Shown here: positions 1 through 64,000 of the stretch, piece after piece
Position numbering within the stretch: the first letter of the stretch is position 1
Layout of the letters: each line of letters opens with the position of its first letter
Source: Nodosilinea sp. E11
GTDB lineage: Bacteria > Cyanobacteriota > Cyanobacteriia > Phormidesmidales > Phormidesmidaceae
Length of the DNA stretch: 64,000 nucleotides
Assembly (NCBI RefSeq): GCF_032813545.1
Contig: NZ_CP136520.1
Span: 800,001-864,000 of the forward strand
Direction of reading: 5' to 3'
Notes under the pieces: model-generated
What the model was told of the DNA's origin: nothing
The model's database searches: none
Seen by the model: the letters and a program-made list of their open reading frames with translations, nothing else
Made by a program: the position numbers and the translations under genes

Positions 1-47
1 CTGGCCAGACGATTTCAACCCGGCCTAAGCGGGAGGGGCCAGAGCAA

Positions 48-1310
48 CTAAAACAGCCCAGCGGCTTCGTCAAGGGGTAGCGGGTTGCCCAGCAGATAGC
101 CCTGAGCTTTGTTGACCCGAAGCTGTTGCAGGACGTTTAACTCGGCCTGGGTTTCTACCCCCTCAGCGACAATACTGCTGCCGGTTTCGCGGGCAAAGCC
201 CACCAGGGCCGCCGTTAGCGCCCGCCGAGTAGGGTCAGTATCGATATGGCGAATCAGGCTAATGTCGAGCTTAATGATGTCGGGGTTGAGCTGAAGAATA
301 TGCAGAAAACTGGCGTAGCCTGCCCCAGCATCGTCAACTGCCAGGCGAATGCCGCGATCGCGCAGGGAAGCCAAGCATTCATCAAACTGTGAATAGTCAG
401 GAATCGCCACGTGCTCGGTCACTTCGAGCACCAGCCGACGGAGCGGCACATTTTCCAGCGCCCGATGAATCGCACCATTGAGAATAGTTTCAGGCGATAC
501 GTTGAGTGAAATGTAGATCGCTTCGGGGATGCGATCGAGGGCCACCAGGGCTTTGGCGATCGCCGCGATCTCCATCTGTTCGCCAAAGCCGACCTGAGCG
601 GCCTCGGCAAACCAGGTATCTGGGCTGCGAATGGGCTGATCCCAAAACCGGGTCAGCGCCTCAAAGCCAATGATTCTGTTTTTCTCTAGGTCAACGATGG
701 GCTGATAGACCACAGAAAACAACTCTGCCTCTAGCATGGCCGTGACCCGCTCGATCATTTCTCGCCGGTCTACGTTGGCCGTGAGGTCGCGGGCAATTTG
801 GCGGGAGGCAAACTCAGCAAACAGGTGCATAATGGCCAGGTCGCGATCGCCCAAACTCAGGTCTGGCCGGGTACTAAAGCAGCAGAAGGTGCCGTAGACC
901 TGGCCATTGTCAAGGCGAATAGGCACGCTGAGATGAGCCCCTACCGGCAGATCGGTGGTGACCGCCAGCTCTAACGCCGCTGGAACGGTGGTGGCATCTT
1001 GAATCAGCTCGGGCAGCCGACCATCGACCACGCGCTGGCAATAGCTCTCCTCCAGCGGGTTTGAGTCGCCCACATTGATAATTGAGGTCTCCAGCCCCGA
1101 ATCCACATAGCGAAACCAGCGTCGGCCCTCCGCAAACTCAGAGACAAAGGCCACCTCCATGCCTAGGTACTGGCGAATGGCACCCAGAGCATCTAAAACA
1201 ACTTCATCAATCGACCGCTCTGCTGAATTGGCGGCTGCCAAAAACATGTAGGGTATCAGCGAGAGCTTACCAGAGGGCTTCGTCGAATCCAAAATCGATT
1301 GTTCGTCCAT
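48..1310 (-). CDS. GAF-EAL protein, probable c-di-GMP phosphodiesterase
   Basis: A 420-residue protein. Residues about 20-165 look like a GAF sensor domain and about 190-420 are an EAL domain that would hydrolyse cyclic di-GMP to pGpG. The EAL signature residues are all visible: FEALTRF, LNVS, LEVTEH, VDDAGAGYAS, IKLD, VAEGVET and QGYLLG. The enzyme is therefore probably active, although the loop-6 motif reads DDAGAGY instead of the usual DDFGTGY. There is no membrane segment, so it should be a soluble sensor. It has no GGDEF domain. The neighbours are ligA on the same strand about 470 bases away and the window edge, so no operon partner is visible. The GAF ligand cannot be told from the sequence. 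Confidence 0.88.
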   Translation of the reverse strand: MDEQSILDSTKPSGKLSLIPYMFLAAANSAERSIDEVVLDALGAIRQYLGMEVAFVSEFAEGRRWFRYVDSGLETSIINVGDSNPLEESYCQRVVDGRLPELIQDATTVPAALELAVTTDLPVGAHLSVPIRLDNGQVYGTFCCFSTRPDLSLGDRDLAIMHLFAEFASRQIARDLTANVDRREMIERVTAMLEAELFSVVYQPIVDLEKNRIIGFEALTRFWDQPIRSPDTWFAEAAQVGFGEQMEIAAIAKALVALDRIPEAIYISLNVSPETILNGAIHRALENVPLRRLVLEVTEHVAIPDYSQFDECLASLRDRGIRLAVDDAGAGYASFLHILQLNPDIIKLDISLIRHIDTDPTRRALTAALVGFARETGSSIVAEGVETQAELNVLQQLRVNKAQGYLLGNPLPLDEAAGLF

Positions 1311-1782
1311 TCAGTAGCACTCTCCGTAGCACTCTGTTTCAATCACTACAGACGATCTCAGATTAAAATAGGCCAAATAGTTTAAAGAGGCACTTTAAGG
1401 ATCCTATTTTTGGGAATAAAAATGAAATTTATGCTGAATTTCCCCTTAGATCCTCTAAAATAGGCCCTTTTTCTCCTTTTTAAGCAGGATAAAGGAGATC
1501 GGCAGGTGACTAAAAGCAACCGTCAATCGCTTTCCCAATCTCCCTAAAGGGTACCTCTGACCAATCTTAGAACTCCATAACATTATCAGCACATTTGCGA
1601 GGGCGAAACAACGGCAAAATTTATGCTGAAAGAAAGAGATCTCGGCAATTAATCGCCATAGACCAGCCTAAGTCTGCGGGGGGGATTTCCAAACTGAAAG
1701 GATCTCGGTGGGGATGCCGCTACAAAAACACAGGCCAGAGCCCAGGTGCTAAATCGAAGCCATAGAGATCACGACTCTTGCC
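1311..1782. other. Intergenic spacer, no gene seen
   Basis: About 470 bases between the start of the GAF-EAL gene and the end of ligA, more AT-rich than its surroundings. A 14-base direct repeat, AAATTTATGCTGAA, occurs near 1424 and 1617. I found no convincing coding frame or RNA. It presumably carries the GAF-EAL promoter. Confidence 0.5.
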
Positions 1783-3879
<2,097 letters not shown>

Positions 3880-3980
3880 CTAGGCCTCCGATGCAGCTGC
3901 ATATCTTTTAACCGCCATATCTCCATGACACCGCCTCAGGTTGATTGCGTAAACTAGAGACACGGAAATCTGAGGCAGCT

Positions 3981-4295
3981 ATGAATACTCAGCTGGTCAA
4001 TTCTATTATTGAGGTAGTTCGGGCCTTGCCTACGGAGGAGCAAACTGCTCTACTGGAAACCCTCAACAGCCTTTTTCAGCCGCTGGGGGATGAGGGTGCG
4101 ATCGAAGCTATCTGCGCAAATAGTTGGCTAGGCATGACTGCTGAAACTGCTGTCATAACAAATCATGATTTAACTAGCCAATCTCAAGATATTGTTCTTC
4201 AGATCGATGATTTGCGTACAAAACTCTTCAAATCTTATGGCGAATTCTCTGACAGCACCGATTTGATTCGTGAAGATCGAGAGGAACAATCATAA
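3981..4295 (+). CDS. Small antitoxin-like hypothetical protein
   Basis: A 104-residue protein starting MNTQLVNSIIEVVRALPTEEQ. I chose ATG 3981 over an upstream in-frame TTG at 3945 because GAGG lies 7-10 bases before the ATG. The amphipathic N-terminal helix with an LPTEEQ...LLE pattern resembles the short N-terminal helix of cyanobacterial antitoxin-like proteins that often precede PIN toxins. That is a resemblance only. No toxin gene lies next to it: downstream, convergent, is the NTPase of the AT-rich island. No catalytic motif is visible. Confidence 0.55.
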   Translation: MNTQLVNSIIEVVRALPTEEQTALLETLNSLFQPLGDEGAIEAICANSWLGMTAETAVITNHDLTSQSQDIVLQIDDLRTKLFKSYGEFSDSTDLIREDREEQS

Positions 4296-4356
4296 GCAAC
4301 CCGATTTGAAAAGAGCTAACCTGCCAAAACTTTGCTCATGGCCCACTTGTAAACCG

Positions 4357-6441
4357 TTATGCGCCATTCCTAATTTTAGATGTAGCTAAAATAGAACGCT
4401 GTACTTGAATAGGTATATTTAATGTTGTAGCTAGTTTTTGTCGATCTTTATAACCTATATCGTGCATATAACAATGGCGTAAAACTATATGCTTAAGAAG
4501 ACGGTCACAAATTGGGTTCTTGGCGAAATCATCATGAATCTTTTGAATTTTTCGGAAATCCAGTCTTTTTTCAAACTGCAATTCAATTATTTCTTGTATT
4601 AACTTTAATGCAGGCGTATCTCCATCCTCAGTAACTTTTATGTAGATTTCACGACCTTTAAAGGAACCTAGGGAGAAAGCCGCCTTATTTAAAATTGCTA
4701 AAATAGCCATGTAATTAAGTGTGACATAAAAAGTCTCTGCCTTCTTCGCAATTTCCTTGTCTGGAATATCTGGAGATTGATCCAAAGTTCTTTGTATTTT
4801 TCTTATTGCTTCTTCTTGCATGTATTCCGAAGATTTGAGCAGAAGATTCAGAAATCGCAATGAGACTAGGAGCGATTCTTCATATATAGACTCTAATGAT
4901 TTTCGCTCTAAAGAGCCAATTCTATTTCGAAGCATTTGGCCACAGACTTCGGTTGCCCGAAAAGCTTTGTTAACTTTATTTATGAAATCCGAGAGATCTT
5001 CATCCTCAGAATGAATCAGTTCTTCACCATCTCTCTGCTCGACCAAATCTTTTTGTTCGTCTATTCTTAACCGCTCTTCTCTCGAATCCCGACTTTCCAA
5101 AATAATTTCAGGTATCTCATTTATAAATTCACGAAGAAAAGATAGGGATTTTGATTCCAATGTAGCAGGCTCTTCGTCTGAAAAAATATCCATAATTGAG
5201 TACAATATTTCATCCAAAATCCACGGATCTTTGGAGTGATGTGTCAAAAATAAGACTACATTGGATGACTTTTCGAGATGTATAGTATCAATCAAACGTC
5301 TTATTTCGTCTTTTGCTTTGTCTCCTTTGCTAAGAGAGTCAGCCAAATTCTTTGCCGCAAAAAAGTAAAATAAGTAGCGATAGCGAAACTTAATTCCCTT
5401 ATCAGTTTTTCTAAGAATACTTGAGTTAATTAAGTCATCAACTATCTTTTTCTGATCAACAGGCAAAAAATCCTTGGAATAGCTTTCAAAAAACAAACCG
5501 AGTTCATCAAAGGTAAGACTAGTTGAAGGAGATTTCAGAAGTCTACCACCAAGTTCTGATAATATATTTAGGTAAGCATCAAAATCAATTGGCCTTACGT
5601 GTACACGCTCTAATGCTTGGTAAATTAAGTATTGATAACAATGCCCGTAAGATGTTAGCTCAAGTCTTTGCACTGTTACCAATTCAAAAGATTGCAAAAG
5701 CATTAAAATATAGAATGGTTTTGCAGGCACTATATTCTTATGAACAAGTGAATCAACATGAAGTCTCAGTTCATCCACTCTTGCCCAAAAATGTCTGTCT
5801 TCGGCTTCTTCTGTTAGTTCTAACTCAACCCACTTTTCGACAAGAGCCCCGCGACGAACATTTCCAAATGGAAGGATTTGAAACTTTTTATATTCATCGA
5901 GGCTCGACAAATCTAGAGCTGCAAACTGAAAAGCATCTTCTGCAAAGAAGATACTACTTGGAAAAATAGAATTAATAATAGATATAAATTTATTTTTAGC
6001 CGTCTTTCGAAGCTTGCTAGATGAGATGTCATCTATAATACAGATCCTACCTTCGCTTGATAGATAATCCTCATAACTCAAGTTCGGATACGTATCTAAA
6101 ACTACGCTTCTAACCATATCTTCTGCATTAGAACCCTTGATTAATGAGCCTTCTATAATTATTGGCAACAAGTTGGATTCATACGCATCTAGAAACAGTT
6201 TTCTCGCAAATGTTGTCTTTCCAGATTGCTCATCTCCGAAAATAACTATTCTACTGTCGTGACCTAGGATTCTCTCCCCTTTAACGTCAGGTTGAACAGA
6301 TTCAGTGGATTCACTAATGACCTTTAGGTCAGGGAAAACAAAGAAATCATCTAATGACACTTCCTCGCGGCTTCTGTGGGGAAACTTTATTCCAGTATCT
6401 CTAAGAGATTGCAAAAGCTTCTTTTGAACTTCCATATTCAA
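4357..6441 (-). CDS. STAND/NACHT-like P-loop NTPase, putative defence protein
   Basis: A 694-residue protein with a P-loop GDEQSGKTTFARKL at about residues 70-83 and a Walker B strand GRICIIDDIS near 132-141. A STAND-like middle follows (FGNVRRGALVEKW, then FRYRYLFYFFAAKNLA near residues 350-365) and then a long helical C-terminal half without recognisable repeats. The FRYRYLFYFFAAKNLA stretch recalls bacterial STAND NTPases that carry effector domains. Here only about 65 residues precede the P-loop, so no effector domain is fused. There is no signal peptide. The gene starts 23 bases after the 175-aa gene and is probably co-transcribed with it. Base composition is clearly lower in GC than the neighbours and no HIP1 octamer is seen, suggesting horizontal acquisition. 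An anti-phage role is inference. Confidence 0.75.
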   Translation of the reverse strand: MNMEVQKKLLQSLRDTGIKFPHRSREEVSLDDFFVFPDLKVISESTESVQPDVKGERILGHDSRIVIFGDEQSGKTTFARKLFLDAYESNLLPIIIEGSLIKGSNAEDMVRSVVLDTYPNLSYEDYLSSEGRICIIDDISSSKLRKTAKNKFISIINSIFPSSIFFAEDAFQFAALDLSSLDEYKKFQILPFGNVRRGALVEKWVELELTEEAEDRHFWARVDELRLHVDSLVHKNIVPAKPFYILMLLQSFELVTVQRLELTSYGHCYQYLIYQALERVHVRPIDFDAYLNILSELGGRLLKSPSTSLTFDELGLFFESYSKDFLPVDQKKIVDDLINSSILRKTDKGIKFRYRYLFYFFAAKNLADSLSKGDKAKDEIRRLIDTIHLEKSSNVVLFLTHHSKDPWILDEILYSIMDIFSDEEPATLESKSLSFLREFINEIPEIILESRDSREERLRIDEQKDLVEQRDGEELIHSEDEDLSDFINKVNKAFRATEVCGQMLRNRIGSLERKSLESIYEESLLVSLRFLNLLLKSSEYMQEEAIRKIQRTLDQSPDIPDKEIAKKAETFYVTLNYMAILAILNKAAFSLGSFKGREIYIKVTEDGDTPALKLIQEIIELQFEKRLDFRKIQKIHDDFAKNPICDRLLKHIVLRHCYMHDIGYKDRQKLATTLNIPIQVQRSILATSKIRNGA

Positions 6442-6464
6442 AACTCCTGCAGTACTCTGATGAT

Positions 6465-6992
6465 TTAGATCTGTTGAGGAAGTAATTTTTTTTTAGCTTT
6501 CTCAATACAACCAATAAAAGTAGGAAAATACTTTACTAAAAATTTTTCTGTGTCAAGCTCTGCTTCACAAGCAATGCCAACAAATGGAGGAAAAGAAGAG
6601 ATAACGCCTTTAAGCTTTAAGGCTGCTGAATCATTAGAATGATTAAGCTTATCCCTAATTTCAACAAGAATTCCTATTGCGTCGGCAAGTTTCTCTCCAG
6701 GAAGTATATCGTTAGAGTTCTCTATTAGACTGACCTGCTGAGTTATTTCTTTAACAGCGATGTCTGCTTCTGTCTCAGGTATCTGAAGAAATCTACTCTG
6801 ATTTGCTAGAGTCTCCCAGTATTCTATTTCATACTTTCTGATCTCTGGCTTGCATTGTATTCTTATACGTTGTTCAAGCCTCACTTTTTCATCTGCTGAC
6901 GCTAATATCTTTGCTTGTTCTAAGCCATATAACTGTTCGCGTAGAAGAGCGAGATGTTCCTCGATCACCTGGATACGATTTTTGTCTATCAA
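6465..6992 (-). CDS. Coiled-coil adaptor-like protein, partner of the NTPase
   Basis: A 175-residue protein in two parts. Residues about 1-65 are a charged coiled coil (LLREQLYGLEQAK...EKVRLEQRI...EYWETLAN). This resembles the short effector-associated domains that bring together cyanobacterial conflict proteins. Residues about 85-175 include VEIRDKLN, an AALKLKGV stretch and ELDTEKFLVKYFPTF. From memory these resemble a module seen at the ends of cyanobacterial TIR, caspase-like and NACHT proteins; this needs a profile search. No enzyme motif or membrane segment is visible. It is the first gene of the cassette, ending 23 bases before the NTPase. The start is ATG 6992. A perfect palindrome lies 42-61 bases upstream. 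Function unproven. Confidence 0.65.
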   Translation of the reverse strand: MIDKNRIQVIEEHLALLREQLYGLEQAKILASADEKVRLEQRIRIQCKPEIRKYEIEYWETLANQSRFLQIPETEADIAVKEITQQVSLIENSNDILPGEKLADAIGILVEIRDKLNHSNDSAALKLKGVISSFPPFVGIACEAELDTEKFLVKYFPTFIGCIEKAKKKLLPQQI

Positions 6993-7033
6993 CTTATTTT
7001 TCTCAACCTATATCGAGCAATATATATTTAGTA

Positions 7034-7053
7034 GTATAAGTTATAACTTATAC
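7034..7053. promoter_or_regulatory. Perfect 20-bp palindrome upstream of the NTPase cassette
   Basis: Two copies of the half-site GTATAAGTTA meet head to head without a spacer, 42 bases before the ATG of the 175-aa gene. The symmetry and position fit an operator for a dimeric regulator, but no HTH gene lies in the cassette. Confidence 0.45.
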
Positions 7054-7102
7054 ATTGCCTCGTAAAGAAAAGGTAAATATTTGCAGTAACTATTTAAGGA
7101 TA

Positions 7103-7120
7103 CTATAGATATCTCTATAG
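7103..7120. promoter_or_regulatory. Second inverted repeat in the cassette upstream region
   Basis: CTATAGA and TCTATAG are separated by TATC. It lies about 110 bases upstream of the 175-aa gene and 122 bases upstream of the prolyl oligopeptidase gene, so it could serve either divergent promoter or be chance in AT-rich DNA. Confidence 0.25.
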
Positions 7121-7241
7121 GGTTGGCCCAGCTAATATTGACAGCCGTAGAAACTTGGGAGCCAAGATAATGTCTGAGTTTGTTTTCCGCTTCCCTATGC
7201 TTATTGCTAGGGTTACTACTAACCCCTAGTTCCTATCTCCT

Positions 7242-9299
7242 ATGCCTTCCTCCACCTTTGCCTACCCCCTCAGCCCCCAGCACGACCAAGTCGATACCTA
7301 CCACGGCGTAACGGTGCCCGACCCCTATCGCTGGCTCGAAGACCCCCAGTCGCCTGCCAGCCGCGAGTGGATTGCGGCCCAAAATACGGTCACCGACGGC
7401 TATCTGCAAACGCTGTCGAAGCGGGGAGAGATCAACGATCGCCTCACCCAGATCTGGAACTACGAGCGCTATAGCACTCCTTTTAAGCGGGGCGGGCGCT
7501 ACTTTTATTTCAAAAACGACGGGCTGCAAAACCAGAGCGTGCTCTACACCCTGCCCAGCCTGGAGGCCGCGCCGCGCGTCTTGCTTGACCCTAACACCCT
7601 GTCGGAGGACGGTACGGTGTCGCTCAGCGGCATGGCGGTGAGCGAGAATGGGGCCTACCTGGCCTACGGCCTATCCTCGGGCGGATCCGACTGGGTCGAG
7701 TGGCACGTGCGAGATATTGAAACTGGCAAAGACACCGACGACCGGCTGAAATGGGTGAAATTTTCCGGCGCATCCTGGAGCCATGATCATGCGGGCTTTT
7801 TCTACAGTCGCTACGACGAACCGGATGAAACCACGAAGCTGGAGGCGATTAACTATTACCAAAAGCTCTATTACCACCGCATTGGCACCCCCCAAAGCGA
7901 AGACCTGCTGGTCTACGAGCGCCCCGACCAAAAGGAGTGGGGCTTTGGCGGTGGCGTCACTGAAGACGGGCGCTACCTGATCATCTCAGTGTGGAAGGGG
8001 ACTGACCCTAACAACCTGGTGTTTTACAAAGACCTGAGCGATCCCAAAAACCCGGTGGTGGAGCTGATTTCTGAATTTGAGGCCAGCTACAGCTTTGTCG
8101 ATAACGAGGGGTCGCTGTTCTGGTTTACGACGGATTTGGATGCGCCGAAGGGGCGACTGATTGCGATCGACATTGCCCAGCCGGAGAAGGATCACTGGCG
8201 GGAGATCATCCCCGAAAGCGAGGACACCCTGGAGGGGGTAGGCCTGCTGAACAATCAATTCGTGGTCGATTATTTGAAAGATGCCTACACCACGATTCGC
8301 ATTTTTTCGCTCTCAGGCGAGCTGGTGCGCGAAGTCGAGCTGCCGGGGATTGGCTCGGCGGGAGGCTTTGACGGCAAGCGCGAAGACACCGAAACCTTCT
8401 ACAGCTTCACCAGCTTTACGGTGCCCCCTGCCATCTACCGCTACGACATGGTGACCGGCGAGAGCACCCTCTACCGCCAGCCCCAGGTCGATTTTGACCC
8501 CAGTGCCTACACCACTACCCAGGTGTTTTACGCCAGCAAAGACGGCACCCGCGTGCCCATGTTCATCACTCACAAAACCGGGATTAAGCTGAACGGGCAA
8601 AACCCGACCCTGCTCTACGGCTACGGCGGCTTTAGCATTTCGCTGACGCCGTCGTTTTCGGTCAGCAACCTAGTGTGGATGGAGATGGGCGGGGTGTACG
8701 CGGTGCCGAACCTGCGCGGCGGCGGCGAGTACGGGGAAGACTGGCACCTAGCTGGCACCAAGTTGAACAAGCAGAACGTATTCGACGACTTTATGGCGGC
8801 GGCGGAATGGCTGATCGCGGAGGGCTATACCTCGGCGAAGAAATTGGCGATCGCAGGGGGTAGCAACGGCGGCCTGCTAGTGGGGGCCTGCATGACCCAG
8901 CGCCCCGATCTGTTTGCGGCGGCGCTGCCCGCTGTTGGGGTGATGGACATGCTGCGGTTTAACCAGTTCACCATTGGCTGGGCCTGGGAGTCAGACTACG
9001 GCTCACCCGAAAATGAGGACGAGTTTAAGGTGCTCTACGGTTATTCACCACTGCACAACCTTAAATCCGGGACGGCCTACCCGGCGACGATGATTACCAC
9101 CGCAGACCACGATGACCGGGTGGTACCGGCCCACAGCTTTAAGTTTGCGGCAGCGCTGCAAGCAGCTCACGGGGGTGAGGCTCCGGTTCTGATTCGCATT
9201 GAGACGAAGGCGGGCCACGGAGCGGGGAAGCCGACGGCAAAGGTGATCGAAGAGGTGTCGGATAAGTGGGCGTTTTTGGCGGCGAATTTGGGGATGTAA
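7242..9299 (+). CDS. Prolyl oligopeptidase family serine peptidase (S9A)
   Basis: A 685-residue prolyl oligopeptidase, full length for S9A. It cleaves short peptides after proline. Residues 1-75 and about 430-685 form the alpha/beta-hydrolase domain, and the stretch between is the seven-bladed propeller. The nucleophile is Ser541 in GGSNGG. Asp625 (DHDDRV) and His659 (KAGHGAG) complete the triad. YGYGGF and RGGGEYGEDWH, both typical of the family, are present. There is no signal peptide, so it is probably cytoplasmic. The start is ATG 7242 (MPSSTFAYP). The gene is monocistronic: the next gene is convergent. Upstream lies the AT-rich island in divergent orientation. Confidence 0.95.
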   Translation: MPSSTFAYPLSPQHDQVDTYHGVTVPDPYRWLEDPQSPASREWIAAQNTVTDGYLQTLSKRGEINDRLTQIWNYERYSTPFKRGGRYFYFKNDGLQNQSVLYTLPSLEAAPRVLLDPNTLSEDGTVSLSGMAVSENGAYLAYGLSSGGSDWVEWHVRDIETGKDTDDRLKWVKFSGASWSHDHAGFFYSRYDEPDETTKLEAINYYQKLYYHRIGTPQSEDLLVYERPDQKEWGFGGGVTEDGRYLIISVWKGTDPNNLVFYKDLSDPKNPVVELISEFEASYSFVDNEGSLFWFTTDLDAPKGRLIAIDIAQPEKDHWREIIPESEDTLEGVGLLNNQFVVDYLKDAYTTIRIFSLSGELVREVELPGIGSAGGFDGKREDTETFYSFTSFTVPPAIYRYDMVTGESTLYRQPQVDFDPSAYTTTQVFYASKDGTRVPMFITHKTGIKLNGQNPTLLYGYGGFSISLTPSFSVSNLVWMEMGGVYAVPNLRGGGEYGEDWHLAGTKLNKQNVFDDFMAAAEWLIAEGYTSAKKLAIAGGSNGGLLVGACMTQRPDLFAAALPAVGVMDMLRFNQFTIGWAWESDYGSPENEDEFKVLYGYSPLHNLKSGTAYPATMITTADHDDRVVPAHSFKFAAALQAAHGGEAPVLIRIETKAGHGAGKPTAKVIEEVSDKWAFLAANLGM

Positions 9300-9352
9300 G
9301 GGGTGGAGGGGTGAAGGGGTGAAGGGGTGAAGGGGTGAAGGGGTGGAGGGGT
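9299..9352. repeat. 8-bp tandem repeat after the peptidase gene
   Basis: About six units of GGGGTGAA or the variant GGGGTGGA run directly from the stop codon. The array lies outside coding sequence and could vary in copy number by slippage. Confidence 0.9.
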
Positions 9353-9360
9353 AAGAAACA

Positions 9361-9439
9361 ATGGGCTGGGCAAACGGTGTTTGCCCCTACGCAATCCGCC
9401 TGTTTGGAATTGAGGTTATGCGATTCGGATTTGGTATTG
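9361..9439 (-). repeat. Dispersed intergenic repeat, copy A
   Basis: Contains the hairpin GGGCAAACggtGTTTGCCC and ends with GATTCGGATTTGGTATT, the terminal sequence shared with the copies at 20843 and 18791. It matches the copy at 62583 along its whole length and the reverse complement of the copy at 20843. The opposite terminal repeat is missing, so this copy looks truncated. Confidence 0.8.
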
Positions 9440-9457
9440 CCCCACCCATCTACCCCC

Positions 9458-11638
9458 TTAGGGCCGCACGATGAACGGATTGTCGATGCGGGGCGATCGC
9501 AGCTGAAGCACCAGGGCCTGGTACACCGCCGCGCAGACATCGGCGCGGCTGGCTACCCGGTTGGGGTTGAGCTGAGCAATATCGGGCACGTTGACCACCA
9601 GGGCCAGTTGGGTGGCCTTGGCGATGCTGTTGGTGGCATAGTCGGGAATGGTGCTGCGATCGCGGTATCGACTGAGCAGCGCCAGATTGCCGGGCTGATT
9701 GGGCAGCAGGGCCAGCCCGGCCACCAGGGCCACCCACACCTGGGCGCGCAGCAGCGGCGTCTCTGGCCCAAAGGTTTGGTCGGGAAAGCCCGAGAGAAAC
9801 CCGCCCCGGTAGGCAATTTGAATGGCGTTGGCGGCCCAGTAGCTCGACGGCACATCGCGAAATAGCTGCGCTGGTCGGCGGGGGGCGGGGGCAAAGGTGC
9901 GGCTGACCAAGGCGGCAAACTGAGCCCGAGTCATGGGCTGGCTGGGGTTAAAGCGGCCGGCCTCATCGCCCTGCACCAGGCCGAGGTTGAGCAAACCCTG
10001 GATAAAATCGAGCGCCCAGTGGGTTTGAATATCGGGAAAGGAGCCTCGGGTCATCGGGGTAGGGGGGGTAACAACAGTAGTGAGTCGGGGCGCTTTCTCT
10101 AGGGCCACCAGACCCTGGTAGATCAGCACCGCCACCTCGGCGCGGGTCATGGTTTCGAGGGGGCGTAGCTGGTCGGGCTGGGGGTGGTTGATCACGAGCC
10201 CCGCCTGGGTGGCGCTGGCCAGGGCATCGATCCCATAGCTGGGAATTTGGGCGCGATCGCTATAGACCCCTAGCCCGCTGGCGGGGGCCGGCGCGAGCTG
10301 AAGCCCTGTGGCCACCGCCACGATTGCCTGTACCCGCACCATGCCCTGGTCAGGCCGAAAGGTCTGGTCGGGGTAGCCCCCCAAAAACCCCAGTTGCTGG
10401 GCCTGGTCAATGGCGCTTGCGGCCCAGTGGGTTGCAGGCACATCGACAAAGCTGACCGCACCGCGCACTGGGATGCGATCGCCGTAGCTAGCGGTCACCA
10501 GAGCCGCAAACTGGGCGCGGTTGATCGCTACCTGGGGGCGGTAGGTGCCGTCACTGTAACCTTTGACCAGACCGCGATCGGCCAGGGCCTCAATATAGGC
10601 CGAGGCCCAGTGATGGCTCAGATCGCTAAACCGGGTGGCCATGGGGGAGGCAAACCCAGGCGACCCAAACTCTTCAGCGGGGGCGGGCGGGGGCGAAATC
10701 GCTGGGGGAACGGAGCTAGCTAGCAAACTGGGCGGCACCGCCGCCGGGTCGAGGCGACGACTGGCCCCCAAGGTCACCGCTCCGATCAAGGCCTGGGGCA
10801 GCACATCGTTGCCGACCAGCGTTAGCGGCTGGCGGCTGTCATTGCGCAGGTCGGCCTGGCGGTTGTAGCGCAGAATGTTGCCCGCCGGGTCATCGGCCTG
10901 GCCCAGGTCGGGGCGGCCTGTGTCTTGCACCACCAGACCCGCGACCTGATTTTGCACTAGGCGATTTTGCCGCAGCACCGGGCTGGCTGACCCGCTCACC
11001 TGCACCCCCACCTGGTTCCCCGAGCACTGGCAGCCGCGAATCAGCGGGGCAGCGGTGTGGCTGAGGTAAATGCCGGTGCCGCAGCGTTCTACACTACAGT
11101 CTTGCAGGTCGCCACGGGCCTGGTCGATCAGGCTCAGACCGCGATCGCCGCAGTCTTCTACCCGAGTATTGGCCACCAGGGGCCGAGCAGCCCCCGCCAC
11201 CTGCAGCCCCACCCTGCACTGGCTGAGGCGACAGGCCCGCACCACAGCCGCCCCCGAGTTTATCAAAATGCCGATGCCCTGGGGGTTTTGCACGCTTACC
11301 CCCCGCAGCTGGCTCTCGCCCTGCAGCACCAGCCCCACCGAAATACCGCCCGGGCCAGCTCCGCCACCTACCACTACAATGCCCTGGCCCTGGGTGGCTT
11401 CTTGCCCGGCAACCATGATCTGGTCGGGCACCGTAATTGGAAACCGCTCCCCGGTAGCGGCACTGTAGGTGCCAGGGGCCAGTTTAATCAGCGTGCTGCC
11501 CTGGGCCGCGCCGAGGGCCGCCCCAAGGGTTCTGTAGGGGAGATGGGGGCGACCCGAGGGTTCATCTACCCCTCGGCTGGGGTCCACATCGAGGGTTTTT
11601 GCAGGGGTGTCCAACGGAGAATGTCCTAACAGCAGCAC
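9458..11638 (-). CDS. Beta-helix (DUF1565-like) surface protein with SLH domains
   Basis: A 726-residue protein. Residues about 15-300 are a DUF1565-like right-handed beta-helix (LPYRTLGAALGAA, APGTYSA, and repeats such as VRACRLSQCRVGLQV and VEDCGDRGLSLI). Four S-layer-homology segments follow: RFSDLSHHWA, VSFVDVPATHWA, GSFPDIQTHWA and QLFRDVPSSYWA, each with a following G(Y/F)xDxTFxP or RAQ(F/V) motif. SLH domains anchor proteins to the cell wall, so an exported location is expected. The GTG start at 11638 gives no proper signal peptide. The frame stays open upstream through at least 19 more codons that include LYFVLLLG, but I see no ATG there. The N-terminus is therefore uncertain. Beta-helix proteins often bind or cut polysaccharide; no catalytic residues are recognised. 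Confidence 0.85.
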   Translation of the reverse strand: MLLLGHSPLDTPAKTLDVDPSRGVDEPSGRPHLPYRTLGAALGAAQGSTLIKLAPGTYSAATGERFPITVPDQIMVAGQEATQGQGIVVVGGGAGPGGISVGLVLQGESQLRGVSVQNPQGIGILINSGAAVVRACRLSQCRVGLQVAGAARPLVANTRVEDCGDRGLSLIDQARGDLQDCSVERCGTGIYLSHTAAPLIRGCQCSGNQVGVQVSGSASPVLRQNRLVQNQVAGLVVQDTGRPDLGQADDPAGNILRYNRQADLRNDSRQPLTLVGNDVLPQALIGAVTLGASRRLDPAAVPPSLLASSVPPAISPPPAPAEEFGSPGFASPMATRFSDLSHHWASAYIEALADRGLVKGYSDGTYRPQVAINRAQFAALVTASYGDRIPVRGAVSFVDVPATHWAASAIDQAQQLGFLGGYPDQTFRPDQGMVRVQAIVAVATGLQLAPAPASGLGVYSDRAQIPSYGIDALASATQAGLVINHPQPDQLRPLETMTRAEVAVLIYQGLVALEKAPRLTTVVTPPTPMTRGSFPDIQTHWALDFIQGLLNLGLVQGDEAGRFNPSQPMTRAQFAALVSRTFAPAPRRPAQLFRDVPSSYWAANAIQIAYRGGFLSGFPDQTFGPETPLLRAQVWVALVAGLALLPNQPGNLALLSRYRDRSTIPDYATNSIAKATQLALVVNVPDIAQLNPNRVASRADVCAAVYQALVLQLRSPRIDNPFIVRP

Positions 11639-11704
11639 GAAATACAGCGGTTGGCTCAGAATACCGTTATGATCTAGCCAGTTAAAAGGATAGGGCGAAA
11701 AGTT

Positions 11705-12058
11705 GTGATCGCGGTTGCCGTTAGCCTAAATCTAGTCATTGCGCTGTTCTGCTTTTACCTGGCCTGGCGGCTGTGGCGACTGACCCAAACCCTGGCTGCC
11801 GTAGCCGATGCCCTGGGGCAGTGGGAGCAAAAAACCCACAAAATTCTCAACCCGGCGGCTACTCCATCCCTGATTTTGCGGGGGCAAACCGGCACAGCCC
11901 GCCTGCGGCACAGCTACGATCGCTTGCAGGTACAGGTGCAACGGCTCAATCAGGTGATGGCCGTCATCCAGGTTTTACCCTTAGTGGGTCGCTGGGTCGG
12001 CCTGAGTCGGCGACAGCTTTCAATCAGACCCAGGGTTAAGGTAGCTCGGGCAAAATAA
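11705..12058 (+). CDS. Small membrane protein, conserved hypothetical
   Basis: A 117-residue protein with a GTG start. One hydrophobic N-terminal segment (about residues 3-23, VAVSLNLVIALFCFYLAW) is followed by a basic, partly coiled tail. It leads a run of three same-strand genes (YtxH-like and DUF948-like proteins follow), and all three have one N-terminal membrane segment and a helical tail. I do not recognise a function. The start lies about 66 bases from the divergent SLH gene. Confidence 0.65.
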   Translation: MIAVAVSLNLVIALFCFYLAWRLWRLTQTLAAVADALGQWEQKTHKILNPAATPSLILRGQTGTARLRHSYDRLQVQVQRLNQVMAVIQVLPLVGRWVGLSRRQLSIRPRVKVARAK

Positions 12059-12133
12059 CGATAGGATTGCCTTAGTTCCTGGCTAGAGAACGGTTAGGAT
12101 CAGCGGCTTGGGTACCCATAGGAAACAAATACC

Positions 12134-12469
12134 ATGAGCGAAAAGCAATCGGGAGGATTTATTGGTGGCTTAGTACTAGGGGCCGCCATGGGGGCTGTGG
12201 CTGGTTTGTTAGTAGCCCCTCGCACTGGCCGCGAAACTCGCCGCATTCTCAAGAAATCGGCTGATGCCCTACCAGAATTGGTGGAGGATCTCTCAACTAC
12301 GGTACATCTCCAGGCCGATCGCCTATCGGAAACCGCCTTGGTCAACTGGGAGCATACCCTGACTCGCTTAAAGGAGGCGATCGCCGCTGGGCAAGAAGCC
12401 AGCCGTCAGGAGTATGAGCAGCTCAGCCAACCGGCTCCTGTGGTCAGCAACGGTTCTAGCCAAGATTAG
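12134..12469 (+). CDS. YtxH domain protein
   Basis: A 111-residue protein with the YtxH signature at the N-terminus: GFIGGLVLGAAMGAVAGLLVAPRTGRETR. A glycine/alanine-rich membrane helix is followed by APRTGRE, then a helical tail. Such proteins are small, often stress-associated, membrane or envelope proteins without known enzyme activity. It ends 2 bases before the DUF948-like gene, indicating an operon. ATG start. Confidence 0.85.
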   Translation: MSEKQSGGFIGGLVLGAAMGAVAGLLVAPRTGRETRRILKKSADALPELVEDLSTTVHLQADRLSETALVNWEHTLTRLKEAIAAGQEASRQEYEQLSQPAPVVSNGSSQD

Positions 12470-12471
12470 GA

Positions 12472-13131
12472 GTGTTTGTTTTGGCCGACCCGCTGTTTTG
12501 GCTAGCTCTGTCGTTTTTGCTGGTCGTCGTCAGTTTGACGGCGGTGCTGGTGGTCGCTATTCCTGCCCTGCGCGAACTGGGCCGGGCGGCCCGCAGTGCC
12601 GAAAAAATGTTTGATACCCTGGGTCGCGAGTTGCCCCCCACCCTAGAGGCAATTCGGCTAACGGGGTTAGAAATTACTGAACTCACCGATGACCTCACCG
12701 ATGGTGTGCAGAGCGCTGGGCAGGTCGTGCAGCAGGTCAACCAAAGCGTGACCTCGGCCCAGGTAGGGGCTCAGCGGCTAAATACCAGCACCAAAAGCTT
12801 ACTGGCCGGGGCCAAGGCCGCTTGGCAAACCTGGACTGGGGAGCCGCCCGCCCGCCCAAAACGGTCGAAACCCAAGCGGTTTAGCTCAGCCCCGGCCAAT
12901 GCCGATCCATCGTCATTCCGCCCTAGCCCTGAAGCCGCCCTGGGCGATCGCCAGTCTGCCGAGACAACTCCCTCTCCCGCCGAGCCAGAGACTAATGGTG
13001 AAGGGGGCAGCGATCGCCCCCAGCTAGAGCCAACCTCGCTCCATGCCGCCCCAGAGGCTGGGCTAGTCTCTCCCGGCCCCGATGACTTACCCCAGTTTTT
13101 GCCGAAGCAACCTATTCAAGGCGATTACTAA
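12472..13131 (+). CDS. DUF948-like membrane-anchored coiled-coil protein
   Basis: A 219-residue protein with a GTG start, preceded by AGGAG overlapping the end of the YtxH gene. An N-terminal membrane helix (about residues 8-32, LFWLALSFLLVVVSLTAVLVVAIPA) leads into a helical coil with LTDDLTDGVQSAG, as in the DUF948 family. A low-complexity Pro/Ala/Ser-rich tail covers residues about 125-219. Paired YtxH and DUF948 proteins are common neighbours in cyanobacteria. The last 4 bases overlap the 3' end of the convergent ABC transporter gene. Confidence 0.8.
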   Translation: MFVLADPLFWLALSFLLVVVSLTAVLVVAIPALRELGRAARSAEKMFDTLGRELPPTLEAIRLTGLEITELTDDLTDGVQSAGQVVQQVNQSVTSAQVGAQRLNTSTKSLLAGAKAAWQTWTGEPPARPKRSKPKRFSSAPANADPSSFRPSPEAALGDRQSAETTPSPAEPETNGEGGSDRPQLEPTSLHAAPEAGLVSPGPDDLPQFLPKQPIQGDY

Positions 13132-14933
13132 GCGCCCCCAGTCGCTGGGCCGGGGTCTGGGGCCAGAGCCGCAGATTTTACCTGAGATTCTAAAATTGCA
13201 CCGTAGAGGGGGCTGGTGGCCATCAGGTGTTCGTGGGTGCCCTGGGCGACTAGGCGGCCCTGGTCCATCAGCAAAATGCGATCGGCGGTGCGCACGGTGC
13301 TAATTCGCTGGGCCACCACAAAGGCGGTGCAGGTGCGACGGCGCATCAGATCGTCGAGGGCCGCCTGAATTTGGGCGGCGGTTTGAGCATCGACGGCGGA
13401 GGTGCTGTCGTCGAGAATCAACACGCTGTAGTCGGTCAGCAGGGTGCGGGCGATCGCAATCCGCTGCTTTTGCCCCCCCGAGAGACCCACCCCCCGCTCG
13501 CCAACTAGGGTGTCATAGCCCTCGGGCAGGGTCATGACAAAGTCGTGGATCTGGGCAGCTTTGGCGACCTCAATCACCTGGTCGAGGCTGGCCTCAGCTT
13601 TGGCGTAGGTAATGTTAGAAAAAATGGTGCCCGAGAACAGGGTGGTCTCTTGAAAGACCGTACTGATGTGCGATCGCAGACTCTCTAGGGTAAAATCTCG
13701 CACATCGCGCCCGTCGATACGCACCGCCCCCGCTGTCACATCGTAGAAGCGGGGAATTAGGTTGGTGACGGTGCTCTTGCCCGAACCAGTCATGCCCAGA
13801 ATAGCAATCAGCTCATTGGGCTTCGTTTCGAAAGAAATCTGGCAGAGGGCTGGGGCCGTGGCCCCAGGGTAGCGAAACGACACATTCTCGAAGGTGATCC
13901 GACCGGCGCAGGTGGTAAAGGGAATGGCCTGGGGGCGATCGCGAATTTCTACCTCAGCGTCGAGCACTTCGTAGACCCGCTCGGCGGAAGAGGAGGCCTG
14001 GGCGATCGCCGGAGCCGCAAAGCCAATCAGCAAAATCGGCTGCAAAATCAGCAGCAGGTAAGCGTTAAACGCCACCAGCTCGCCCACCGAAAATTGCTGG
14101 TTGATCACCGCTGCGCCGCCGTAGCCGACCACCACCACAATCACCAGGTTGCTCACCAAAAAAATGAAGGGAAAGGTGTTGCGAATGGCTCGAATAGTCT
14201 TCATGTTGGCGGCCACTAGCTCGCCGTTGAGCTGGGTGTAGCGATCGCTTTCGATCTCCTCCCGCACAAAGGCTTTGACCACCCGCACCCCCAGCAGATT
14301 TTCTTGCAGCACGCCGTTGAGCTCACTCAACTGCTCCTGCACCTGGCGAAACAGCAAATTATTTTGGTTAAAGAACCGCGCCATCAGCCATCCGGCGATG
14401 GGCACTACGGTCAGGCTAATGAGTGCCAGCCGCCAGTTCATCACCAGTAAAATCGTGGCGATCGCCAGCAGCGTCACCACACCGCTAATCACCTGCACCA
14501 GGCTGGTACTTAAAAACGTGCGAATCTGCTCAATATCGCTGGTCACCCGAGTCAGCAACTGCGACGTCTGCGACTGATCGTGATAGCTAAAGCTCAGGGT
14601 TTGAATTTTGCTAAAAATGCGGTTGCGCAGATCGTAGACCACGCTTTGAGACATCGCCTCGGCACAAAAGCTCTGACCAAAGTTAAACAACCCTCGGGCC
14701 AGGGCAGCCACCACCAGCCCCACCCCACTTTGCAGCACCACCGTTAGATTGCCTTCGGCAATGCCTTGATCGATCGCCCAACGAAATAGCTGGGGCGTAG
14801 CCGCGTAGGCCGCCACCAGCAGCAGGGCACTGGCCAGCGCCCCCAGCGTCAGCCAAGGGTGAGCCCCCAAACTATTCAGTACCCGCTGGAGGGGCTGCCG
14901 CGTAGGCGCGGCTTGGGGCTGAGACTGAACCAA
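13128..14933 (-). CDS. ABC exporter half-transporter with degenerate ATP site
   Basis: A 601-residue type IV ABC exporter half: six membrane helices over residues about 30-330, then a nucleotide-binding domain. Walker A is GMTGSGKST and the signature is LSGGQKQ. Two catalytic positions are changed. Walker B reads LILDDS, with Asp in place of the catalytic Glu. The H-loop reads VVAQRIS, with Gln in place of His. The same pair of changes marks the degenerate subunit of heterodimeric exporters such as TM287/288, so a canonical partner encoded elsewhere is likely. The partner is not in this window. The substrate is unknown. The start is TTG (MVQSQPQ); no better start is obvious. Confidence 0.9.
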   Translation of the reverse strand: MVQSQPQAAPTRQPLQRVLNSLGAHPWLTLGALASALLLVAAYAATPQLFRWAIDQGIAEGNLTVVLQSGVGLVVAALARGLFNFGQSFCAEAMSQSVVYDLRNRIFSKIQTLSFSYHDQSQTSQLLTRVTSDIEQIRTFLSTSLVQVISGVVTLLAIATILLVMNWRLALISLTVVPIAGWLMARFFNQNNLLFRQVQEQLSELNGVLQENLLGVRVVKAFVREEIESDRYTQLNGELVAANMKTIRAIRNTFPFIFLVSNLVIVVVVGYGGAAVINQQFSVGELVAFNAYLLLILQPILLIGFAAPAIAQASSSAERVYEVLDAEVEIRDRPQAIPFTTCAGRITFENVSFRYPGATAPALCQISFETKPNELIAILGMTGSGKSTVTNLIPRFYDVTAGAVRIDGRDVRDFTLESLRSHISTVFQETTLFSGTIFSNITYAKAEASLDQVIEVAKAAQIHDFVMTLPEGYDTLVGERGVGLSGGQKQRIAIARTLLTDYSVLILDDSTSAVDAQTAAQIQAALDDLMRRRTCTAFVVAQRISTVRTADRILLMDQGRLVAQGTHEHLMATSPLYGAILESQVKSAALAPDPGPATGGA

Positions 14934-15133
14934 TTGCCTGCTCCTAATAACGTTGCTTGACTCGGCTTTGAAGATGGCGTGAGGAGATTTCTAAGCAATT
15001 CAAAGCTCCCAGTACTGACCTCCAGGGCTGGCCCCCTACCGTCCAACCTCTAATCCCCAAGGTCTGATCGGCTCCCCCTTCAGGGGCTAGAATTTTCCCA
15101 TTGACGCGCACTGACGGCAACTGTATCTTAGCC

Positions 15134-15385
15134 ATGGTTACCCCTTCGATCAATCTGGCCCCCCGGCGACAGTGCCGGAACTGTCGGTTCAATGCCCGTA
15201 GCCCCTATTTGGTTTGTGCGGTGCATCCCAGCGGGCCATCGCAGCGCCAATGTCCAGATTTTGAGTCGTTAACCCCTGTCGTTGAGCAGCCCAGGGTCTA
15301 CCCCGCCGCCGTGGAAGCCGACTGGATGCAGTTCTGGGGACCAACCGAGGCAGAGTGGTTAGCCTTCTGGAATGCTGAGGACTAG
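15134..15385 (+). CDS. Small Cys-containing conserved hypothetical protein
   Basis: An 83-residue protein (MVTPSINLAPRRQ). I prefer ATG 15134 to the upstream TTG at 15101. It has a compact pattern CRNCRF...YLVCAVHP...CPDFE with four cysteines and a histidine, suggesting metal or [Fe-S] binding, and ends in an acidic/aromatic tail (WMQFWGPTEAEWLAFW). The pattern looks familiar from cyanobacterial hypothetical proteins, but I cannot name a function. It runs head to tail into the aminotransferase gene. Confidence 0.6.
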   Translation: MVTPSINLAPRRQCRNCRFNARSPYLVCAVHPSGPSQRQCPDFESLTPVVEQPRVYPAAVEADWMQFWGPTEAEWLAFWNAED

Positions 15386-15488
15386 TCCGGATCCCGAATT
15401 CACAGCCCCAATCGCACCCCCTGAACAGCCCAGGGCTGAAATTACCGCTAACCCCAGCCCATCTTCCTGTCGTTTCTTCCCCGTCTCT

Positions 15489-16865
15489 ATGGCAGATTCT
15501 ATCCCTGACCGATCGTCTAGTGCTGCCCCACCGGCTCCGTCGGTGCTACCCGCAGCAACTGCCACCGACGAGGATCTATGGGCCGTTGCTGAGCACCATC
15601 TTGTCCGCTACGGAGGCAGCTTTGCGCCTCGGCTAATTCAGCGGGCGCGGGGCAGCTACCTGTACGACCGTCAGGGCCGTCAGATTCTCGACTTTACCTC
15701 GGGGCAAATGTGCGCCACCCTGGGCCACAACCATCCCGATGTCGTCCAGGCGATTCACAAGGCCTGCACAGAGGTGCTGCACCTGTTTAGCGGCATGCTG
15801 TCTCCGGCGGTGATCGAACTGGCCGACTCGCTCTGCGGAATGCTGCCGCCGCCCCTGCAAAAGGCGCTGTTTCTCAACACCGGCAGTGAGGCCAACGAGG
15901 CCGCCCTGCGCATGGCCAAGCTGCATACCGGCGGCTTTGAGGTGGTGGGGTTGAGCGCCTCTTGGCACGGCATGACCGCCGGGGCCAGCGCCAGCACCTT
16001 TGTGTCAGCCCGCAAGGGCTATGGCCCAACGATTCCGGGCAACCTGGCTTTGCCCACGCCCAACTGCTACCGCTGCCCCATTCGCCACTGCCAAGACCAG
16101 TGCGACATGACCTGCCTGGAGGTGGGGTTTGAGCTGGTCGATAGCCAGTCGGTGGGGGCCTACGCCGCTGTGATTGCCGAACCAGTGCTCAGCGCCGGGG
16201 GGGTAGTGGTGCCGCCCCCCGGTTATTTTCAGCGGTTGCAGAGCTATTGCCAAGCCCGCGGCATGGTGCTGATTTTAGACGAAGCCCAGACCGCCTTTGG
16301 TCGCCTGGGCAGCCTTTTTGCCTTTGAGCAACTGGGTATAGTGCCCGATATTTTGACCCTATCGAAAACCCTGGGCGGCGGTCTGCCCCTGGCGGCCACC
16401 GTCACCAGCGAGGCGATCGAAACCCATTGCTACGAGCAGGGCTTTATCTACTACACCTCCCACGTGTCTGACCCCATGCCAGCGGAGGTGGGGTTGGCGG
16501 TGCTGCGGGTGCTGACCAGCCAAAATCTGGTGGCCCAGGCCGCGACCCAAGGGGCCTACCTCAAGCAGGGGCTACTGGCGCTGCAAGACCGCTACGACAT
16601 CATTGGTGATGTGCGTGGGCAAGGGCTGCTATTGGGGGTAGAGTTGGTCAAAAACCGCGATCGTCGCGAACCCGACCCCGACACTGGGGCCGCCATTACC
16701 CGCCGCTGCTTAGAACTGGGACTGAGCATGAACATTACCGCCCTGCCCGGCATGGGGAGCGTGTGGCGCATTGCTCCACCCCTGACCGTGACCACGGCCG
16801 AGCTAGACCAGGGGCTAGCGATTTTAGAGCAGGCTATTGGCGACTGTATAGGTAGCAGGAGTTAG
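15489..16865 (+). CDS. Class III PLP aminotransferase (dialkylglycine decarboxylase-like)
   Basis: A 458-residue fold type I PLP enzyme of the class III aminotransferase group. The PLP phosphate loop region is NTGSEANEAALRMAK, the cofactor Asp is in ILDEAQTAFGR and the Schiff-base Lys is in LSKTLGGGLPLA. DFTSGQMCATLGHNHP and SHVSDPMPA resemble 2,2-dialkylglycine decarboxylases, but the substrate cannot be settled. A cysteine-rich insert (CYRCPIRHCQDQCDMTC, near residues 195-211) is unusual and could bind a metal. The frame is open from ATG 15372, but the extra 39 residues are low-complexity and overlap the previous gene, so ATG 15489 (MADSIPD) is preferred. The formamidase gene follows after about 95 bases. 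Confidence 0.88.
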   Translation: MADSIPDRSSSAAPPAPSVLPAATATDEDLWAVAEHHLVRYGGSFAPRLIQRARGSYLYDRQGRQILDFTSGQMCATLGHNHPDVVQAIHKACTEVLHLFSGMLSPAVIELADSLCGMLPPPLQKALFLNTGSEANEAALRMAKLHTGGFEVVGLSASWHGMTAGASASTFVSARKGYGPTIPGNLALPTPNCYRCPIRHCQDQCDMTCLEVGFELVDSQSVGAYAAVIAEPVLSAGGVVVPPPGYFQRLQSYCQARGMVLILDEAQTAFGRLGSLFAFEQLGIVPDILTLSKTLGGGLPLAATVTSEAIETHCYEQGFIYYTSHVSDPMPAEVGLAVLRVLTSQNLVAQAATQGAYLKQGLLALQDRYDIIGDVRGQGLLLGVELVKNRDRREPDPDTGAAITRRCLELGLSMNITALPGMGSVWRIAPPLTVTTAELDQGLAILEQAIGDCIGSRS

Positions 16866-16960
16866 GATTCCCTCAGGCTCCCCATTTTGAGTAACCCCTA
16901 ACACCATGGCGGTGGCCCAATGGCCTATAGTGCTCTCTGATTAAATTTCTGGAGAGACCC

Positions 16961-17989
16961 ATGAGCGGACTTGGTGGACTGAACAAAGCGCCGAATGGTG
17001 TGGTGTTGGGCATGGTGCAACTCCAGTTGCCCAATGTGGTTACCCCTGATGATCTGGCCGCCCAGACCCGGCGCATTGTCGCGATGGTTGGCAAGGCCCG
17101 CCGCAACCTGCCCACGATGGATCTAGTGGTGTTTCCAGAATATTCGCTCCACGGGCTGTCGATGGATACTAACCCCGAGATCATGTGTCGCCTAGATGGC
17201 CCCGAAGTAGGGGCTTTTCGCCAAGCCTGCATCGATCACGACATCTGGGGCTGCTTCTCGATCATGGAGTACAACCCTGAGGGTAACCCCTACAACAGCG
17301 GCCTGATCATCGACAACCTGGGCGAGATCAAACTCTACTACCGCAAGCTCCACCCCTGGGTGCCCGTAGAACCCTGGGAGCCGGGGAACCTGGGCATTCC
17401 CGTGTGCGAAGGCCCCAACGGCAGCAAGATCGCCCTGATCATCTGCCACGACGGCATGTTCCCCGAGATGGCCCGCGAATGTGCCTACAAAGGAGCCGAA
17501 ATCATGATTCGCACGGCAGGTTACACCGCCCCGATTCGCCACTCTTGGCGGATTACTAACCAGACCAATGCCTTCTGTAACCTGATGGTCACGGCCTCGG
17601 TCTGCATGTGCGGCACCGATGGCACCTTTGACTCGATGGGTGAAGGCATGATCGTCAACTTCGACGGCGAACCTCTGGTGATGGGTAGCCACCGCCCCGA
17701 CGAAATTATCACCGCCGAGGTGCGCCCCGACTTAGTACGCGAGGCCCGCATTCACTGGGGAGTCGAGAACAATATCTATCAGTTTGGCCACCGGGGCTAT
17801 GTGGCGGTCAAAGGCGGTGCCCAAGACTGCCCCTACACCTACATGAAAGACATGGTAGATGGATCTTATCGCCTGCCCTGGGAGGCAGAGGTGGTGCATA
17901 CCGACGGCACGTCCTGCGGTTTCTCCACCCCGACTCGGGTCTATCGCGGTGAAGAGCTGCCACCTGCCTTAGACAAGGTAATGCCCTAG
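16961..17989 (+). CDS. amiF: Formamidase (nitrilase superfamily)
   Basis: A 342-residue carbon-nitrogen hydrolase closely resembling AmiF, which converts formamide to formate and ammonia. The catalytic triad sits at the family positions: Glu60 (VVFPEYS), Lys129 (YYRKLHPW) and Cys162 (IICHDGMFPE). GENNIYxxGHRGYVA-like and YTYMKDM motifs near the C-terminus favour AmiF over the aliphatic amidase AmiE. The ATG start is preceded by GGAGAG. It lies between the aminotransferase and the carotenoid protein on the same strand, with gaps of 95 and 170 bases. A role in nitrogen scavenging is likely. Confidence 0.92.
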   Translation: MSGLGGLNKAPNGVVLGMVQLQLPNVVTPDDLAAQTRRIVAMVGKARRNLPTMDLVVFPEYSLHGLSMDTNPEIMCRLDGPEVGAFRQACIDHDIWGCFSIMEYNPEGNPYNSGLIIDNLGEIKLYYRKLHPWVPVEPWEPGNLGIPVCEGPNGSKIALIICHDGMFPEMARECAYKGAEIMIRTAGYTAPIRHSWRITNQTNAFCNLMVTASVCMCGTDGTFDSMGEGMIVNFDGEPLVMGSHRPDEIITAEVRPDLVREARIHWGVENNIYQFGHRGYVAVKGGAQDCPYTYMKDMVDGSYRLPWEAEVVHTDGTSCGFSTPTRVYRGEELPPALDKVMP

Positions 17990-18093
17990 CCAGGGCCAGC
18001 GGTTCCCCATCTCCTGGTATAGCCGTGGTTATCGCTCTAGCAGGAGGGGGTGAGGTAAATACTCCGTTACCTTGCAAAGAACGGGTATAGGAG

Positions 18094-18126
18094 AGGGTGC
18101 ACCTCGCTAAGGCGTGGGTGCCCTCG
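18094..18126 (+). other. Imperfect hairpin between amiF and the carotenoid protein gene
   Basis: GAGG and CCTC, then GCACC and GGTGC, pair around a short bulge. There is no T-run after it, so it is not a standard terminator. It sits 34 bases before the carotenoid protein ATG and could be a leader structure. Confidence 0.3.
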
Positions 18127-18159
18127 TCCGCTGCCCCATTGCAATAAAAGGATATTTAC

Positions 18160-18648
18160 ATGACAACTTACACCACCTCCACCAATGGCCCCAACCAGGC
18201 CCTCGCTCAGTTCAACAAGTTAGAGGTAGACGAGCAACTAGCCTTGCTCTGGTTTGTCTATGAGCAGATGGGCGAGTCAATTACCACTGCGGCCCCAGGC
18301 TCTGCTTCCCCCGAAATTGCCACTGGTCTCTATGATCAAGTGAAGGCGCTTGATCAACAGCAGCAGCTCGATGCCATGCGCGCGATCGCCCGAAAAGAGC
18401 AGTCGCACCAGATCAGCCGTGAATATGGTTCGCTGAGTGCCAACACCCAGTTGGCCTTCTGGTACTACCTAGCCCAGGGTATGGATAGCGGCGATATCAT
18501 TCCTATGCCAGACGACTACGAGCTGTCTGACGCTGGGCGAGACTTGCTGGCCGCCCTCGAAACTATGGATTTCGAAGCCCAAATTACTCTTCTGCGCGAT
18601 GCTGCTAACAGCATGGGCAGCGAACCCAGCAGCGGCGCTAGCATCTAG
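18160..18648 (+). CDS. Helical carotenoid protein (OCP N-terminal domain homologue)
   Basis: A 162-residue all-helical protein matching only the carotenoid-binding N-terminal domain of the orange carotenoid protein. Helical carotenoid proteins bind a keto-carotenoid and quench singlet oxygen or phycobilisome excitation. Visible family positions are LLWFVYEQMG (Trp31 and Tyr34, equivalent to OCP Trp41 and Tyr44), TTAAPGSAS and LAFWYYLAQG (Trp101, equivalent to Trp110). DxxITLLRDAANSMG closes the domain. The C-terminal NTF2-like regulatory domain of full OCP is absent and not encoded next door. The start ATG is preceded by AAAGGA. A strong terminator follows at 18699, so the gene ends its transcript. 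Confidence 0.93.
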   Translation: MTTYTTSTNGPNQALAQFNKLEVDEQLALLWFVYEQMGESITTAAPGSASPEIATGLYDQVKALDQQQQLDAMRAIARKEQSHQISREYGSLSANTQLAFWYYLAQGMDSGDIIPMPDDYELSDAGRDLLAALETMDFEAQITLLRDAANSMGSEPSSGASI

Positions 18649-18698
18649 TAGGCCTGGCGCTAGATGACCATTATTGAGCACCAGAGTACCTGAGGGGA

Positions 18699-18748
18699 GC
18701 GAAGGGACTGACGCTGGCAGGGCAGCATCAGTCCCTTCGCCCTTTTTT
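18699..18748 (+). terminator. Rho-independent terminator after the carotenoid protein gene
   Basis: A 13-bp perfect stem (GCGAAGGGACTGA with its complement at 18728-18740) is followed by CCTTTTTT. Confidence 0.9.
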
Positions 18749-18790
18749 GGGTCAGCTAGGTGTCAAGTTTTAGGAACGGTTGGCTGGACC

Positions 18791-18898
18791 ATACCAAATC
18801 CTATCGGTATAACCCTCAATGTGTAGGGGCATTGCAGTGCAATGCCCCTGCGAGGTATCGCCTTCGAATCGGGGGGTTGTAGGTCGGATTCAGTATTA
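18791..18898 (+). repeat. Dispersed intergenic repeat, copy D
   Basis: Starts ATACCAAATCC and ends GGATTCAGTATTA, which are near-inverted copies. The centre is a different but equally perfect palindrome, GGGGCATTGCA facing TGCAATGCCCC. It shares ends, but not the core, with the copy at 20843. Confidence 0.65.
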
Positions 18899-18910
18899 GG
18901 CCGCAGAGTA

Positions 18911-19681
18911 CTAGGTGGCATAAATCATTTTCCGCGTCATACCGCCATCTACAACAAAGTTTTGCCCGGTGACAAAGCCTGCCGCCTCTGACAGCAAAAA
19001 GTTGACCAGTTCTGCCACATCCTGGGCCTGGCCCACCCGTCCGACCGGATGCTGCTGCTGGTCGCTTGGGCTGAGGTTAGCCGCCTGGGATGGATGTTGT
19101 TGGGCACTGACATCAATCCAGCCTGGGCTAATGCAGTTGACCCGAATGTCTGGGCCTAGGCTCACGGCCAAGGCGTGGGTAAGCGCCACAAGGCCGCCCT
19201 TTGAAGCCGCGTAGGCTTCGGAGTCAGGTTCAGACTGAAGAGCACGGGTGGAGGCGATGTTGACGATCGCCCCCTTAGTCTGCCGCAAATGGGGCACGGT
19301 ATGCTTGGCCATCAAAAAGCCGCCGGTTAAATTGGTAGCAATCCAGCGATTCCAGTCGGCTAGGGTCAACGCTTCGACCGGACCACTGTGGGGATTGGCA
19401 ATGCCAGCATTGTTAACCAAGCCATCGAGCTGGCCAAATTGCTCTAGAACCGACCGAACACAGCGCTCAACATCCTTTTCCTGGGAGACATCACAACGCA
19501 TCACCCTGAAGGACTCGCGAAATTGGGCCAGGGCGGCCTGGGCAGCGGTGCTGGAAGAAGGATTAATGTCAGCGATCGCCACGTGCCAGCCCTGGGTAAG
19601 CAGGTGCTCAGCAATACCAAAACCAATGCCCTGTGCCCCTCCTGTGACTAGCGCAACGGGCTTCTGTTCCAGCTGATGCAT
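18911..19681 (-). CDS. Short-chain dehydrogenase/reductase
   Basis: A 256-residue classical SDR. The NAD(P)-binding motif is [14 protein letters not shown] appears as VNNAGIA, the catalytic Ser is in NIASTRA and the YxxxK pair in YAASKGG. ADINP after strand 2 has an Asp, which favours NAD(H). The C-terminal [14 protein letters not shown] is typical of 3-oxoacyl-ACP reductase-like and sugar dehydrogenase members. The substrate is unknown. The gene is isolated, convergent to the carotenoid protein gene with a repeat and terminator between. Confidence 0.92.
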
Positions 19682-20219
19682 AGCAGTGACCTCAGAGAAG
19701 TAAGCCTCTGATCAGCTTAAAGGGTTAGTTAAAAAGTTGCAGAGCGATAATCTCGTTCGACCAATCTCCTATAACCAACACTAGCCCATCCCAAAACATC
19801 AGCGCTTGGCCCCTAACAGCAGAAAATCCGGTGCGATGCACAAATAAGGGGGGTCGAGTAACTCCCTGAGCGCGATTGACTGAGTTACTTCTACACCGCA
19901 CGCCTGGTTTAGGAGCCGCGAGACTAGCGCTAGGGCTATTGGCCTTTTGTTCATCTCAAACATTGAGATTATCGGGGAGATGAGGCACTAAGGACTATGC
20001 CCTTTTGCAATAAAATCTATTTTTACTTTGCTAATTGGGTGAAATTAATAGCGCATTTTAGAACCAAGCAATTACAATCAGGGTAGTATTTACTTGAGGC
20101 CTGATTTTCTTGGGGTTTTAGTTAGATCAGCCCAAGAAGAAACCCCTTACTGTAGCAATGTCAGCAATCCATTCTTGACATTTCAGCGCTTTTGTACTCA
20201 TTACAGGACGATTTAGACT
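19682..20219. other. Long regulatory spacer upstream of cyAbrB
   Basis: About 540 bases between the divergent SDR and cyAbrB genes. A perfect TTGACA lies at 20175-20180, but the sequence 17 bases on (TCATTA) is a poor -10 box and is too near the start codon. The cyAbrB promoter is therefore not assigned. I see no coding frame. Confidence 0.4.
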
Positions 20220-20609
20220 ATGGCGGTAAAAAGCAAAGAGCCCTTAACTGGCAAAGAACTGCTTACCAAGGTCAAAGAAAACGATGGCCTCACGAAACGT
20301 GAACTCGCTAAAGAGTGTGGCTACTACACGGTGGGCAAAGAAGGTCAGACTCGCGTAAACTTAGCTGAATTTTATGACGCTCTTCTGTCGGCCAAGGGCA
20401 TTCAGCTTGAGCCCGAGAAGAGTAAGGATGGCAGAGGTCGGGAAGCATCCTATAACGTCACCGTCCACAAAAATGGCCAAATTGTGATTGGTGCAGCCTA
20501 TACCCAAGAAATGGGTCTTAAATCGGGCGATGAATTCAAAATCAAGCTGGGCTACAAGCATATTCACTTGGTTAAGCTAGATGATGAAGGCAACGAAGAC
20601 CAATCGTAA
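20220..20609 (+). CDS. cyAbrB-type transcriptional regulator
   Basis: A 129-residue member of the cyanobacterial AbrB family, whose DNA-binding AbrB fold lies at the C-terminus, unlike Bacillus AbrB. PLTGKELLTKVKEN, CGYYTV, RVNLAEFYDALLSAKG and LKSGDEFKIKLGYKHIHL are visible. These proteins coordinate nitrogen/carbon metabolism and, in some species, hydrogenase and cell-division genes. Most cyanobacteria have two paralogues; I cannot say with confidence which this is. The gene is monocistronic with a long 5' spacer, consistent with complex control. The start ATG is preceded by ACAGGACGA. Confidence 0.92.
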   Translation: MAVKSKEPLTGKELLTKVKENDGLTKRELAKECGYYTVGKEGQTRVNLAEFYDALLSAKGIQLEPEKSKDGRGREASYNVTVHKNGQIVIGAAYTQEMGLKSGDEFKIKLGYKHIHLVKLDDEGNEDQS

Positions 20610-20842
20610 CCACAGGTTAGGACGTGGATCTAGGCGATTGGCCCAAAGGGCTGTTTAACTGACAAATCTCTAGAGATTAAGTTGGGTGAAGCGAGGCTTG
20701 TTGACTGACAAACTTCAATGGCAGATGGGCAAAACGCAGGAGCACCCAATACCAGAGCTAGTTTAGTTGGGCTCTACCAACGCGCCACCTAACTTAAGAC
20801 GGTGCAAGGGCTTTGTCGGCCAAGCAGCCCCAAACATGGGTG

Positions 20843-20949
20843 ATACCAAATCCGAATCGTACAACCCCGATTTCTAACAGGCGGATTGCTTAGGGACAAA
20901 CACCGTTTGCCCAGTCCAACCTGGCTCGCCAAGTCGGATTCGGTATTAG
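20843..20949 (+). repeat. Dispersed intergenic repeat, copy B (full length)
   Basis: The most complete copy, about 107 bases. The left end ATACCAAATCCGAATC and right end TCGGATTCGGTATTA are imperfect inverted repeats. An internal hairpin, ACAAACaccGTTTGC, is present. The left 75 bases match the reverse complement of the copies at 9361 and 62583. Confidence 0.8.
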
Positions 20950-21020
20950 CAATGCTCTTAGCCCTTACTCAGAGATTGAAGGCTAAGGTCTCTATGCCTC
21001 ACGAGGACGATGCGCCCTGC

Positions 21021-21060
21021 CAAGCAGCCCCCCGACACAAAGCTGTCAGGGGGCTGCTTG
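21021..21060. terminator. Strong stem-loop downstream of the SGNH gene
   Basis: CAAGCAGCCCCC...GACA pairs with TGTC...GGGGGCTGCTTG around CAAAGC, with a single C/A mismatch. It lies 21 bases beyond the minus-strand stop. There is no T-run on either side, so termination is likely but not canonical. Confidence 0.55.
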
Positions 21061-21080
21061 GGCTCAACCCTTGGTTAGAC

Positions 21081-22448
21081 TCAAAGCCCAAAGGGCTGGG
21101 GCTGAAGGGCAAGCTGGCTGGCGATCGCATCGTAGAGGCGATCGCTCACCAGGGTGTGGGCCTCATCGGTGAGCCCCACGGGGCTTTTAAAGGCCTGCCC
21201 TGCGAAGGTGGCGTAGAGGGGGTAAAAATTTAAGACCTGGGCATTGGCAGACAGTTGGCTAGCCTGGTTGGCTGCTGCGGCCAAGCCTTCATACCCCGTA
21301 CGCATTTGTTCAAGGTAGCTATTGTCTAGCTCTGCCAAAATTGCCGATTCCTCAGGCGTCAATGTCTCGGGTTGGCGGGTCGAAATTTCCGGTTCAATGC
21401 CAATGATCAACCGTTTTTGGTTGGCAGACGCCCAGCGCACCATCTGCCGTAGGTGGTTGCCATAGCGCTGAACGCGCTGATCGAGTTCGGCGGAGTCGGC
21501 GGGCAGGCGATCGCTTAACGTTGCATCGAGGGTAGGGGCGTAGAGATTGAGGGGCTCCACCAACTGTTGCTCCGACTGCTGCCGCTGCAAACCATAGTGC
21601 TTAACACCCTGAACAATATAAAGCTGATTAAACCAAGCGGCTACCTGATCACCCAGCCCGGCCCCAAAGCCCTGCCCACCACTGGTCAAATACTGCTCTA
21701 GACCAGGCACATCGCTGCCTCGGTCAGTGCTGGGCAACATCAGATCGGCGTAGCCCCCCATGACCACGACAAAATCTGGGTTGTAGGCCGCTACTTGTTG
21801 GGTCAGCAGGGCCAAATCATTGCCCGAGGCATAGCCGGGCACGGCGGCATTGATCACCCGGTACTGACCATCGCGAATGCGCGGCGGTAGCGCCAGCGCT
21901 GCTTGCACCTGGTCAGCCCGAAAGGGCAACGCACTGGGCTGAAATTGGTTCGGATTAGCTCGTTGCTGGGCGACTCGCTCATTGAGGCGGGTTTCGAGCT
22001 TGCTGGTAAAGGTAGTCTGATTGTTAGAGCTGAGCTGACCAAAAGCCGTTGACCCCCCCAATACAAAAATTCGGATCTCGCCTGCCGGTTTTGAACTCGG
22101 CACGGGTTCAGTTTCGCGAAAGCCGTTTTCGTTAATCTGCCAAAAGTCGCTTTGTTGGTTAGCCGCCAATCGATAGCCCACCAGGGGATCGCGTACCGCT
22201 TTTAGCTCACCGCTATCGGGTAACCCCATGTATGGTTGCCCGGCTTTATCGACAAATCGGAGTTGGTAGGAGTTGATCGCACCTGCGGCTTGAGCACCAG
22301 TGAAGCGATCGCTAGTGCCGGTGGCATGGGTCACAATCCGGGTTAAAAACTCTAACCCGACAGGAATGCCAATCAGCAATAGAAGAACCAACGCCCACCG
22401 TAACGGCCGCCGCGATGATCTCTTCCTGTATTGGTAACTGCTGTACAT
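21081..22448 (-). CDS. Membrane-anchored SGNH/GDSL hydrolase family protein
   Basis: A 455-residue protein from ATG 22448 (MYSSYQYRKRSSRRP); a GTG nine codons upstream is also open. A basic N-terminus precedes one membrane helix (WALVLLLLIGIPVGLEFL), so the catalytic part is probably outside the cytoplasmic membrane. SGNH blocks are visible: the nucleophile Ser in FVLGGSTAFGQ, the Gly block near GYASGNDLALL, VVVMGGYADLML, and the terminal Asp-His in DEAHTLVSDRLYDAI. Substrates of such proteins include acylated polysaccharides and lipids; none can be assigned. The gene is monocistronic. Confidence 0.82.
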   Translation of the reverse strand: MYSSYQYRKRSSRRPLRWALVLLLLIGIPVGLEFLTRIVTHATGTSDRFTGAQAAGAINSYQLRFVDKAGQPYMGLPDSGELKAVRDPLVGYRLAANQQSDFWQINENGFRETEPVPSSKPAGEIRIFVLGGSTAFGQLSSNNQTTFTSKLETRLNERVAQQRANPNQFQPSALPFRADQVQAALALPPRIRDGQYRVINAAVPGYASGNDLALLTQQVAAYNPDFVVVMGGYADLMLPSTDRGSDVPGLEQYLTSGGQGFGAGLGDQVAAWFNQLYIVQGVKHYGLQRQQSEQQLVEPLNLYAPTLDATLSDRLPADSAELDQRVQRYGNHLRQMVRWASANQKRLIIGIEPEISTRQPETLTPEESAILAELDNSYLEQMRTGYEGLAAAANQASQLSANAQVLNFYPLYATFAGQAFKSPVGLTDEAHTLVSDRLYDAIASQLALQPQPFGL

Positions 22449-22999
22449 AGACTTCGCCACTCTCAAGTCGTACACATCAATGCGCGAATAGCAGAACGAT
22501 TGTAGGCGATCGCTGCCCCTTCACCGCTGCCCCTTCGCCTCAATGGCACTCAAGGCACCCTTACTCCCCTGCCTACGCCCATCGTTCATTCAAGTTGGCA
22601 CTAGCGCATTTAGACGCTAAACCACCACAAGATGTTCCACAACTCATCAATTCTTCAAACAGCTATTCCCGACAATTCAAGCATATCTACTGCTTTAAAG
22701 GTAGTTACCACCGGTAGAAAAGAGTTATCCCAAGCGCGATCGTCTCTTTCTACAGTTGCCCAAACCACCTAGATAACCATGCTGAAAAGCTGATAGTGAC
22801 GCCAATCCAGCAAAACACCCAGACGCTCGCGATGCGTTGCCAGTCAATAAAGACGCTCTCTCAAAACCATAAAACCTGCCGTTTTATCAGCATGATTAAC
22901 ATCATCATGATTGCTTCATAATGGCCATCAATTCTAATTCACTATTGCCCAGATTGACCTTAAGAGACCTTGGTCACAAAGCTGTCACATTTAGCTTTT
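22449..22999. other. Intergenic spacer, no gene seen
   Basis: About 550 bases between divergent SGNH and HTH-like genes. I find no RNA gene or credible coding frame. It must contain both promoters. Confidence 0.45.
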
Positions 23000-23338
23000 A
23001 TGATTGAAACCGGTCAAGCCCCCAACCTAATACGTGATGTTATGAATAGTTTGAGCACCATGCAAAATTACTATCCTTGGAATGCCAAAACTCTAGTAGA
23101 GTGGCTCAATGATGAATTTTGCTTCAACGATTTCCAAAAATTAGAGGACACCTTAAACATACCGAAGCATATAGCTAAAGCTTGGCTAACTGAGCCCTTT
23201 CCTTCTATCACTCTGGCCCAAATTCGCCTAATTGCACAATACAGGGGTTGGAAGTTAGATCAAATGATTGAGTGGCTTGAACTCAAGCCTGCCCACGTTC
23301 AAGAACTCATTGACTACGACATTTCCCAGAGAAACTAG
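23000..23338 (+). CDS. Small HTH-like hypothetical protein
   Basis: A 112-residue protein from ATG 23000; the frame opens at TTG 22970. The stretch LEDTLNIPKHIAKAWLTEPFPSITLAQIRLIAQYRGW (residues about 46-82) has the spacing of a lambda-repressor-like helix-turn-helix followed by a further helix. The N-terminal part (MNSLSTMQNYYPWNAKTLVEWLNDEFCFNDF) has no known motif. A regulatory role is plausible but unproven. It has its own strong terminator at 23351, so it is transcribed alone. Confidence 0.6.
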   Translation: MIETGQAPNLIRDVMNSLSTMQNYYPWNAKTLVEWLNDEFCFNDFQKLEDTLNIPKHIAKAWLTEPFPSITLAQIRLIAQYRGWKLDQMIEWLELKPAHVQELIDYDISQRN

Positions 23339-23350
23339 AAATTGCTCTAG

Positions 23351-23400
23351 CCCCTATCTAAACCACTGATTTCAATCAGTTTAGGTAGGGGTATTTTTTT
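23351..23400 (+). terminator. Rho-independent terminator after the HTH-like gene
   Basis: CCCCTATCTAAAC pairs with GTTTAGGTAGGGG, with a second inner stem ACTGATT/AATCAGT, and is followed by TATTTTTTT. Confidence 0.93.
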
Positions 23401-23409
23401 AAGTTTTTT

Positions 23410-23634
23410 CTAGTTTGCGAGCATACTCCCATGAAGGGTAGTGAGGAGATAAAGCATAGCTTGCCCATAGCGTTTTAGCTCTTGTAGCCGCAGGATTTGT
23501 TCTGTGCTCAGGATAGGGTTTCGACTTAAGGAATCGGCATAGGACAGTATAGTGTCAACGGCTTGGTGGGCTGCATCGAAGGAGGATCCAGCGTCATCAA
23601 ACGGGTGACGTCGGGCGGAGCAGATCTGCTCCCA
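23410..23634 (-). pseudogene. Decayed coding fragment downstream of the receiver remnant
   Basis: An open stretch of 74 codons ending in TAG, with no start codon near its upstream end. It reads WEQICSARRHPFDDAG...LQELKRYGQAMLYLLTTLHG. An in-frame TAA separates it from IDQWR just upstream. The amphipathic character looks like real protein, but I do not recognise the family. It follows the receiver fragment on the same strand and may be the remainder of the same broken gene after deletion or frameshift. Confidence 0.5.
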
Positions 23635-23647
23635 TTAACGCCATTGA

Positions 23648-23773
23648 TCAATGTCTTACGGCTCTAACCCGATGCCCTGCGCTAGAGAGGATATCAAATA
23701 AAATGCGAAGGTTATCGACTAGATCATCAATGATGAGAATGTCACCCTGGGAAATAGAAACATTAAGTGTCAT
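23648..23773 (-). pseudogene. Truncated response-regulator receiver domain
   Basis: ATG to TGA, 41 residues. It includes GDILIIDDLVDNLRILFDIL and SSAGHRVRAV, the start of a receiver domain: first beta strand, the acidic Asp-Asp pair and helix 1. The phospho-accepting Asp and everything beyond are missing because of the stop. Compare [18 protein letters not shown] in the intact protein at 38350. The ATG lies 4 bases after the stop of the fragment at 23778, which resembles an operon junction. Confidence 0.7.
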
Positions 23774-23777
23774 AGCT

Positions 23778-23918
23778 TCAGGCAACAGCTAGTTCAGCGA
23801 TAGTAGCTTGCCAGGTTTCTAGGGCATTCAGTCGAGGCAGAGATGACAGTAGTGAGAGCCAGCTATAGTCATAGTCACTTGGGTTAGAACATCCAACCCT
23901 AGAAACGTTCGAACGTTC
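23778..23918 (-). pseudogene. C-terminal remnant of a gene upstream of the receiver remnant
   Basis: 46 codons open to a TGA. It reads SDYDYSWLSLLSSLPRLNALETWQ...ELAVA and is preceded by an in-frame TAA. It has the feel of a protein C-terminus, possibly a lost sensor protein that was followed by the receiver gene, as at 38350. Family not identified. The palindrome AACGTTCGAACGTT at 23904-23917 sits inside it. Confidence 0.4.
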
Positions 23919-24467
23919 TTAGGAAAAATGTCTTAACCAGACTGGCTACAGCTATATTTCAGACTCACCCAAGTTTTTTAAGAAATAAATTTTGACTGCC
24001 GCCAGCACAATCTCACAAACGAATCACCTCTTCTGGAAAATCAATTTAATTAGTTTTGAAGTTTTAGAAGCATTCTCAGAACAGCAAACTGGAGGATCTT
24101 TGGGAGTACATCTTAGCTTAGAATAATTTACCGTGGATTGAAAAAGTATCGTTAATGTTTCCATGCAACGCCTATATCCTGAAGGCTTCTGTACTCTAAA
24201 TATTTCTTACTTCAAGCACCTCTTTTGTAGCTCTTGATTGCATCCATGAATCACCCAAAAGCCATCAGAGCTGTAATCGTTCTCTGACATGGGCATTGAG
24301 GACTAATACTAAATCCCGATTGGCTACCCCCGATTCTACTGGGCGAACAGCGGTAAAGCCTCTGGCCAGGCTGTGCCAACGCCCTTACAGGCTGGCCGGT
24401 TGGGAATCGGGGGTCATGGAATTCGAATTCGATATAAAACAGCATCTTGTGATCACTGATTAACCAA
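23919..24467. other. AT-rich spacer downstream of the 1580-aa kinase
   Basis: About 550 bases with no gene recognised. A weak member of the dispersed repeat lies at 24304-24436 (left end AATACTAAATCC; complementary CCCCCGATTC and GAATCGGGGG blocks inside). Confidence 0.4.
24304..24436 (+). repeat. Possible dispersed repeat, copy E
   Basis: Begins AATACTAAATCC, ends near ATTCGATATA, and carries CCCCCGATTC facing GAATCGGGGG. Similar in layout to the other copies but with diverged ends. Confidence 0.4.
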
Positions 24468-27400
24468 TCAGCTATCCATCGCCTGCTGGATCAGGTCGTG
24501 GATGGTGTCGAAGGCAAAACTATCGAGATGCCGGTGGATCAGATCAGCTAGGGCATTTAGGCTAGGAGGAAATTGGTTCGCTAACTGGGCAAGTTGTTCG
24601 CTGTCGAGTTTAAGAGTGGCGTCGTAAAGCTGGGCGATCGCCGAACTAGGCAAGGCTCGTAGGGCGGCGATCGCAGCGGTAGTAGACATGGGCTCAGCGG
24701 CGATCGCCACTGGCGCTGAGTCGTAGGTGTACTGCACACCCAAATGCTCGGCTATCTTAACCAACACATGGTTTAGCTGAAAGGGTTTGCGCACAAAATC
24801 ATCGCAGCCTACGCTCAGGGCCTGAGCCCGGTCTTCTTCAAAGGCATTGGCGGTGAGGGCAATAATTTTGGGGGCAGGTAGATTAGCGGCTTGGGTTTGA
24901 GTGCGAATGTGCCGAGCCACCTGATCACCGCTGAGTATAGGCATGCGCATGTCGAGCCAGATTAGCTGAGGTTGACAATCTAACCACAGGGCGAGCGCTT
25001 CCTGCCCATCGCGGGCTTCCCAAACCTCAAAGCCAACGGAGCGCAGCAGTTGGGTGAGCAGATGGCGGTGGGTGCGATCGTCGTCTGCCACCAAAATGCG
25101 GTAGGGGGGTTGGCCTGGAGCCAGTTGGGTAATGGGGGGGAGTGCCGGGCTGAGCTCAGCGTCATCGACTCTGTCGACCACCTGCATAGGTAGGGTAAAG
25201 GCAAAGGTAGACCCCTGGCCCAGCTGGCTCTCTACGGTGAGGGTACCCCCCAACAGCTGCACAAACTGACGACTGATCGATAGCCCGAGACCGGTGCCCT
25301 CGTGAACCCGAGTTCTCTGGGTAATTTGCACAAAGGGATCGAGTAGACAGTCGAGGTTTTCGGCGGCGATGCCAATGCCCGTATCGCTGACCGCAAAGGC
25401 GATCGCTAGGTTGGTACCAGGGGCTAGGCAATCGATCGGGACAGGCACAGGGGTGACTCGCAAACAGACCTGACCGCTGTCGGTAAACTTGATCGCGTTG
25501 CCCAGAAGGTTAATGAGCACCTGGCGTAATTTGGGTTGATCGCTGCTGAGGTAGCAGGGCAAAGCCGGATGGCGGTCGATAATGAGCTTTAGCCCTTTGG
25601 TGCTAGCTCGCAGATGAAACAGCTCTGCCAAGGTGTTTAGCAAGATATCTAGATCAAAGCAGAGCGGATTAAAACTTACCTGCCCAGCCTCAATTTTTGC
25701 CATCTCAAGAATGTCGTTAATGAGGTCAAGCAGGTGCTCACCGCTGCGGTTGATAATTTCTAACGATTGCCGATCGCTGGGACTAAGGGCATGGTCGCGG
25801 GCCATGAGCTGGGAGAACCCTAAAATGGCATTGAGCGGGGTGCGCAGTTCGTGACTCATGTTAGCTAAAAACGTGCTTTTTGCCTGGCTGGCCGACTGGG
25901 CAATCTCAGTGGCCTGTTGCAGGGCCTGGGTGCGCTCTTGCACCCGCTGCTCTAGCTCCTGGTTGAGGGTTTGGAGCGATGCTTCGACCTGTTTGCGATC
26001 GCTGATGTCTTCGTAACAACCGAGGACGCCAATAATATCGCCCTCGGCATTGCTAATCGGTACTTTGCTAGTGCGAATCCAGGTTTCTTCATCGTTAGCA
26101 TTGTTGGTGAGTTCTTCGTAGCCCAATTCTGGGATTTGCGTGGTCATCACCCTGACGTCGTCGCGGCGGTAGTCTTCGGCGTAGGCCGCCCAGGGCAGTT
26201 CTAAATCAGTTTTGCCAATAATCTGTTCGGGGGTCAGGTTAAAGTCGTTGGCAAAGGCGTAGTTGCAGCCCAAAAAGCGGGAGTAACGATCTTTCCAAAA
26301 GATACGTAGGGGAACGGTATCTAGCACCAGTTGCAGCATGGTGCGCGATTCTTGGAGAGCCTGCTCGGCCTGCTTGCGATCGCTGATATCGTTGACGACC
26401 CCCAGCAGATAGCGAGGCTGACCTAACCCATCTTGCACTAGAGAAACGGCCAAGCTGACCCAAACCATGGCCTGGTCGCTGCGCAGGTAGCGCTTCTCCA
26501 TCATGAAGGTTGAAATTTCACCGCTGAGCAAACGCTGCACGTTGGCATTGTCATGCGACATATCGTCGGGATGGGTCAGATCTAGATATGTTTTTGAAGC
26601 CAGCTCTGGAGCTGAGTAACCGACTAGATCACAAAATTTTTGGTTAGCCTGCACAATGCGGCCGTTTAGGTCGGCCTCAACGATGCCCATAGCGGCCTGC
26701 TCAAAGATGCCGCGAAAACGTTCTTCGCTCTGCCGCAAGGCGATCGCCGCCCGCTGACGCTCGTTGTCAAGCCGCGAGCGATCGCGCATATCGCGGCAAA
26801 TGGTGGCCAGGCACAGCGGCTCGTGGGAGTTGGAATCGCGAATGAGGAAAATTACCTGCTCGACCACAATGTCTTCGCCAGTTTGATGGTGCCGGAGAGT
26901 AGATTCGCCTCGCCAGCAGCCCTGGTTTAGCGCGGTAGGCAGTGCCTCCTCTACGAGGTGGGTGACAGCAGCTGGGTTGTGAAGATTGACGATGGGGGTA
27001 TTGATGATCGAAGCTGCCGATCGCCCGATTAGCCGCTGCCCCGCTTGGTTGAGGTAGAGGGTATCGCCGCTGAGGCTAGCGGTGCCAATCAGGTCAGTGC
27101 TGTTCTCCACAATGGCGGCAAGTTTTTGAAGTTCTTGAGTGCGCTGCTGCACCCGCTGTTCTAGCTCGTCGTTGAGTTGCTGGAGGGCTAGCTCAGCGGT
27201 TTTACGCGGCGTGATGTCGTAGGCAGCCCCTGCCATGCGCAACAGCTCACCGTCGGCACTGTAGATGCCCTGCCCGCTGTCGGCAATCCACCGCTGGGTG
27301 CCATCGGGCAGCAGCACCCGATATTCGTGCTGAAACGTCCGCCCTGCGCCGATCGCCTGATCAATCTCTTGCTGCACAGCGGCGCGATCGTCAGGGTGAA

Positions 27401-29210
27401 TGGTCTGGAACCAGCGGTCGTGGGTCAGCGGCTCCGCCCTGGGCTCTAGGCCTATGAGCTGATAGGCGATGTCATTCCACGTCAGCTGGTTGGCGCAGGC
27501 ATCCCAGTTCCAAAGGCCGATGCGGCCAAACTTTAGGGCAATCTGAAGCTGCTCCTGACTTTGCTGTAAGGCGGCCTCAATGCGCTTGCGATCGCTGATG
27601 TCGACCATCACGCCCATCATTTTGATCGGCTGACCGCTGTCGTTATAAATGCCCTGGCCTCGGGTTAGCACCCACCGTTCATCGCCGTTGGGCCACACCA
27701 CCCGATATTCCACATCGAGCAGACTGTGGGTATCTAGGGCTTGGGCAAAGGCCTGCTCGGCCTGGGCCAGATCGTCGGGGTGGACGGCCTGACACCAGGT
27801 GGCGTAGTTACTGGGGTGTATCCCAGGAGTCAGCCCCATCAGGTGGTAGTGGCTGTCGCTCCAGAGAGCCTGGCCCGAAGCCACCTCAAACTCCCAACTG
27901 CCGGTGTGGGTAAGCTCTAGGGCCAGCTGGCGGTGCTGTTCGCTAGCCCTGAGGGCGGCCTCAATGCGCTTGCGATCGCTAATGTCGCTGACCCGCACCA
28001 GCATCATTGCCGACCCTGTTACGGTGATCAGGTTGGTGGCTAAATTGCCCCAAAACAGGTTTCCTTTGAGGCTGACATACTCCACCTCAGCACTCCAAAA
28101 TCCATGCTCGGCAATGATTTGGCGAGCCTCGGTCAGTTCTGCCTCGGTAAAGGGCTGCCGTTGCAACTGGTTGCCTTGAATGCCAATCAGGGACGCTTTA
28201 GTCTCGGCTTGAAATAGCTCTACGGCGCGATCGTTGCAGTCAACAATCAAACGGGTGTGAGTATCGACTAAAAACAGTCCATCGCTCGATTGGTTAAACA
28301 CAGCTTCCAGCAGCTCGCGGTTGCGGCGCAGTTCTAGCTGGGTCTGTTGATGCTGGGTAATGTCGTGCATAAACCCGTACCACACCAGATCCCCATTCGC
28401 TAGCTGCTGGGGGACCGATGTCTTCACCTCCAGCCACTTCAGCTCACCGTCAGGGGTGGTAATTCGACACTTTCCTTGAAAGGTCTCCTCTGGATGCTGA
28501 GCAGAATGGGCAACATGGGCAATCCACATCGGCACATCCTCGGGATGAACCAGATCCCATAGAGCCTGGGCTGTCGTCAAAAGCGCCTCAGCCTTGAGGC
28601 CAAAGAGGGCTTCACAGCCAGAGCTGACATAGGTAAAGGCGTCGGTGCCGTCGGCATGGCGCACGTAGCGATGCACCACCCCCGGCAAGTTCTTGGTCAG
28701 TTGCTGAAAGAATAGTTGGTCCTCTGGGGGAGCAAGATCGGCGGTTTGGCGATCGCCCCGTTCTGCCGGCTGCTGTTGGGCCGCCATCAGTTGGGCCTGC
28801 ATCTGCGCCAGCTGCTGCTCGTAGTGGTAGCGCCGCAGGGCTTCGGTTACCGTTAGTTGTAGATCGGCCTCAGTCCAGGGTGACCTCAGACAGCGGTAGA
28901 GCTGGCCCGAGGGAATCAACGCCGCGATCGCTCCACCATCGGTGCCATCCGTTGACTCCAGCAGCAACACTGTCAGCGCTTGGGGAAACCAACGGTAGAG
29001 GGTCTGGATGCCAGCGGAGTCGATCAGCCCCTGGCGGGCAATCACCAGGGGCACAGAGGTGTGGGTAGTTCCCAGGGTTTCGATCTGAGCTGCCGCCTGG
29101 GCAGTGGTCAGAGCCAGGGCTAGGTCATAGCCGGGATTTTCCTCTGCTAGCTGAGCCCGTAGTAGCTGTGGCGTCAGCGGATGGTGATCAATGCAGAGAA
29201 TGGTAGCCAT
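24468..29210 (-). CDS. Multi-PAS hybrid histidine kinase
   Basis: A 1580-residue cytoplasmic sensor from ATG 29210 (MATILCIDHHP); a GTG 11 codons upstream is also open. Residues about 1-130 look like a receiver domain without acidic pocket or phospho-Asp. Seven PAS/PAC units follow (about 160-1085; PAS markers include GVVHRYV, GSWEFE, GLWNWD and MGIVEADLNG). Then come HisKA ([14 protein letters not shown], His near 1117), HATPase_c (NLLGNAIKF, DTGIGIA, GTGLGLSIS), a complete receiver (VADDD, phospho-Asp in IWLDMRMP near 1417, KPF) and the C-terminal module shared with neighbouring kinases. It should be an active hybrid kinase; the signals are unknown. Receiver fragments lie downstream on the same strand. 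Confidence 0.93.
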   Translation of the reverse strand: MATILCIDHHPLTPQLLRAQLAEENPGYDLALALTTAQAAAQIETLGTTHTSVPLVIARQGLIDSAGIQTLYRWFPQALTVLLLESTDGTDGGAIAALIPSGQLYRCLRSPWTEADLQLTVTEALRRYHYEQQLAQMQAQLMAAQQQPAERGDRQTADLAPPEDQLFFQQLTKNLPGVVHRYVRHADGTDAFTYVSSGCEALFGLKAEALLTTAQALWDLVHPEDVPMWIAHVAHSAQHPEETFQGKCRITTPDGELKWLEVKTSVPQQLANGDLVWYGFMHDITQHQQTQLELRRNRELLEAVFNQSSDGLFLVDTHTRLIVDCNDRAVELFQAETKASLIGIQGNQLQRQPFTEAELTEARQIIAEHGFWSAEVEYVSLKGNLFWGNLATNLITVTGSAMMLVRVSDISDRKRIEAALRASEQHRQLALELTHTGSWEFEVASGQALWSDSHYHLMGLTPGIHPSNYATWCQAVHPDDLAQAEQAFAQALDTHSLLDVEYRVVWPNGDERWVLTRGQGIYNDSGQPIKMMGVMVDISDRKRIEAALQQSQEQLQIALKFGRIGLWNWDACANQLTWNDIAYQLIGLEPRAEPLTHDRWFQTIHPDDRAAVQQEIDQAIGAGRTFQHEYRVLLPDGTQRWIADSGQGIYSADGELLRMAGAAYDITPRKTAELALQQLNDELEQRVQQRTQELQKLAAIVENSTDLIGTASLSGDTLYLNQAGQRLIGRSAASIINTPIVNLHNPAAVTHLVEEALPTALNQGCWRGESTLRHHQTGEDIVVEQVIFLIRDSNSHEPLCLATICRDMRDRSRLDNERQRAAIALRQSEERFRGIFEQAAMGIVEADLNGRIVQANQKFCDLVGYSAPELASKTYLDLTHPDDMSHDNANVQRLLSGEISTFMMEKRYLRSDQAMVWVSLAVSLVQDGLGQPRYLLGVVNDISDRKQAEQALQESRTMLQLVLDTVPLRIFWKDRYSRFLGCNYAFANDFNLTPEQIIGKTDLELPWAAYAEDYRRDDVRVMTTQIPELGYEELTNNANDEETWIRTSKVPISNAEGDIIGVLGCYEDISDRKQVEASLQTLNQELEQRVQERTQALQQATEIAQSASQAKSTFLANMSHELRTPLNAILGFSQLMARDHALSPSDRQSLEIINRSGEHLLDLINDILEMAKIEAGQVSFNPLCFDLDILLNTLAELFHLRASTKGLKLIIDRHPALPCYLSSDQPKLRQVLINLLGNAIKFTDSGQVCLRVTPVPVPIDCLAPGTNLAIAFAVSDTGIGIAAENLDCLLDPFVQITQRTRVHEGTGLGLSISRQFVQLLGGTLTVESQLGQGSTFAFTLPMQVVDRVDDAELSPALPPITQLAPGQPPYRILVADDDRTHRHLLTQLLRSVGFEVWEARDGQEALALWLDCQPQLIWLDMRMPILSGDQVARHIRTQTQAANLPAPKIIALTANAFEEDRAQALSVGCDDFVRKPFQLNHVLVKIAEHLGVQYTYDSAPVAIAAEPMSTTAAIAALRALPSSAIAQLYDATLKLDSEQLAQLANQFPPSLNALADLIHRHLDSFAFDTIHDLIQQAMDS

Positions 29211-29450
29211 GGGATGGAGACATCCAGGGGAGATTGAGAACACGAGTTACAGCCGCAGGCCCTGAGCCCTTGACTATCTGGTTGATGCAGTTCCAGTCAC
29301 GTCAACGATCAAGTTATAGCCCGAGCATACCCTGGTCAAGTCAGCGGCCACCGCTGATCAGGATAAAGCTTTAGATGCTGTGATCGGCCTTTAGCCAGCA
29401 CCTCACAGGAGCTAACCACCCCGCCAGCGGCGGGGCAAAACAGGCAATCT

Positions 29451-31820
29451 TTAGTTTTCCCGCCCTGAGCAGTCAAAGCTCTCCTGGGACACCGCCTGAA
29501 TGAGATCGAGGATTTGATCGAACTGAAAGTCGGTGGCCCAGTAGCGCAGCCAGTCGCCCAGGGCCGCCCGCTCCGCTGGAATGGTTCGGGTGAGAGCCAA
29601 AACGGTGCCGTCGTCGCCGATGGTGGCGGCCAGTTCGAGCTGATCGCGCCAGACTCTCGGCATGGCTACGAAATCATCACTCAGCGGAGGTGGGCACAGA
29701 GAGGCCGGGGTGGGGGGCACCTCGGCGGTAGCGTCGATCGCCGTTAGGGTCTGCACACTGCCCTGGGCAGCAATGGTAAATTCAAATCGGCTTCCCTGGC
29801 CGGGCTGACTCTGGCAGCGGAGGTCGCCCCCCAGTAGCCGCACATACTCTTGACAGATAAACAGGCCTAAACCACTGCCCCGCTGCGATCGCTGGCCCGG
29901 TGCCGACTGCTCAAAGGGGTTAAACAATCGCTCTAGATCAGCGTGGTCAATGCCAGATCCCGTATCGGTCACCACAAAGGTCAGATGGTACTGACTGACA
30001 GCACTGGGCAATTGGCCCAGAGAAGCGGTTGGATCGCCAGCGCCCACTTCAATGGGGTTAATGATCTGTAGGGTCACTTGCCCAGAGACAGTAAACTTAA
30101 ACGCGTTTTCTAGCAAATTTGCCAAAATTTGGTACAGCTTGGCTTCGTCGGTGCAAATTTGCCGGGGCGGTTGCCCTTCGAGAGTTACCCGAAACTCCAC
30201 GACCGGATGGATCTGGTGAGCCGAAAACTGCTCCTGGAGGTTTTCTAGCAGCAGCCCCAGATCAAGCCAAGCGGGGGTGACAGTTGCCCCTTCGTCAGTA
30301 TCGAGCTTAGAGGCCAACAGCAGGTTGTTGATCTGCGCCAACAGGTAGTCAGCGCTGCGGCGCATACTGGCTAGGGCCTCTTGGTGCCTAGCAGGAATGG
30401 TGGCGTCATGCTGCATGACCTGAATAAACCCCAAAATGATATTTAACGGGGTGCGCAGCTGGTGGCTCATGTTAGCCAAAAACAGGATTTTAGACTCGTT
30501 TGCCGCCTCGGCAGCCACTTTGGCTGTGGCCAGTTCAGTGGTGCGTTCAACCACTCGACGTTCCATTTCGGTAAACGCGGCGTCCATCTGGGCCACCATT
30601 TGGTTAAAGGCACCGGCCAGCATTCTTACCTCTCGAATGCCCTGCATCTCCACAGTTTGGGTGCGATCGCCCTTAGCGATCGCCCGACTGGCGATCGCCA
30701 TCTGCCCAATGGGGCGATTAATCCAGCGGACGGCGAGCAGGGCCAGCAGTAGCGTCACCGACAGTAATAGCAGAGCCAGCAGCAGGGCAGTGCGGATATA
30801 GGCATCCACCTGGGCCTGAAAGTCAGACTCAGGCACCACCACCACCACTAGCCAGTCGAGGCCGAGATCATCTTGCCAGGGTGTCAGGCTGACAAACTGA
30901 CGAGTTCGCCCTAGCCAAAAAGCAAAGGTCGTAGGGCCAGCAGTAGTCAACTGGTCACGGCGGATCAGCTGCTCAGCCGTAGCCTGAACCCGCGGATTGA
31001 AGCTGCGGATGGCGGGCCGTCGCTGGGAATGGCCATCGACCACTTCAAAGGGAGCCACCCCATCAGAGCTGGCCACCAGCATCCCACTGCGTTCCACAAT
31101 AAAAATTTCGGTCGAGGGGCTGACCTGAATGGCTTGCAAAAAGCGGTTGATTTGAGTCAACACCAGATCAGCCCCCATCACCCCGATCAACTCGCCTTGG
31201 GGGGTATAGAGAGGGTGGCTAGCCGAAATCGAGAGCACATCGGGCTGATCCTCCCAGGCATAAATCTGACTCCACACGGGTTGCTTGGCAAGGGCGGCAT
31301 CGGCGTACCAAGCCTCCTCCTGATTGGACTCGGGGGCAGCGATAGACTCTGCTTGAGTCCGGTTCCCCCGGGCATCAGTTTGATAAATAGTCATCTGTTC
31401 GAGATTGTCCCGCCGGGTTTCGTTAATCACCAGGGTGCCATCGGCAGAGCGCTCAACCCCAATAAACTCTCCCGCCTGGTTGCCATAGTTGAGATAGTCG
31501 ATGGGGTAAAGCTGCATCTGCTGCCAGAAAAACCGCCCCATCTGCTCAAAATTTTCTAGGTCTATCAACCCGGTCTCAACGGCGGCCACATGGGTTCGAT
31601 TGAGCCGAGTCGCGACTAGGAGCTGGTGGTCAACATAGGCCAAAACTCGTTCCGTAGTCTCTTCTCGCAGGTTAGCGGCCAGTTCGGCGACGGTGACCCG
31701 TCGATACTCCATCATCACCCAGCCGGTAAGGCCGACCACCGTCAGCATTTGCAACAGGTAGGGTACCTCTAGCACTGCAACGAGAGGCAACCGCTGAATT
31801 AGGCGGGTAGCTTTGGTCAA
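29451..31820 (-). CDS. Membrane sensor histidine kinase (Cache-HAMP-HisKA-HATPase)
   Basis: A 789-residue kinase with a TTG start. Membrane helix 1 (about 18-36) and helix 2 (about 345-367) enclose a periplasmic dCache-like domain (WSQIYAWEDQPDVLSISASHPLYTP, GVMGADLVLTQINRFL) that probably binds a small ligand. HAMP, HisKA and HATPase_c follow (NLLENAFKF, DTGSGI, GSGLGL). The phospho-His region reads MSHQLRTPLN: Gln replaces the usual Glu after His (residue about 452), which may slow autophosphorylation. There is no receiver domain, but the C-terminal 60 residues carry the module shared with the other kinases of the cluster (WRDQLELAA...FQFDQILDLI). The cognate regulator is not obvious: a broken receiver lies just upstream. 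Confidence 0.92.
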   Translation of the reverse strand: MTKATRLIQRLPLVAVLEVPYLLQMLTVVGLTGWVMMEYRRVTVAELAANLREETTERVLAYVDHQLLVATRLNRTHVAAVETGLIDLENFEQMGRFFWQQMQLYPIDYLNYGNQAGEFIGVERSADGTLVINETRRDNLEQMTIYQTDARGNRTQAESIAAPESNQEEAWYADAALAKQPVWSQIYAWEDQPDVLSISASHPLYTPQGELIGVMGADLVLTQINRFLQAIQVSPSTEIFIVERSGMLVASSDGVAPFEVVDGHSQRRPAIRSFNPRVQATAEQLIRRDQLTTAGPTTFAFWLGRTRQFVSLTPWQDDLGLDWLVVVVVPESDFQAQVDAYIRTALLLALLLLSVTLLLALLAVRWINRPIGQMAIASRAIAKGDRTQTVEMQGIREVRMLAGAFNQMVAQMDAAFTEMERRVVERTTELATAKVAAEAANESKILFLANMSHQLRTPLNIILGFIQVMQHDATIPARHQEALASMRRSADYLLAQINNLLLASKLDTDEGATVTPAWLDLGLLLENLQEQFSAHQIHPVVEFRVTLEGQPPRQICTDEAKLYQILANLLENAFKFTVSGQVTLQIINPIEVGAGDPTASLGQLPSAVSQYHLTFVVTDTGSGIDHADLERLFNPFEQSAPGQRSQRGSGLGLFICQEYVRLLGGDLRCQSQPGQGSRFEFTIAAQGSVQTLTAIDATAEVPPTPASLCPPPLSDDFVAMPRVWRDQLELAATIGDDGTVLALTRTIPAERAALGDWLRYWATDFQFDQILDLIQAVSQESFDCSGREN

Positions 31821-31890
31821 GAACTGGATGATGGCGGTCTCCGGGCTAGTTAGGAGCAGTTAACCCCCAGTTCAGCAGGGTGCATACTAG

Positions 31891-31945
31891 GCGGCCCTAC
31901 AGTTTTGCGTTTGGGACTTGGGGGTATGCAATTCGGATTTGGGAT
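31891..31945 (-). repeat. Partial dispersed repeat, copy F
   Basis: TATGCAATTCGGATTTGG and the preceding CCCTAC...GTTTGGGA align with the terminal half of copy A at 9361. The hairpin part is missing. Confidence 0.55.
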
Positions 31946-32058
31946 CAGGAATCCAGCTGTTGGAATATTCTGGCTAAAGACTTCAGATTCTCTAAGAGGT
32001 CCTTCACGATCAAGATAGTTTCAGGGGCTAAAGCTGGATCGCAAGAGGTCATAGCCAT
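31945..32058 (-). pseudogene. Second truncated receiver-domain remnant
   Basis: ATG to TGA, 37 residues. PETILIVKDLLENLKSLARIFQQLD is the first strand and helix of a receiver domain, with the second acidic-pocket residue changed (IVKD for IVDD). It lies between the 488-aa and 789-aa genes on the same strand. The stop falls within the repeat copy F, which may have been inserted into or grown up beside the dead gene. Confidence 0.65.
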
Positions 32059-32167
32059 AGCAGGATTAGATCTAATCAGGACGATTTCGAGCAAACGCCA
32101 GCGCCCCAAAGCAAGCACTTAGGGCCTCTAGACCAATGACTAGGCAGTGCTCATCAGGACCATCGAC

Positions 32168-33634
32168 TCAGTTAGCCTGGTCGAGCACAGTCTGTACTAA
32201 CGTCAAAATGGTTTCAAAATCAAACTCCTGAATCCTAGCCCGCAGGGCCTCAGCTAAAGGAGCCTGATCTGCAGGCAGGGCCTCCAATAAAGCCAGTAGG
32301 TTATCGGCATCGAGCTTGACTGTGGCCTCGTGTAACTGACGCTGCCACTGCATGGGCATAAACGCTAGACAGTTTGGAGGTAGTGCCGAGGCCGGAGCGA
32401 CGGAGTCGTTTTTTTGCCAAAGTTGCTCCGCCTGGCCGAGGTCGGCAGCATAGGTGTATTGGACAGCTAAATGGTCAGCTAGTTTCTCTAAAATCAGGTG
32501 AGGCCGAAGCGGCTTTGAGACTACATCGTTACAGCCAGCGGCGATCGCCCTAAAGCGCTCCACCTCTGTGCCGTCTGTCAGGGCAATGATTTTAGTCGGC
32601 ACAAATAAGTCTGCTGGGGTCTCGGGCTGTAGCTGTGTTTGCTCGATGGTGCGCAGGCGGCAGGTAGTTTCGTAGCCGTCCATCTCAGCCATAGCCAGGC
32701 TCATCCAGATCAAGTGGGGTTGCCAATCGGCCCACATGGGGATGGCCTCCTGACCGCTGGTCGCCACTTGTAGCTCAAACCCCAGAGGAGCCAACAGGGT
32801 CTGCAGCAGCACCCGGTTAGTCCAATTATCGTCTACGATCAACAGACGATAGGTGGGTTGGCCAGCAGCGAGGGCAACCGCGCGCCGATCTGAGGGTCGG
32901 GGGGCAACAGCGGCTTCTGTCTTGGCCATGCCGAGCATGCCATTGATTAGAGCTAGCAGATGCTCACCGCTGCTATGAATAATGTCCAGCCCTTCCCGCT
33001 GCTGGTCTGATAGAGTTGCATCTTGAGAGAGCATCTGGCTAAAGCCCAAAATCGCGTTGAGCGGATTGCGCAGACCATGCCCCAAATCGGTGATCAGGCG
33101 ACGGTTGATCTGGTTAGCAGCCTCGGCGGCCTCCTTGGCTTGGCGCAGTGCAGCAGTACGAGCGGCCACCTGGCGATCGACGGCTCGGGCTTGGGTCAGT
33201 AGCCGCTGCACACTATAGGTGAGCCGCGCCCCAGAGAAGCTGTCGTTCATTAAATAATCGTCGGCTCCTCGGTTTAACCAACTGGCAGCGGTGTTGGCTT
33301 GGGCTGGGTCAAGGATGACGACCACCCTGGCCGTCGGCCACTGAGCCGCTAGGGCTGGGAGACTCTCAATGCCGGCTTGGCTACCGAGTAAAATAATCGT
33401 CGGCTGCCCAGTAGAATCAAGGTCAAAGCTGTCGGGGCTTTCCCAAAAGATCAGACGATAGAAGCGTTTGTCGCCTAACCACTGCTGAAAGAGTGAACCA
33501 TTGACGGGGCCGCAGGCAATGCACAAAATGGTAGCTGGGTAGGTAGTTGCAGAGGGTTGCATAGCGTAAGTCGGTAGAAGGGGCGCGATGGCCGACATCC
33601 TGTGGGGTCTAGGGAAATCAGCCAACACCCCCAC
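32168..33634 (-). CDS. Kinase-dead hybrid: HisKA-REC scaffold without ATPase domain
   Basis: A 488-residue protein. The N-terminal receiver-like part (ATILCIACGP...) lacks the acidic pocket and is homologous to the start of the 1580-aa kinase. HisKA follows with the His kept but its neighbours changed (GHGLRNPLNAILG near residue 190). Directly after MAKTEA, where about 200 residues of HATPase_c should come, the sequence jumps in frame to a receiver (LLIVDDN). In that receiver the phospho-Asp is Ser (IWMSLAMAEMDGY for [13 protein letters not shown]), while the Asp-Asp pair and the Lys (SKPL) remain. The shared C-terminal module ends it (MQWQRQLHEA...FDFETILTLV). It cannot autophosphorylate alone; dimerisation with another kinase is a reasonable guess. 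Internal ATGs at 33598 and 33562 are alternative starts. Confidence 0.85.
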   Translation of the reverse strand: MGVLADFPRPHRMSAIAPLLPTYAMQPSATTYPATILCIACGPVNGSLFQQWLGDKRFYRLIFWESPDSFDLDSTGQPTIILLGSQAGIESLPALAAQWPTARVVVILDPAQANTAASWLNRGADDYLMNDSFSGARLTYSVQRLLTQARAVDRQVAARTAALRQAKEAAEAANQINRRLITDLGHGLRNPLNAILGFSQMLSQDATLSDQQREGLDIIHSSGEHLLALINGMLGMAKTEAAVAPRPSDRRAVALAAGQPTYRLLIVDDNWTNRVLLQTLLAPLGFELQVATSGQEAIPMWADWQPHLIWMSLAMAEMDGYETTCRLRTIEQTQLQPETPADLFVPTKIIALTDGTEVERFRAIAAGCNDVVSKPLRPHLILEKLADHLAVQYTYAADLGQAEQLWQKNDSVAPASALPPNCLAFMPMQWQRQLHEATVKLDADNLLALLEALPADQAPLAEALRARIQEFDFETILTLVQTVLDQAN

Positions 33635-33803
33635 CTATTGAGACAGTCGACTAGTGTTAAGACCATCTCTATAGTGGGAAATAACTGTGACAATCTTGTG
33701 AAACCAAGCGGCCATTGTCTTCCCTAGGCAGGGGACGCTAGTATTCGTCATTACCAGTGATACTGTATACAGCACGGTTGGTTGATGACCGCTTGCGAAC
33801 GCA

Positions 33804-34310
33804 ATGAAGGCCTTTATGGTGACACCCCTTGCCATCAACTTTCGAGCCGCCACTCCCCAAGAAGATGGGGTGATTGCCCAGCACTTTTACAACCTGTGGC
33901 GCGACCTGGGCATAGCCGACGCCGTGATTGTGCCCCAGTGGCCCACCCTGTGCACCGAGTTCATAGTCCACGCCCGCCAGCACCTGCATTACCAAGCCTT
34001 TGTAGCCGAGATGGAGGGGGCTATTATTGGCTCTGCCGGAGGGCAGCGCTTCGCTGGGCTGTACCCCTGGATTATCTCCCCTAGCGATCGCCAGTACGGC
34101 TACATCTGGGGTGTCTATGTGGAGCCTGACTATCGCCATCGGGGCATCGCCACCCAGCTAACCCAACTGACCGTGGAGCATTTGCAGAGCATCGGCTGCA
34201 CCAAAATAGTGCTAAACGCCGCCCCCAAGGCCCGCCCGCTCTACCAGCGCCTCGGCTTTAGCGACAGCAATTTGATGGAACTTGATCTGAGCGCAACCAA
34301 ACTCCCATGA
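33804..34310 (+). CDS. GNAT family N-acetyltransferase
   Basis: A 168-residue GNAT enzyme transferring an acetyl group from acetyl-CoA. The acetyl-CoA loop is visible as VEPDYRHRGIATQLTQ (residues about 112-127; RHRGIA is the Q/RxxGxG/A motif), with KIVLNAAPKARPLYQRLGF as the C-terminal motif. ATG 33816 is an alternative start. The stop overlaps the start of the transglutaminase-like gene by 4 bases (ATGA), so the two are translationally coupled. The substrate is unknown. Confidence 0.9.
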   Translation: MKAFMVTPLAINFRAATPQEDGVIAQHFYNLWRDLGIADAVIVPQWPTLCTEFIVHARQHLHYQAFVAEMEGAIIGSAGGQRFAGLYPWIISPSDRQYGYIWGVYVEPDYRHRGIATQLTQLTVEHLQSIGCTKIVLNAAPKARPLYQRLGFSDSNLMELDLSATKLP

Positions 34311-34918
34311 CTCTCCCTCTAACTCTAGAATCTAACCAGCTGGCGGACTATCTTGCCCCCTCGGCAGTGATCGATTGGCAGCATCGGAGCATTGTGCTCC
34401 TAGGGCAATCTCTGACTCAAGGCGTTTCCTCTATATCGGAACAGGTCAGGGTGATGTACGAGTGGGTGCGCGATCGCATCTCCCACACCTACGACATTGG
34501 TGATCCGCGCGTCACCTGCACCGCCTCAGACGTGCTGTACCAGGGCCATGGTTTCTGCTTTGCCAAGGCCCACCTGCTGGCGGCACTGCTGCGCAGTTGC
34601 GGTATTCCCACTGGGTTCTGCTACCAGCGCCTTGTGTTCGACGATGCCCAGCCCGACCGATTTACCCTGCATGGCCTGAATGCGGTTTACCTGCCAGAGT
34701 TAGACCGCTGGGTGCGGCTAGATGCTCGAGGCAATAAACCCGGCGTCCAGGCCGAATTTGCAGCCTCACAAGAACAGCTTGCCTTCCCGATCCGTTCTCA
34801 CTGGGGCGAAGTCGATTATCCTGCCCTCTACCCCCAGCCCCACCCCAAAATCATCACCGCCCTGCAAACGTACCCCACCGCCACCGCCCTCATCGCCCAC
34901 CTCCCCGCGACCCTCTAA
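34307..34918 (+). CDS. Transglutaminase-like cysteine protease family protein
   Basis: A 203-residue protein with a transglutaminase-like core. The Cys-His-Asp triad is probably in GHGFCFAKAHLLAALLR (nucleophile near residue 84), TLHGLNAVYL and RWVRLDARGN. Family members cleave or transfer on amide bonds; many small bacterial versions are peptidases. No signal peptide. It starts inside the stop of the GNAT gene, implying that both act on the same peptide or small-molecule substrate, which is inference. Confidence 0.85.
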   Translation: MTLPLTLESNQLADYLAPSAVIDWQHRSIVLLGQSLTQGVSSISEQVRVMYEWVRDRISHTYDIGDPRVTCTASDVLYQGHGFCFAKAHLLAALLRSCGIPTGFCYQRLVFDDAQPDRFTLHGLNAVYLPELDRWVRLDARGNKPGVQAEFAASQEQLAFPIRSHWGEVDYPALYPQPHPKIITALQTYPTATALIAHLPATL

Positions 34919-35264
34919 GCCGATCTATATCCACGACCCCCGTCAGCCGCCTGCGGCGCATCTGCGATCAGGGGGCGATCTATCAGTGAGGTCGGCAACG
35001 TGAATAGGTAGTGCTGGTATTGACCGACTTTCACCCTACATCTCAGCCTTCGATTAGGGCGATGGTGGGGACAACAAAATGAATCTACCCCCTTGGTTAA
35101 GTTCCTGTAACACAGCCAGTTTTGTTGCCGGGCGGGCATTCTAACCGCAGAGAATAGCTACGCTCGGGGGTGTAGAGGCAATTGGTTCGGTAGGCTCTAG
35201 GCTTTTGTACCGTTGGCATTACAACCTCCTAAAGTGACTATGGCTTTACTGACAGGGATCGAAT
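34919..35264. other. Intergenic spacer, no gene seen
   Basis: About 345 bases between the transglutaminase-like gene and the 1030-aa kinase. No repeat copy, RNA or protein remnant was recognised. Confidence 0.4.
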
Positions 35265-38200
35265 ATGCAAACATTGGGGCCAACAAAAAATCATATAAGG
35301 GACTCATCACGACCTAGTCAAACCGGACATCAGCGAGGACTATTGGGTTTAGTTACTCTGCTAGTCTTGGGCGTTTTGGGCAACTATTTTCGTTGGTCGT
35401 TGTTCTTTCATATTGACTTTTTATTTGGCACTATAGCGGTGTGGCTAGTGCTCAGCTTTTATGGGCTACGTTGGGGTGCGATCGCCGCTCTCGTAGCCGC
35501 TAGCTACACCTATTTCCTTTGGAATCATCCCTACGCCATTATTATTTTCACTGCTGAATTTTTATTTGTGGGCGGGCTTTATCGCCGTCGTCCTCAAAAT
35601 AATCTGGCACTGCTCGACGCTCTATATTGGGTGATTCTGGGAATCCCGTTGGTTTGGCTATTTTACAACCAAGTTCTGGGGCTAAACGCCAACCAAACCC
35701 AGATTATTATGCTCAAACAGTCGGTTAACGGCATTTTTAATGCTCTAGGGGCTAGCCTACTGTTAACGTATACCCCTGTCTACCGCTGGTTAAATCGGCC
35801 CCAGATCAACAGTGCACTGTCGTTACAGCACACCCTATTTAACTTACTGGTTGCCTTTGTCTTTTTTCCCTCGCTAATTTTGATGGCGTTTGATAGTTAC
35901 CGCCAGGTAGCCGCTATTGTCGCCGAAGAGCACATTCATCTAGAACTGATTGCTCAACCTCTGGCCACTCAAATTGATAACTGGTATCAGCAACATACCC
36001 AAGCCACCGCTACCCTAGCGACTCTAGCCACTCAAACAGCGGTAGTTGCCCCTTTAACGGTTCAAGAGCAATCAACCCTGCAGGCCAAAACTAAAATTAT
36101 TCAATTACTGATGCCCGACTTTGAGCATCTAGTGATTACTAACAATGCTAGAGAGGTAGTAGCCGAGGCAACCCATGTCGGACATCCTTTCTCTTTTCCC
36201 ATGCTTGACCGTCTAGCGACCCAAGCCATCACACCTTCGCTAACGTTGGTCCCTTCTGAAGGGGGTCTTGTTCAGGAAAATATGGTGCTGCTGAGCCAGC
36301 CTGTACTTAACCAGGGGATCATTCAAGGGCGAGTCTGGGGTGAAATCAACTTGAGGGTGCTGCACACCCTCCTAACTCAAGCCATCCGCGATACCAACCT
36401 CCAAGTTAGTCTCATTGATCAGCACCAGCAAGTGCTGATCAGCACCGACCCCGATCGGCCCTGGGGCACAGCCTTCAACCTGCGACAAACCGGGGAAATC
36501 GTTCCCCTATCAGGTCAAGCCAATGCCTACCAATGGTTACCACCCCTGGGAAGCACCCTATACGCCCAGCGGTGGAACAACTCACGCTTTGTGCTAGAGG
36601 CACCCCTCACAGCCCTGTCAGAATGGACGCTAGTGCTCGAGTCATCGGCCCAGCCCTACGTTTATTTCATGCAGCAGAAGCACATTGAAGCTTTATTGCT
36701 TCTCATGCTTGTGGCGGGGCTAGCCTTAGCGAGTGCCACCTGGCTTAGCCAACGGTTTGTCAGTCCGCTGTTTGAGCTGGCCCAGGTCACCACCAACCTG
36801 CCTACCCAGGTGCTAGAACAGCAGGCTATTCGGTGGCCCAGCAGCCCGGTGGTCGAGCTGCGATCGCTAGTGCACAACTTCCAGCAGATGGCCACCACCC
36901 TGACCCAAAAATTTCAGGAGTTGCAGCAGGCCAAACAACGCGCCGAAGTGGCTAACCAAGCCAAAAGCGAGTTTCTAGCCAATATGAGCCACGAGTTGCG
37001 CACCCCCCTCAACGCCATTTTGGGCTTTGCCGATCTGCTGCATCGTCAACCAGCCCTAGTTGAGCACCAGCGAGAACTGGCCCTGATCAGATCTAGCGGT
37101 GAGCATCTGCTCGACCTGATTAACGACGTGCTCGACCTCGCCAAAATTGAGGCAGGACGCTTCAGCCTCTACGAAACTGCCTTCAACCTCCATGACCTGA
37201 TCGCCAACCTAGATAGCCTATTTCACCAGCGAGCCGACATCCAAAACCTGCGATTTTGGGTAGAACTCTCCGCCGATCTGCCGCAATTCATTCATGCCGA
37301 TGAGCGCAAACTGCGCCAGGTGCTGATGAACCTGCTCAACAACGCCATCAAATTTACCAAAACAGGGCAGGTCACCCTACGGGCCTCTCTAACCCCTGGC
37401 GCTACCGACGGTGACCAAAGCTGCTGGTTGCGCTTAGAGGTTAGCGATACTGGCCCCGGCATTGCCTCGGAGGAGATTGGACTGCTGTTTCAGGCCTTTT
37501 CTCAAACCGAGACAGGACGCGCTAGCCAGATGGGCACCGGGCTAGGGCTACGCATTAGCGACCAGTTTATCAAACTCATGGGCGGCAGCATCATTGTAGA
37601 AAGTCAACTGGGAGCCGGTTCACGCTTCATTGTTACGGTGCCGGTACAGCAGACCACCTCGGCCCAACTTACGCCCCAGGTTATACCCCGCTCAGCCATT
37701 GGCCTCGCCCCTAACCAACCGCAATACCGCCTGCTGGTCGTCGATGATGAGCTGAGCAATCGCCTCCTCCTCGTAAAAATTCTTACCGATCTAGGGTTTG
37801 CTGTACGAGAAGCCAGTGACGGACAGCAGGCGATCGCCATTTGGCAGAGCTGGCAACCTCAGCTGATTTGGATGGATATGCGCATGCCCGTCATGGATGG
37901 CTACGAAGCCACTCGCCACATTAAGGCGCAAATGCAGGGCCAAGCCACTGCTATTATTGCTCTCACCGCCAGCGTTTTTGATGAAGAAAAATCTTTAGTG
38001 CTCGCCGTTGGCTGCGATGATTTTGTTAGAAAGCCGTTCCAGACGGGAGCCATTGTCGACAAGCTAGCCCAACACCTCGGGGTGCAATTTATCTACGCCG
38101 ATTTAGAAACCCCGGCCCCAACGCCCAACTCCACCTTAGGAGTTCTGGAGTTATCGGTCGAGAGCCTATCTCACATGTCTAAGCCCTGGCGTGACCAATT

Positions 38201-38357
38201 GCATAAAGCTGCTACTCAAGCCGATCAAAAAGCCTTATTTCAGCTGCTCGAAGCCCTACCCAGCGAACCCGCGCAACTTTGTCAAATCCTCAACGCTTGG
38301 GTAACCAACTTCCAGTTTGATAGAATTATTACCCTTACTGACAGCGAAGATGATTAG
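35265..38357 (+). CDS. Membrane hybrid histidine kinase
   Basis: A 1030-residue kinase. Several membrane helices cover residues about 25-180 (MASE1-like arrangement) and one more lies near 195-215. A periplasmic region of about 250 residues follows, then a helix near 470-490, a HAMP-like linker, HisKA ([19 protein letters not shown], His near 575), HATPase_c ([25 protein letters not shown]) and a complete receiver (VVDDE, phospho-Asp in [17 protein letters not shown]). The C-terminal shared module is WRDQLHKAA...FQFDRIITL. All catalytic residues are present. The last 8 bases overlap the start of the REC-PAS-GGDEF-EAL gene, so the kinase probably passes its signal to c-di-GMP turnover. Confidence 0.94.
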
Positions 38358-40581
38358 CATTCGCGTTTCTAACCCTACCATTCTGATAGTAGACGACATT
38401 GCCGAAAATCTACATCTGCTGACGCGCGAGCTAACGGATCAGGGCTACGAAACCCGAGGGGTATTGACCGGGACCATGGCCTTAACGGTGGCCCGATCTA
38501 CTCCCATTGATCTGATTTTGCTTGACATTATGCTGCCCGACATGGATGGCTACACCGTCTGCGAACTCCTTAAAATAGATCCTGCTACCCAGACTATTCC
38601 AGTTATTTTTCTCAGTGCTTTAGATGAAGCTATCGACAAGGTCAAAGCCTTTGCCGTCGGTGGCGTAGATTACATCACTAAGCCCTTCAAAACCGTAGAA
38701 ATTGTTGCCAGAATTAACACTCAGCTGAGTCTCAGGCAGGCCCAGCTTAAACTTCAGCAGTTTAACCAAGAACTCGAACATCAGGTAGAACAGCGCACCT
38801 CTGAGCTTGCTATAGCCAATCAATTGCTGCAAGCCGAAATTCAGGTGCGGCAGCAGACTGAACAAGACCTGCGTCTCAGCGAGATGCGCTATCGGTTGAT
38901 TGCCGACAACATGGGTGATTTGGTTTGCCTGCATAGCACTGATGGCCAGCTTCTATACGTTAGCCCGTCTATACAGACGCTGCTCGGCTATCAATCTGAT
39001 AAACTCTTAGGCAAAAATCTTTTAGATTTTTGCCATCCTGACGATCGCCAGTGTATTCATATTCACTTTAAAGAACCCCTAGGATCAGCAGAATCGGTCA
39101 CCAGTTGCTATCGACTACGGTGTCAGTCGGGACGCTACCTATGGCTCGAAACCCTAGCCAAGCCAGTGATAAATGAAACGGGCCAGGTGACGGGTATCGT
39201 AACTAGTTCGAGGGATGTGACCCGTCGAGTCAAAATTGAAAAACAGCTGCGCTACGACTCTCTGCACGATGCGTTGACCCATTTGCCCAATCGCGATTGG
39301 CTGGCAAAGCGGCTAGAGCTAGAACTTTTGCAATGTCGTCGTTACAAGACTAGCCAGTTTGGCTTACTCATGATCGACTTAGACCGCTTTAAGGCCGTTA
39401 ACGATAGCTTAGGCCATCTTACCGGTGACAAGTTACTCATTACCGTTGCCAGTCTACTCAAAAAATGTGTCCGAGATATTGACATGGTATCGCGCTGGGG
39501 GGGCGATGAATTTGTCATTCTCTTAGATAAAATTGTGGATATTAAAGAAGCCATTCAGGTGGCAGAGCGGATTAAAGCTACGTTAGAAAATCCCATCGAA
39601 GTCGATGGCAAGGTTATTTTCACCTCTGCCAGCATTGGCATTTTGATGGGCAATGGCACTTACCAAGACAGCAATGAAATTTTTAGAGATGTAGACATTG
39701 CTTTGTATCGGGCTAAAGAATCGGGACGTAACCGCTACGAAGTTTTTGGTTTAGAAATGTATCAGGCGGCGATCGCTCTACTCAATCTAGAGAATGATTT
39801 ACGCTTAGCCATTCAGCAGCAGGCCTTTATCACTCATTATCAACCGATCTACTCACTAAAATCCAAAAAACTGCTGGGGTTTGAGGCGCTGGTACGGTGG
39901 CAACATCATAACCGCGGGATGATCATGCCAGGCAGCTTTATTGATTTAGCTGAAGATACGGGTCTAATTAAAGCGATCGGTGGACAAGTTTTTCGCCAGG
40001 TTTGCGAGGCCATAAAGGTTTGGGAGAGCCAGTACGAGCTAGACAAAGATTTTCGGGTCAGTATTAATGTTTCGGGTCAACAGTTTCGCGATGTGACCTT
40101 TATTGACACCCTCGATCAAATTTCAAAAGAAACTGGGGTAAAAGGACATCGCCTCAAACTAGAAATTACCGAAAGAATTTTGCTTGAGCAATCTGAAAGC
40201 ATTGCCCACACCCTGGCCGCCATTAGTAACCGAGGCATGCAGCTGAGCATTGACGACTTTGGCACGGGCTACTCATCGCTGCGATACCTCAGTCAATTTG
40301 CTGTGCAAACGCTAAAAATTGACCGCTCCTTTATTAACCAAATGCGGCCTCAAAAGCAAGGCATTGTGCAAGCTATTATTGACCTGGCTCACAATCTAGA
40401 GATGGACTGCATTGCCGAAGGAGTTGAAACTGAGGAGCAGCTCACCCAACTGCAGCAACTGGGCTGTGAGGCCGCCCAGGGCTACCTATTTTCTCGGCCT
40501 CTCCCGCTAGAACAAACTAGCCAGGTTCTTAAGAACTGGCACAGCCAATCGGCGGAGTCATTCAACCCAGTGGCCCATTGA
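38350..40581 (+). CDS. Response regulator: REC-PAS-GGDEF-EAL
   Basis: A 743-residue protein from ATG 38350, overlapping the kinase stop (ATGATTAG). Receiver (IVDDIAEN, phospho-Asp in [12 protein letters not shown], Lys in ITKPFK), coiled coil, PAS (about 180-300), then GGDEF with an intact active site (RWGGDEF) and an intact inhibitory RxxD site (RDID) five residues before it. The EAL domain is complete ([41 protein letters not shown]). Both synthesis and hydrolysis of c-di-GMP are possible, presumably switched by phosphorylation from the overlapping kinase and by GTP or product binding. It is the only intact receiver-effector gene of the signalling island. Confidence 0.94.
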
Positions 40582-40588
40582 GCAGATA

Positions 40589-40605
40589 CCCAGTGGCCCA
40601 CTGGG
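40589..40605. repeat. Inverted repeat between convergent genes
   Basis: CCCAGTGG faces CCACTGGG around one base, between the ends of the REC-PAS-GGDEF-EAL gene and dnaA. The block ACCCAGTGGCCCA is also directly repeated at 40565. Possibly a shared terminator, but there is no T-run. Confidence 0.4.
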
Positions 40606-40606
40606 C

Positions 40607-42022
40607 TCAGGTCCCTCGCTCGGCCATCGTAATGCGATTGCCCAACTGGCGAATCGTCTGAGCCAGATCTAGATCGCGCTTTAGCTGCTTTTCGATTTTG
40701 GTGCAGCTATAGAGCACTGTAGTATGGTCTTTACCACCAAAGGCATCGCCAATTTTGGGCAGGCTGAGATCGGTATGCCGCCGCATCAGATACATGCCTA
40801 CCTGACGTGCCTGACTAATTTCGCGACGCCGCGACGCACCTTTGAGATCATCTACCGATACGCCAAACTGCTCAGCCACCGCCGCAATCACCGCTCCAGG
40901 TGAGGCTTCAATTTTGTCGACAGGGGGGTTGAGCACTGTCATCAAGTGCTCAACCGTCATGGGCAGCCCCGAAATAGAGGTGTAAGCGATCGCACGAATT
41001 AGCGCCCCTTCTAGCTCGCGAATATTAGAGGTGTAGCTAGCGGCGATATACTCGATTGCCTCTCGGGGCAGCTGCACCTGCTCGTATTCTGCCTTCTTTT
41101 GCAAAATAGCAATACGAGTTTCATAGTCGGGGGGCTGAATGTCCGCAATCAACCCCATGGAAAACCGCGAGATCAATCGGTCTTGTAAACGCATGATCTG
41201 GTTAGGGGGACGGTCTGAGACCAGCACAATTTGCTTGCCCGCCTCGTGGAGCGTATTGAAGGTGTGAAAAAACTCTTCCTGGGTGTACTCCTTGCCCTCA
41301 ATAAATTGAATGTCATCCACCAGCAGAATATCGACGTCCCGGTAGTGGGAGCGAAAATGCTGCATACTGTCACGGCGAATGGCCGTGATCAGGTCGTTGG
41401 TAAATTGCTCGGTGGAGACGTAGGCCACCCGCGCCTGGGGGGCAATTTCCTGGCGGTAGTGGCCGATCGACTGCATGAGATGGGTCTTACCCAGCCCCAC
41501 CCCGCCGCAGAGAAACAGCGGGTTAAACTCGCGGCCCGGCGACTCGGCCACGGCTAGGGCGGCAGCGTGGGCCATGCGGTTGTTGGCTCCCACCACAAAG
41601 CGCGAAAACACGGCTTTGGGATTGAGGTCGTTGTAGTTTTCCTGGGTCGCGACGGGCGATTCTGCCGGGGCCTGACGGGTAGGCAAAGTAGGGCGGCTGG
41701 GCCAGGCCTGGGTCTGGGAGGGCCAATCAACTTCAGCCATGGGCAGCAGCGCGGCAGACCCATTGTCGCTGTCGGGTACCACCGTCACCTGCAGCTCAAT
41801 CGCTTTGCCCAGAATGTTGTTGACCACTTGGGTAATGGTACCGGCATAGTGCTTTTGTACCCAGTTGCGGGCAAAGGGGTTTGGGGTTGAGATAACCAGG
41901 GCGCGATCGCTCAGGGTTTGCGCCTGGGCGGGCTTGATCCAGGTTTCAAAGGTAGGACGGCTCAGCTCCACCTGAAGCTGACTCAGTACCTCTTCCCACA
42001 ACCGATTCAGGGCCTGATCCAC
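40607..42022 (-). CDS. dnaA: Chromosomal replication initiator DnaA
   Basis: A 471-residue DnaA, typical length. Domain I ([17 protein letters not shown]), a short Pro-rich domain II, and an AAA+ domain III with Walker [11 protein letters not shown] and Walker [10 protein letters not shown]. Domain IV carries the DNA-binding signature [16 protein letters not shown]. The ATG start gives the usual [10 protein letters not shown] segment at residues 25-34. dnaN is not adjacent, as is common in cyanobacteria. The upstream spacer shows no DnaA-box cluster. It is divergent from def and convergent with the c-di-GMP gene. Confidence 0.97.
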
Positions 42023-42549
42023 GGTTTACCTCTTAAACACATGCTGCCCAAGGGCAGTGATATCAAACAAATGAGAAACGCGAACCTCAAGCAAGACTGC
42101 CATCTTGACCATCCCAGAGCAGCCTGAGGCCAGACCCTCTTCTAGAATTAGACACCCTCAGGGTAAGGCCCCTGATCAATTGGGCAGCAGCAATCCGCTA
42201 GCTGCCTTGGCCAAAGCCAAGCTAGCCCCACGGCACAGTAAAGCATTCTAAGGCTAGGACATCTGTTCAAGAGTTGTAATGCCCCGGGGGTAGTGCCAGG
42301 TAGTGCCAGAAGCTTTAATGCTAGGGAATCTATAGGGTACTAGATATATAGGCAAAAAGTGTCCTCAGTTCTACATCTAGCGTTTCAATCAAAGGCGGAT
42401 CCTGTATGCCTGTTTGAGACGCAGGTTTAGGGTAACCCGTTGGTCTATTGAAGCACAGGATCTCAGCCCTGAGGGCTGATGTATACAATGACTAAAGCAT
42501 TTCTCAATAGGGCTACGCTGCTACCCCATCCCCCCCTCACCAAGCGCCT
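42023..42549. other. Spacer between dnaA and def
   Basis: About 530 bases holding both divergent promoters. A 10-base tandem repeat, GGTAGTGCCA twice, lies at 42291-42310. I searched by eye for TTWTCCACA boxes on both strands and saw none, so this is not supported as oriC. Confidence 0.5.
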
Positions 42550-43125
42550 ATGTCAGTCTCTCAGACCCAAGATTCCAACGTTCCTGACCCTGTGATCACT
42601 CTAGGGCATCCGGTGTTGCGACAGGCGGCCCAGCCGGTGGTATCGGTCAATGCCCCCCAGGTACAGCGGCTCATTGAGCGGTTGTTAAGGGCAGTGCGAT
42701 CGGCCCACGGCGTCGGCATCGCCGCTCCCCAATTGGGCGCGTCACTCCAAATTTTAGTCATCGCCTCGCGGCCTAACCTGCGCTACCCCAAGGCCCCGCT
42801 CATGGAGCCTACGGTGCTGATTAACCCCCGACTGGTCGCAGCCAGTGAGGCTACAGAACTGGGCTGGGAAGGCTGCCTCAGCGTACCGGGGGTGCGGGGC
42901 CGCGTAGCCCGCCACCAAACTGTTGAGGTCGATTACCTAGACCGCCAGGGGCAACCCCAGCGCCAGGTGTGGGACGGCTTTGTCGCCCGCATTTTTCAGC
43001 ACGAGGCCGATCACCTGGCGGGCAAACTGTTTCTCGATCGCCTCGAGGCAGAAACCGACCTGCTCTCCGAAGCCGCCTACCAGGCCATCGAAATCGCCTC
43101 AATGGGTGAAGGGGCGCATGATTAG
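42550..43125 (+). CDS. def: Peptide deformylase
   Basis: A 191-residue metalloenzyme removing the N-formyl group from nascent proteins. The three conserved motifs are present: GVGIAAPQLG, EGCLSVPG (metal-binding Cys) and QHEADHL (HExxH with catalytic Glu). Length and spacing are normal. ATG start at 42550 (MSVSQTQDS). Divergent from dnaA. No fmt gene follows. Confidence 0.97.
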   Translation: MSVSQTQDSNVPDPVITLGHPVLRQAAQPVVSVNAPQVQRLIERLLRAVRSAHGVGIAAPQLGASLQILVIASRPNLRYPKAPLMEPTVLINPRLVAASEATELGWEGCLSVPGVRGRVARHQTVEVDYLDRQGQPQRQVWDGFVARIFQHEADHLAGKLFLDRLEAETDLLSEAAYQAIEIASMGEGAHD

Positions 43126-43287
43126 TCAATCAGCCGTAGGGCAAACCTACAGCCGCGATCGCCTATTTCTAAACCATAAAACATCCCACAGGATCAGGAC
43201 CATCCCCCATCATTCTATTAACCTGGTACCTCTGCCTGGAGATCTCTAGGTAGGTGTTCTAACCGGACTAAGCCCAAAGGAGGCCGT

Positions 43288-43650
43288 TTGAGTTCTCAGC
43301 CACAGCCCCACATTGTGCATCTCGACCTGTTAGACACCGACTACGCCAAAATTGCGGCGGGAGAACCGATCCCCGACGACAAAAAGCAGCGGCTCTCCCA
43401 AGACAGCTATGACTTTAATCGCCTGGGTAAACATATTGCCCGCTACCGCTACGGCAATCTCGACCAGCAGAGCCAAGACGACATTCTCTGCACCCTGGGC
43501 ACCACGGCCGGGCTATTTACCCTGGCCGATGTTGAAGATATGAACGATCGCCTGCGCCAGACGGGCCGTTTTTATCTCACCCCCGGCGAGCGCCAACAGG
43601 TGATCAACTGGCTAGCCGATGAGTTGGGGGTCGATCTCACCGGGGGATGA
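43288..43650 (+). CDS. Conserved hypothetical protein
   Basis: A 120-residue soluble protein with a TTG start fixed by a strong ribosome-binding site, AAAGGAGG, at 43276-43283. It reads as a compact helical protein (IVHLDLLDTDYAKIAAGEPIP, FNRLGKHIARYRYGNLD, FYLTPGERQQVINWLADELG). No domain or catalytic motif is recognised. It stands between def and chlP, with gaps of 162 and 234 bases. Confidence 0.65.
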   Translation: MSSQPQPHIVHLDLLDTDYAKIAAGEPIPDDKKQRLSQDSYDFNRLGKHIARYRYGNLDQQSQDDILCTLGTTAGLFTLADVEDMNDRLRQTGRFYLTPGERQQVINWLADELGVDLTGG

Positions 43651-43884
43651 GGGCTGAGAGCAAGGATCGGGAGTGAGACGTACGGCAACTCCAAACCCTT
43701 TAAGCCCAAACCCCTCAGGTCCATAGAATTCTCTCTGACCAAGAAATAGATCGCAGCCTGGTTCCTATAACTCAATGTAAACGAGTGTTTCAATCGAGTT
43801 ACAACCCGAGAGAGTGGCCCGAAATGCCTGAAATCCCGTGATAGGATTCATCCGTAGCTTTTTACATAAGTGGAGTAGGCACCC

Positions 43885-45120
43885 TTGGTACTTCGGGTAG
43901 CAGTAGTAGGATCAGGTCCGGCAGGCTCCTCGGCAGCCGAGACGTTAGTTAAAGCCGGTATTGAAACGTACCTATTCGAGCGCAAGCTCGACAACGCCAA
44001 ACCCTGCGGCGGGGCCATTCCCCTGTGCATGGTCGATGAGTTTGACTTGCCGCCCGAAATCATCGATCGCCGCGTGCGCAAGATGAAGATGATCTCCCCC
44101 TCCAATGTGGAGGTCAATATTGGCAGCACCCTCAAAGACGATGAATACATCGGCATGTGCCGTCGTGAGGTAATGGATGGCTTCCTGCGCGATCGCGCTG
44201 CCAAGCACGGAGCCAAGCTGATCAACGGCACCGTCCACACCCTCGAAATTCCCACCACTGAGAGCGGGGCCTACACCCTGCACTACACCGAGCACCGCGA
44301 AGACGGGCTGGTGGGCGATAACAAGTCGCTGCAAGTGGATCTGGTGATCGGGGCCGATGGGGCCAACTCCCGCGTCGCTAAGGCAATCAAGGCAGGCGAC
44401 TACAACTATGCGATCGCCTTCCAGGAGCGCATTCGCCTGCCCGAAGACAAGATGGCCTACTACGAAGACCTGGCCGAAATGTACGTGGGCAACGACGTCT
44501 CCCCCGACTTCTACGCCTGGGTGTTCCCCAAGTACGACCACGTGGCCGTAGGTACCGGCACCATGCGGGTGAACCAGGCCCAAATTAAGAAGCTCCAGGC
44601 GGGCATTCGCGCCCGCGCCGCTAAGCGCCTAGAAGGCGGCGAAATCATCAAGGTGGAAGCTCACCCCATCCCTGAGCATCCCAGACCCCGCCGTGTGGTG
44701 GGTCGCGTGGCCCTGGTGGGCGATGCCGCCGGTACCGTCACCAAATCCTCCGGCGAGGGCATCTACTTCGCGGCTAAGTCGGCCCGCATGTGCGCCGAAA
44801 CCATTGTGGAATTCTCTAACAATGGGGCTCGCATTCCCACCGAGGCCGACCTCAAGGTCTACCTCAAGCGCTGGGACAAGCAGTACGGCATCACCTACAA
44901 AGTGCTAGACCTGCTGCAAACGGTGTTCTACCGTTCCGACGCCACCCGCGAGGCCTTTGTCGAAATGTGCTCTGACATTGATGTGCAGAAGCTCACCTTC
45001 GACAGCTATCTCTACAAGACCGTGGTACCCGCCAACCCCCTGGTGCAGATGAAAATCACCGCCAAGACCGTGGGTAGCCTGATTCGTGGCCATGCCCTGG
45101 CTCCTACCCGCAGCTGGTAG
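43885..45120 (+). CDS. chlP: Geranylgeranyl reductase ChlP
   Basis: A 411-residue flavoprotein reducing the geranylgeranyl chain to phytyl for chlorophyll a and tocopherol. The N-terminal FAD-binding motif is VVGSGPAGSSAAETL. The second FAD motif is VGRVALVGDAAGTVTKSSGEGIYFA, and DLVIGADGANSRVAKAI is also typical. The start is TTG 43885, giving the usual N-terminus MVLRVAVVGSG; there is no ATG before it. The gene is single and ends in a good terminator at 45156. Confidence 0.97.
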   Translation: MVLRVAVVGSGPAGSSAAETLVKAGIETYLFERKLDNAKPCGGAIPLCMVDEFDLPPEIIDRRVRKMKMISPSNVEVNIGSTLKDDEYIGMCRREVMDGFLRDRAAKHGAKLINGTVHTLEIPTTESGAYTLHYTEHREDGLVGDNKSLQVDLVIGADGANSRVAKAIKAGDYNYAIAFQERIRLPEDKMAYYEDLAEMYVGNDVSPDFYAWVFPKYDHVAVGTGTMRVNQAQIKKLQAGIRARAAKRLEGGEIIKVEAHPIPEHPRPRRVVGRVALVGDAAGTVTKSSGEGIYFAAKSARMCAETIVEFSNNGARIPTEADLKVYLKRWDKQYGITYKVLDLLQTVFYRSDATREAFVEMCSDIDVQKLTFDSYLYKTVVPANPLVQMKITAKTVGSLIRGHALAPTRSW

Positions 45121-45155
45121 ACCGCCGGGTTCCATTCCTTTCTAACCCCCCAATC

Positions 45156-45191
45156 AACTGGCCTTGGCCCATGCTGCCAAGGCCAGTTTTT
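45156..45191 (+). terminator. Rho-independent terminator of chlP
   Basis: AACTGGCCTTGG pairs perfectly with CCAAGGCCAGTT around nine bases and runs into TTTTT. Confidence 0.92.
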
Positions 45192-45255
45192 GTAGCTGGG
45201 TTCGATGGGCAAGCCTGCCGATCACCCAATTCACATCACGGGCCAGCGCTACCTA

Positions 45256-45299
45256 GATCAAAGGTGCCTGAATCATGGCGAATTCAGGCACCTTTGATC
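45256..45299. terminator. 18-bp perfect inverted repeat between chlP and guaB3
   Basis: GATCAAAGGTGCCTGAAT at 45256-45273 is complementary to 45282-45299 with an 8-base loop. It lies 27 bases beyond the guaB3 stop on the minus strand. No T-run follows, so it may block transcription or protect 3' ends without being a classical terminator. Confidence 0.6.
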
Positions 45300-45325
45300 A
45301 GCCGCTTTTTCTCAGTCTAATCAGG

Positions 45326-46489
45326 CTACTTGCCCATGCCCAGCTGCTGAGCTTTTTGGTAGACCTTGCCTTCGGTCAGCAGCGAGGGAGCAATCACCAC
45401 CTCCACCTGCTGCATTTCTTTGAGGTCTTTAGCGCCTAGGGTGCCCATGCTGGTTTGCAGCGCCCCCAAGAAGTTGTGGGTGCCGTCGTCTAGGCCAGCG
45501 GGGCCGCGCAGAATTTGCTCTAAGCTGCCCGTGGTGCCCACCTTGATGCGAGTGCCGCGAGGCAGCACCGGGCTAGGGGTAGCCATGCCCCAGTGAAAGC
45601 CACGACCCGGCGCTTCAGCGGCGCGGGCAAAAGGCGAGCCAATCATGACGCCATCGGCCCCGCAGGCGATGCACTTACAGATGTCGCCACCCGTAACCAG
45701 GCCGCCGTCGGCGACGATCGCCACGTAGCGACCCGTTTCGGCAAAGAAGTCGTCACGGGCAGCGGCGCAGTCGGCCACTGCCGTCGCCTGGGGAATACCA
45801 ATGCCCAGCACCCCGCGAGAGGTACAGGCCGCCCCAGGGCCAATGCCGACCATCACAGCGGCCGCCCCAGCCTTCATCAGGTTGAGAGCCACCTCGTAGG
45901 TGACGCAGTTGCCCAAGATCACCGGCATCGGCATCTCAGCACAGAAGGCCGCCAGATCAAGCGGGCTAATGTCGGCAGGCGACAGGTGGGCCGTAGAGAC
46001 GACGGTGGCCTGCACGAAGACCAGGTCTGCCCCCGCTTCGGCCACGGTTTTGCCAAACCGGGCGGCCCCTGCCGGCGTCAGGCTCACTGCGGCCACACCG
46101 CCGCCTGCTTTAATCGCCTGAATGCGTTTGGTGATCAGTTCTGGCTTGATGGGTTCGGCGTAGAGAGTTTGCATCAGACCTACAAACTCGTCTTTACCCA
46201 CCGAAGCAATTTGATCGAGAATGGGGTTGGGATCGTCGTAGCGGGTTTGAATGCCTTCTAGATTGAGTACCCCCAACGCCCCTAGCTGCGACAGCCGAAT
46301 GGCCATCTCCACGTCCACAACCCCATCCATAGCGCTGGCGATAATGGGAATTTCGCGCTCGACACCGCCAATGTGCCACCGGGTGTTAGCCAGGCTTGGG
46401 TCTAGGGTTCTCGGCCCCGGTACCAGGGCAATTTCATCAATGCCGTATGCTCTGCGGACTACTTTGCCGCGACCAAGTTGTATATTCAC
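45326..46489 (-). CDS. guaB3: GuaB3 family IMP dehydrogenase
   Basis: A 387-residue GuaB3-type member of the IMPDH/GMP reductase family, without the CBS domains of GuaB. The catalytic Cys is in [55 protein letters not shown] (phosphate-binding region) and [18 protein letters not shown] are visible. GuaB3 enzymes of cyanobacteria have been reported to act as IMP dehydrogenases making XMP with NAD+. ATG start (MNIQLGRGK). Single gene, convergent to chlP. Confidence 0.93.
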
Positions 46490-46660
46490 GTCCTACCTTT
46501 ACCCTCTGGACCAAAACCATTAGGCTAGCCTAGCAAAAAAGAATTCTCGCCGTATAGCTATTGGTTAAAACCCCGGTGCCAGCGAGGATAACTATATCGA
46601 GTGATAATATTGGTCAGACTCAGGCCGGACCACCACAGTTTTTGAGGGAAATAAAGGGTT

Positions 46661-47365
46661 GTGAACTTGTCGTCGCTGACGTTTTTGCGCAAAATGCGAT
46701 CGCCCAACCGCCAGTTTGCCGTGATTGGGCTGGGGCGCTTTGGTCGCGCAGTGTGCGGTACCCTTAACAACCTGGGCTACGAAGTGCTGGCCGCCGATAC
46801 CGACGAGCGCCGGGTTAGCCAAGCCCTCACCGACCAGATTGCCGCCCACGCCCTTCAGCTCGACACCACTCAGCCTTCGGCTCTGCGCGAGGCCGGCATT
46901 ACCGACTTCGATACGGTCATTGTGGCGATCGGCAACTATGTAGAAGAAAGCATTATTACCACCCTCAACCTCAAAGAGGCGGGGGTTAAAAACGTGGTGG
47001 CCAAGGCGTCGTCAGAGATCCACGGCAAGCTGCTCGATCGCGTCGGGGCCGACCATGTGGTGTTCCCTGAGCACGAGATGGGCTGCGAATTGGCGCGATC
47101 GCTCACCTCCCCCGGCATTCTCGATCGCTTTGAGATCGACCCCAACCACTGCATTGCCGAAATTATCGTGCCCCAGGCCTTTCATCAAAAAACCATTGTT
47201 GACCTTGACCTGCGCAACCGTTACGAGCTGACTCTGCTGGCCATTAGCCAAGAAAACGAGCCTGACCAATTTGAAATCAACCCTAGCCCAGTCACCCGGC
47301 TCAAGGCGGGGGGGCTAATGGTAGTGATCGGCAGCAACAAAGGTTTAGAGCGTCTACCGGTATAG
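46661..47365 (+). CDS. TrkA/KtrA-type potassium channel regulatory protein
   Basis: A 234-residue RCK protein. The N-terminal Rossmann domain has GLGRFGRAV and ends the second strand with Asp (AADTDE), indicating NAD(H) or nucleotide binding. An RCK_C-like domain follows near residues 150-225. Such proteins gate TrkH/KtrB potassium channels from the cytoplasm; no channel gene lies in the window. GTG start. It is 17 bases upstream of anmK, so the two are probably co-transcribed although functionally unrelated. Confidence 0.9.
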   Translation: MNLSSLTFLRKMRSPNRQFAVIGLGRFGRAVCGTLNNLGYEVLAADTDERRVSQALTDQIAAHALQLDTTQPSALREAGITDFDTVIVAIGNYVEESIITTLNLKEAGVKNVVAKASSEIHGKLLDRVGADHVVFPEHEMGCELARSLTSPGILDRFEIDPNHCIAEIIVPQAFHQKTIVDLDLRNRYELTLLAISQENEPDQFEINPSPVTRLKAGGLMVVIGSNKGLERLPV

Positions 47366-47382
47366 CCCCTAGGAGTCCTTCG

Positions 47383-48555
47383 ATGCGAGTAATTGGTCTG
47401 ATCAGCGGCACCTCCGTCGATGGCATAGACGCGGCACTCGTAGACGTGGGTGGGCAGGGCTACGAGATTACCCTAACCTGGATAGAGGGGCTGACCTGGC
47501 CCTACCCCGCTGAGCTTCAGCAGCAGGTTTTAGCCCTCTGTGCTGGAGAAGCTGTCAGTCTAGAAAACCTGGCGTGTTTAGACGATGCCGTAGCCCACAG
47601 CTTTGCCGACGCGGCCCAGGCGTTAATGGCCCAGGCTGGCCCCGCTGAGTTGGTGGCCTCCCACGGGCAAACGGTATTTCACCGCCCGGTAGGTCGTCCG
47701 CCCCTGAGGCACCAGGGGCCAATGCAGCTGGGTTACACACTGCAACTGGGGCGCGGGGCCGTACTGGCCCAAAGATTAGGCCTGCCTACGGTCAGCAACT
47801 TTCGCCAAGCCGATATCGAGGCTGGCGGCGAAGGTGCTCCCCTGGCCCCGGTGTTAGACCTCTGTCTGCTCAGTCACCCTAGCGAGCGGCGATGCGTGCA
47901 AAACCTGGGCGGTATTGGCAATGTCGCCTATCTCCCTCCCTGGAATCGCCAGGGCAGTCCGCCCAAGGTGCTGGGGTGGGATACTGGGCCGGCCAATTCT
48001 CTGATCGACATTGCTATCCACACCCTATCTGAAGGCACGCTTACCTACGACCTTGACGGAGCCTGGGCCGCTCAAGGTACCCCTTGTTTAGCCCTAGTCA
48101 ACGAGTGGCTAGAGCACCCCTACTTTATGCAGCCACCACCAAAATCTACCGGGCGCGAGCTGTTTGGGTGGGAGTTTTTTCAGCGATGTCACCAGGCGGC
48201 TCAGCGACAAGGCCTCGGTACTGTAGACCTGATCGCGACGCTAACGGAGTTCACTGCCGCTTCGGTGGCCCAAGAATATCGCGCCTTTTTGCCGACCCTG
48301 CCCGACCGGGTGCTGGTGAGCGGCGGCGGTAGCCACAATCCAGTGTTGATGGCCCGCCTCCAGGCCCGCCTGCCTGAGTGCCCCGTGCAGGCCACCGATG
48401 CAGTGGGTCTATCGGCCAGCTACAAAGAGGCGATCGCCTTCGCCGTACTGGGCTACTGGCAACGCCAGGGTTTTCCAGGTAATCTGCCTGCGGTCACCGG
48501 GGCAACCCGTCCAGCCGTGCTGGGGCACTGGAGCAATCCTCCCTTTGCCCCCTAG
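47383..48555 (+). CDS. anmK: Anhydro-N-acetylmuramic acid kinase
   Basis: A 390-residue AnmK, which opens and phosphorylates 1,6-anhydro-MurNAc to MurNAc-6-phosphate in peptidoglycan recycling. The N-terminal phosphate loop GLISGTSVDGIDAALV, ASHGQTVFH, NLGGIGNVAYLP, GWDTGPANSLID and VLVSGGGSHNPVLM are all present. ATG start preceded by AGGAG within the 17-base gap from the TrkA-type gene. MurQ is not adjacent. Confidence 0.95.
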   Translation: MRVIGLISGTSVDGIDAALVDVGGQGYEITLTWIEGLTWPYPAELQQQVLALCAGEAVSLENLACLDDAVAHSFADAAQALMAQAGPAELVASHGQTVFHRPVGRPPLRHQGPMQLGYTLQLGRGAVLAQRLGLPTVSNFRQADIEAGGEGAPLAPVLDLCLLSHPSERRCVQNLGGIGNVAYLPPWNRQGSPPKVLGWDTGPANSLIDIAIHTLSEGTLTYDLDGAWAAQGTPCLALVNEWLEHPYFMQPPPKSTGRELFGWEFFQRCHQAAQRQGLGTVDLIATLTEFTAASVAQEYRAFLPTLPDRVLVSGGGSHNPVLMARLQARLPECPVQATDAVGLSASYKEAIAFAVLGYWQRQGFPGNLPAVTGATRPAVLGHWSNPPFAP

Positions 48556-48702
48556 GGGGGTTGCCCCGCCCCATACCCCAGTCTGGGCAATTGGGCGTAT
48601 GCTTGAGAAGCACAGGACAGAGTACAGTAGACCAGGCTAACTCTAAGCAAATAGGGCATTGGGTAGCCTTGGGAAGGCGAATGACCGGGGGAGCAGTGTG
48701 TA

Positions 48703-49161
48703 GTGCATAGCTTTTTAATTGAGCCTGGGCGGTGGACCTTGCAGGGCCACTGGATGGAGCGCGATCGACTGCCCACCCCGGTCAAAGGCAAGATTTTGAT
48801 TGCCTGGAGTCGCGATGACTGGTTCACCATGGTGATGAAGCTCATGCTGCCCGAAACAGAACCGGCAGAAATGGCGCTTCAATATCGGGGACGGCTCACC
48901 AGCGGCGATTGCCAATATACCTTTGTGCTTCAGCACAGCCTGCTGGGTCGGGTAGAAGGCGAGGGTTGGGTCGCTCCCGACTCCATCATTCAACGGTACT
49001 GGGCTCTGGGCGATCGCCAACGCCGCACTGGGTTTGAGACCCTCTACCGACTCGATAACGAGCGCTACCACCTCTCCAGCGGCATCATGACCGGGCATTA
49101 TTTGACCAGTGCAATGGAGGCCACCCTGCATCTACAAAATGCCCCTCCCCCAGGCCTATAG
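48703..49161 (+). CDS. Conserved hypothetical protein
   Basis: A 152-residue protein with a GTG start (MHSFLIEPGRWTLQGHW). It looks like a single beta-rich domain (GKILIAWSRDDWFTMVMKL, YRGRLTSGDCQYTFVLQHSLLGRVEGEGWV, GFETLYRLDNERYHLSSGIM), perhaps a lipocalin-like or calycin fold by eye. No catalytic motif. It follows anmK after about 150 bases. Function unknown. Confidence 0.65.
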   Translation: MHSFLIEPGRWTLQGHWMERDRLPTPVKGKILIAWSRDDWFTMVMKLMLPETEPAEMALQYRGRLTSGDCQYTFVLQHSLLGRVEGEGWVAPDSIIQRYWALGDRQRRTGFETLYRLDNERYHLSSGIMTGHYLTSAMEATLHLQNAPPPGL

Positions 49162-49541
49162 TCGCCCCCAAACATCGTTCCCGCAGAATGCACTACAGTG
49201 GAAACAAGACCTTTTGGCCCCGGCTGGGCATATTAATTCTAGATACTAAACTCACGGCTTCCTTTAGCCTGAGGCATGGTCAAAGTCGTCATCGGGGCAG
49301 CTTAAATCTATCGGGTTTAGACCTACCCCTCCCCTCACCCATTATTCCTACAAAGGTTAGGGTACTCTAGCTCTCTATCCAACGGTTGCCAAACCCAACA
49401 GTGCTTTTACCTAGTTAGTAGCTAGTAGCTATGCCTCAATACTCAGGTTGCACTTCATCCCGCTAGACTTGCTTCCCCCGCCCCTCAGACCAACTATTGC
49501 CCGCCGTTTAGTCCCCCCCTGCCCTCTGGTTCCCATCGTTT
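49162..49541. other. Intergenic spacer, no gene seen
   Basis: About 380 bases before the Ser/Thr kinase gene. No RNA, repeat or coding frame was recognised. Confidence 0.4.
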
Positions 49542-51083
49542 ATGGCTGATTCAAACCTGGGTTGTAAATTAGCAAACCGCTATGAGCTATTAGAACCGAT
49601 TGGCCAGGGTTCAATGGGGCGAGTATATCTAGCTGAAGACCTACTGTTGGGCAGTGTTAAAGTTGCCATCAAGCTACTCTCCCAGACGCTGCCTGGCGAA
49701 CAGATGCGCGATCGCTTCATGCAAGAGGCCATGACCTGCGCCCAACTAGGCCAAAAAAGCATTCACGTGGTGCGCGTCACCGACTATGGGGTCAGCGACG
49801 AAGATGTGCCCTTCTACGTCATGGAGTACCTCCAGGGACAAAGCCTCAGCCACATGGTCAACCTCCAACCCTTGCCCATTCCTCGGTTCTTAGGGCTGAT
49901 ACGACAGATTTGTCTAGGGTTGCAAGCCGCCCATGAAGGCATCATTCTCAAAAGCCAGCCTGAGCCGGTGCCCATTATTCACCGCGACATCAAGCCCAGC
50001 AACATCATGATCGTGCAAGACCCCACTCTGGGGGAGCTGGCCAAAATTCTAGACTTTGGCATCGCCAAGCTAGTGCAGATCGACAGCGATCAAACCAACT
50101 GCTTTATGGGTACCCTGGCCTACGCTTCCCCTGAGCAAATGGAAGGCCGCGACCTCGATGGCCGATCCGATATCTATAGTCTTGGGGTGATGATGTTTCA
50201 AATGCTCACAGGCCATTTACCCCTGCGGGCTAGCAGCCATACCTTTGGCGGTTGGTATAAGATGCATCAGACCCAGGCTCCCAAGCGCATGGGTGATGTC
50301 GCCAGCAGTATTAAGATCCCCAAGCTGCTCGAAGACTTAGTGATGGACTGCATGGGTAAGCTGCCCACGGAGCGTCCTCAGAGTACCCAAGAGATTTTGC
50401 AACGCTTAGAACCGCTTCAGGCGCGCTACGTCGATGGTTTTCGCATTAGCCAGCGGATTAGTACCACCCTCAATCGGTTGCCGGTCACTCGGCAACCGAT
50501 CGAAGCTAAAGCGGTGCAAGAAGACCAGATGTGCCGACTCATGGTGTGGCCAACCACTAAACCAATTGCTGAAATTGTCTTTCCCCACGCGCTACCCACT
50601 AGCCAAGGCCCCTTAGTCACCCTATGGGCTATGCTGCCCGAAGCCGAGGTTAATCGTCGGTTGATTAGCACTCGCTACAACACGTTTATCTGCACCATGG
50701 CCCCCCATCCGATGATGCTCTGGCTCACGGTGCTGTACAGCAGTGCCCATGGCGCGCGCTGGCTCCCCTGCTACCTCGACCTCAAAACTTCCCTGGGCCA
50801 AGACATGGCTGGGCTGCTAGGCAAGACCGGTACCTACAAACTACTCTTATTTGCCCTAGAAAACCCGCGCCGCTGTGTCCATGTGCTGACCTGCACCGTC
50901 TCTGATCCCCAGCGCAGCCTGCTGCAAGAGTGGGCGCTTACCGCCCGCAGCCGTCCTTCGACCGGGGCCACGGCCACCAGCCGCGACCTACTGCGCAACG
51001 AGCTCCAAAACAAGCTCAAGCCCAAAGTTTTGCAAAAGCTAGAATCTATCTACGTTGATACCGGATCCAATCTTTACGACTGA
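49542..51083 (+). CDS. Eukaryotic-type Ser/Thr protein kinase
   Basis: A 513-residue kinase. The catalytic domain covers residues about 14-285: Gly loop GQGSMGRVYLAED, Lys in VAIKLL, HRD loop IIHRDIKPSNIMIV, DFG in ILDFGIAK, and APE-like ASPEQMEG. It should be active. The C-terminal 220 residues form an unrecognised globular domain (MVWPTTKPIAEIVFPHALP, PCYLDLKTSLGQDMAGLLG) with no membrane helix, so the protein is probably cytoplasmic. ATG start. A PP2C phosphatase at 53538 could reverse its action, though they are not in an operon. Confidence 0.93.
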   Translation: MADSNLGCKLANRYELLEPIGQGSMGRVYLAEDLLLGSVKVAIKLLSQTLPGEQMRDRFMQEAMTCAQLGQKSIHVVRVTDYGVSDEDVPFYVMEYLQGQSLSHMVNLQPLPIPRFLGLIRQICLGLQAAHEGIILKSQPEPVPIIHRDIKPSNIMIVQDPTLGELAKILDFGIAKLVQIDSDQTNCFMGTLAYASPEQMEGRDLDGRSDIYSLGVMMFQMLTGHLPLRASSHTFGGWYKMHQTQAPKRMGDVASSIKIPKLLEDLVMDCMGKLPTERPQSTQEILQRLEPLQARYVDGFRISQRISTTLNRLPVTRQPIEAKAVQEDQMCRLMVWPTTKPIAEIVFPHALPTSQGPLVTLWAMLPEAEVNRRLISTRYNTFICTMAPHPMMLWLTVLYSSAHGARWLPCYLDLKTSLGQDMAGLLGKTGTYKLLLFALENPRRCVHVLTCTVSDPQRSLLQEWALTARSRPSTGATATSRDLLRNELQNKLKPKVLQKLESIYVDTGSNLYD

Positions 51084-51113
51084 TTCCCTATCTAGGTTTA
51101 GCCTGCCCCACCT

Positions 51114-51986
51114 CTAATTGGGAAAGAACAACACCGGATGCCAGCTACCGCGCAAAATTTCACGGGTGAGACTGGGGGCTGACCACTTGAGAATGCCGCC
51201 AATACTCCGGGAACAGGCGGCGATCGCCCCTACATCATGCATCTCGGCAGTTTTAAGAATTTCTTCGATGGGGCTACCCTCCACAATCGTAGTATTGACT
51301 ACCAGGTTTAGCGCCGCCAGCTCCGACTGAAGCTTGTCTAGCTCTTGCTGGGCCTGCTCCATAGGATTGTCGCCCAGCAGCTCTCGACGCACATTTTCAT
51401 CAATCACCCATAGCAGGCGCACCCGTTCTAGCACTGAGTTAGGATTGGTTTTGACTTGATGATGAATTTTTTTGATCAGGGTTTTGCCCCCATCGCTGCC
51501 GTCATAGGGCACGAGCAGATAGCGGAACAGGTGGTTACAGCGAAGCTCTAGCTCAGCAGTGGTATAGGTTGAGACTAGCTGAGGCCGCAAGATCATCAGG
51601 GGCGTGCCGGTTTTTTCGGCCAAGCGGGCGGTAGTACTACCAAATAGCTTTTCTTCGAGCATGGTGCGGGTGGGCGTACCCAGAAAAATCACGTCTGACT
51701 GGTGTTGTTTAGCCAAGCGCAAAATACTTTCGCTGGCGCGGCCCATCTGCACGTCAATGGTCACATCAATATTGCTAGGAACCTCTCGCAGCAGCGCTTG
51801 CAGACGCTGGCGAGGCTTTTCTAGCAGCTCTGGGTCTTCTCGCGGAATTTCGCGCCCGCTTTCCACTGAAACGTTGTGAAAAAATACCAATGACTTAAAC
51901 CCACCGCCCGCTAAACTCGGCACAAATTGGGCCAGGCGATACATGCTATCGGTAAAGTCAGTGCAAATAAGCGCGCGCTGAAACAT
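51114..51986 (-). CDS. Tandem universal stress protein
   Basis: A 290-residue protein with two UspA domains. ATG 51986 (MFQRALICTDFTD) is preferred because GGGGGA lies just upstream and the N-terminus aligns with UspA; the frame remains open to 52121. Domain 1 has VIFLGTPTRTMLEEKLFGSTTARLAEKTGTPLMIL. Domain 2 begins YLLVPYDGSDGGKTLIKKI and has GAIAACSRSIGG in place of a canonical ATP loop. Stress-related role by family. Convergent with the Ser/Thr kinase gene, 30 bases apart. Confidence 0.9.
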   Translation of the reverse strand: MFQRALICTDFTDSMYRLAQFVPSLAGGGFKSLVFFHNVSVESGREIPREDPELLEKPRQRLQALLREVPSNIDVTIDVQMGRASESILRLAKQHQSDVIFLGTPTRTMLEEKLFGSTTARLAEKTGTPLMILRPQLVSTYTTAELELRCNHLFRYLLVPYDGSDGGKTLIKKIHHQVKTNPNSVLERVRLLWVIDENVRRELLGDNPMEQAQQELDKLQSELAALNLVVNTTIVEGSPIEEILKTAEMHDVGAIAACSRSIGGILKWSAPSLTREILRGSWHPVLFFPN

Positions 51987-52724
51987 AGATCCCCCGTTCA
52001 GGTGCAACAAGCGTCTAGAATGAGCTGAGCTGAGCTCCTTTGAGCAGAAGCGCCTAGCCCAATGGTTAAGGCTGTATTCCCCAATCGATCGCCGATGGTA
52101 GAGCAAGCCCCTAATTACCATAACGTTAGACCGGGCTGTTTAACCCGCCCCCAACCCCCCAACCCCCAAGCTGCAAAAACGAGGTTATGGCCCTTGAGCG
52201 GGCGGTCCACCAGCACCGACGACCACGGTAGTGATGGCGTAGCCTAGAACTAAGCAAAGGGGTCAGCAGCAGCAATTGGGCAAAGCTGGTCTATAAACAG
52301 TCTAGGCGCAGGCTGGCTGATGTCGGTACCGAATACGGCAATGCTTGAGCAATGCTTGAGTCGCGATCGCAAAGCCACCAGCTTGACTCATCTCAACGGT
52401 TATCTTGGCCTATTCGCGTCCGTAGAAGACTATGTTGAAAAAATTTAGGTGGAATGGCACTGCTAATGGGCCATCCTTAACGTGCAATCAGTATCGCTGA
52501 TGAGGAGAAAAACTTGATTACTTTGATTCAAGCTACGTGATGGGCAGCTGTAGTTCGGATAAGCAGTCAATCGCGTCTGATTGAGATGGCTCTGTAGTTG
52601 GGTTCTGTAGCTAAGGCTTTGTAGTAGCAGTGAAGGTGACGCCCCGACATCCCCAGCCTGATTGAAGGAAATCCTGCAAGAGAGGGAGGTCGCCGTCTTC
52701 ATGCCGTTGTGACAGAGTTGAGCG
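51987..52724. other. Long spacer between the Usp and nblA genes
   Basis: About 740 bases. It holds the Usp promoter and the 3' region of nblA. A near-tandem GCAATGCTTGA repeat occurs near 52340. The open frames here have no codon bias or family resemblance. I see nothing else. Confidence 0.4.
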
Positions 52725-52919
52725 CTACATTTGAGGATTGGGTCCAATACCCCATTCATGCTTGAGAAAATGCTTATACATCGTCTCTCGCATCATCATC
52801 TGTTCATATAGCTTAATCAAGAACTGCTGGGCCTGCTCCCGACTCATTTTATCAACCTGGGTTTCAAAAGACCGCAGGCTAAATTGTTGCTCCAAGGAAA
52901 GTTGCATGGGTTCGTTCAT
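52725..52919 (-). CDS. nblA: Phycobilisome degradation protein NblA
   Basis: A 64-residue NblA, the proteolysis adaptor that triggers phycobilisome breakdown during nutrient starvation by linking phycobiliproteins to Clp protease. The family signature is almost complete: LSLEQQFSLRSFETQV, MSREQAQQFLIKLYEQMMMRE and YKHFLKHEWGI. The ATG is preceded by CAGGAGC. Just upstream of that site lies an eight-unit CT dinucleotide run (on the coding strand). No clear NtcA site was found. Confidence 0.97.
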   Translation of the reverse strand: MNEPMQLSLEQQFSLRSFETQVDKMSREQAQQFLIKLYEQMMMRETMYKHFLKHEWGIGPNPQM

Positions 52920-52931
52920 GGATTTGCTCCT

Positions 52932-52947
52932 GAGAGAGAGAGAGAGA
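52932..52947 (-). repeat. Dinucleotide repeat (GA/CT)8 before the nblA RBS
   Basis: Eight GA units on the plus strand, reading CTCTCT on the nblA mRNA strand, directly before CAGGAGC and about 13 bases from the ATG. Confidence 0.9.
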
Positions 52948-53537
52948 AAACAACATCCCTGTAGTAGCAGCCACCCAAAATTTGAATAAGTTTGGGTTAC
53001 TGTACCTAACGCACTCGGTTAGCTTTCCATGGAGGAAACCAATCCCAATGCGTCTGGCGGCACTACCGGAATAGGTTGTAACCACAGCGTCGGCCTGAGC
53101 CGATACGCGATGATTTACAAATTATAACAATCATTTGACAAAGATCCATTCATTGGTCTTGTAAGCGAATATAACAAGTCATCCCTAGATCGTCATCTAC
53201 CGATCGGGAATTTACAATTTTTAGCAATGGTTGCTGAGTAAAAATGCTCAGGGTAAACTTATCCATGTCTTCTTTGCTCCAAAGTCGCGATCGCGATCGC
53301 CCACTGGTCAGCAGATGGCCTAGGGTGGCTACACTGAGCGGCGTCAGAATTTAGTCTTGCCGCTAAAGAAAGAAGTCTATGGTTCTTGCAGCCGAAGGCC
53401 TAACTCAGAAAGCACGACGCAACCTGCCCCCTTAGGCAGACTCGTTCTGAGCTGTTCCCAGTCTGAGGGGGCAATCCGGCTCTACCAAAAATCTGCCCTG
53501 CTATAGAGCATCATCCTTGCTCAAGATCAGACTCAGG
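52948..53537. other. Spacer upstream of nblA
   Basis: About 590 bases between the nblA 5' end and the PP2C gene end. It contains a doubled HIP1-like stretch near 53285. No gene was recognised. Confidence 0.4.
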
Positions 53538-54296
53538 TTACTCAACATCGCTGCTGCTAGGAGGCGATAGATTGACGATCACGACGGTGATATTGTCCCG
53601 TCCACCCCGCTGCTTAGCAGAGTTCACTAGCGCTGTGGCGGCGGCCTCACAGGCGCGAATTGACTTAAGGTGAGACGCTATCAGGTGGTCAGAAAGTTCT
53701 TCGGTTAGCCCGTCACTGCACAGTAATAGGCGATCGCCGCTTTGCACTTCAATGGGCTGAATGCCCATCTCGGAGAGGTCATCGCGCCCGAGGCATTGAG
53801 AGAGCACGTGACGCCAGGGGTGACTGCGAGACTGCGCCGCAGACACCTCCCCGGCGCGGATAGCCTTAGCGATCCAGGTATGATCTTGGGTAAGTTGCTC
53901 TAGGTGGTGCCCTCGCAGGCGGTAGAGGCGCGAGTCACCCACATGAGCACACCAGGGCTGAGGGTCACTGTCTCGAAACGTGACCACCACAACAGTGGTG
54001 CCCATATCAGCTCGTTCTGGATGCCGCCGTTGGTCAGCGAGAATAGCGTTGTTCGCTTGCTTTAAGGCCTGTTCTAACAGCAGACCGGTAGCAGTCTCAG
54101 CCGTATGCCAGTGCTGATCTAAACAAGTTTTGATGGCAGCGGTGGCTAAGCGACTGGCCTCTTGGCCGCCCGCGTGCCCCCCCATACCATCGGCCACAAT
54201 AAAAAACCGGCCCTCGGGGTCGATATAGTAGTCATCTTGGTTGCTGGTGCGCAGCAACCCAGGATCAGTTAGCCCTGAAAAAATACGGTCTGTCAT
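53538..54296 (-). CDS. PP2C-type protein phosphatase
   Basis: A 252-residue PPM/PP2C phosphatase removing phosphate from Ser/Thr with two metal ions. Motifs in order: LLRTSNQDDYYID, VADGMGGHAGGQEASRLA (metal-binding Asp), MGTTVVVV, AHVGDSRLYRLRG, LLCSDGLTEEL and GGRDNITVVIV. Length is normal for the bacterial PrpC type. It ends shortly after the UbiB-family gene on the same strand (20-base gap), so both are probably one transcript. It may oppose the kinase at 49542. Confidence 0.95.
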   Translation of the reverse strand: MTDRIFSGLTDPGLLRTSNQDDYYIDPEGRFFIVADGMGGHAGGQEASRLATAAIKTCLDQHWHTAETATGLLLEQALKQANNAILADQRRHPERADMGTTVVVVTFRDSDPQPWCAHVGDSRLYRLRGHHLEQLTQDHTWIAKAIRAGEVSAAQSRSHPWRHVLSQCLGRDDLSEMGIQPIEVQSGDRLLLCSDGLTEELSDHLIASHLKSIRACEAAATALVNSAKQRGGRDNITVVIVNLSPPSSSDVE

Positions 54297-54316
54297 AGAA
54301 AACCCGGGCTAATCCA

Positions 54317-56197
54317 TTAAGGCAACCGGTCAGCTCGATTGACCTTGAGCACCGATCGCAAAAACGCAATGCCAGTCCCCACGGCCAGTACCCCTGGCAC
54401 CACCGCTAGCCAGACAAACTCTGAAAGCAGCAATCCTGTCGCCGACAGGGTAAAGGCTCCTACCAAAATGGCATAGTTGTTGGCCATCGTCACGCCGCTA
54501 ATGCGTCGCAGGGCTCGGTCAGTCTCGATTGACCGCACCCGCACGCGAATATCGCCGCGCTCGAGCTTGTCAAGCGTGTCTTCAATGCGCCGGGGCAGGC
54601 CCAGGGCAGAGGTACTTACCTGGGCAGCCTGGCGGCTGAGTTCACCCAGCAGGCTATTTGCCCCATCGGTCGGATTGCCATTGGACATAAGCTGTGCAGC
54701 AAACGGCTTAGCCGCTTCCATAAAGTTAAACTCGGGGTCGAGCCCTTTACCAACCCCTTCGAGAGTCGAAAAGGCTCGCATCACAAAGGTAAATGTGGCC
54801 GGGAACCGAAAGGGCTGATCGTAGGCGACGGCATATAGGTCATCGCTGATGGCATTGATGGACTGCTCCTCAAAGGGCTTGTCCATGAAGTTATCCAAAA
54901 TATACTGGATAGAGCGACGTACTGGGCTCATGTCGTCGATCTGAGCCAGCGCCCCCAATTCCACTAGAGACTCCATCACCTGATCCGCATTCCGCTGAGC
55001 TACCCCTACAAAGGTAGTCATTAGCCGTTGGCGAGTAAGGGGTTGTACCTGCCCCATCATGCCAAAATCATAAAAAATCAGCGATCCATCAAGGCTGACC
55101 GCAATATTGCCAGGGTGAGGGTCAGCATGGAAAAAGCCATTGTTAAGCAGCTGGTGCAGATAGGCCTGGGCTCCTAGCCGAGCCAGACGCTTGCGGTCTA
55201 GCCCAGCGGCCTCAAGCGCATCGTAGTGGCTAATCTTGATGCCAGGCATGTACTCTAAGGTGACGACCCGTGAAGAGGTTAAGCGCCAATACACTCGGGG
55301 CACGTTGACCCAATCTTCGCCGCGAAAATTGCGACGAAAGGTGTCGGCGTTGCGGCCCTCATTCAGGTAGTCAATCTCTTCCCAAAGAATGCGGCAACAC
55401 TCCCCATAAATGCCCAGCCAGTCGCGACCCTTGCCCCAGCTGGGGTGGTTTTGAAAGTAGTGAGCAATGCCTTTGAGGATTGATAGGTCAATGGTGAAGA
55501 GCGATCGCAACCCCGGTCGCTGTACTTTGACCACCACCTCATCGCCACTGTGGAGTTGGGCTCGGTGCACCTGACCCAAGCTGGCCGCCGCTAAGGGAAT
55601 CGGATCAAAGGTACGATAAAGCGTCTGAATGGGCTTGCCCAAATCAGCCTCAATGATGCCACGGGCCTGCTCGTAGCTAAAGGCCGGAACCCGGTCTTGC
55701 AGCTTAGAGAGTTCTTCAACAAACTCAATGGGGAAAATATCGGCCCGAGTCGAAAAAAGCTGACCTACTTTGATAAACGTCGGACCTAGATCGAGCAGGG
55801 TTTCGCGAATCCATACGGCTAACTGGCGGCGGCGACTAGCCTGGGCCTCAGGAGTAATCGTGCCACCGTAACTCCAAGCCTTGCCGTACATCCAGCGGGC
55901 CCACAGCAGCCGCAGTACAAAACTCCAAATATCAACGAATCGGCGTTGACGCGAGTAACTGCCCCGATTCCACCGATAAGCCTCTTGGCGAAAGGGAAGA
56001 GGCTTTTCAGCGGAAGAGGCATTGAGGTTAGTGGTGCTAGCTAAGGGTAAATGAGAAGCACCCGGCCCATCCAGTTCCGCAGGAAGGATACTATCCAGGT
56101 GCCCATTCATTCCCAAACCGTGATTCAGATCGCCCTCTCCATGAAGTTCTGGGGAGGGTGATCTGGACGATGCGGACGAATCGGAAACAGCAGACAC
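54317..56197 (-). CDS. ABC1/UbiB family atypical kinase
   Basis: A 626-residue AarF/UbiB protein. The UbiB-specific KxGQ segment is FIKVGQLFSTRADIFPIEF, the Ala-rich nucleotide loop is PLAAASLGQVHRA, the Lys is in VVVKVQRPG, and the catalytic loop and metal site are FFHADPHPGNIAVS and IFYDFGMMGQV. One or two membrane helices lie at the C-terminus (AILVGAFTLSATGLLLSEFVWLAVVPGVLAVG). Family members support ubiquinone or plastoquinone and tocopherol metabolism. The first 70 residues are low-complexity, so the true start may be later. It lies upstream of the PP2C gene in the same direction. Confidence 0.94.
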   Translation of the reverse strand: MSAVSDSSASSRSPSPELHGEGDLNHGLGMNGHLDSILPAELDGPGASHLPLASTTNLNASSAEKPLPFRQEAYRWNRGSYSRQRRFVDIWSFVLRLLWARWMYGKAWSYGGTITPEAQASRRRQLAVWIRETLLDLGPTFIKVGQLFSTRADIFPIEFVEELSKLQDRVPAFSYEQARGIIEADLGKPIQTLYRTFDPIPLAAASLGQVHRAQLHSGDEVVVKVQRPGLRSLFTIDLSILKGIAHYFQNHPSWGKGRDWLGIYGECCRILWEEIDYLNEGRNADTFRRNFRGEDWVNVPRVYWRLTSSRVVTLEYMPGIKISHYDALEAAGLDRKRLARLGAQAYLHQLLNNGFFHADPHPGNIAVSLDGSLIFYDFGMMGQVQPLTRQRLMTTFVGVAQRNADQVMESLVELGALAQIDDMSPVRRSIQYILDNFMDKPFEEQSINAISDDLYAVAYDQPFRFPATFTFVMRAFSTLEGVGKGLDPEFNFMEAAKPFAAQLMSNGNPTDGANSLLGELSRQAAQVSTSALGLPRRIEDTLDKLERGDIRVRVRSIETDRALRRISGVTMANNYAILVGAFTLSATGLLLSEFVWLAVVPGVLAVGTGIAFLRSVLKVNRADRLP

Positions 56198-56322
56198 TCG
56201 AGCTCCTAAAAGGGTGGAACGAACTGAAACAGTAGGCCCATCAGGGCACGGAGTGCTGACCTAATTTAGAGGCAGCAACTTAATTCATGATTCGACCTCA
56301 AAGCTGAGGTCAACCCATTCAC

Positions 56323-56652
56323 CTAGACCTGAGAGGTCGCCCGATAGTGCTGAAGGGCAACTCGTACCTGGGCTATTTCGGCTCGCAGCGTATCGATAGT
56401 GGCCTGAAGATCGGTGGCGGTGGCCCCCTGGGCCGTTGCAGTCGAGCCAGGATAGGAGGTCACAGATTCTGCTTCGGCTTGCCGAGCCCGAGCCATGACT
56501 TCATCAGTAAACTGACGCAGGTGCTCCCGTTGCTCGGCGTCAAACTTGCCTACCAGACTTAGGCCGTCGGTAAGGAATCGCTCGGCACGCTCGTTTACCG
56601 CATCGGCTAGGGCGCGACCCACGAAAAACGCATGCAGCACGGGGCTACTCAT
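56323..56652 (-). CDS. Conserved cyanobacterial hypothetical protein
   Basis: A 109-residue protein from ATG 56652 (MSSPVLHAFFVGRALADAVNE); an upstream TTG at 56664 adds four residues. A hydrophobic first 20 residues are followed by FDAEQREHLRQFTDEVMARA and a C-terminal coiled coil (IDTLRAEIAQVRVALQHYR). It resembles short phasin-like or thylakoid-associated helical proteins of cyanobacteria; no function is established from sequence. Single gene upstream of the UbiB-family gene. Confidence 0.7.
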   Translation of the reverse strand: MSSPVLHAFFVGRALADAVNERAERFLTDGLSLVGKFDAEQREHLRQFTDEVMARARQAEAESVTSYPGSTATAQGATATDLQATIDTLRAEIAQVRVALQHYRATSQV

Positions 56653-56830
56653 AGCTAACCTCAAAAAGCTTGCTTGTAACAGATATCTATTTAACTGTAG
56701 AGAATTATAACGCCCTTATTCCTCTAGCACGGGGCAGATATGCAGGAATTCTAACCGGATCGAGCTTAGATGGCCCTCAGGAAGCCTGGTAAACAGTTCA
56801 GAAAGCAGTTCCCGGACCGCTTTAGCTGAC

Positions 56831-58375
56831 CTAACTAGACGACGGAGCCGGAGCGTCGGGGCGCGGAGACAAATTAGCTGGGGCATTGAGGGGCGGTGGC
56901 GCTGCCCCCTCGGTCGGACTGCGCAGGGGCGGAGCCTCTAGCGGCGGGGGTGGAGCTACAGGGGGTGGGGCGGGCTCGACTTCAGGTTGGGGGGCAGGGG
57001 CCACAGGTTCTATTGGGGCGGGGGTGACCCAGGGTTCTGCCGGTGCCTCCCATACTTCAGTCGGCTCGGGGGTGAACTCAGGCTCGGGGGCAGGCTGAGA
57101 TACCGCTGGGGGCGGGGCCGCAGGCTCTTGAACATTGGGTACAAAGTCGGTAACGGGTTCGGAGCCCGGCGGTGGGGTATCACCATAATCGGGACGCCTA
57201 CGATTGGCAGGAGCATCGTCCCAGGGCTGCCAAAGCGGGTTGCTGTTCCAGCCAGGCTGGGGTGGAAACGACTGATTGGGATTGAGCCGCTCTGGGCTGG
57301 CAGAACTAGCGGGTTGCAGACGGGCATAAAGGCCGATTCCCAGCCCGCTGACAGTGGCAATTAGCCCGGTCAGCCCGAGGGCCAGCACTTTTTTAGAAGG
57401 GTGTTTGGTAGAGGAGAGGGGTGCGATCGCCTGGGTGCTTGGCCCACTGCCGGGGATGCGATCGCCTGGCACAACCAGGGTGACTGGCACAACAGGGTAA
57501 GGCGGCAGCGGCACCACCGGGGCCGGGTCGGGGGGCAAGCTAGTGGCATCGGGCAGCAGGGCGGCCCAATCGGCCAGGGCGATCGCCGGTAAACGCTGGC
57601 CGGTCGGGCTACCCTGCTCTAGGGCAATATCTAAACTGCGGGGCAGGGCGGGATAACGGCGGCGCACCTCAACCGCCAAGGGGGCCTTGGTGGCTGTAGC
57701 CACCTGCCCAGTCAGCAAAAAATACAGCAGATCGCTGAGCCCACGCACTAAGGCGGCTTCTGCGGGGGCAACGACGGTAGGGGCTAAAGCTGTGGTATCT
57801 GAATCGCCGTTGTTTGAGGTACTGCTGACTGGAGCCGGGTCGGCTAGTGTGCTATCGGCGAAGCTTGGAGCCACAGAAAAACCGGGCAGCAGATCAAAGC
57901 CGATAAAAGTGGTAGTTTTCGCCTCAGGGTCAGACCAAACCTGGTCAGGGCTGAGCCGTAACCCAGTCCAGCCCAGGGGTCGCAAGGCCTGTAGGGCAGC
58001 AATTAGCTCCCTGAGTAGGGCTAAGCTGACGCTGGGGGGCAGCGGATGATCTGCGGTCACAAGCCGATCAAGGGGTGTTCCAGTCGGGCTGGCTAAGATC
58101 TGGTAACACACCCCCTCTTCTTCAAATCCCCCCAGGCACTGGGGAAAGACCGAATGCTTTAGGTCGGAAACCTGCTGTAAATACTGGTAAAACGCCTGGC
58201 GCTCTAAAGCCTCGGGCAGGTCCTGGGGGTTACGACTGCCGAGCACCCGTAGCTGAATCCACTGCCCTCTAGGCACATCCATAGCTAGATAGACCGGACC
58301 AACGGTGTCTTCGCTTACCCAGGCATCAATGACATAGGTGCCATGTTTGAGGACGGTGCCGACGGCTAGGGTCAT
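56831..58375 (-). CDS. Membrane pseudokinase with Pro-rich tail
   Basis: A 514-residue protein from ATG 58375 (MTLAVGTVLKHGTYVIDAWV); the frame is open to 58462. Residues about 5-260 keep the shape of a Ser/Thr kinase domain but not its catalysis. The Gly loop is SEDTVGPVYLAMD, the VAIK Lys is lost (WIQLRVL), the HRD loop reads WTGLRLSPDQVW and the DFG reads FIGFDLLPGF. One membrane helix (VLALGLTGLIATVSGLGIGLYA, about 335-356) precedes 150 residues very rich in Pro, Ala and Glu. The tail is probably periplasmic. A scaffold or sensor role is inference. It follows the tRNA nucleotidyltransferase fusion gene directly, so they may share a transcript. Confidence 0.8.
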   Translation of the reverse strand: MTLAVGTVLKHGTYVIDAWVSEDTVGPVYLAMDVPRGQWIQLRVLGSRNPQDLPEALERQAFYQYLQQVSDLKHSVFPQCLGGFEEEGVCYQILASPTGTPLDRLVTADHPLPPSVSLALLRELIAALQALRPLGWTGLRLSPDQVWSDPEAKTTTFIGFDLLPGFSVAPSFADSTLADPAPVSSTSNNGDSDTTALAPTVVAPAEAALVRGLSDLLYFLLTGQVATATKAPLAVEVRRRYPALPRSLDIALEQGSPTGQRLPAIALADWAALLPDATSLPPDPAPVVPLPPYPVVPVTLVVPGDRIPGSGPSTQAIAPLSSTKHPSKKVLALGLTGLIATVSGLGIGLYARLQPASSASPERLNPNQSFPPQPGWNSNPLWQPWDDAPANRRRPDYGDTPPPGSEPVTDFVPNVQEPAAPPPAVSQPAPEPEFTPEPTEVWEAPAEPWVTPAPIEPVAPAPQPEVEPAPPPVAPPPPLEAPPLRSPTEGAAPPPLNAPANLSPRPDAPAPSSS

Positions 58376-58462
58376 AGAAACAGAAGGCGCTGAATATCTT
58401 TGCCACTTTAACCTGTTCTTCGCCGGTCGAGAGGCCGTTGTGCCAATATTCTTGGGACTCAA

Positions 58463-61276
58463 TTAAGGCTGGGGATAGTGCTGAGCTAAAAACCGCTGGG
58501 CCTCGCTCTGAGTGGCAATGTCACCATTGATTTGGGCTGCAAACAGAGCCTCTAGCATAGGGCGAAAGGCTGGCCCCGGTCGATAGCCCAGGGCTTTGAG
58601 CTGGTGACCGTCAATTAGGGGCGATATTTCGAGCCACTGGGTTAGATATCGCCAGATGGTCGGCCCCAGTTGACGAGGGTGCCGAACGCTCACCAGCAGC
58701 AGGGTAGAGAGATCGGCCTGACGGTAGGCGGCATAGAGATCGCTGGGGCGGGGTTGGCTAACCGCTAGAGACTGCCAGCGCTGCTCTAAGTCGTTGAGCT
58801 GGGCCAGGCGCTGGATGGTGCGATCGGGCAGATGCAGAGCAGTGGCGATCGCCGCTCTCTCCTCGGCAGGCACTGCTGCTAGCAGCCCCTCCAGCCGCAG
58901 CAACCAAGGCGGCCCCACATCGGGCCAGCTAAAGCGCTGCACCCAGCGAGTGAGGCGGCGGAGTTGACGCCACAAAGCCGGAGTCATCACCAAGTCGCTG
59001 TGCAAACAACCCAGGGCCTGAAAGCGGTCGAGTAAGGCTAGGGCTGGCTGCCAATAGGGCGCTTCAAAGATGTATTTCAGCTCATTTCTCAGACGAACCT
59101 GAAGGGCAGGAGCCCGCCGCATCTGGCGCTGGATTTGGGTGCAAACTCCGCTGGCCATGGCGTGGTGAATGTAGCCCTCGGTCTGAGCATCGAGTCTGAA
59201 CCCCAACCGCACTGCAAACCGTACCGCCCGATAAATGCGGGTAGGGTCTTCAATAAAGCTATTGGCATGGAGCACGCGAATGGTGCCCTCGCGTAGGTCA
59301 ATCAGCCCACCAAAATAGTCGAGTAGCTGCCCCGCCCCCGGAGCCGTAAGCCTCAGGGCCAGGGCGTTAATGGTGAAATCGCGACGGTAGAGATCTTGTT
59401 GAATGGAGCTGGCTTCAACCTCAGGATTAGCGGCAGGATAGGGGTAAAATTCGGTGCGAGCGGTGGCAATATCGATCATCAGCCCGGCTAGAGGATGGTT
59501 GAGATCTTTGCGCCACACCAGCGATGCAGTTTGAAAGCGCCCGTGCACCTGCAAATCGACCTCCGGAAAGTGCTGTTTGATCACCCCAGCCAGCTCGACT
59601 CCAGCCCCAACGGTATCAACCCATCCATCGACGACTAGATCTAAATCGGGCAAAGTAGCGGCGGCTGACGCAGCACAAATCAAAAGATCGCGCACCGCCC
59701 CACCGACTAAGTAAAGATGCCAGCCCCGCTCTTGGGCGGCGGCAGCAATTTGGCGCAAAATATCTTGCAGTAGGGGCGACAGGCTGGCCTCTAGGGTGTG
59801 CTGTAGGGTGGTAGCCGTTGGCAGGGCAGGCCATTTTTGCGCTGAGGCCTGAGAGGTATGGCCCTGGTGCAGATGGCGCAGCAAGTCGGTGCGGGTGACG
59901 ATGCCCACTAAAGCTCCCTGGTGCAGCACCGGCAGGCGACCAATGTCATAGGTCACCATCAGGTCTTCGATCTCGGCCAGGGGAGTGTCGGGGGTGATGG
60001 TCTTGAGGTTGGTGGCCATGTAGCCCTTGACCGGTGCATGGCTAAACCCGTGGTGCAGGGCTAGATCGAGATCGCGGCGCGAAATAATGCCCACCAGGCG
60101 ATCGCCCTCATCCACGACCGACAGGCCCGAGTGGCCATAGCGCAGCAAAATTCGCTGGGCCTCGCGAATGGTGGTGGGGGGGCGAATGGTGCGCACGGGC
60201 GATGACATCAACGCTCGGGCGGTGGGTCGGGGCGGCAGCTGCGATCGCGCCTCATCAATCACTTCCCGCAAAACTTCCGGGGGATTTGGCGTGGTCAGCG
60301 TGACCGAAGCCGCCGTGGGGTGACCGCCGCCGCCTAAAGCGGTGAGCAAGCGCCCCCAGTCTAGGCGATCGCCCAGAGAACCACGAGCTCGACCAATCAA
60401 AGTCAGCTTGTAGGAACTCGGCTCTAAATCAGGCAAATTGGACGGATTGGCCAGTCCGGTAGAGCTGTCTCCTGGACCAGTGCGTTCCGAACCAGAATAG
60501 TAGGCCCCAAACAGCAGAGCATCGGCATCGGCGAGAGAAATGAGCCGCTCTGCTAACCCCGACAGCCCTGGTACATAGCCATCGACCTTCAGCAATACCC
60601 AGACCAGACTATGGCCCTCCACAGCCTCTACCTGAAGGGCCGCCATGGCGTTGGTCAAGAGAGCTTGTAAGACAGGGCTCAGCCCCGGCTCAACAAAATC
60701 GGCAACCACCGCCAGATTAGCTCCATGGGCCATTAACCAGGCTAGGGCAGTGGCATCCCGCGCCGTTGCCCCCTCGTACAACAGCGATCCCGTATCTACA
60801 TGGATGCCCAGGGCCATAACGGTGGCTTCCGCCACCGTGGGCTCTAGGTTGGCGATTTGCAAGGCCTCAACAGCCAGGGTGGTAGCGGCTCCCACTGGCT
60901 CAATCGTGTTTCCTTCAGTGGCCTTTAGGGCAGAATTCTCACTGGTCGCCTGGGTGGAGGCCACCTGGGTGGGATGGTGATCGTAGACAGTGATGGGAAC
61001 ACAGCTTTGCTCGGCCTGGGCAATCCAATCGGCCGCTGGACCAAAGCGACTGGGCTGCTGGGCATCAACCAGGGTGAGACGTTCAATCTGGCTGGGGTCT
61101 ACGGCTCGCCGTTCGATTAAGGGATATTCGTCACGGTATAGCGCCAAAAACCGCTGCACCGTAGGATGACACCCGCCAGTGAGCACAATTCGTCGCCCCG
61201 GCTGTAGCCGCGCCAACCCCACGGCAGCCCCAAGGGTGTCGAAGTCGGCGGTAGTGTGACAAAGTACCAGATCCAT
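58463..61276 (-). CDS. DHH-CBS-tRNA nucleotidyltransferase fusion
   Basis: A 937-residue protein with three parts. Residues about 1-320 are a DHH/DHHA1 phosphoesterase-like domain (TTADFDTLGAAVGL, VYDHHPTQ, GGGGHPTAAS). About 345-470 are two CBS repeats (MSSPVRTIRPPTTIREAQ, GYMATNLKTITPD). About 490-937 are a class II tRNA nucleotidyltransferase (LYLVGGAVRDLLI, DLDLVVDGW with the two metal Asp, RRDFTINALAL, DPTRIYRAVRFAVRLGF). In Synechocystis, CC- and A-addition are split between two enzymes, so this may be only one half of the activity. ATG start. Divergent from psbZ. Confidence 0.92.
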   Translation of the reverse strand: MDLVLCHTTADFDTLGAAVGLARLQPGRRIVLTGGCHPTVQRFLALYRDEYPLIERRAVDPSQIERLTLVDAQQPSRFGPAADWIAQAEQSCVPITVYDHHPTQVASTQATSENSALKATEGNTIEPVGAATTLAVEALQIANLEPTVAEATVMALGIHVDTGSLLYEGATARDATALAWLMAHGANLAVVADFVEPGLSPVLQALLTNAMAALQVEAVEGHSLVWVLLKVDGYVPGLSGLAERLISLADADALLFGAYYSGSERTGPGDSSTGLANPSNLPDLEPSSYKLTLIGRARGSLGDRLDWGRLLTALGGGGHPTAASVTLTTPNPPEVLREVIDEARSQLPPRPTARALMSSPVRTIRPPTTIREAQRILLRYGHSGLSVVDEGDRLVGIISRRDLDLALHHGFSHAPVKGYMATNLKTITPDTPLAEIEDLMVTYDIGRLPVLHQGALVGIVTRTDLLRHLHQGHTSQASAQKWPALPTATTLQHTLEASLSPLLQDILRQIAAAAQERGWHLYLVGGAVRDLLICAASAAATLPDLDLVVDGWVDTVGAGVELAGVIKQHFPEVDLQVHGRFQTASLVWRKDLNHPLAGLMIDIATARTEFYPYPAANPEVEASSIQQDLYRRDFTINALALRLTAPGAGQLLDYFGGLIDLREGTIRVLHANSFIEDPTRIYRAVRFAVRLGFRLDAQTEGYIHHAMASGVCTQIQRQMRRAPALQVRLRNELKYIFEAPYWQPALALLDRFQALGCLHSDLVMTPALWRQLRRLTRWVQRFSWPDVGPPWLLRLEGLLAAVPAEERAAIATALHLPDRTIQRLAQLNDLEQRWQSLAVSQPRPSDLYAAYRQADLSTLLLVSVRHPRQLGPTIWRYLTQWLEISPLIDGHQLKALGYRPGPAFRPMLEALFAAQINGDIATQSEAQRFLAQHYPQP

Positions 61277-61397
61277 ACTTTTCCCAGGGGCCTCTTTCTG
61301 ATAGCGTACTGGTTAGGGTAGTGTGGCTGTTAGCCCGATTTTTCGGGCTGTTCACCGCCGTCTCCGCTGCTGTGTTTGAGAGAGCTAAGATAAACCA

Positions 61398-61586
61398 ATG
61401 GTAATTCTGTTTCAACTCGCGCTGTTTGCCCTGGTGCTGATGTCTTTTGTGCTGGTGGTGTATGTGCCCGTGGCCTACGCCTCTCCCCAAGACTGGGATC
61501 AGTCTAAAAAACTCATCCTGTTTGGCTCTATCATTTGGGGCGCGCTGGTGGTTGTAGTAGGCGGCCTTAACTATTTTGTGGTGTAG
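61398..61586 (+). CDS. psbZ: Photosystem II protein PsbZ (Ycf9)
   Basis: A 62-residue protein with two membrane helices (residues about 3-25 and 40-60) joined by the conserved loop [18 protein letters not shown]. It matches PsbZ in length and sequence. It sits at the edge of the photosystem II core and influences antenna and energy dissipation. ATG start. It ends 11 bases before ribH, so the two are co-transcribed. Confidence 0.97.
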
Positions 61587-61597
61587 ATACTAGTTTT

Positions 61598-62167
61598 ATG
61601 GCGGTTTTTGAAGGCACATTAGTCTCGACAGGGTCTCCTCGGTTTGCCATTGTGCTAGGCCGGTTCAACGATTTAGTGACAGGTAAACTGCTGGAGGGCT
61701 GCCAAGACTGCCTAAAGCGCCACGGTATTGATGTCAATCCCGAAGGTACCCAGGTTGATTATGCTTGGGTGCCAGGGAGCTTTGAGATTCCGCTGGTGGC
61801 TCGGCAGCTAGCCTTAAGCGGGCGCTACAACGCCATCATCTGCCTAGGAGCCGTGATTCGCGGCTCGACACCCCACTTTGACTATGTGGCAGCAGAGGTG
61901 GCTAAGGGGGTGGCAGCAATAGGCTTTCAGACGGGGGTACCCGTTATCTTTGGGGTACTGACTACCGATACGCTGCAGCAGGCCCTAGAGCGGGCTGGCA
62001 TTAAGGCCAATCACGGTTGGGATTACGCCATGAGTGCCCTGGAAATGGCCAGCCTGATGGGTGAAATTCACTCAGCCATGGGCGCTGGCGGCAGTGCCGC
62101 TAGGTTAGGGCCAGGGGTTGCCCTGTCAGCCCAGCCTGCAATTGCTGGCGATGGCAGTTCTGTCTAA
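61598..62167 (+). CDS. ribH: Lumazine synthase
   Basis: A 189-residue 6,7-dimethyl-8-ribityllumazine synthase, the penultimate step of riboflavin synthesis. Motifs: [70 protein letters not shown] (phosphate and substrate sites). The catalytic His is in TPHFDYV. The tail after [12 protein letters not shown] is about 30 residues longer than usual and low in complexity. ATG start, 11 bases after psbZ. Confidence 0.97.
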
Positions 62168-62190
62168 GGCAAAACAATTTCAAAAAAATG

Positions 62191-62219
62191 TTGACATAGT
62201 CACCCTTTTTTGAGATTCT
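62191..62219 (+). promoter_or_regulatory. Probable sigma-70-type promoter of tRNA-Gly
   Basis: A perfect TTGACA at 62191-62196, 17 bases, then GATTCT at 62214-62219 as a weak -10 box. This places transcription start about 40 bases before the tRNA. Confidence 0.45.
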
Positions 62220-62268
62220 AAGTAAAGTCAAAACCAGCGAACGAATTGCTTCCGACTCTGGTTTTTAT

Positions 62269-62340
62269 GCGGGTATAGCTCAGTGGTAGAGCGTCACCTT
62301 GCCAAGGTGAATGTCGCGCGTTCGAATCGCGTTACCCGCT
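62269..62340 (+). tRNA. trnG-GCC: tRNA-Gly (GCC)
   Basis: 72 bases with a complete cloverleaf. The acceptor GCGGGTA pairs with TACCCGC; the D arm is AGCTC...GAGC; the anticodon stem TCACC/GGTGA encloses TTGCCAA with anticodon GCC at 62301-62303. The T arm is GCGCG TTCGAAT CGCGT, with one T-G or mismatch pair tolerated. No 3' CCA is encoded, as is usual in cyanobacteria. Confidence 0.95.
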
Positions 62341-62702
62341 TATTAAAGGTCTTGTGCTCTGCTGACGCTAGGTCAGTGTTGGGGTAGCTGCCACCTTGGT
62401 CTGACTTGGGGCCAATCTACCGTTAACTGCTCAGGCGAGTGTGGGCTGACAGAACCATAACTACTCTAGTTAGGTGCTGCGGGTGTCAGGGTTTACCTGT
62501 GCCGAACGGGCCAGAGGCTGATGCCACCGGTGGGTATTCAGGCAAGTCTTGGTGCTCTGGGAAAAATGGTTTTGCCTTAGGTAGGCTGGGCAAACACCGT
62601 TTGCCCCTACGCAATCCACCTGTTCAGAATCGGGGTTATGCGATTCGGACCCAGCATTAGTACTGACGTTCCAGAGGCATGAATGAACCGGGTTAGGGTG
62701 AC
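62341..62702. other. Spacer between tRNA-Gly and the cyclase gene
   Basis: About 360 bases with no gene. The dispersed repeat copy C fills 62583-62660. Nothing else was recognised. Confidence 0.5.
62583..62660 (-). repeat. Dispersed intergenic repeat, copy C
   Basis: Shares GGCTGGGCAAACaccGTTTGCCC, CCTACGCAATCC and TATGCGATTCGGA with copy A at 9361, in the same orientation. The terminal TTTGGTATT is diverged to CCCAGCATT. Confidence 0.8.
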
Positions 62703-64000
62703 TCAAGGCCCGAGGACTGCGCCAGGATTGTGGGCCTCCAGGCTAAATTTTTTGAGGGGGCAAAACAGCGCATCAGGACGATGCCCTAACAGCCAGTAGG
62801 TTTCCATTTCGCCCCGCCCTTTGATCGCAGTGCGGCCCCGGTATTCTAGCTGGTAGTAGTCTTTGAGGCGATCGTAGGTGGCGGCAGTCACTTGAATTCT
62901 GCCTGGCTCACTGGAGGATTCCATGCGGCTGGCCACGTTAACGGCGTCGCCCCAGAGGTCGTAGATAAACTTTTTGGTGCCAATCACCCCAGCTACGACC
63001 ACACCAGTGTTGATGCCAATCCGAATCTCCAGTGGTTCACCGGACTCGGCTTTGAAGGAGGTGGTGACCTGCTGCATAGCGAGGGCCATTTCAGCGATCG
63101 CCTCCGCATGGTCAGGACGACGAAGGGGCAGCCCTGCCGCCACCATATAAGCATCGCCAATGGTCTTGATCTTTTCTAGCCCCAGATGCTCGGCCAGGCT
63201 GTCGAAGGCAGAAAAGATTTGATTGAGCAGATCGACTAACTTGATGGGCGATAGATGGTGAGACAGGCTGGTGAAGCCAACAATGTCAGCAAACAGAATG
63301 GTGACCTCGTCGAAGTGCTGGGGGATCGAGGTTTTGGCCTGCATCAGTTCTCCGGCGATCGCGGCGGGGAGAATATTGAGCAACAGTTGCTCGGCCTTTT
63401 GCTGCTCGGTGGCCAGTTTTTCGTTACTAATTTGCAGCTCGCCCAACATGTCGTTAATTTGGTTGCCGAGCTGGTTGAGTTCGTCGGTGCCCTGCACCTG
63501 TACCCGCTGGCTCAGATCATTCGACCGGCCAATGTGCTGTACCTGCTGACTCAGCCTCAGCAGCCGTCGCAAAATGACGCGATCGAGCAGCAGCAGCATA
63601 CCACCGGTAAATATCAGGTATGACCCCAGCAGTGACCAGCCTAAGTAGTAACGGCTAATCTGCCCCTGGCGATAAATGTCGCGGGGTAACTTGACCTCTA
63701 GCAGCGCCTGGGGATTGCCATAGATATCGGGCCACAGAACATAGCCCTCTAGCGTATCGGCACTGTGCGATCGCACTAAGGTCGCAGGAGTCGTAGAATC
63801 TGAGACTTCGCCCAGGCTCGCCAGCGCCGTCTGAAGAGTCTCTGGCAGATCATCGTCAAGCAAGTGCAGCTTTAGATCTAACCGAGTTCGCAGGGCTAGA
63901 GTGTCGACCACCTCATCACTCAGGGTACGCCCCATCAGCAGAGCACCCCTGGCTGGACCGGTCGCATCGCTGCGCAAAATCGGCTCGACCACCACCAGCA
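62703..64000 (-). CDS. CHASE4-HAMP-adenylate cyclase (5' end beyond the window)
   Basis: The visible C-terminal 430-plus residues; the frame is open to the window edge, so the start is missing. The first part, EPILRSDATGPARGALLMGR, is the end of a periplasmic CHASE4 domain. One membrane helix (SLLGSYLIFTGGMLLLL, about 120-137), a HAMP domain and a class III cyclase domain (about 220-405) follow. Metal Asp residues are in LFADIVGFT and KTIGDAYM. The purine-recognition pair is Lys (EKIKTIGD) and Asp (FIYDLWGD), which indicates ATP rather than GTP. The Asn and Arg of NVASRME complete the site. Product: cAMP. Confidence 0.92.
   Translation of the reverse strand, partial: LVVVEPILRSDATGPARGALLMGRTLSDEVVDTLALRTRLDLKLHLLDDDLPETLQTALASLGEVSDSTTPATLVRSHSADTLEGYVLWPDIYGNPQALLEVKLPRDIYRQGQISRYYLGWSLLGSYLIFTGGMLLLLDRVILRRLLRLSQQVQHIGRSNDLSQRVQVQGTDELNQLGNQINDMLGELQISNEKLATEQQKAEQLLLNILPAAIAGELMQAKTSIPQHFDEVTILFADIVGFTSLSHHLSPIKLVDLLNQIFSAFDSLAEHLGLEKIKTIGDAYMVAAGLPLRRPDHAEAIAEMALAMQQVTTSFKAESGEPLEIRIGINTGVVVAGVIGTKKFIYDLWGDAVNVASRMESSSEPGRIQVTAATYDRLKDYYQLEYRGRTAIKGRGEMETYWLLGHRPDALFCPLKKFSLEAHNPGAVLGP

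Follow-up and report, generated by a model that had tools for sequence, protein, structure and literature searches.

A kinase-derived protein without ATPase domain in Nodosilinea sp. E11 retains a constrained pseudo-receiver and may act on neighbouring histidine kinases

We report on a gene located among histidine kinase genes in a 64,000-bp stretch of the Nodosilinea sp. E11 genome (contig NZ_CP136520.1, positions 800,001 to 864,000; referred to as the window, with coordinates counted from its first base), the product of which carries a HisKA domain that continues into a receiver with no HATPase_c domain in between. The genes and features are as follows; here and below residue numbers refer to the 464-aa protein unless marked 488.

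24468..29243, minus strand: multi-PAS hybrid kinase (1591 aa), the next same-strand gene (ORF list, Pfam)
29451..31820, minus strand: dCache-HAMP-HisKA-HATPase kinase without receiver, candidate partner, 347 bp downstream (Pfam, gene order)
32168..33562, minus strand: CDS of the kinase-derived protein, 464 aa, with ATG 33562, the same point as in relatives, as probable start
32171..32398, minus strand: C-terminal four-helix module, aa 389-464 (sequence comparison, model)
32462..32848, minus strand: receiver, a pseudo-receiver, aa 239-367 (Pfam E 6e-18, model, key positions)
32699..32701, minus strand: Ser288 codon (AGC) replacing the phospho-Asp (sequence, key positions)
32783..32824, minus strand: alpha1 helix of the receiver with a nearly frozen face, aa 247-260 (element-wise identity)
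32849..32929, minus strand: junction without HATPase_c, from the HisKA end (MAKTEA) to the linker RRAVALAAGQP (sequence alignment)
32912..33106, minus strand: HisKA with no ATPase domain after it, aa 153-217 (Pfam E 6e-15, whole-genome scan)
33077..33079, minus strand: phospho-acceptor His162 of HisKA, HGLRNP (sequence, key positions)
33173..33535, minus strand: N-terminal degenerate receiver-like domain, aa 10-130 (weak Pfam, model)

The ORF list gives a 488-aa frame at 32168-33634, which is on the minus strand and is read from GTG 33634. This start, implied in the earlier note, is probably too far upstream; ATG 33562 is more likely the true start, giving a protein of 464 aa, because the other six copies of the gene (see below) begin with M-Q/Y-x at that point. 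A simple scan of 31700-33900 predicted no terminator-like site and, on the minus strand, no promoter-like site.

Pfam identifies HisKA (E 6.3e-15, aa 177-241 of 488) and Response_reg (E 5.6e-18, aa 265-385 of 488) in the window protein and no HATPase_c at E up to 1, in agreement with what had been noted from the letters, i.e. that HisKA has kept its His (LGHGLRNP) and that HATPase_c is absent. The residue after this His is Gly in the window copy, which corrects the earlier note, and the linker RRAVALAAGQP is the stretch that precedes the receiver in full-length kinases. A full histidine kinase could be ruled out, since HATPase_c was detected neither in the protein nor within 700 bp downstream of HisKA. 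The substitution of Ser for the receiver Asp (IWMSLAMAEMDGY; codon 32699-32701) was confirmed: Ser288 occupies the end of beta3, where a true receiver has its phospho-Asp, and a domain recognised as Response_reg by Pfam in which at least one of the five active-site residues is gone (here Asp to Ser) is a pseudo-receiver. Upstream of HisKA there is a second receiver-like domain that had been missed; it gave weak Response_reg matches (E 0.07-0.14) in three of the five N-terminal pieces scanned and lacks the beta1 acid (Asp) pair, while the AlphaFold model shows a receiver-like beta/alpha order at the N-terminus. In this model (nine-row alignment, mean pLDDT 76.5, pTM 0.40) the receiver-like N-terminus is followed by a long helical stalk with HisKA, the receiver and a four-helix C-terminal module; given the pTM the placement of the domains is not reliable. 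The longest Foldseek matches were PleD-type receiver proteins at a TM of only 0.24, single receivers fitted the receiver domain well (TM by target 0.8-0.9), and among the NCBIfam matches listed there were only those below cut-off to generic kinases and regulators.

The whole genome has 94 HisKA matches above the Pfam cut-off and two below, and among the 94 the window gene is the sole HisKA-receiver protein without HATPase_c. Five of the 94 have no HATPase_c match within 700 bp downstream, viz. the window gene, two HisKA-EAL proteins and two with a weak ATPase-like remnant as judged by eye; counting the two sub-threshold matches the number is six of 96, the sixth being a sub-threshold receiver protein. 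The HisKA-EAL proteins (L084 437-1594, plus strand, and L085 143-1282, minus strand) consist of a short HisKA with an HELRTP motif fused to EAL, without HATPase_c; the assignment is based on Pfam for L084 and on the sequence together with its HisKA match for L085. Conversely, 14 of 104 HATPase_c matches lack a HisKA within 700 bp upstream. These 14 are all either located on a different contig or separated from the window gene by over 90 kb (about 93 kb for the closest one on this contig). We therefore rejected a linked ATPase-only complement, since no HisKA-less HATPase_c lies within 90 kb on the contig; an unlinked gene might still act as partner.

Searches among 26 Nodosilinea genomes revealed seven copies without HATPase_c in six genomes, i.e. 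the window's own (G000, with two copies), G002, G003, G007, G016 and G023. The absence of the domain was established by Pfam in six copies (for G003 only for the part after a frame break) and from the sequence in G016. When the order (63 genomes, which all belong to one family) was searched with aligned N-terminal domains, only these six genomes matched strongly, with E below 1e-50, and a class-wide draw of 388 genomes using the N-terminal alignment added none at this level. At a limit of E 1e-10 this draw yielded 16 genomes, of which six were those already known (below 1e-50); the ten further ones (1.6e-14 to 6.2e-11) were taken for ordinary receivers from E-values and open-frame lengths. Nineteen other genomes of the genus, some of which are incomplete, have no strong match. 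One copy, the second in the window's genome, is shorter: this paralogue (L012 15114-16004, minus strand; 296 aa) lacks both HisKA and HATPase_c, comprises only two receiver-like domains with Glu at the phospho-site, and overlaps the next gene, encoding an 1138-aa kinase, by 20 bp.

A seventh genome, G010, gave a single match in the order-wide search (E 5.5e-33), and here the frame of the homologue encodes HisKA, HATPase_c (E 3.8e-30) and a receiver that has its Asp; beyond a frame break the receiver continues to its end and the C-terminal module known from the window protein follows. It is flanked by a gene of the REC-GGDEF kind and one resembling the start of the 1138-aa kinase, which match the flanks of the 296-aa copy with 70% and 63% identity. 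Because a full homologue sits between matching neighbours in G010, the starting point was presumably a complete kinase at a locus of this kind, which then lost HATPase_c. The suggestion that the window gene arose by an internal deletion that was retained is thus supported by this homologue and by the six other copies without HATPase_c; the latter also led us to reject a one-off lesion in this strain.

Whether the gene is merely a kinase in slow decay that by chance is open in this strain needs to be considered. Two of the seven copies are frameshifted, in the receiver in G016 and at a run of nine C in HisKA in G003 (L018, about 1495-1510, plus strand), the G010 kinase is also frame-broken, and domains and active-site residues have been lost stepwise. 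Moreover, on the G016 branch omega is 0.72 and indistinguishable from 1 (2dlnL 0.2), and since this is near neutral the gene in the G016 lineage may be decaying. Against decay of the window copy, omega is 0.103 on its own branch and omega=1 is rejected (branch model, 2dlnL 71.5); the G003 branch gave 0.23 despite the frameshift (2dlnL 35.4) and the receiver of the 296-aa paralogue 0.13 (2dlnL 22.0), the N-terminal domain of the latter being looser (0.43, 5.1). All 21 pairwise codon comparisons reject omega=1 (omega 0.11-0.29, 2dlnL 56-189; dS is above 1 in 19 of the 21 pairs), and 54 of 131 receiver columns are invariant in the six HisKA-bearing copies. G003 and G016 entered these tests as two frame parts trimmed at the frame break, and the HisKA branch length of G003 ran to its bound in the branch models. 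Given the constraint on the G003 branch, its break is recent or an error, and it could stem from faulty sequencing, from slippage acting as a switch or from a fresh lesion.

Decay is largely refuted for the window copy on its branch, very recent loss of function aside; a plain pseudogene was rejected on the omega of 0.103, and as a general account of the gene decay is improbable. The purifying selection that the earlier note wanted checked is thus present, and retention of the window copy under selection is well supported by the codon comparisons. Of the two signs of a dying gene named in advance, near-neutral evolution and frameshifts in relatives, G016 has both and G003 has a frameshift, while the window copy is not decaying.

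The receiver has changed where phosphorylation takes place. The phospho-Asp is present in 31 of 31 receivers of related hybrid kinases and in two of the seven family copies: it is Ser in the window copy, Ala in G007, G016 and G023, Glu in the 296-aa copy and Asp in G002 and G003, as it is in the receiver of the G010 kinase. On the family tree, in which two of five inner branches are well supported and which is thus poorly resolved, these states correspond to three losses of Asp (Ser, Ala, Glu). None of the seven copies has Pro at D+4 and one has Ala at T+1, as opposed to 30 and 31, respectively, of these 31 control receivers, i.e. phosphorylation marks are gone even in the copies that keep Asp. 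The active-site Thr is kept in two copies and gone in five, and the window copy has retained the acid pair, Thr and Lys (D244, D245, T329 and K350). Loss of Asp is not confined to the family, since the neighbouring kinase of the 1138-aa type in G023 (L075 15817-19248, plus strand) has Ala at its own phospho-Asp position (LIWMAIRM). Together with the selection tests, these comparisons make it a supported conclusion that a hybrid kinase has lost HATPase_c and the phosphorylation residues of its receiver under purifying selection.

The constraint is unevenly distributed over the protein. Relative to the HisKA of the adjacent kinase of the 1138-aa type, dN of the family HisKA is 4.6, 6.2 and 12 times as high in the G007/G016/G023 pairs; against the dCache kinase HisKA, for which a single genome pair was available, the factor is 3.2. 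For the receiver the corresponding ratios to the neighbouring kinase receiver are 0.83, 1.54 and 1.57, so that two of the three pairs show a rate about 1.5 times that of the neighbour; one of the neighbours compared, that of G023, is the kinase with Ala at its own phospho-site. Invariant columns in the six HisKA-bearing copies number 18 of 65 in HisKA and 29 of 121 in the N-terminal domain, as compared to the receiver figure given above. On the window branch the receiver has an omega of 0.12 that rejects 1 (2dlnL 15.9), and HisKA one of 0.03 (2dlnL 6.9, 81 codons), so HisKA is not to be written off.

Within the receiver we compared the mean pairwise identity of each element among the seven copies with that of identity-matched pairs from 31 related hybrid-kinase receivers. 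For alpha1 the values are 0.89 vs 0.50 (sd 0.15), for alpha3 0.71 vs 0.57, for beta3, the phospho-site strand, 0.56 vs 0.95, and for beta5 0.46 vs 0.87; alpha4, 0.25 vs 0.42 (sd 0.26), lies within the control spread, and receivers within hybrid kinases can have a loose alpha4 anyway (in the portion of PMC9981736 available). None of 110 matched control pairs reaches the mean alpha1-minus-alpha4 contrast of the family, and 33 of 110 reach that of its lowest pair. The seven copies are related and their pairs not independent; leaving out one copy at a time gave 0.88-0.91 for alpha1 and 0.23-0.29 for alpha4. Receiver alpha1 engages the DHp (HisKA-type) domain and is remarkably variable among homologues (PMC9981736, in part).

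The earlier note had proposed a role for the protein as a HisKA dimerisation partner or scaffold of the neighbouring kinases. In favour of this, all six HisKA-bearing copies keep the His, and on the window branch HisKA is under constraint, but the receiver, not HisKA, is the most preserved part. A docking role based on the receiver is better supported by the comparisons than the HisKA-dimer role, because dN is strongly raised for HisKA and little or not at all for the receiver, and the paralogue has no HisKA. We consider that the window protein probably works by binding to other kinases and not by catalysis. Specifically, it might be a catalytically dead, kinase-derived adaptor that docks on the HisKA bundles of partner kinases in trans and modulates them, a reading we favour tentatively and place somewhat short of an even chance. 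The sequences support an ancestral kinase made up of HisKA, HATPase_c, a receiver and the C-terminal module, from which HATPase_c was lost, and a receiver that lost the Asp, the D+4 Pro and the small T+1 residue and yet stayed constrained; the protein would operate without phosphate chemistry. HisKA may serve as the stalk of a homo- or hetero-dimer and the pseudo-receiver may dock through the preserved alpha1 on the HisKA bundle of the partner in trans. That the bundle would be that of another protein is suggested by the fast change of the protein's own HisKA and by the 296-aa copy, which has none; as this paralogue keeps alpha1 without HisKA, the dock there is not in cis. The pseudo-receiver cap could hold back or re-route the signal of the partner, since the receiver dock would be occupied by a domain that cannot take the phosphoryl group. 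Points against the adaptor are the constraint on HisKA with its kept LxHxLRxP, which a pure dimer stalk would not need, the Asp that G002 and G003 still carry, the faster change of the family receiver in two genome pairs, and the dispensability of the gene, given the 19 genomes of the genus without a strong match and the two frameshifted copies.

The kept His might instead be used in a relay, in which the ATPase of a partner phosphorylates it in a mixed HisKA dimer and the phosphate passes on to another receiver (five of the seven copies have no Asp in their own). The 18 invariant HisKA columns include LxHxLRxP, the window branch shows constraint on HisKA, and the co-directional dCache kinase has HATPase_c and no receiver. 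However, HisKA is far less constrained than in the neighbouring kinases, H+1 is Gly in the window copy, H+4 varies (N, T, N, I or T in the five readable copies), and the paralogue has dispensed with HisKA although its receiver is constrained, and we regard the relay as a serious though rather unlikely rival.

The residue after His and that at H+4, which we take to be the positions of the phosphatase motif, also bear on a dedicated phosphatase, i.e. an ATPase-less HisKA bundle that dephosphorylates receivers: the window copy has Gly in place of the acidic residue, and G023 has Ile at H+4. Such a role has been suggested for archaeal HisKA-only proteins (in passages of PMC5847659). As HisKA moreover evolves fast and is missing from the paralogue, this is very improbable here.

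For the adaptor reading the likeliest partner would be the co-directional, receiver-less dCache kinase and, at other loci, the hybrid kinase of the 1138-aa type. The three neighbouring kinases scanned (1591, 789 and 1030 aa) all have HATPase_c. The order family gene, 1138-aa-type hybrid kinase and dCache kinase on one strand recurs at three loci (the strain's own 770-kb locus, G007 and G016) with gaps of -20 to 322 bp, the largest being counted from the frame break in G016. In G023 the 1138-aa-type kinase comes after the family gene (gap 50 bp) and then the dCache gene, which extends beyond the end of the sequence retrieved; G003 has a 1742-aa kinase at this place, and the G002 family gene is on the strand opposite to its kinase neighbours. 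GGDEF-type (by sequence motif) or EAL genes (by Pfam in L084) adjoin several family loci, which is consistent with a ligand-gated protein in which both pseudo-receivers bind a second messenger such as c-di-GMP and signal to the kinases of the cluster. The structure of ShkA, the central pseudo-receiver of which binds c-di-GMP (PMC7010744, in part), is among the Foldseek matches (6qrj, E 1.5e-10, TM 0.24). This match reflects shared receiver folds, however, and GGDEF and EAL genes are common throughout the cluster, which leaves ligand gating quite improbable.

HisKA proteins without HATPase_c and pseudo-receivers have each already been described. The former, referred to as pseudo-histidine kinases ("HisKA, no HATPase", "possible incomplete histidine kinase" in P2CS, or archaeal non-enzymatic HK-like proteins), resemble the window protein in having HisKA with its His and no HATPase_c, and passages in PMC5847659, PMC2716373 and PMC12632262 consider them able to join signalling without kinase activity of their own. 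The present case differs in that a receiver, itself without phospho-Asp in five of seven copies, follows HisKA, that the architecture recurs within a small family for which a complete kinase is present at a matching locus, and that one copy lacks HisKA as well. Bacterial pseudo-receivers share the loss of Asp, of Pro at D+4 and of the small residue at T+1, and similar shifts at the same positions are given for 9,153 pseudo-receivers in the part of a 2025 review available (PMC12632262); here the pseudo-receiver is on a catalytically dead kinase scaffold and has a nearly frozen alpha1 face. Among titles and the first parts of abstracts we found no published description of a HisKA-receiver protein without HATPase_c in Nodosilinea, which does not prove its absence from print.

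Spo0B is a HisKA-like bundle without ATP use of its own. So is ChpT (PMC9981736, in part), which keeps a degenerate ATPase-like domain and passes phosphate on, whereas the window HisKA runs straight into the receiver linker and no degenerate ATPase-like domain as in Spo0B or ChpT follows the bundle. In Synechocystis, Hik36-Hik43 illustrates how cyanobacterial kinase functions can be divided between interacting proteins, in that case a CheA whose HPt and DIM-CA-REC parts are separate (PMC7656254, in part); the window protein does not resemble such a split kinase, as no ATPase-only gene is linked to it. A precedent for an inhibitor that is receiver-like and independent of phosphorylation is Osp of Rhodobacter sphaeroides, which is active in its non-phosphorylated form and inhibits CckA by binding to the transmitter, according to the section of PMC9430884 consulted. 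Osp is a single receiver domain that keeps Asp and lacks the acid pair and Lys; the reverse holds for the window protein, in which the acid pair and Lys are present and Asp is gone, and which in addition has HisKA and another receiver-like domain. A likeness to Osp in binding or inhibition is proposed by analogy.

The forms found might represent a reductive series from a hybrid kinase to a phosphorylation-free, trans-acting cap, in which the ATPase was lost, Asp was lost three times, the docking helix froze and HisKA was lost in the paralogue; this is possible but doubtful, and the same applies to its proposed end point, a bare double pseudo-receiver beside the kinase that it regulates. The ancestor-like form and several stages of loss coexist in related cyanobacteria, with candidate partner kinases next door, and because these forms exist side by side and the partners adjoin, the idea that a dead kinase is kept for docking lends itself to a direct test. 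The case is also a warning that such proteins should not be annotated as histidine kinases.

Finally, among the seven copies the C-terminal module is present only in the window copy; it is also present in the G010 kinase and closes the neighbouring kinases. No Pfam match over cut-off was obtained for that of the window protein. The best Foldseek folds were HPt domains, although weak (E 1.6 and above), and a profile comparison with HPt domains of the same genome (seven of 12 HPt loci included) gave a probability of 0.2%. The conserved phospho-acceptor His of an HPt four-helix bundle is lacking: no His is common to all 15 aligned modules, the commonest position being His in seven. Another ATPase-less kinase, a 620-aa protein of Nodosilinea nodulosa (L011 8331-10193, minus strand), has no HATPase_c by Pfam and proceeds from dCache-HAMP-HisKA directly into this module. 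With a length of about 65 aa and as yet unnamed, the module ends several kinases of the genus Nodosilinea, and in the window it is found at 32171-32398, 29454-29678 and 24471-24680 on the minus strand and at 38145-38354 on the plus strand.
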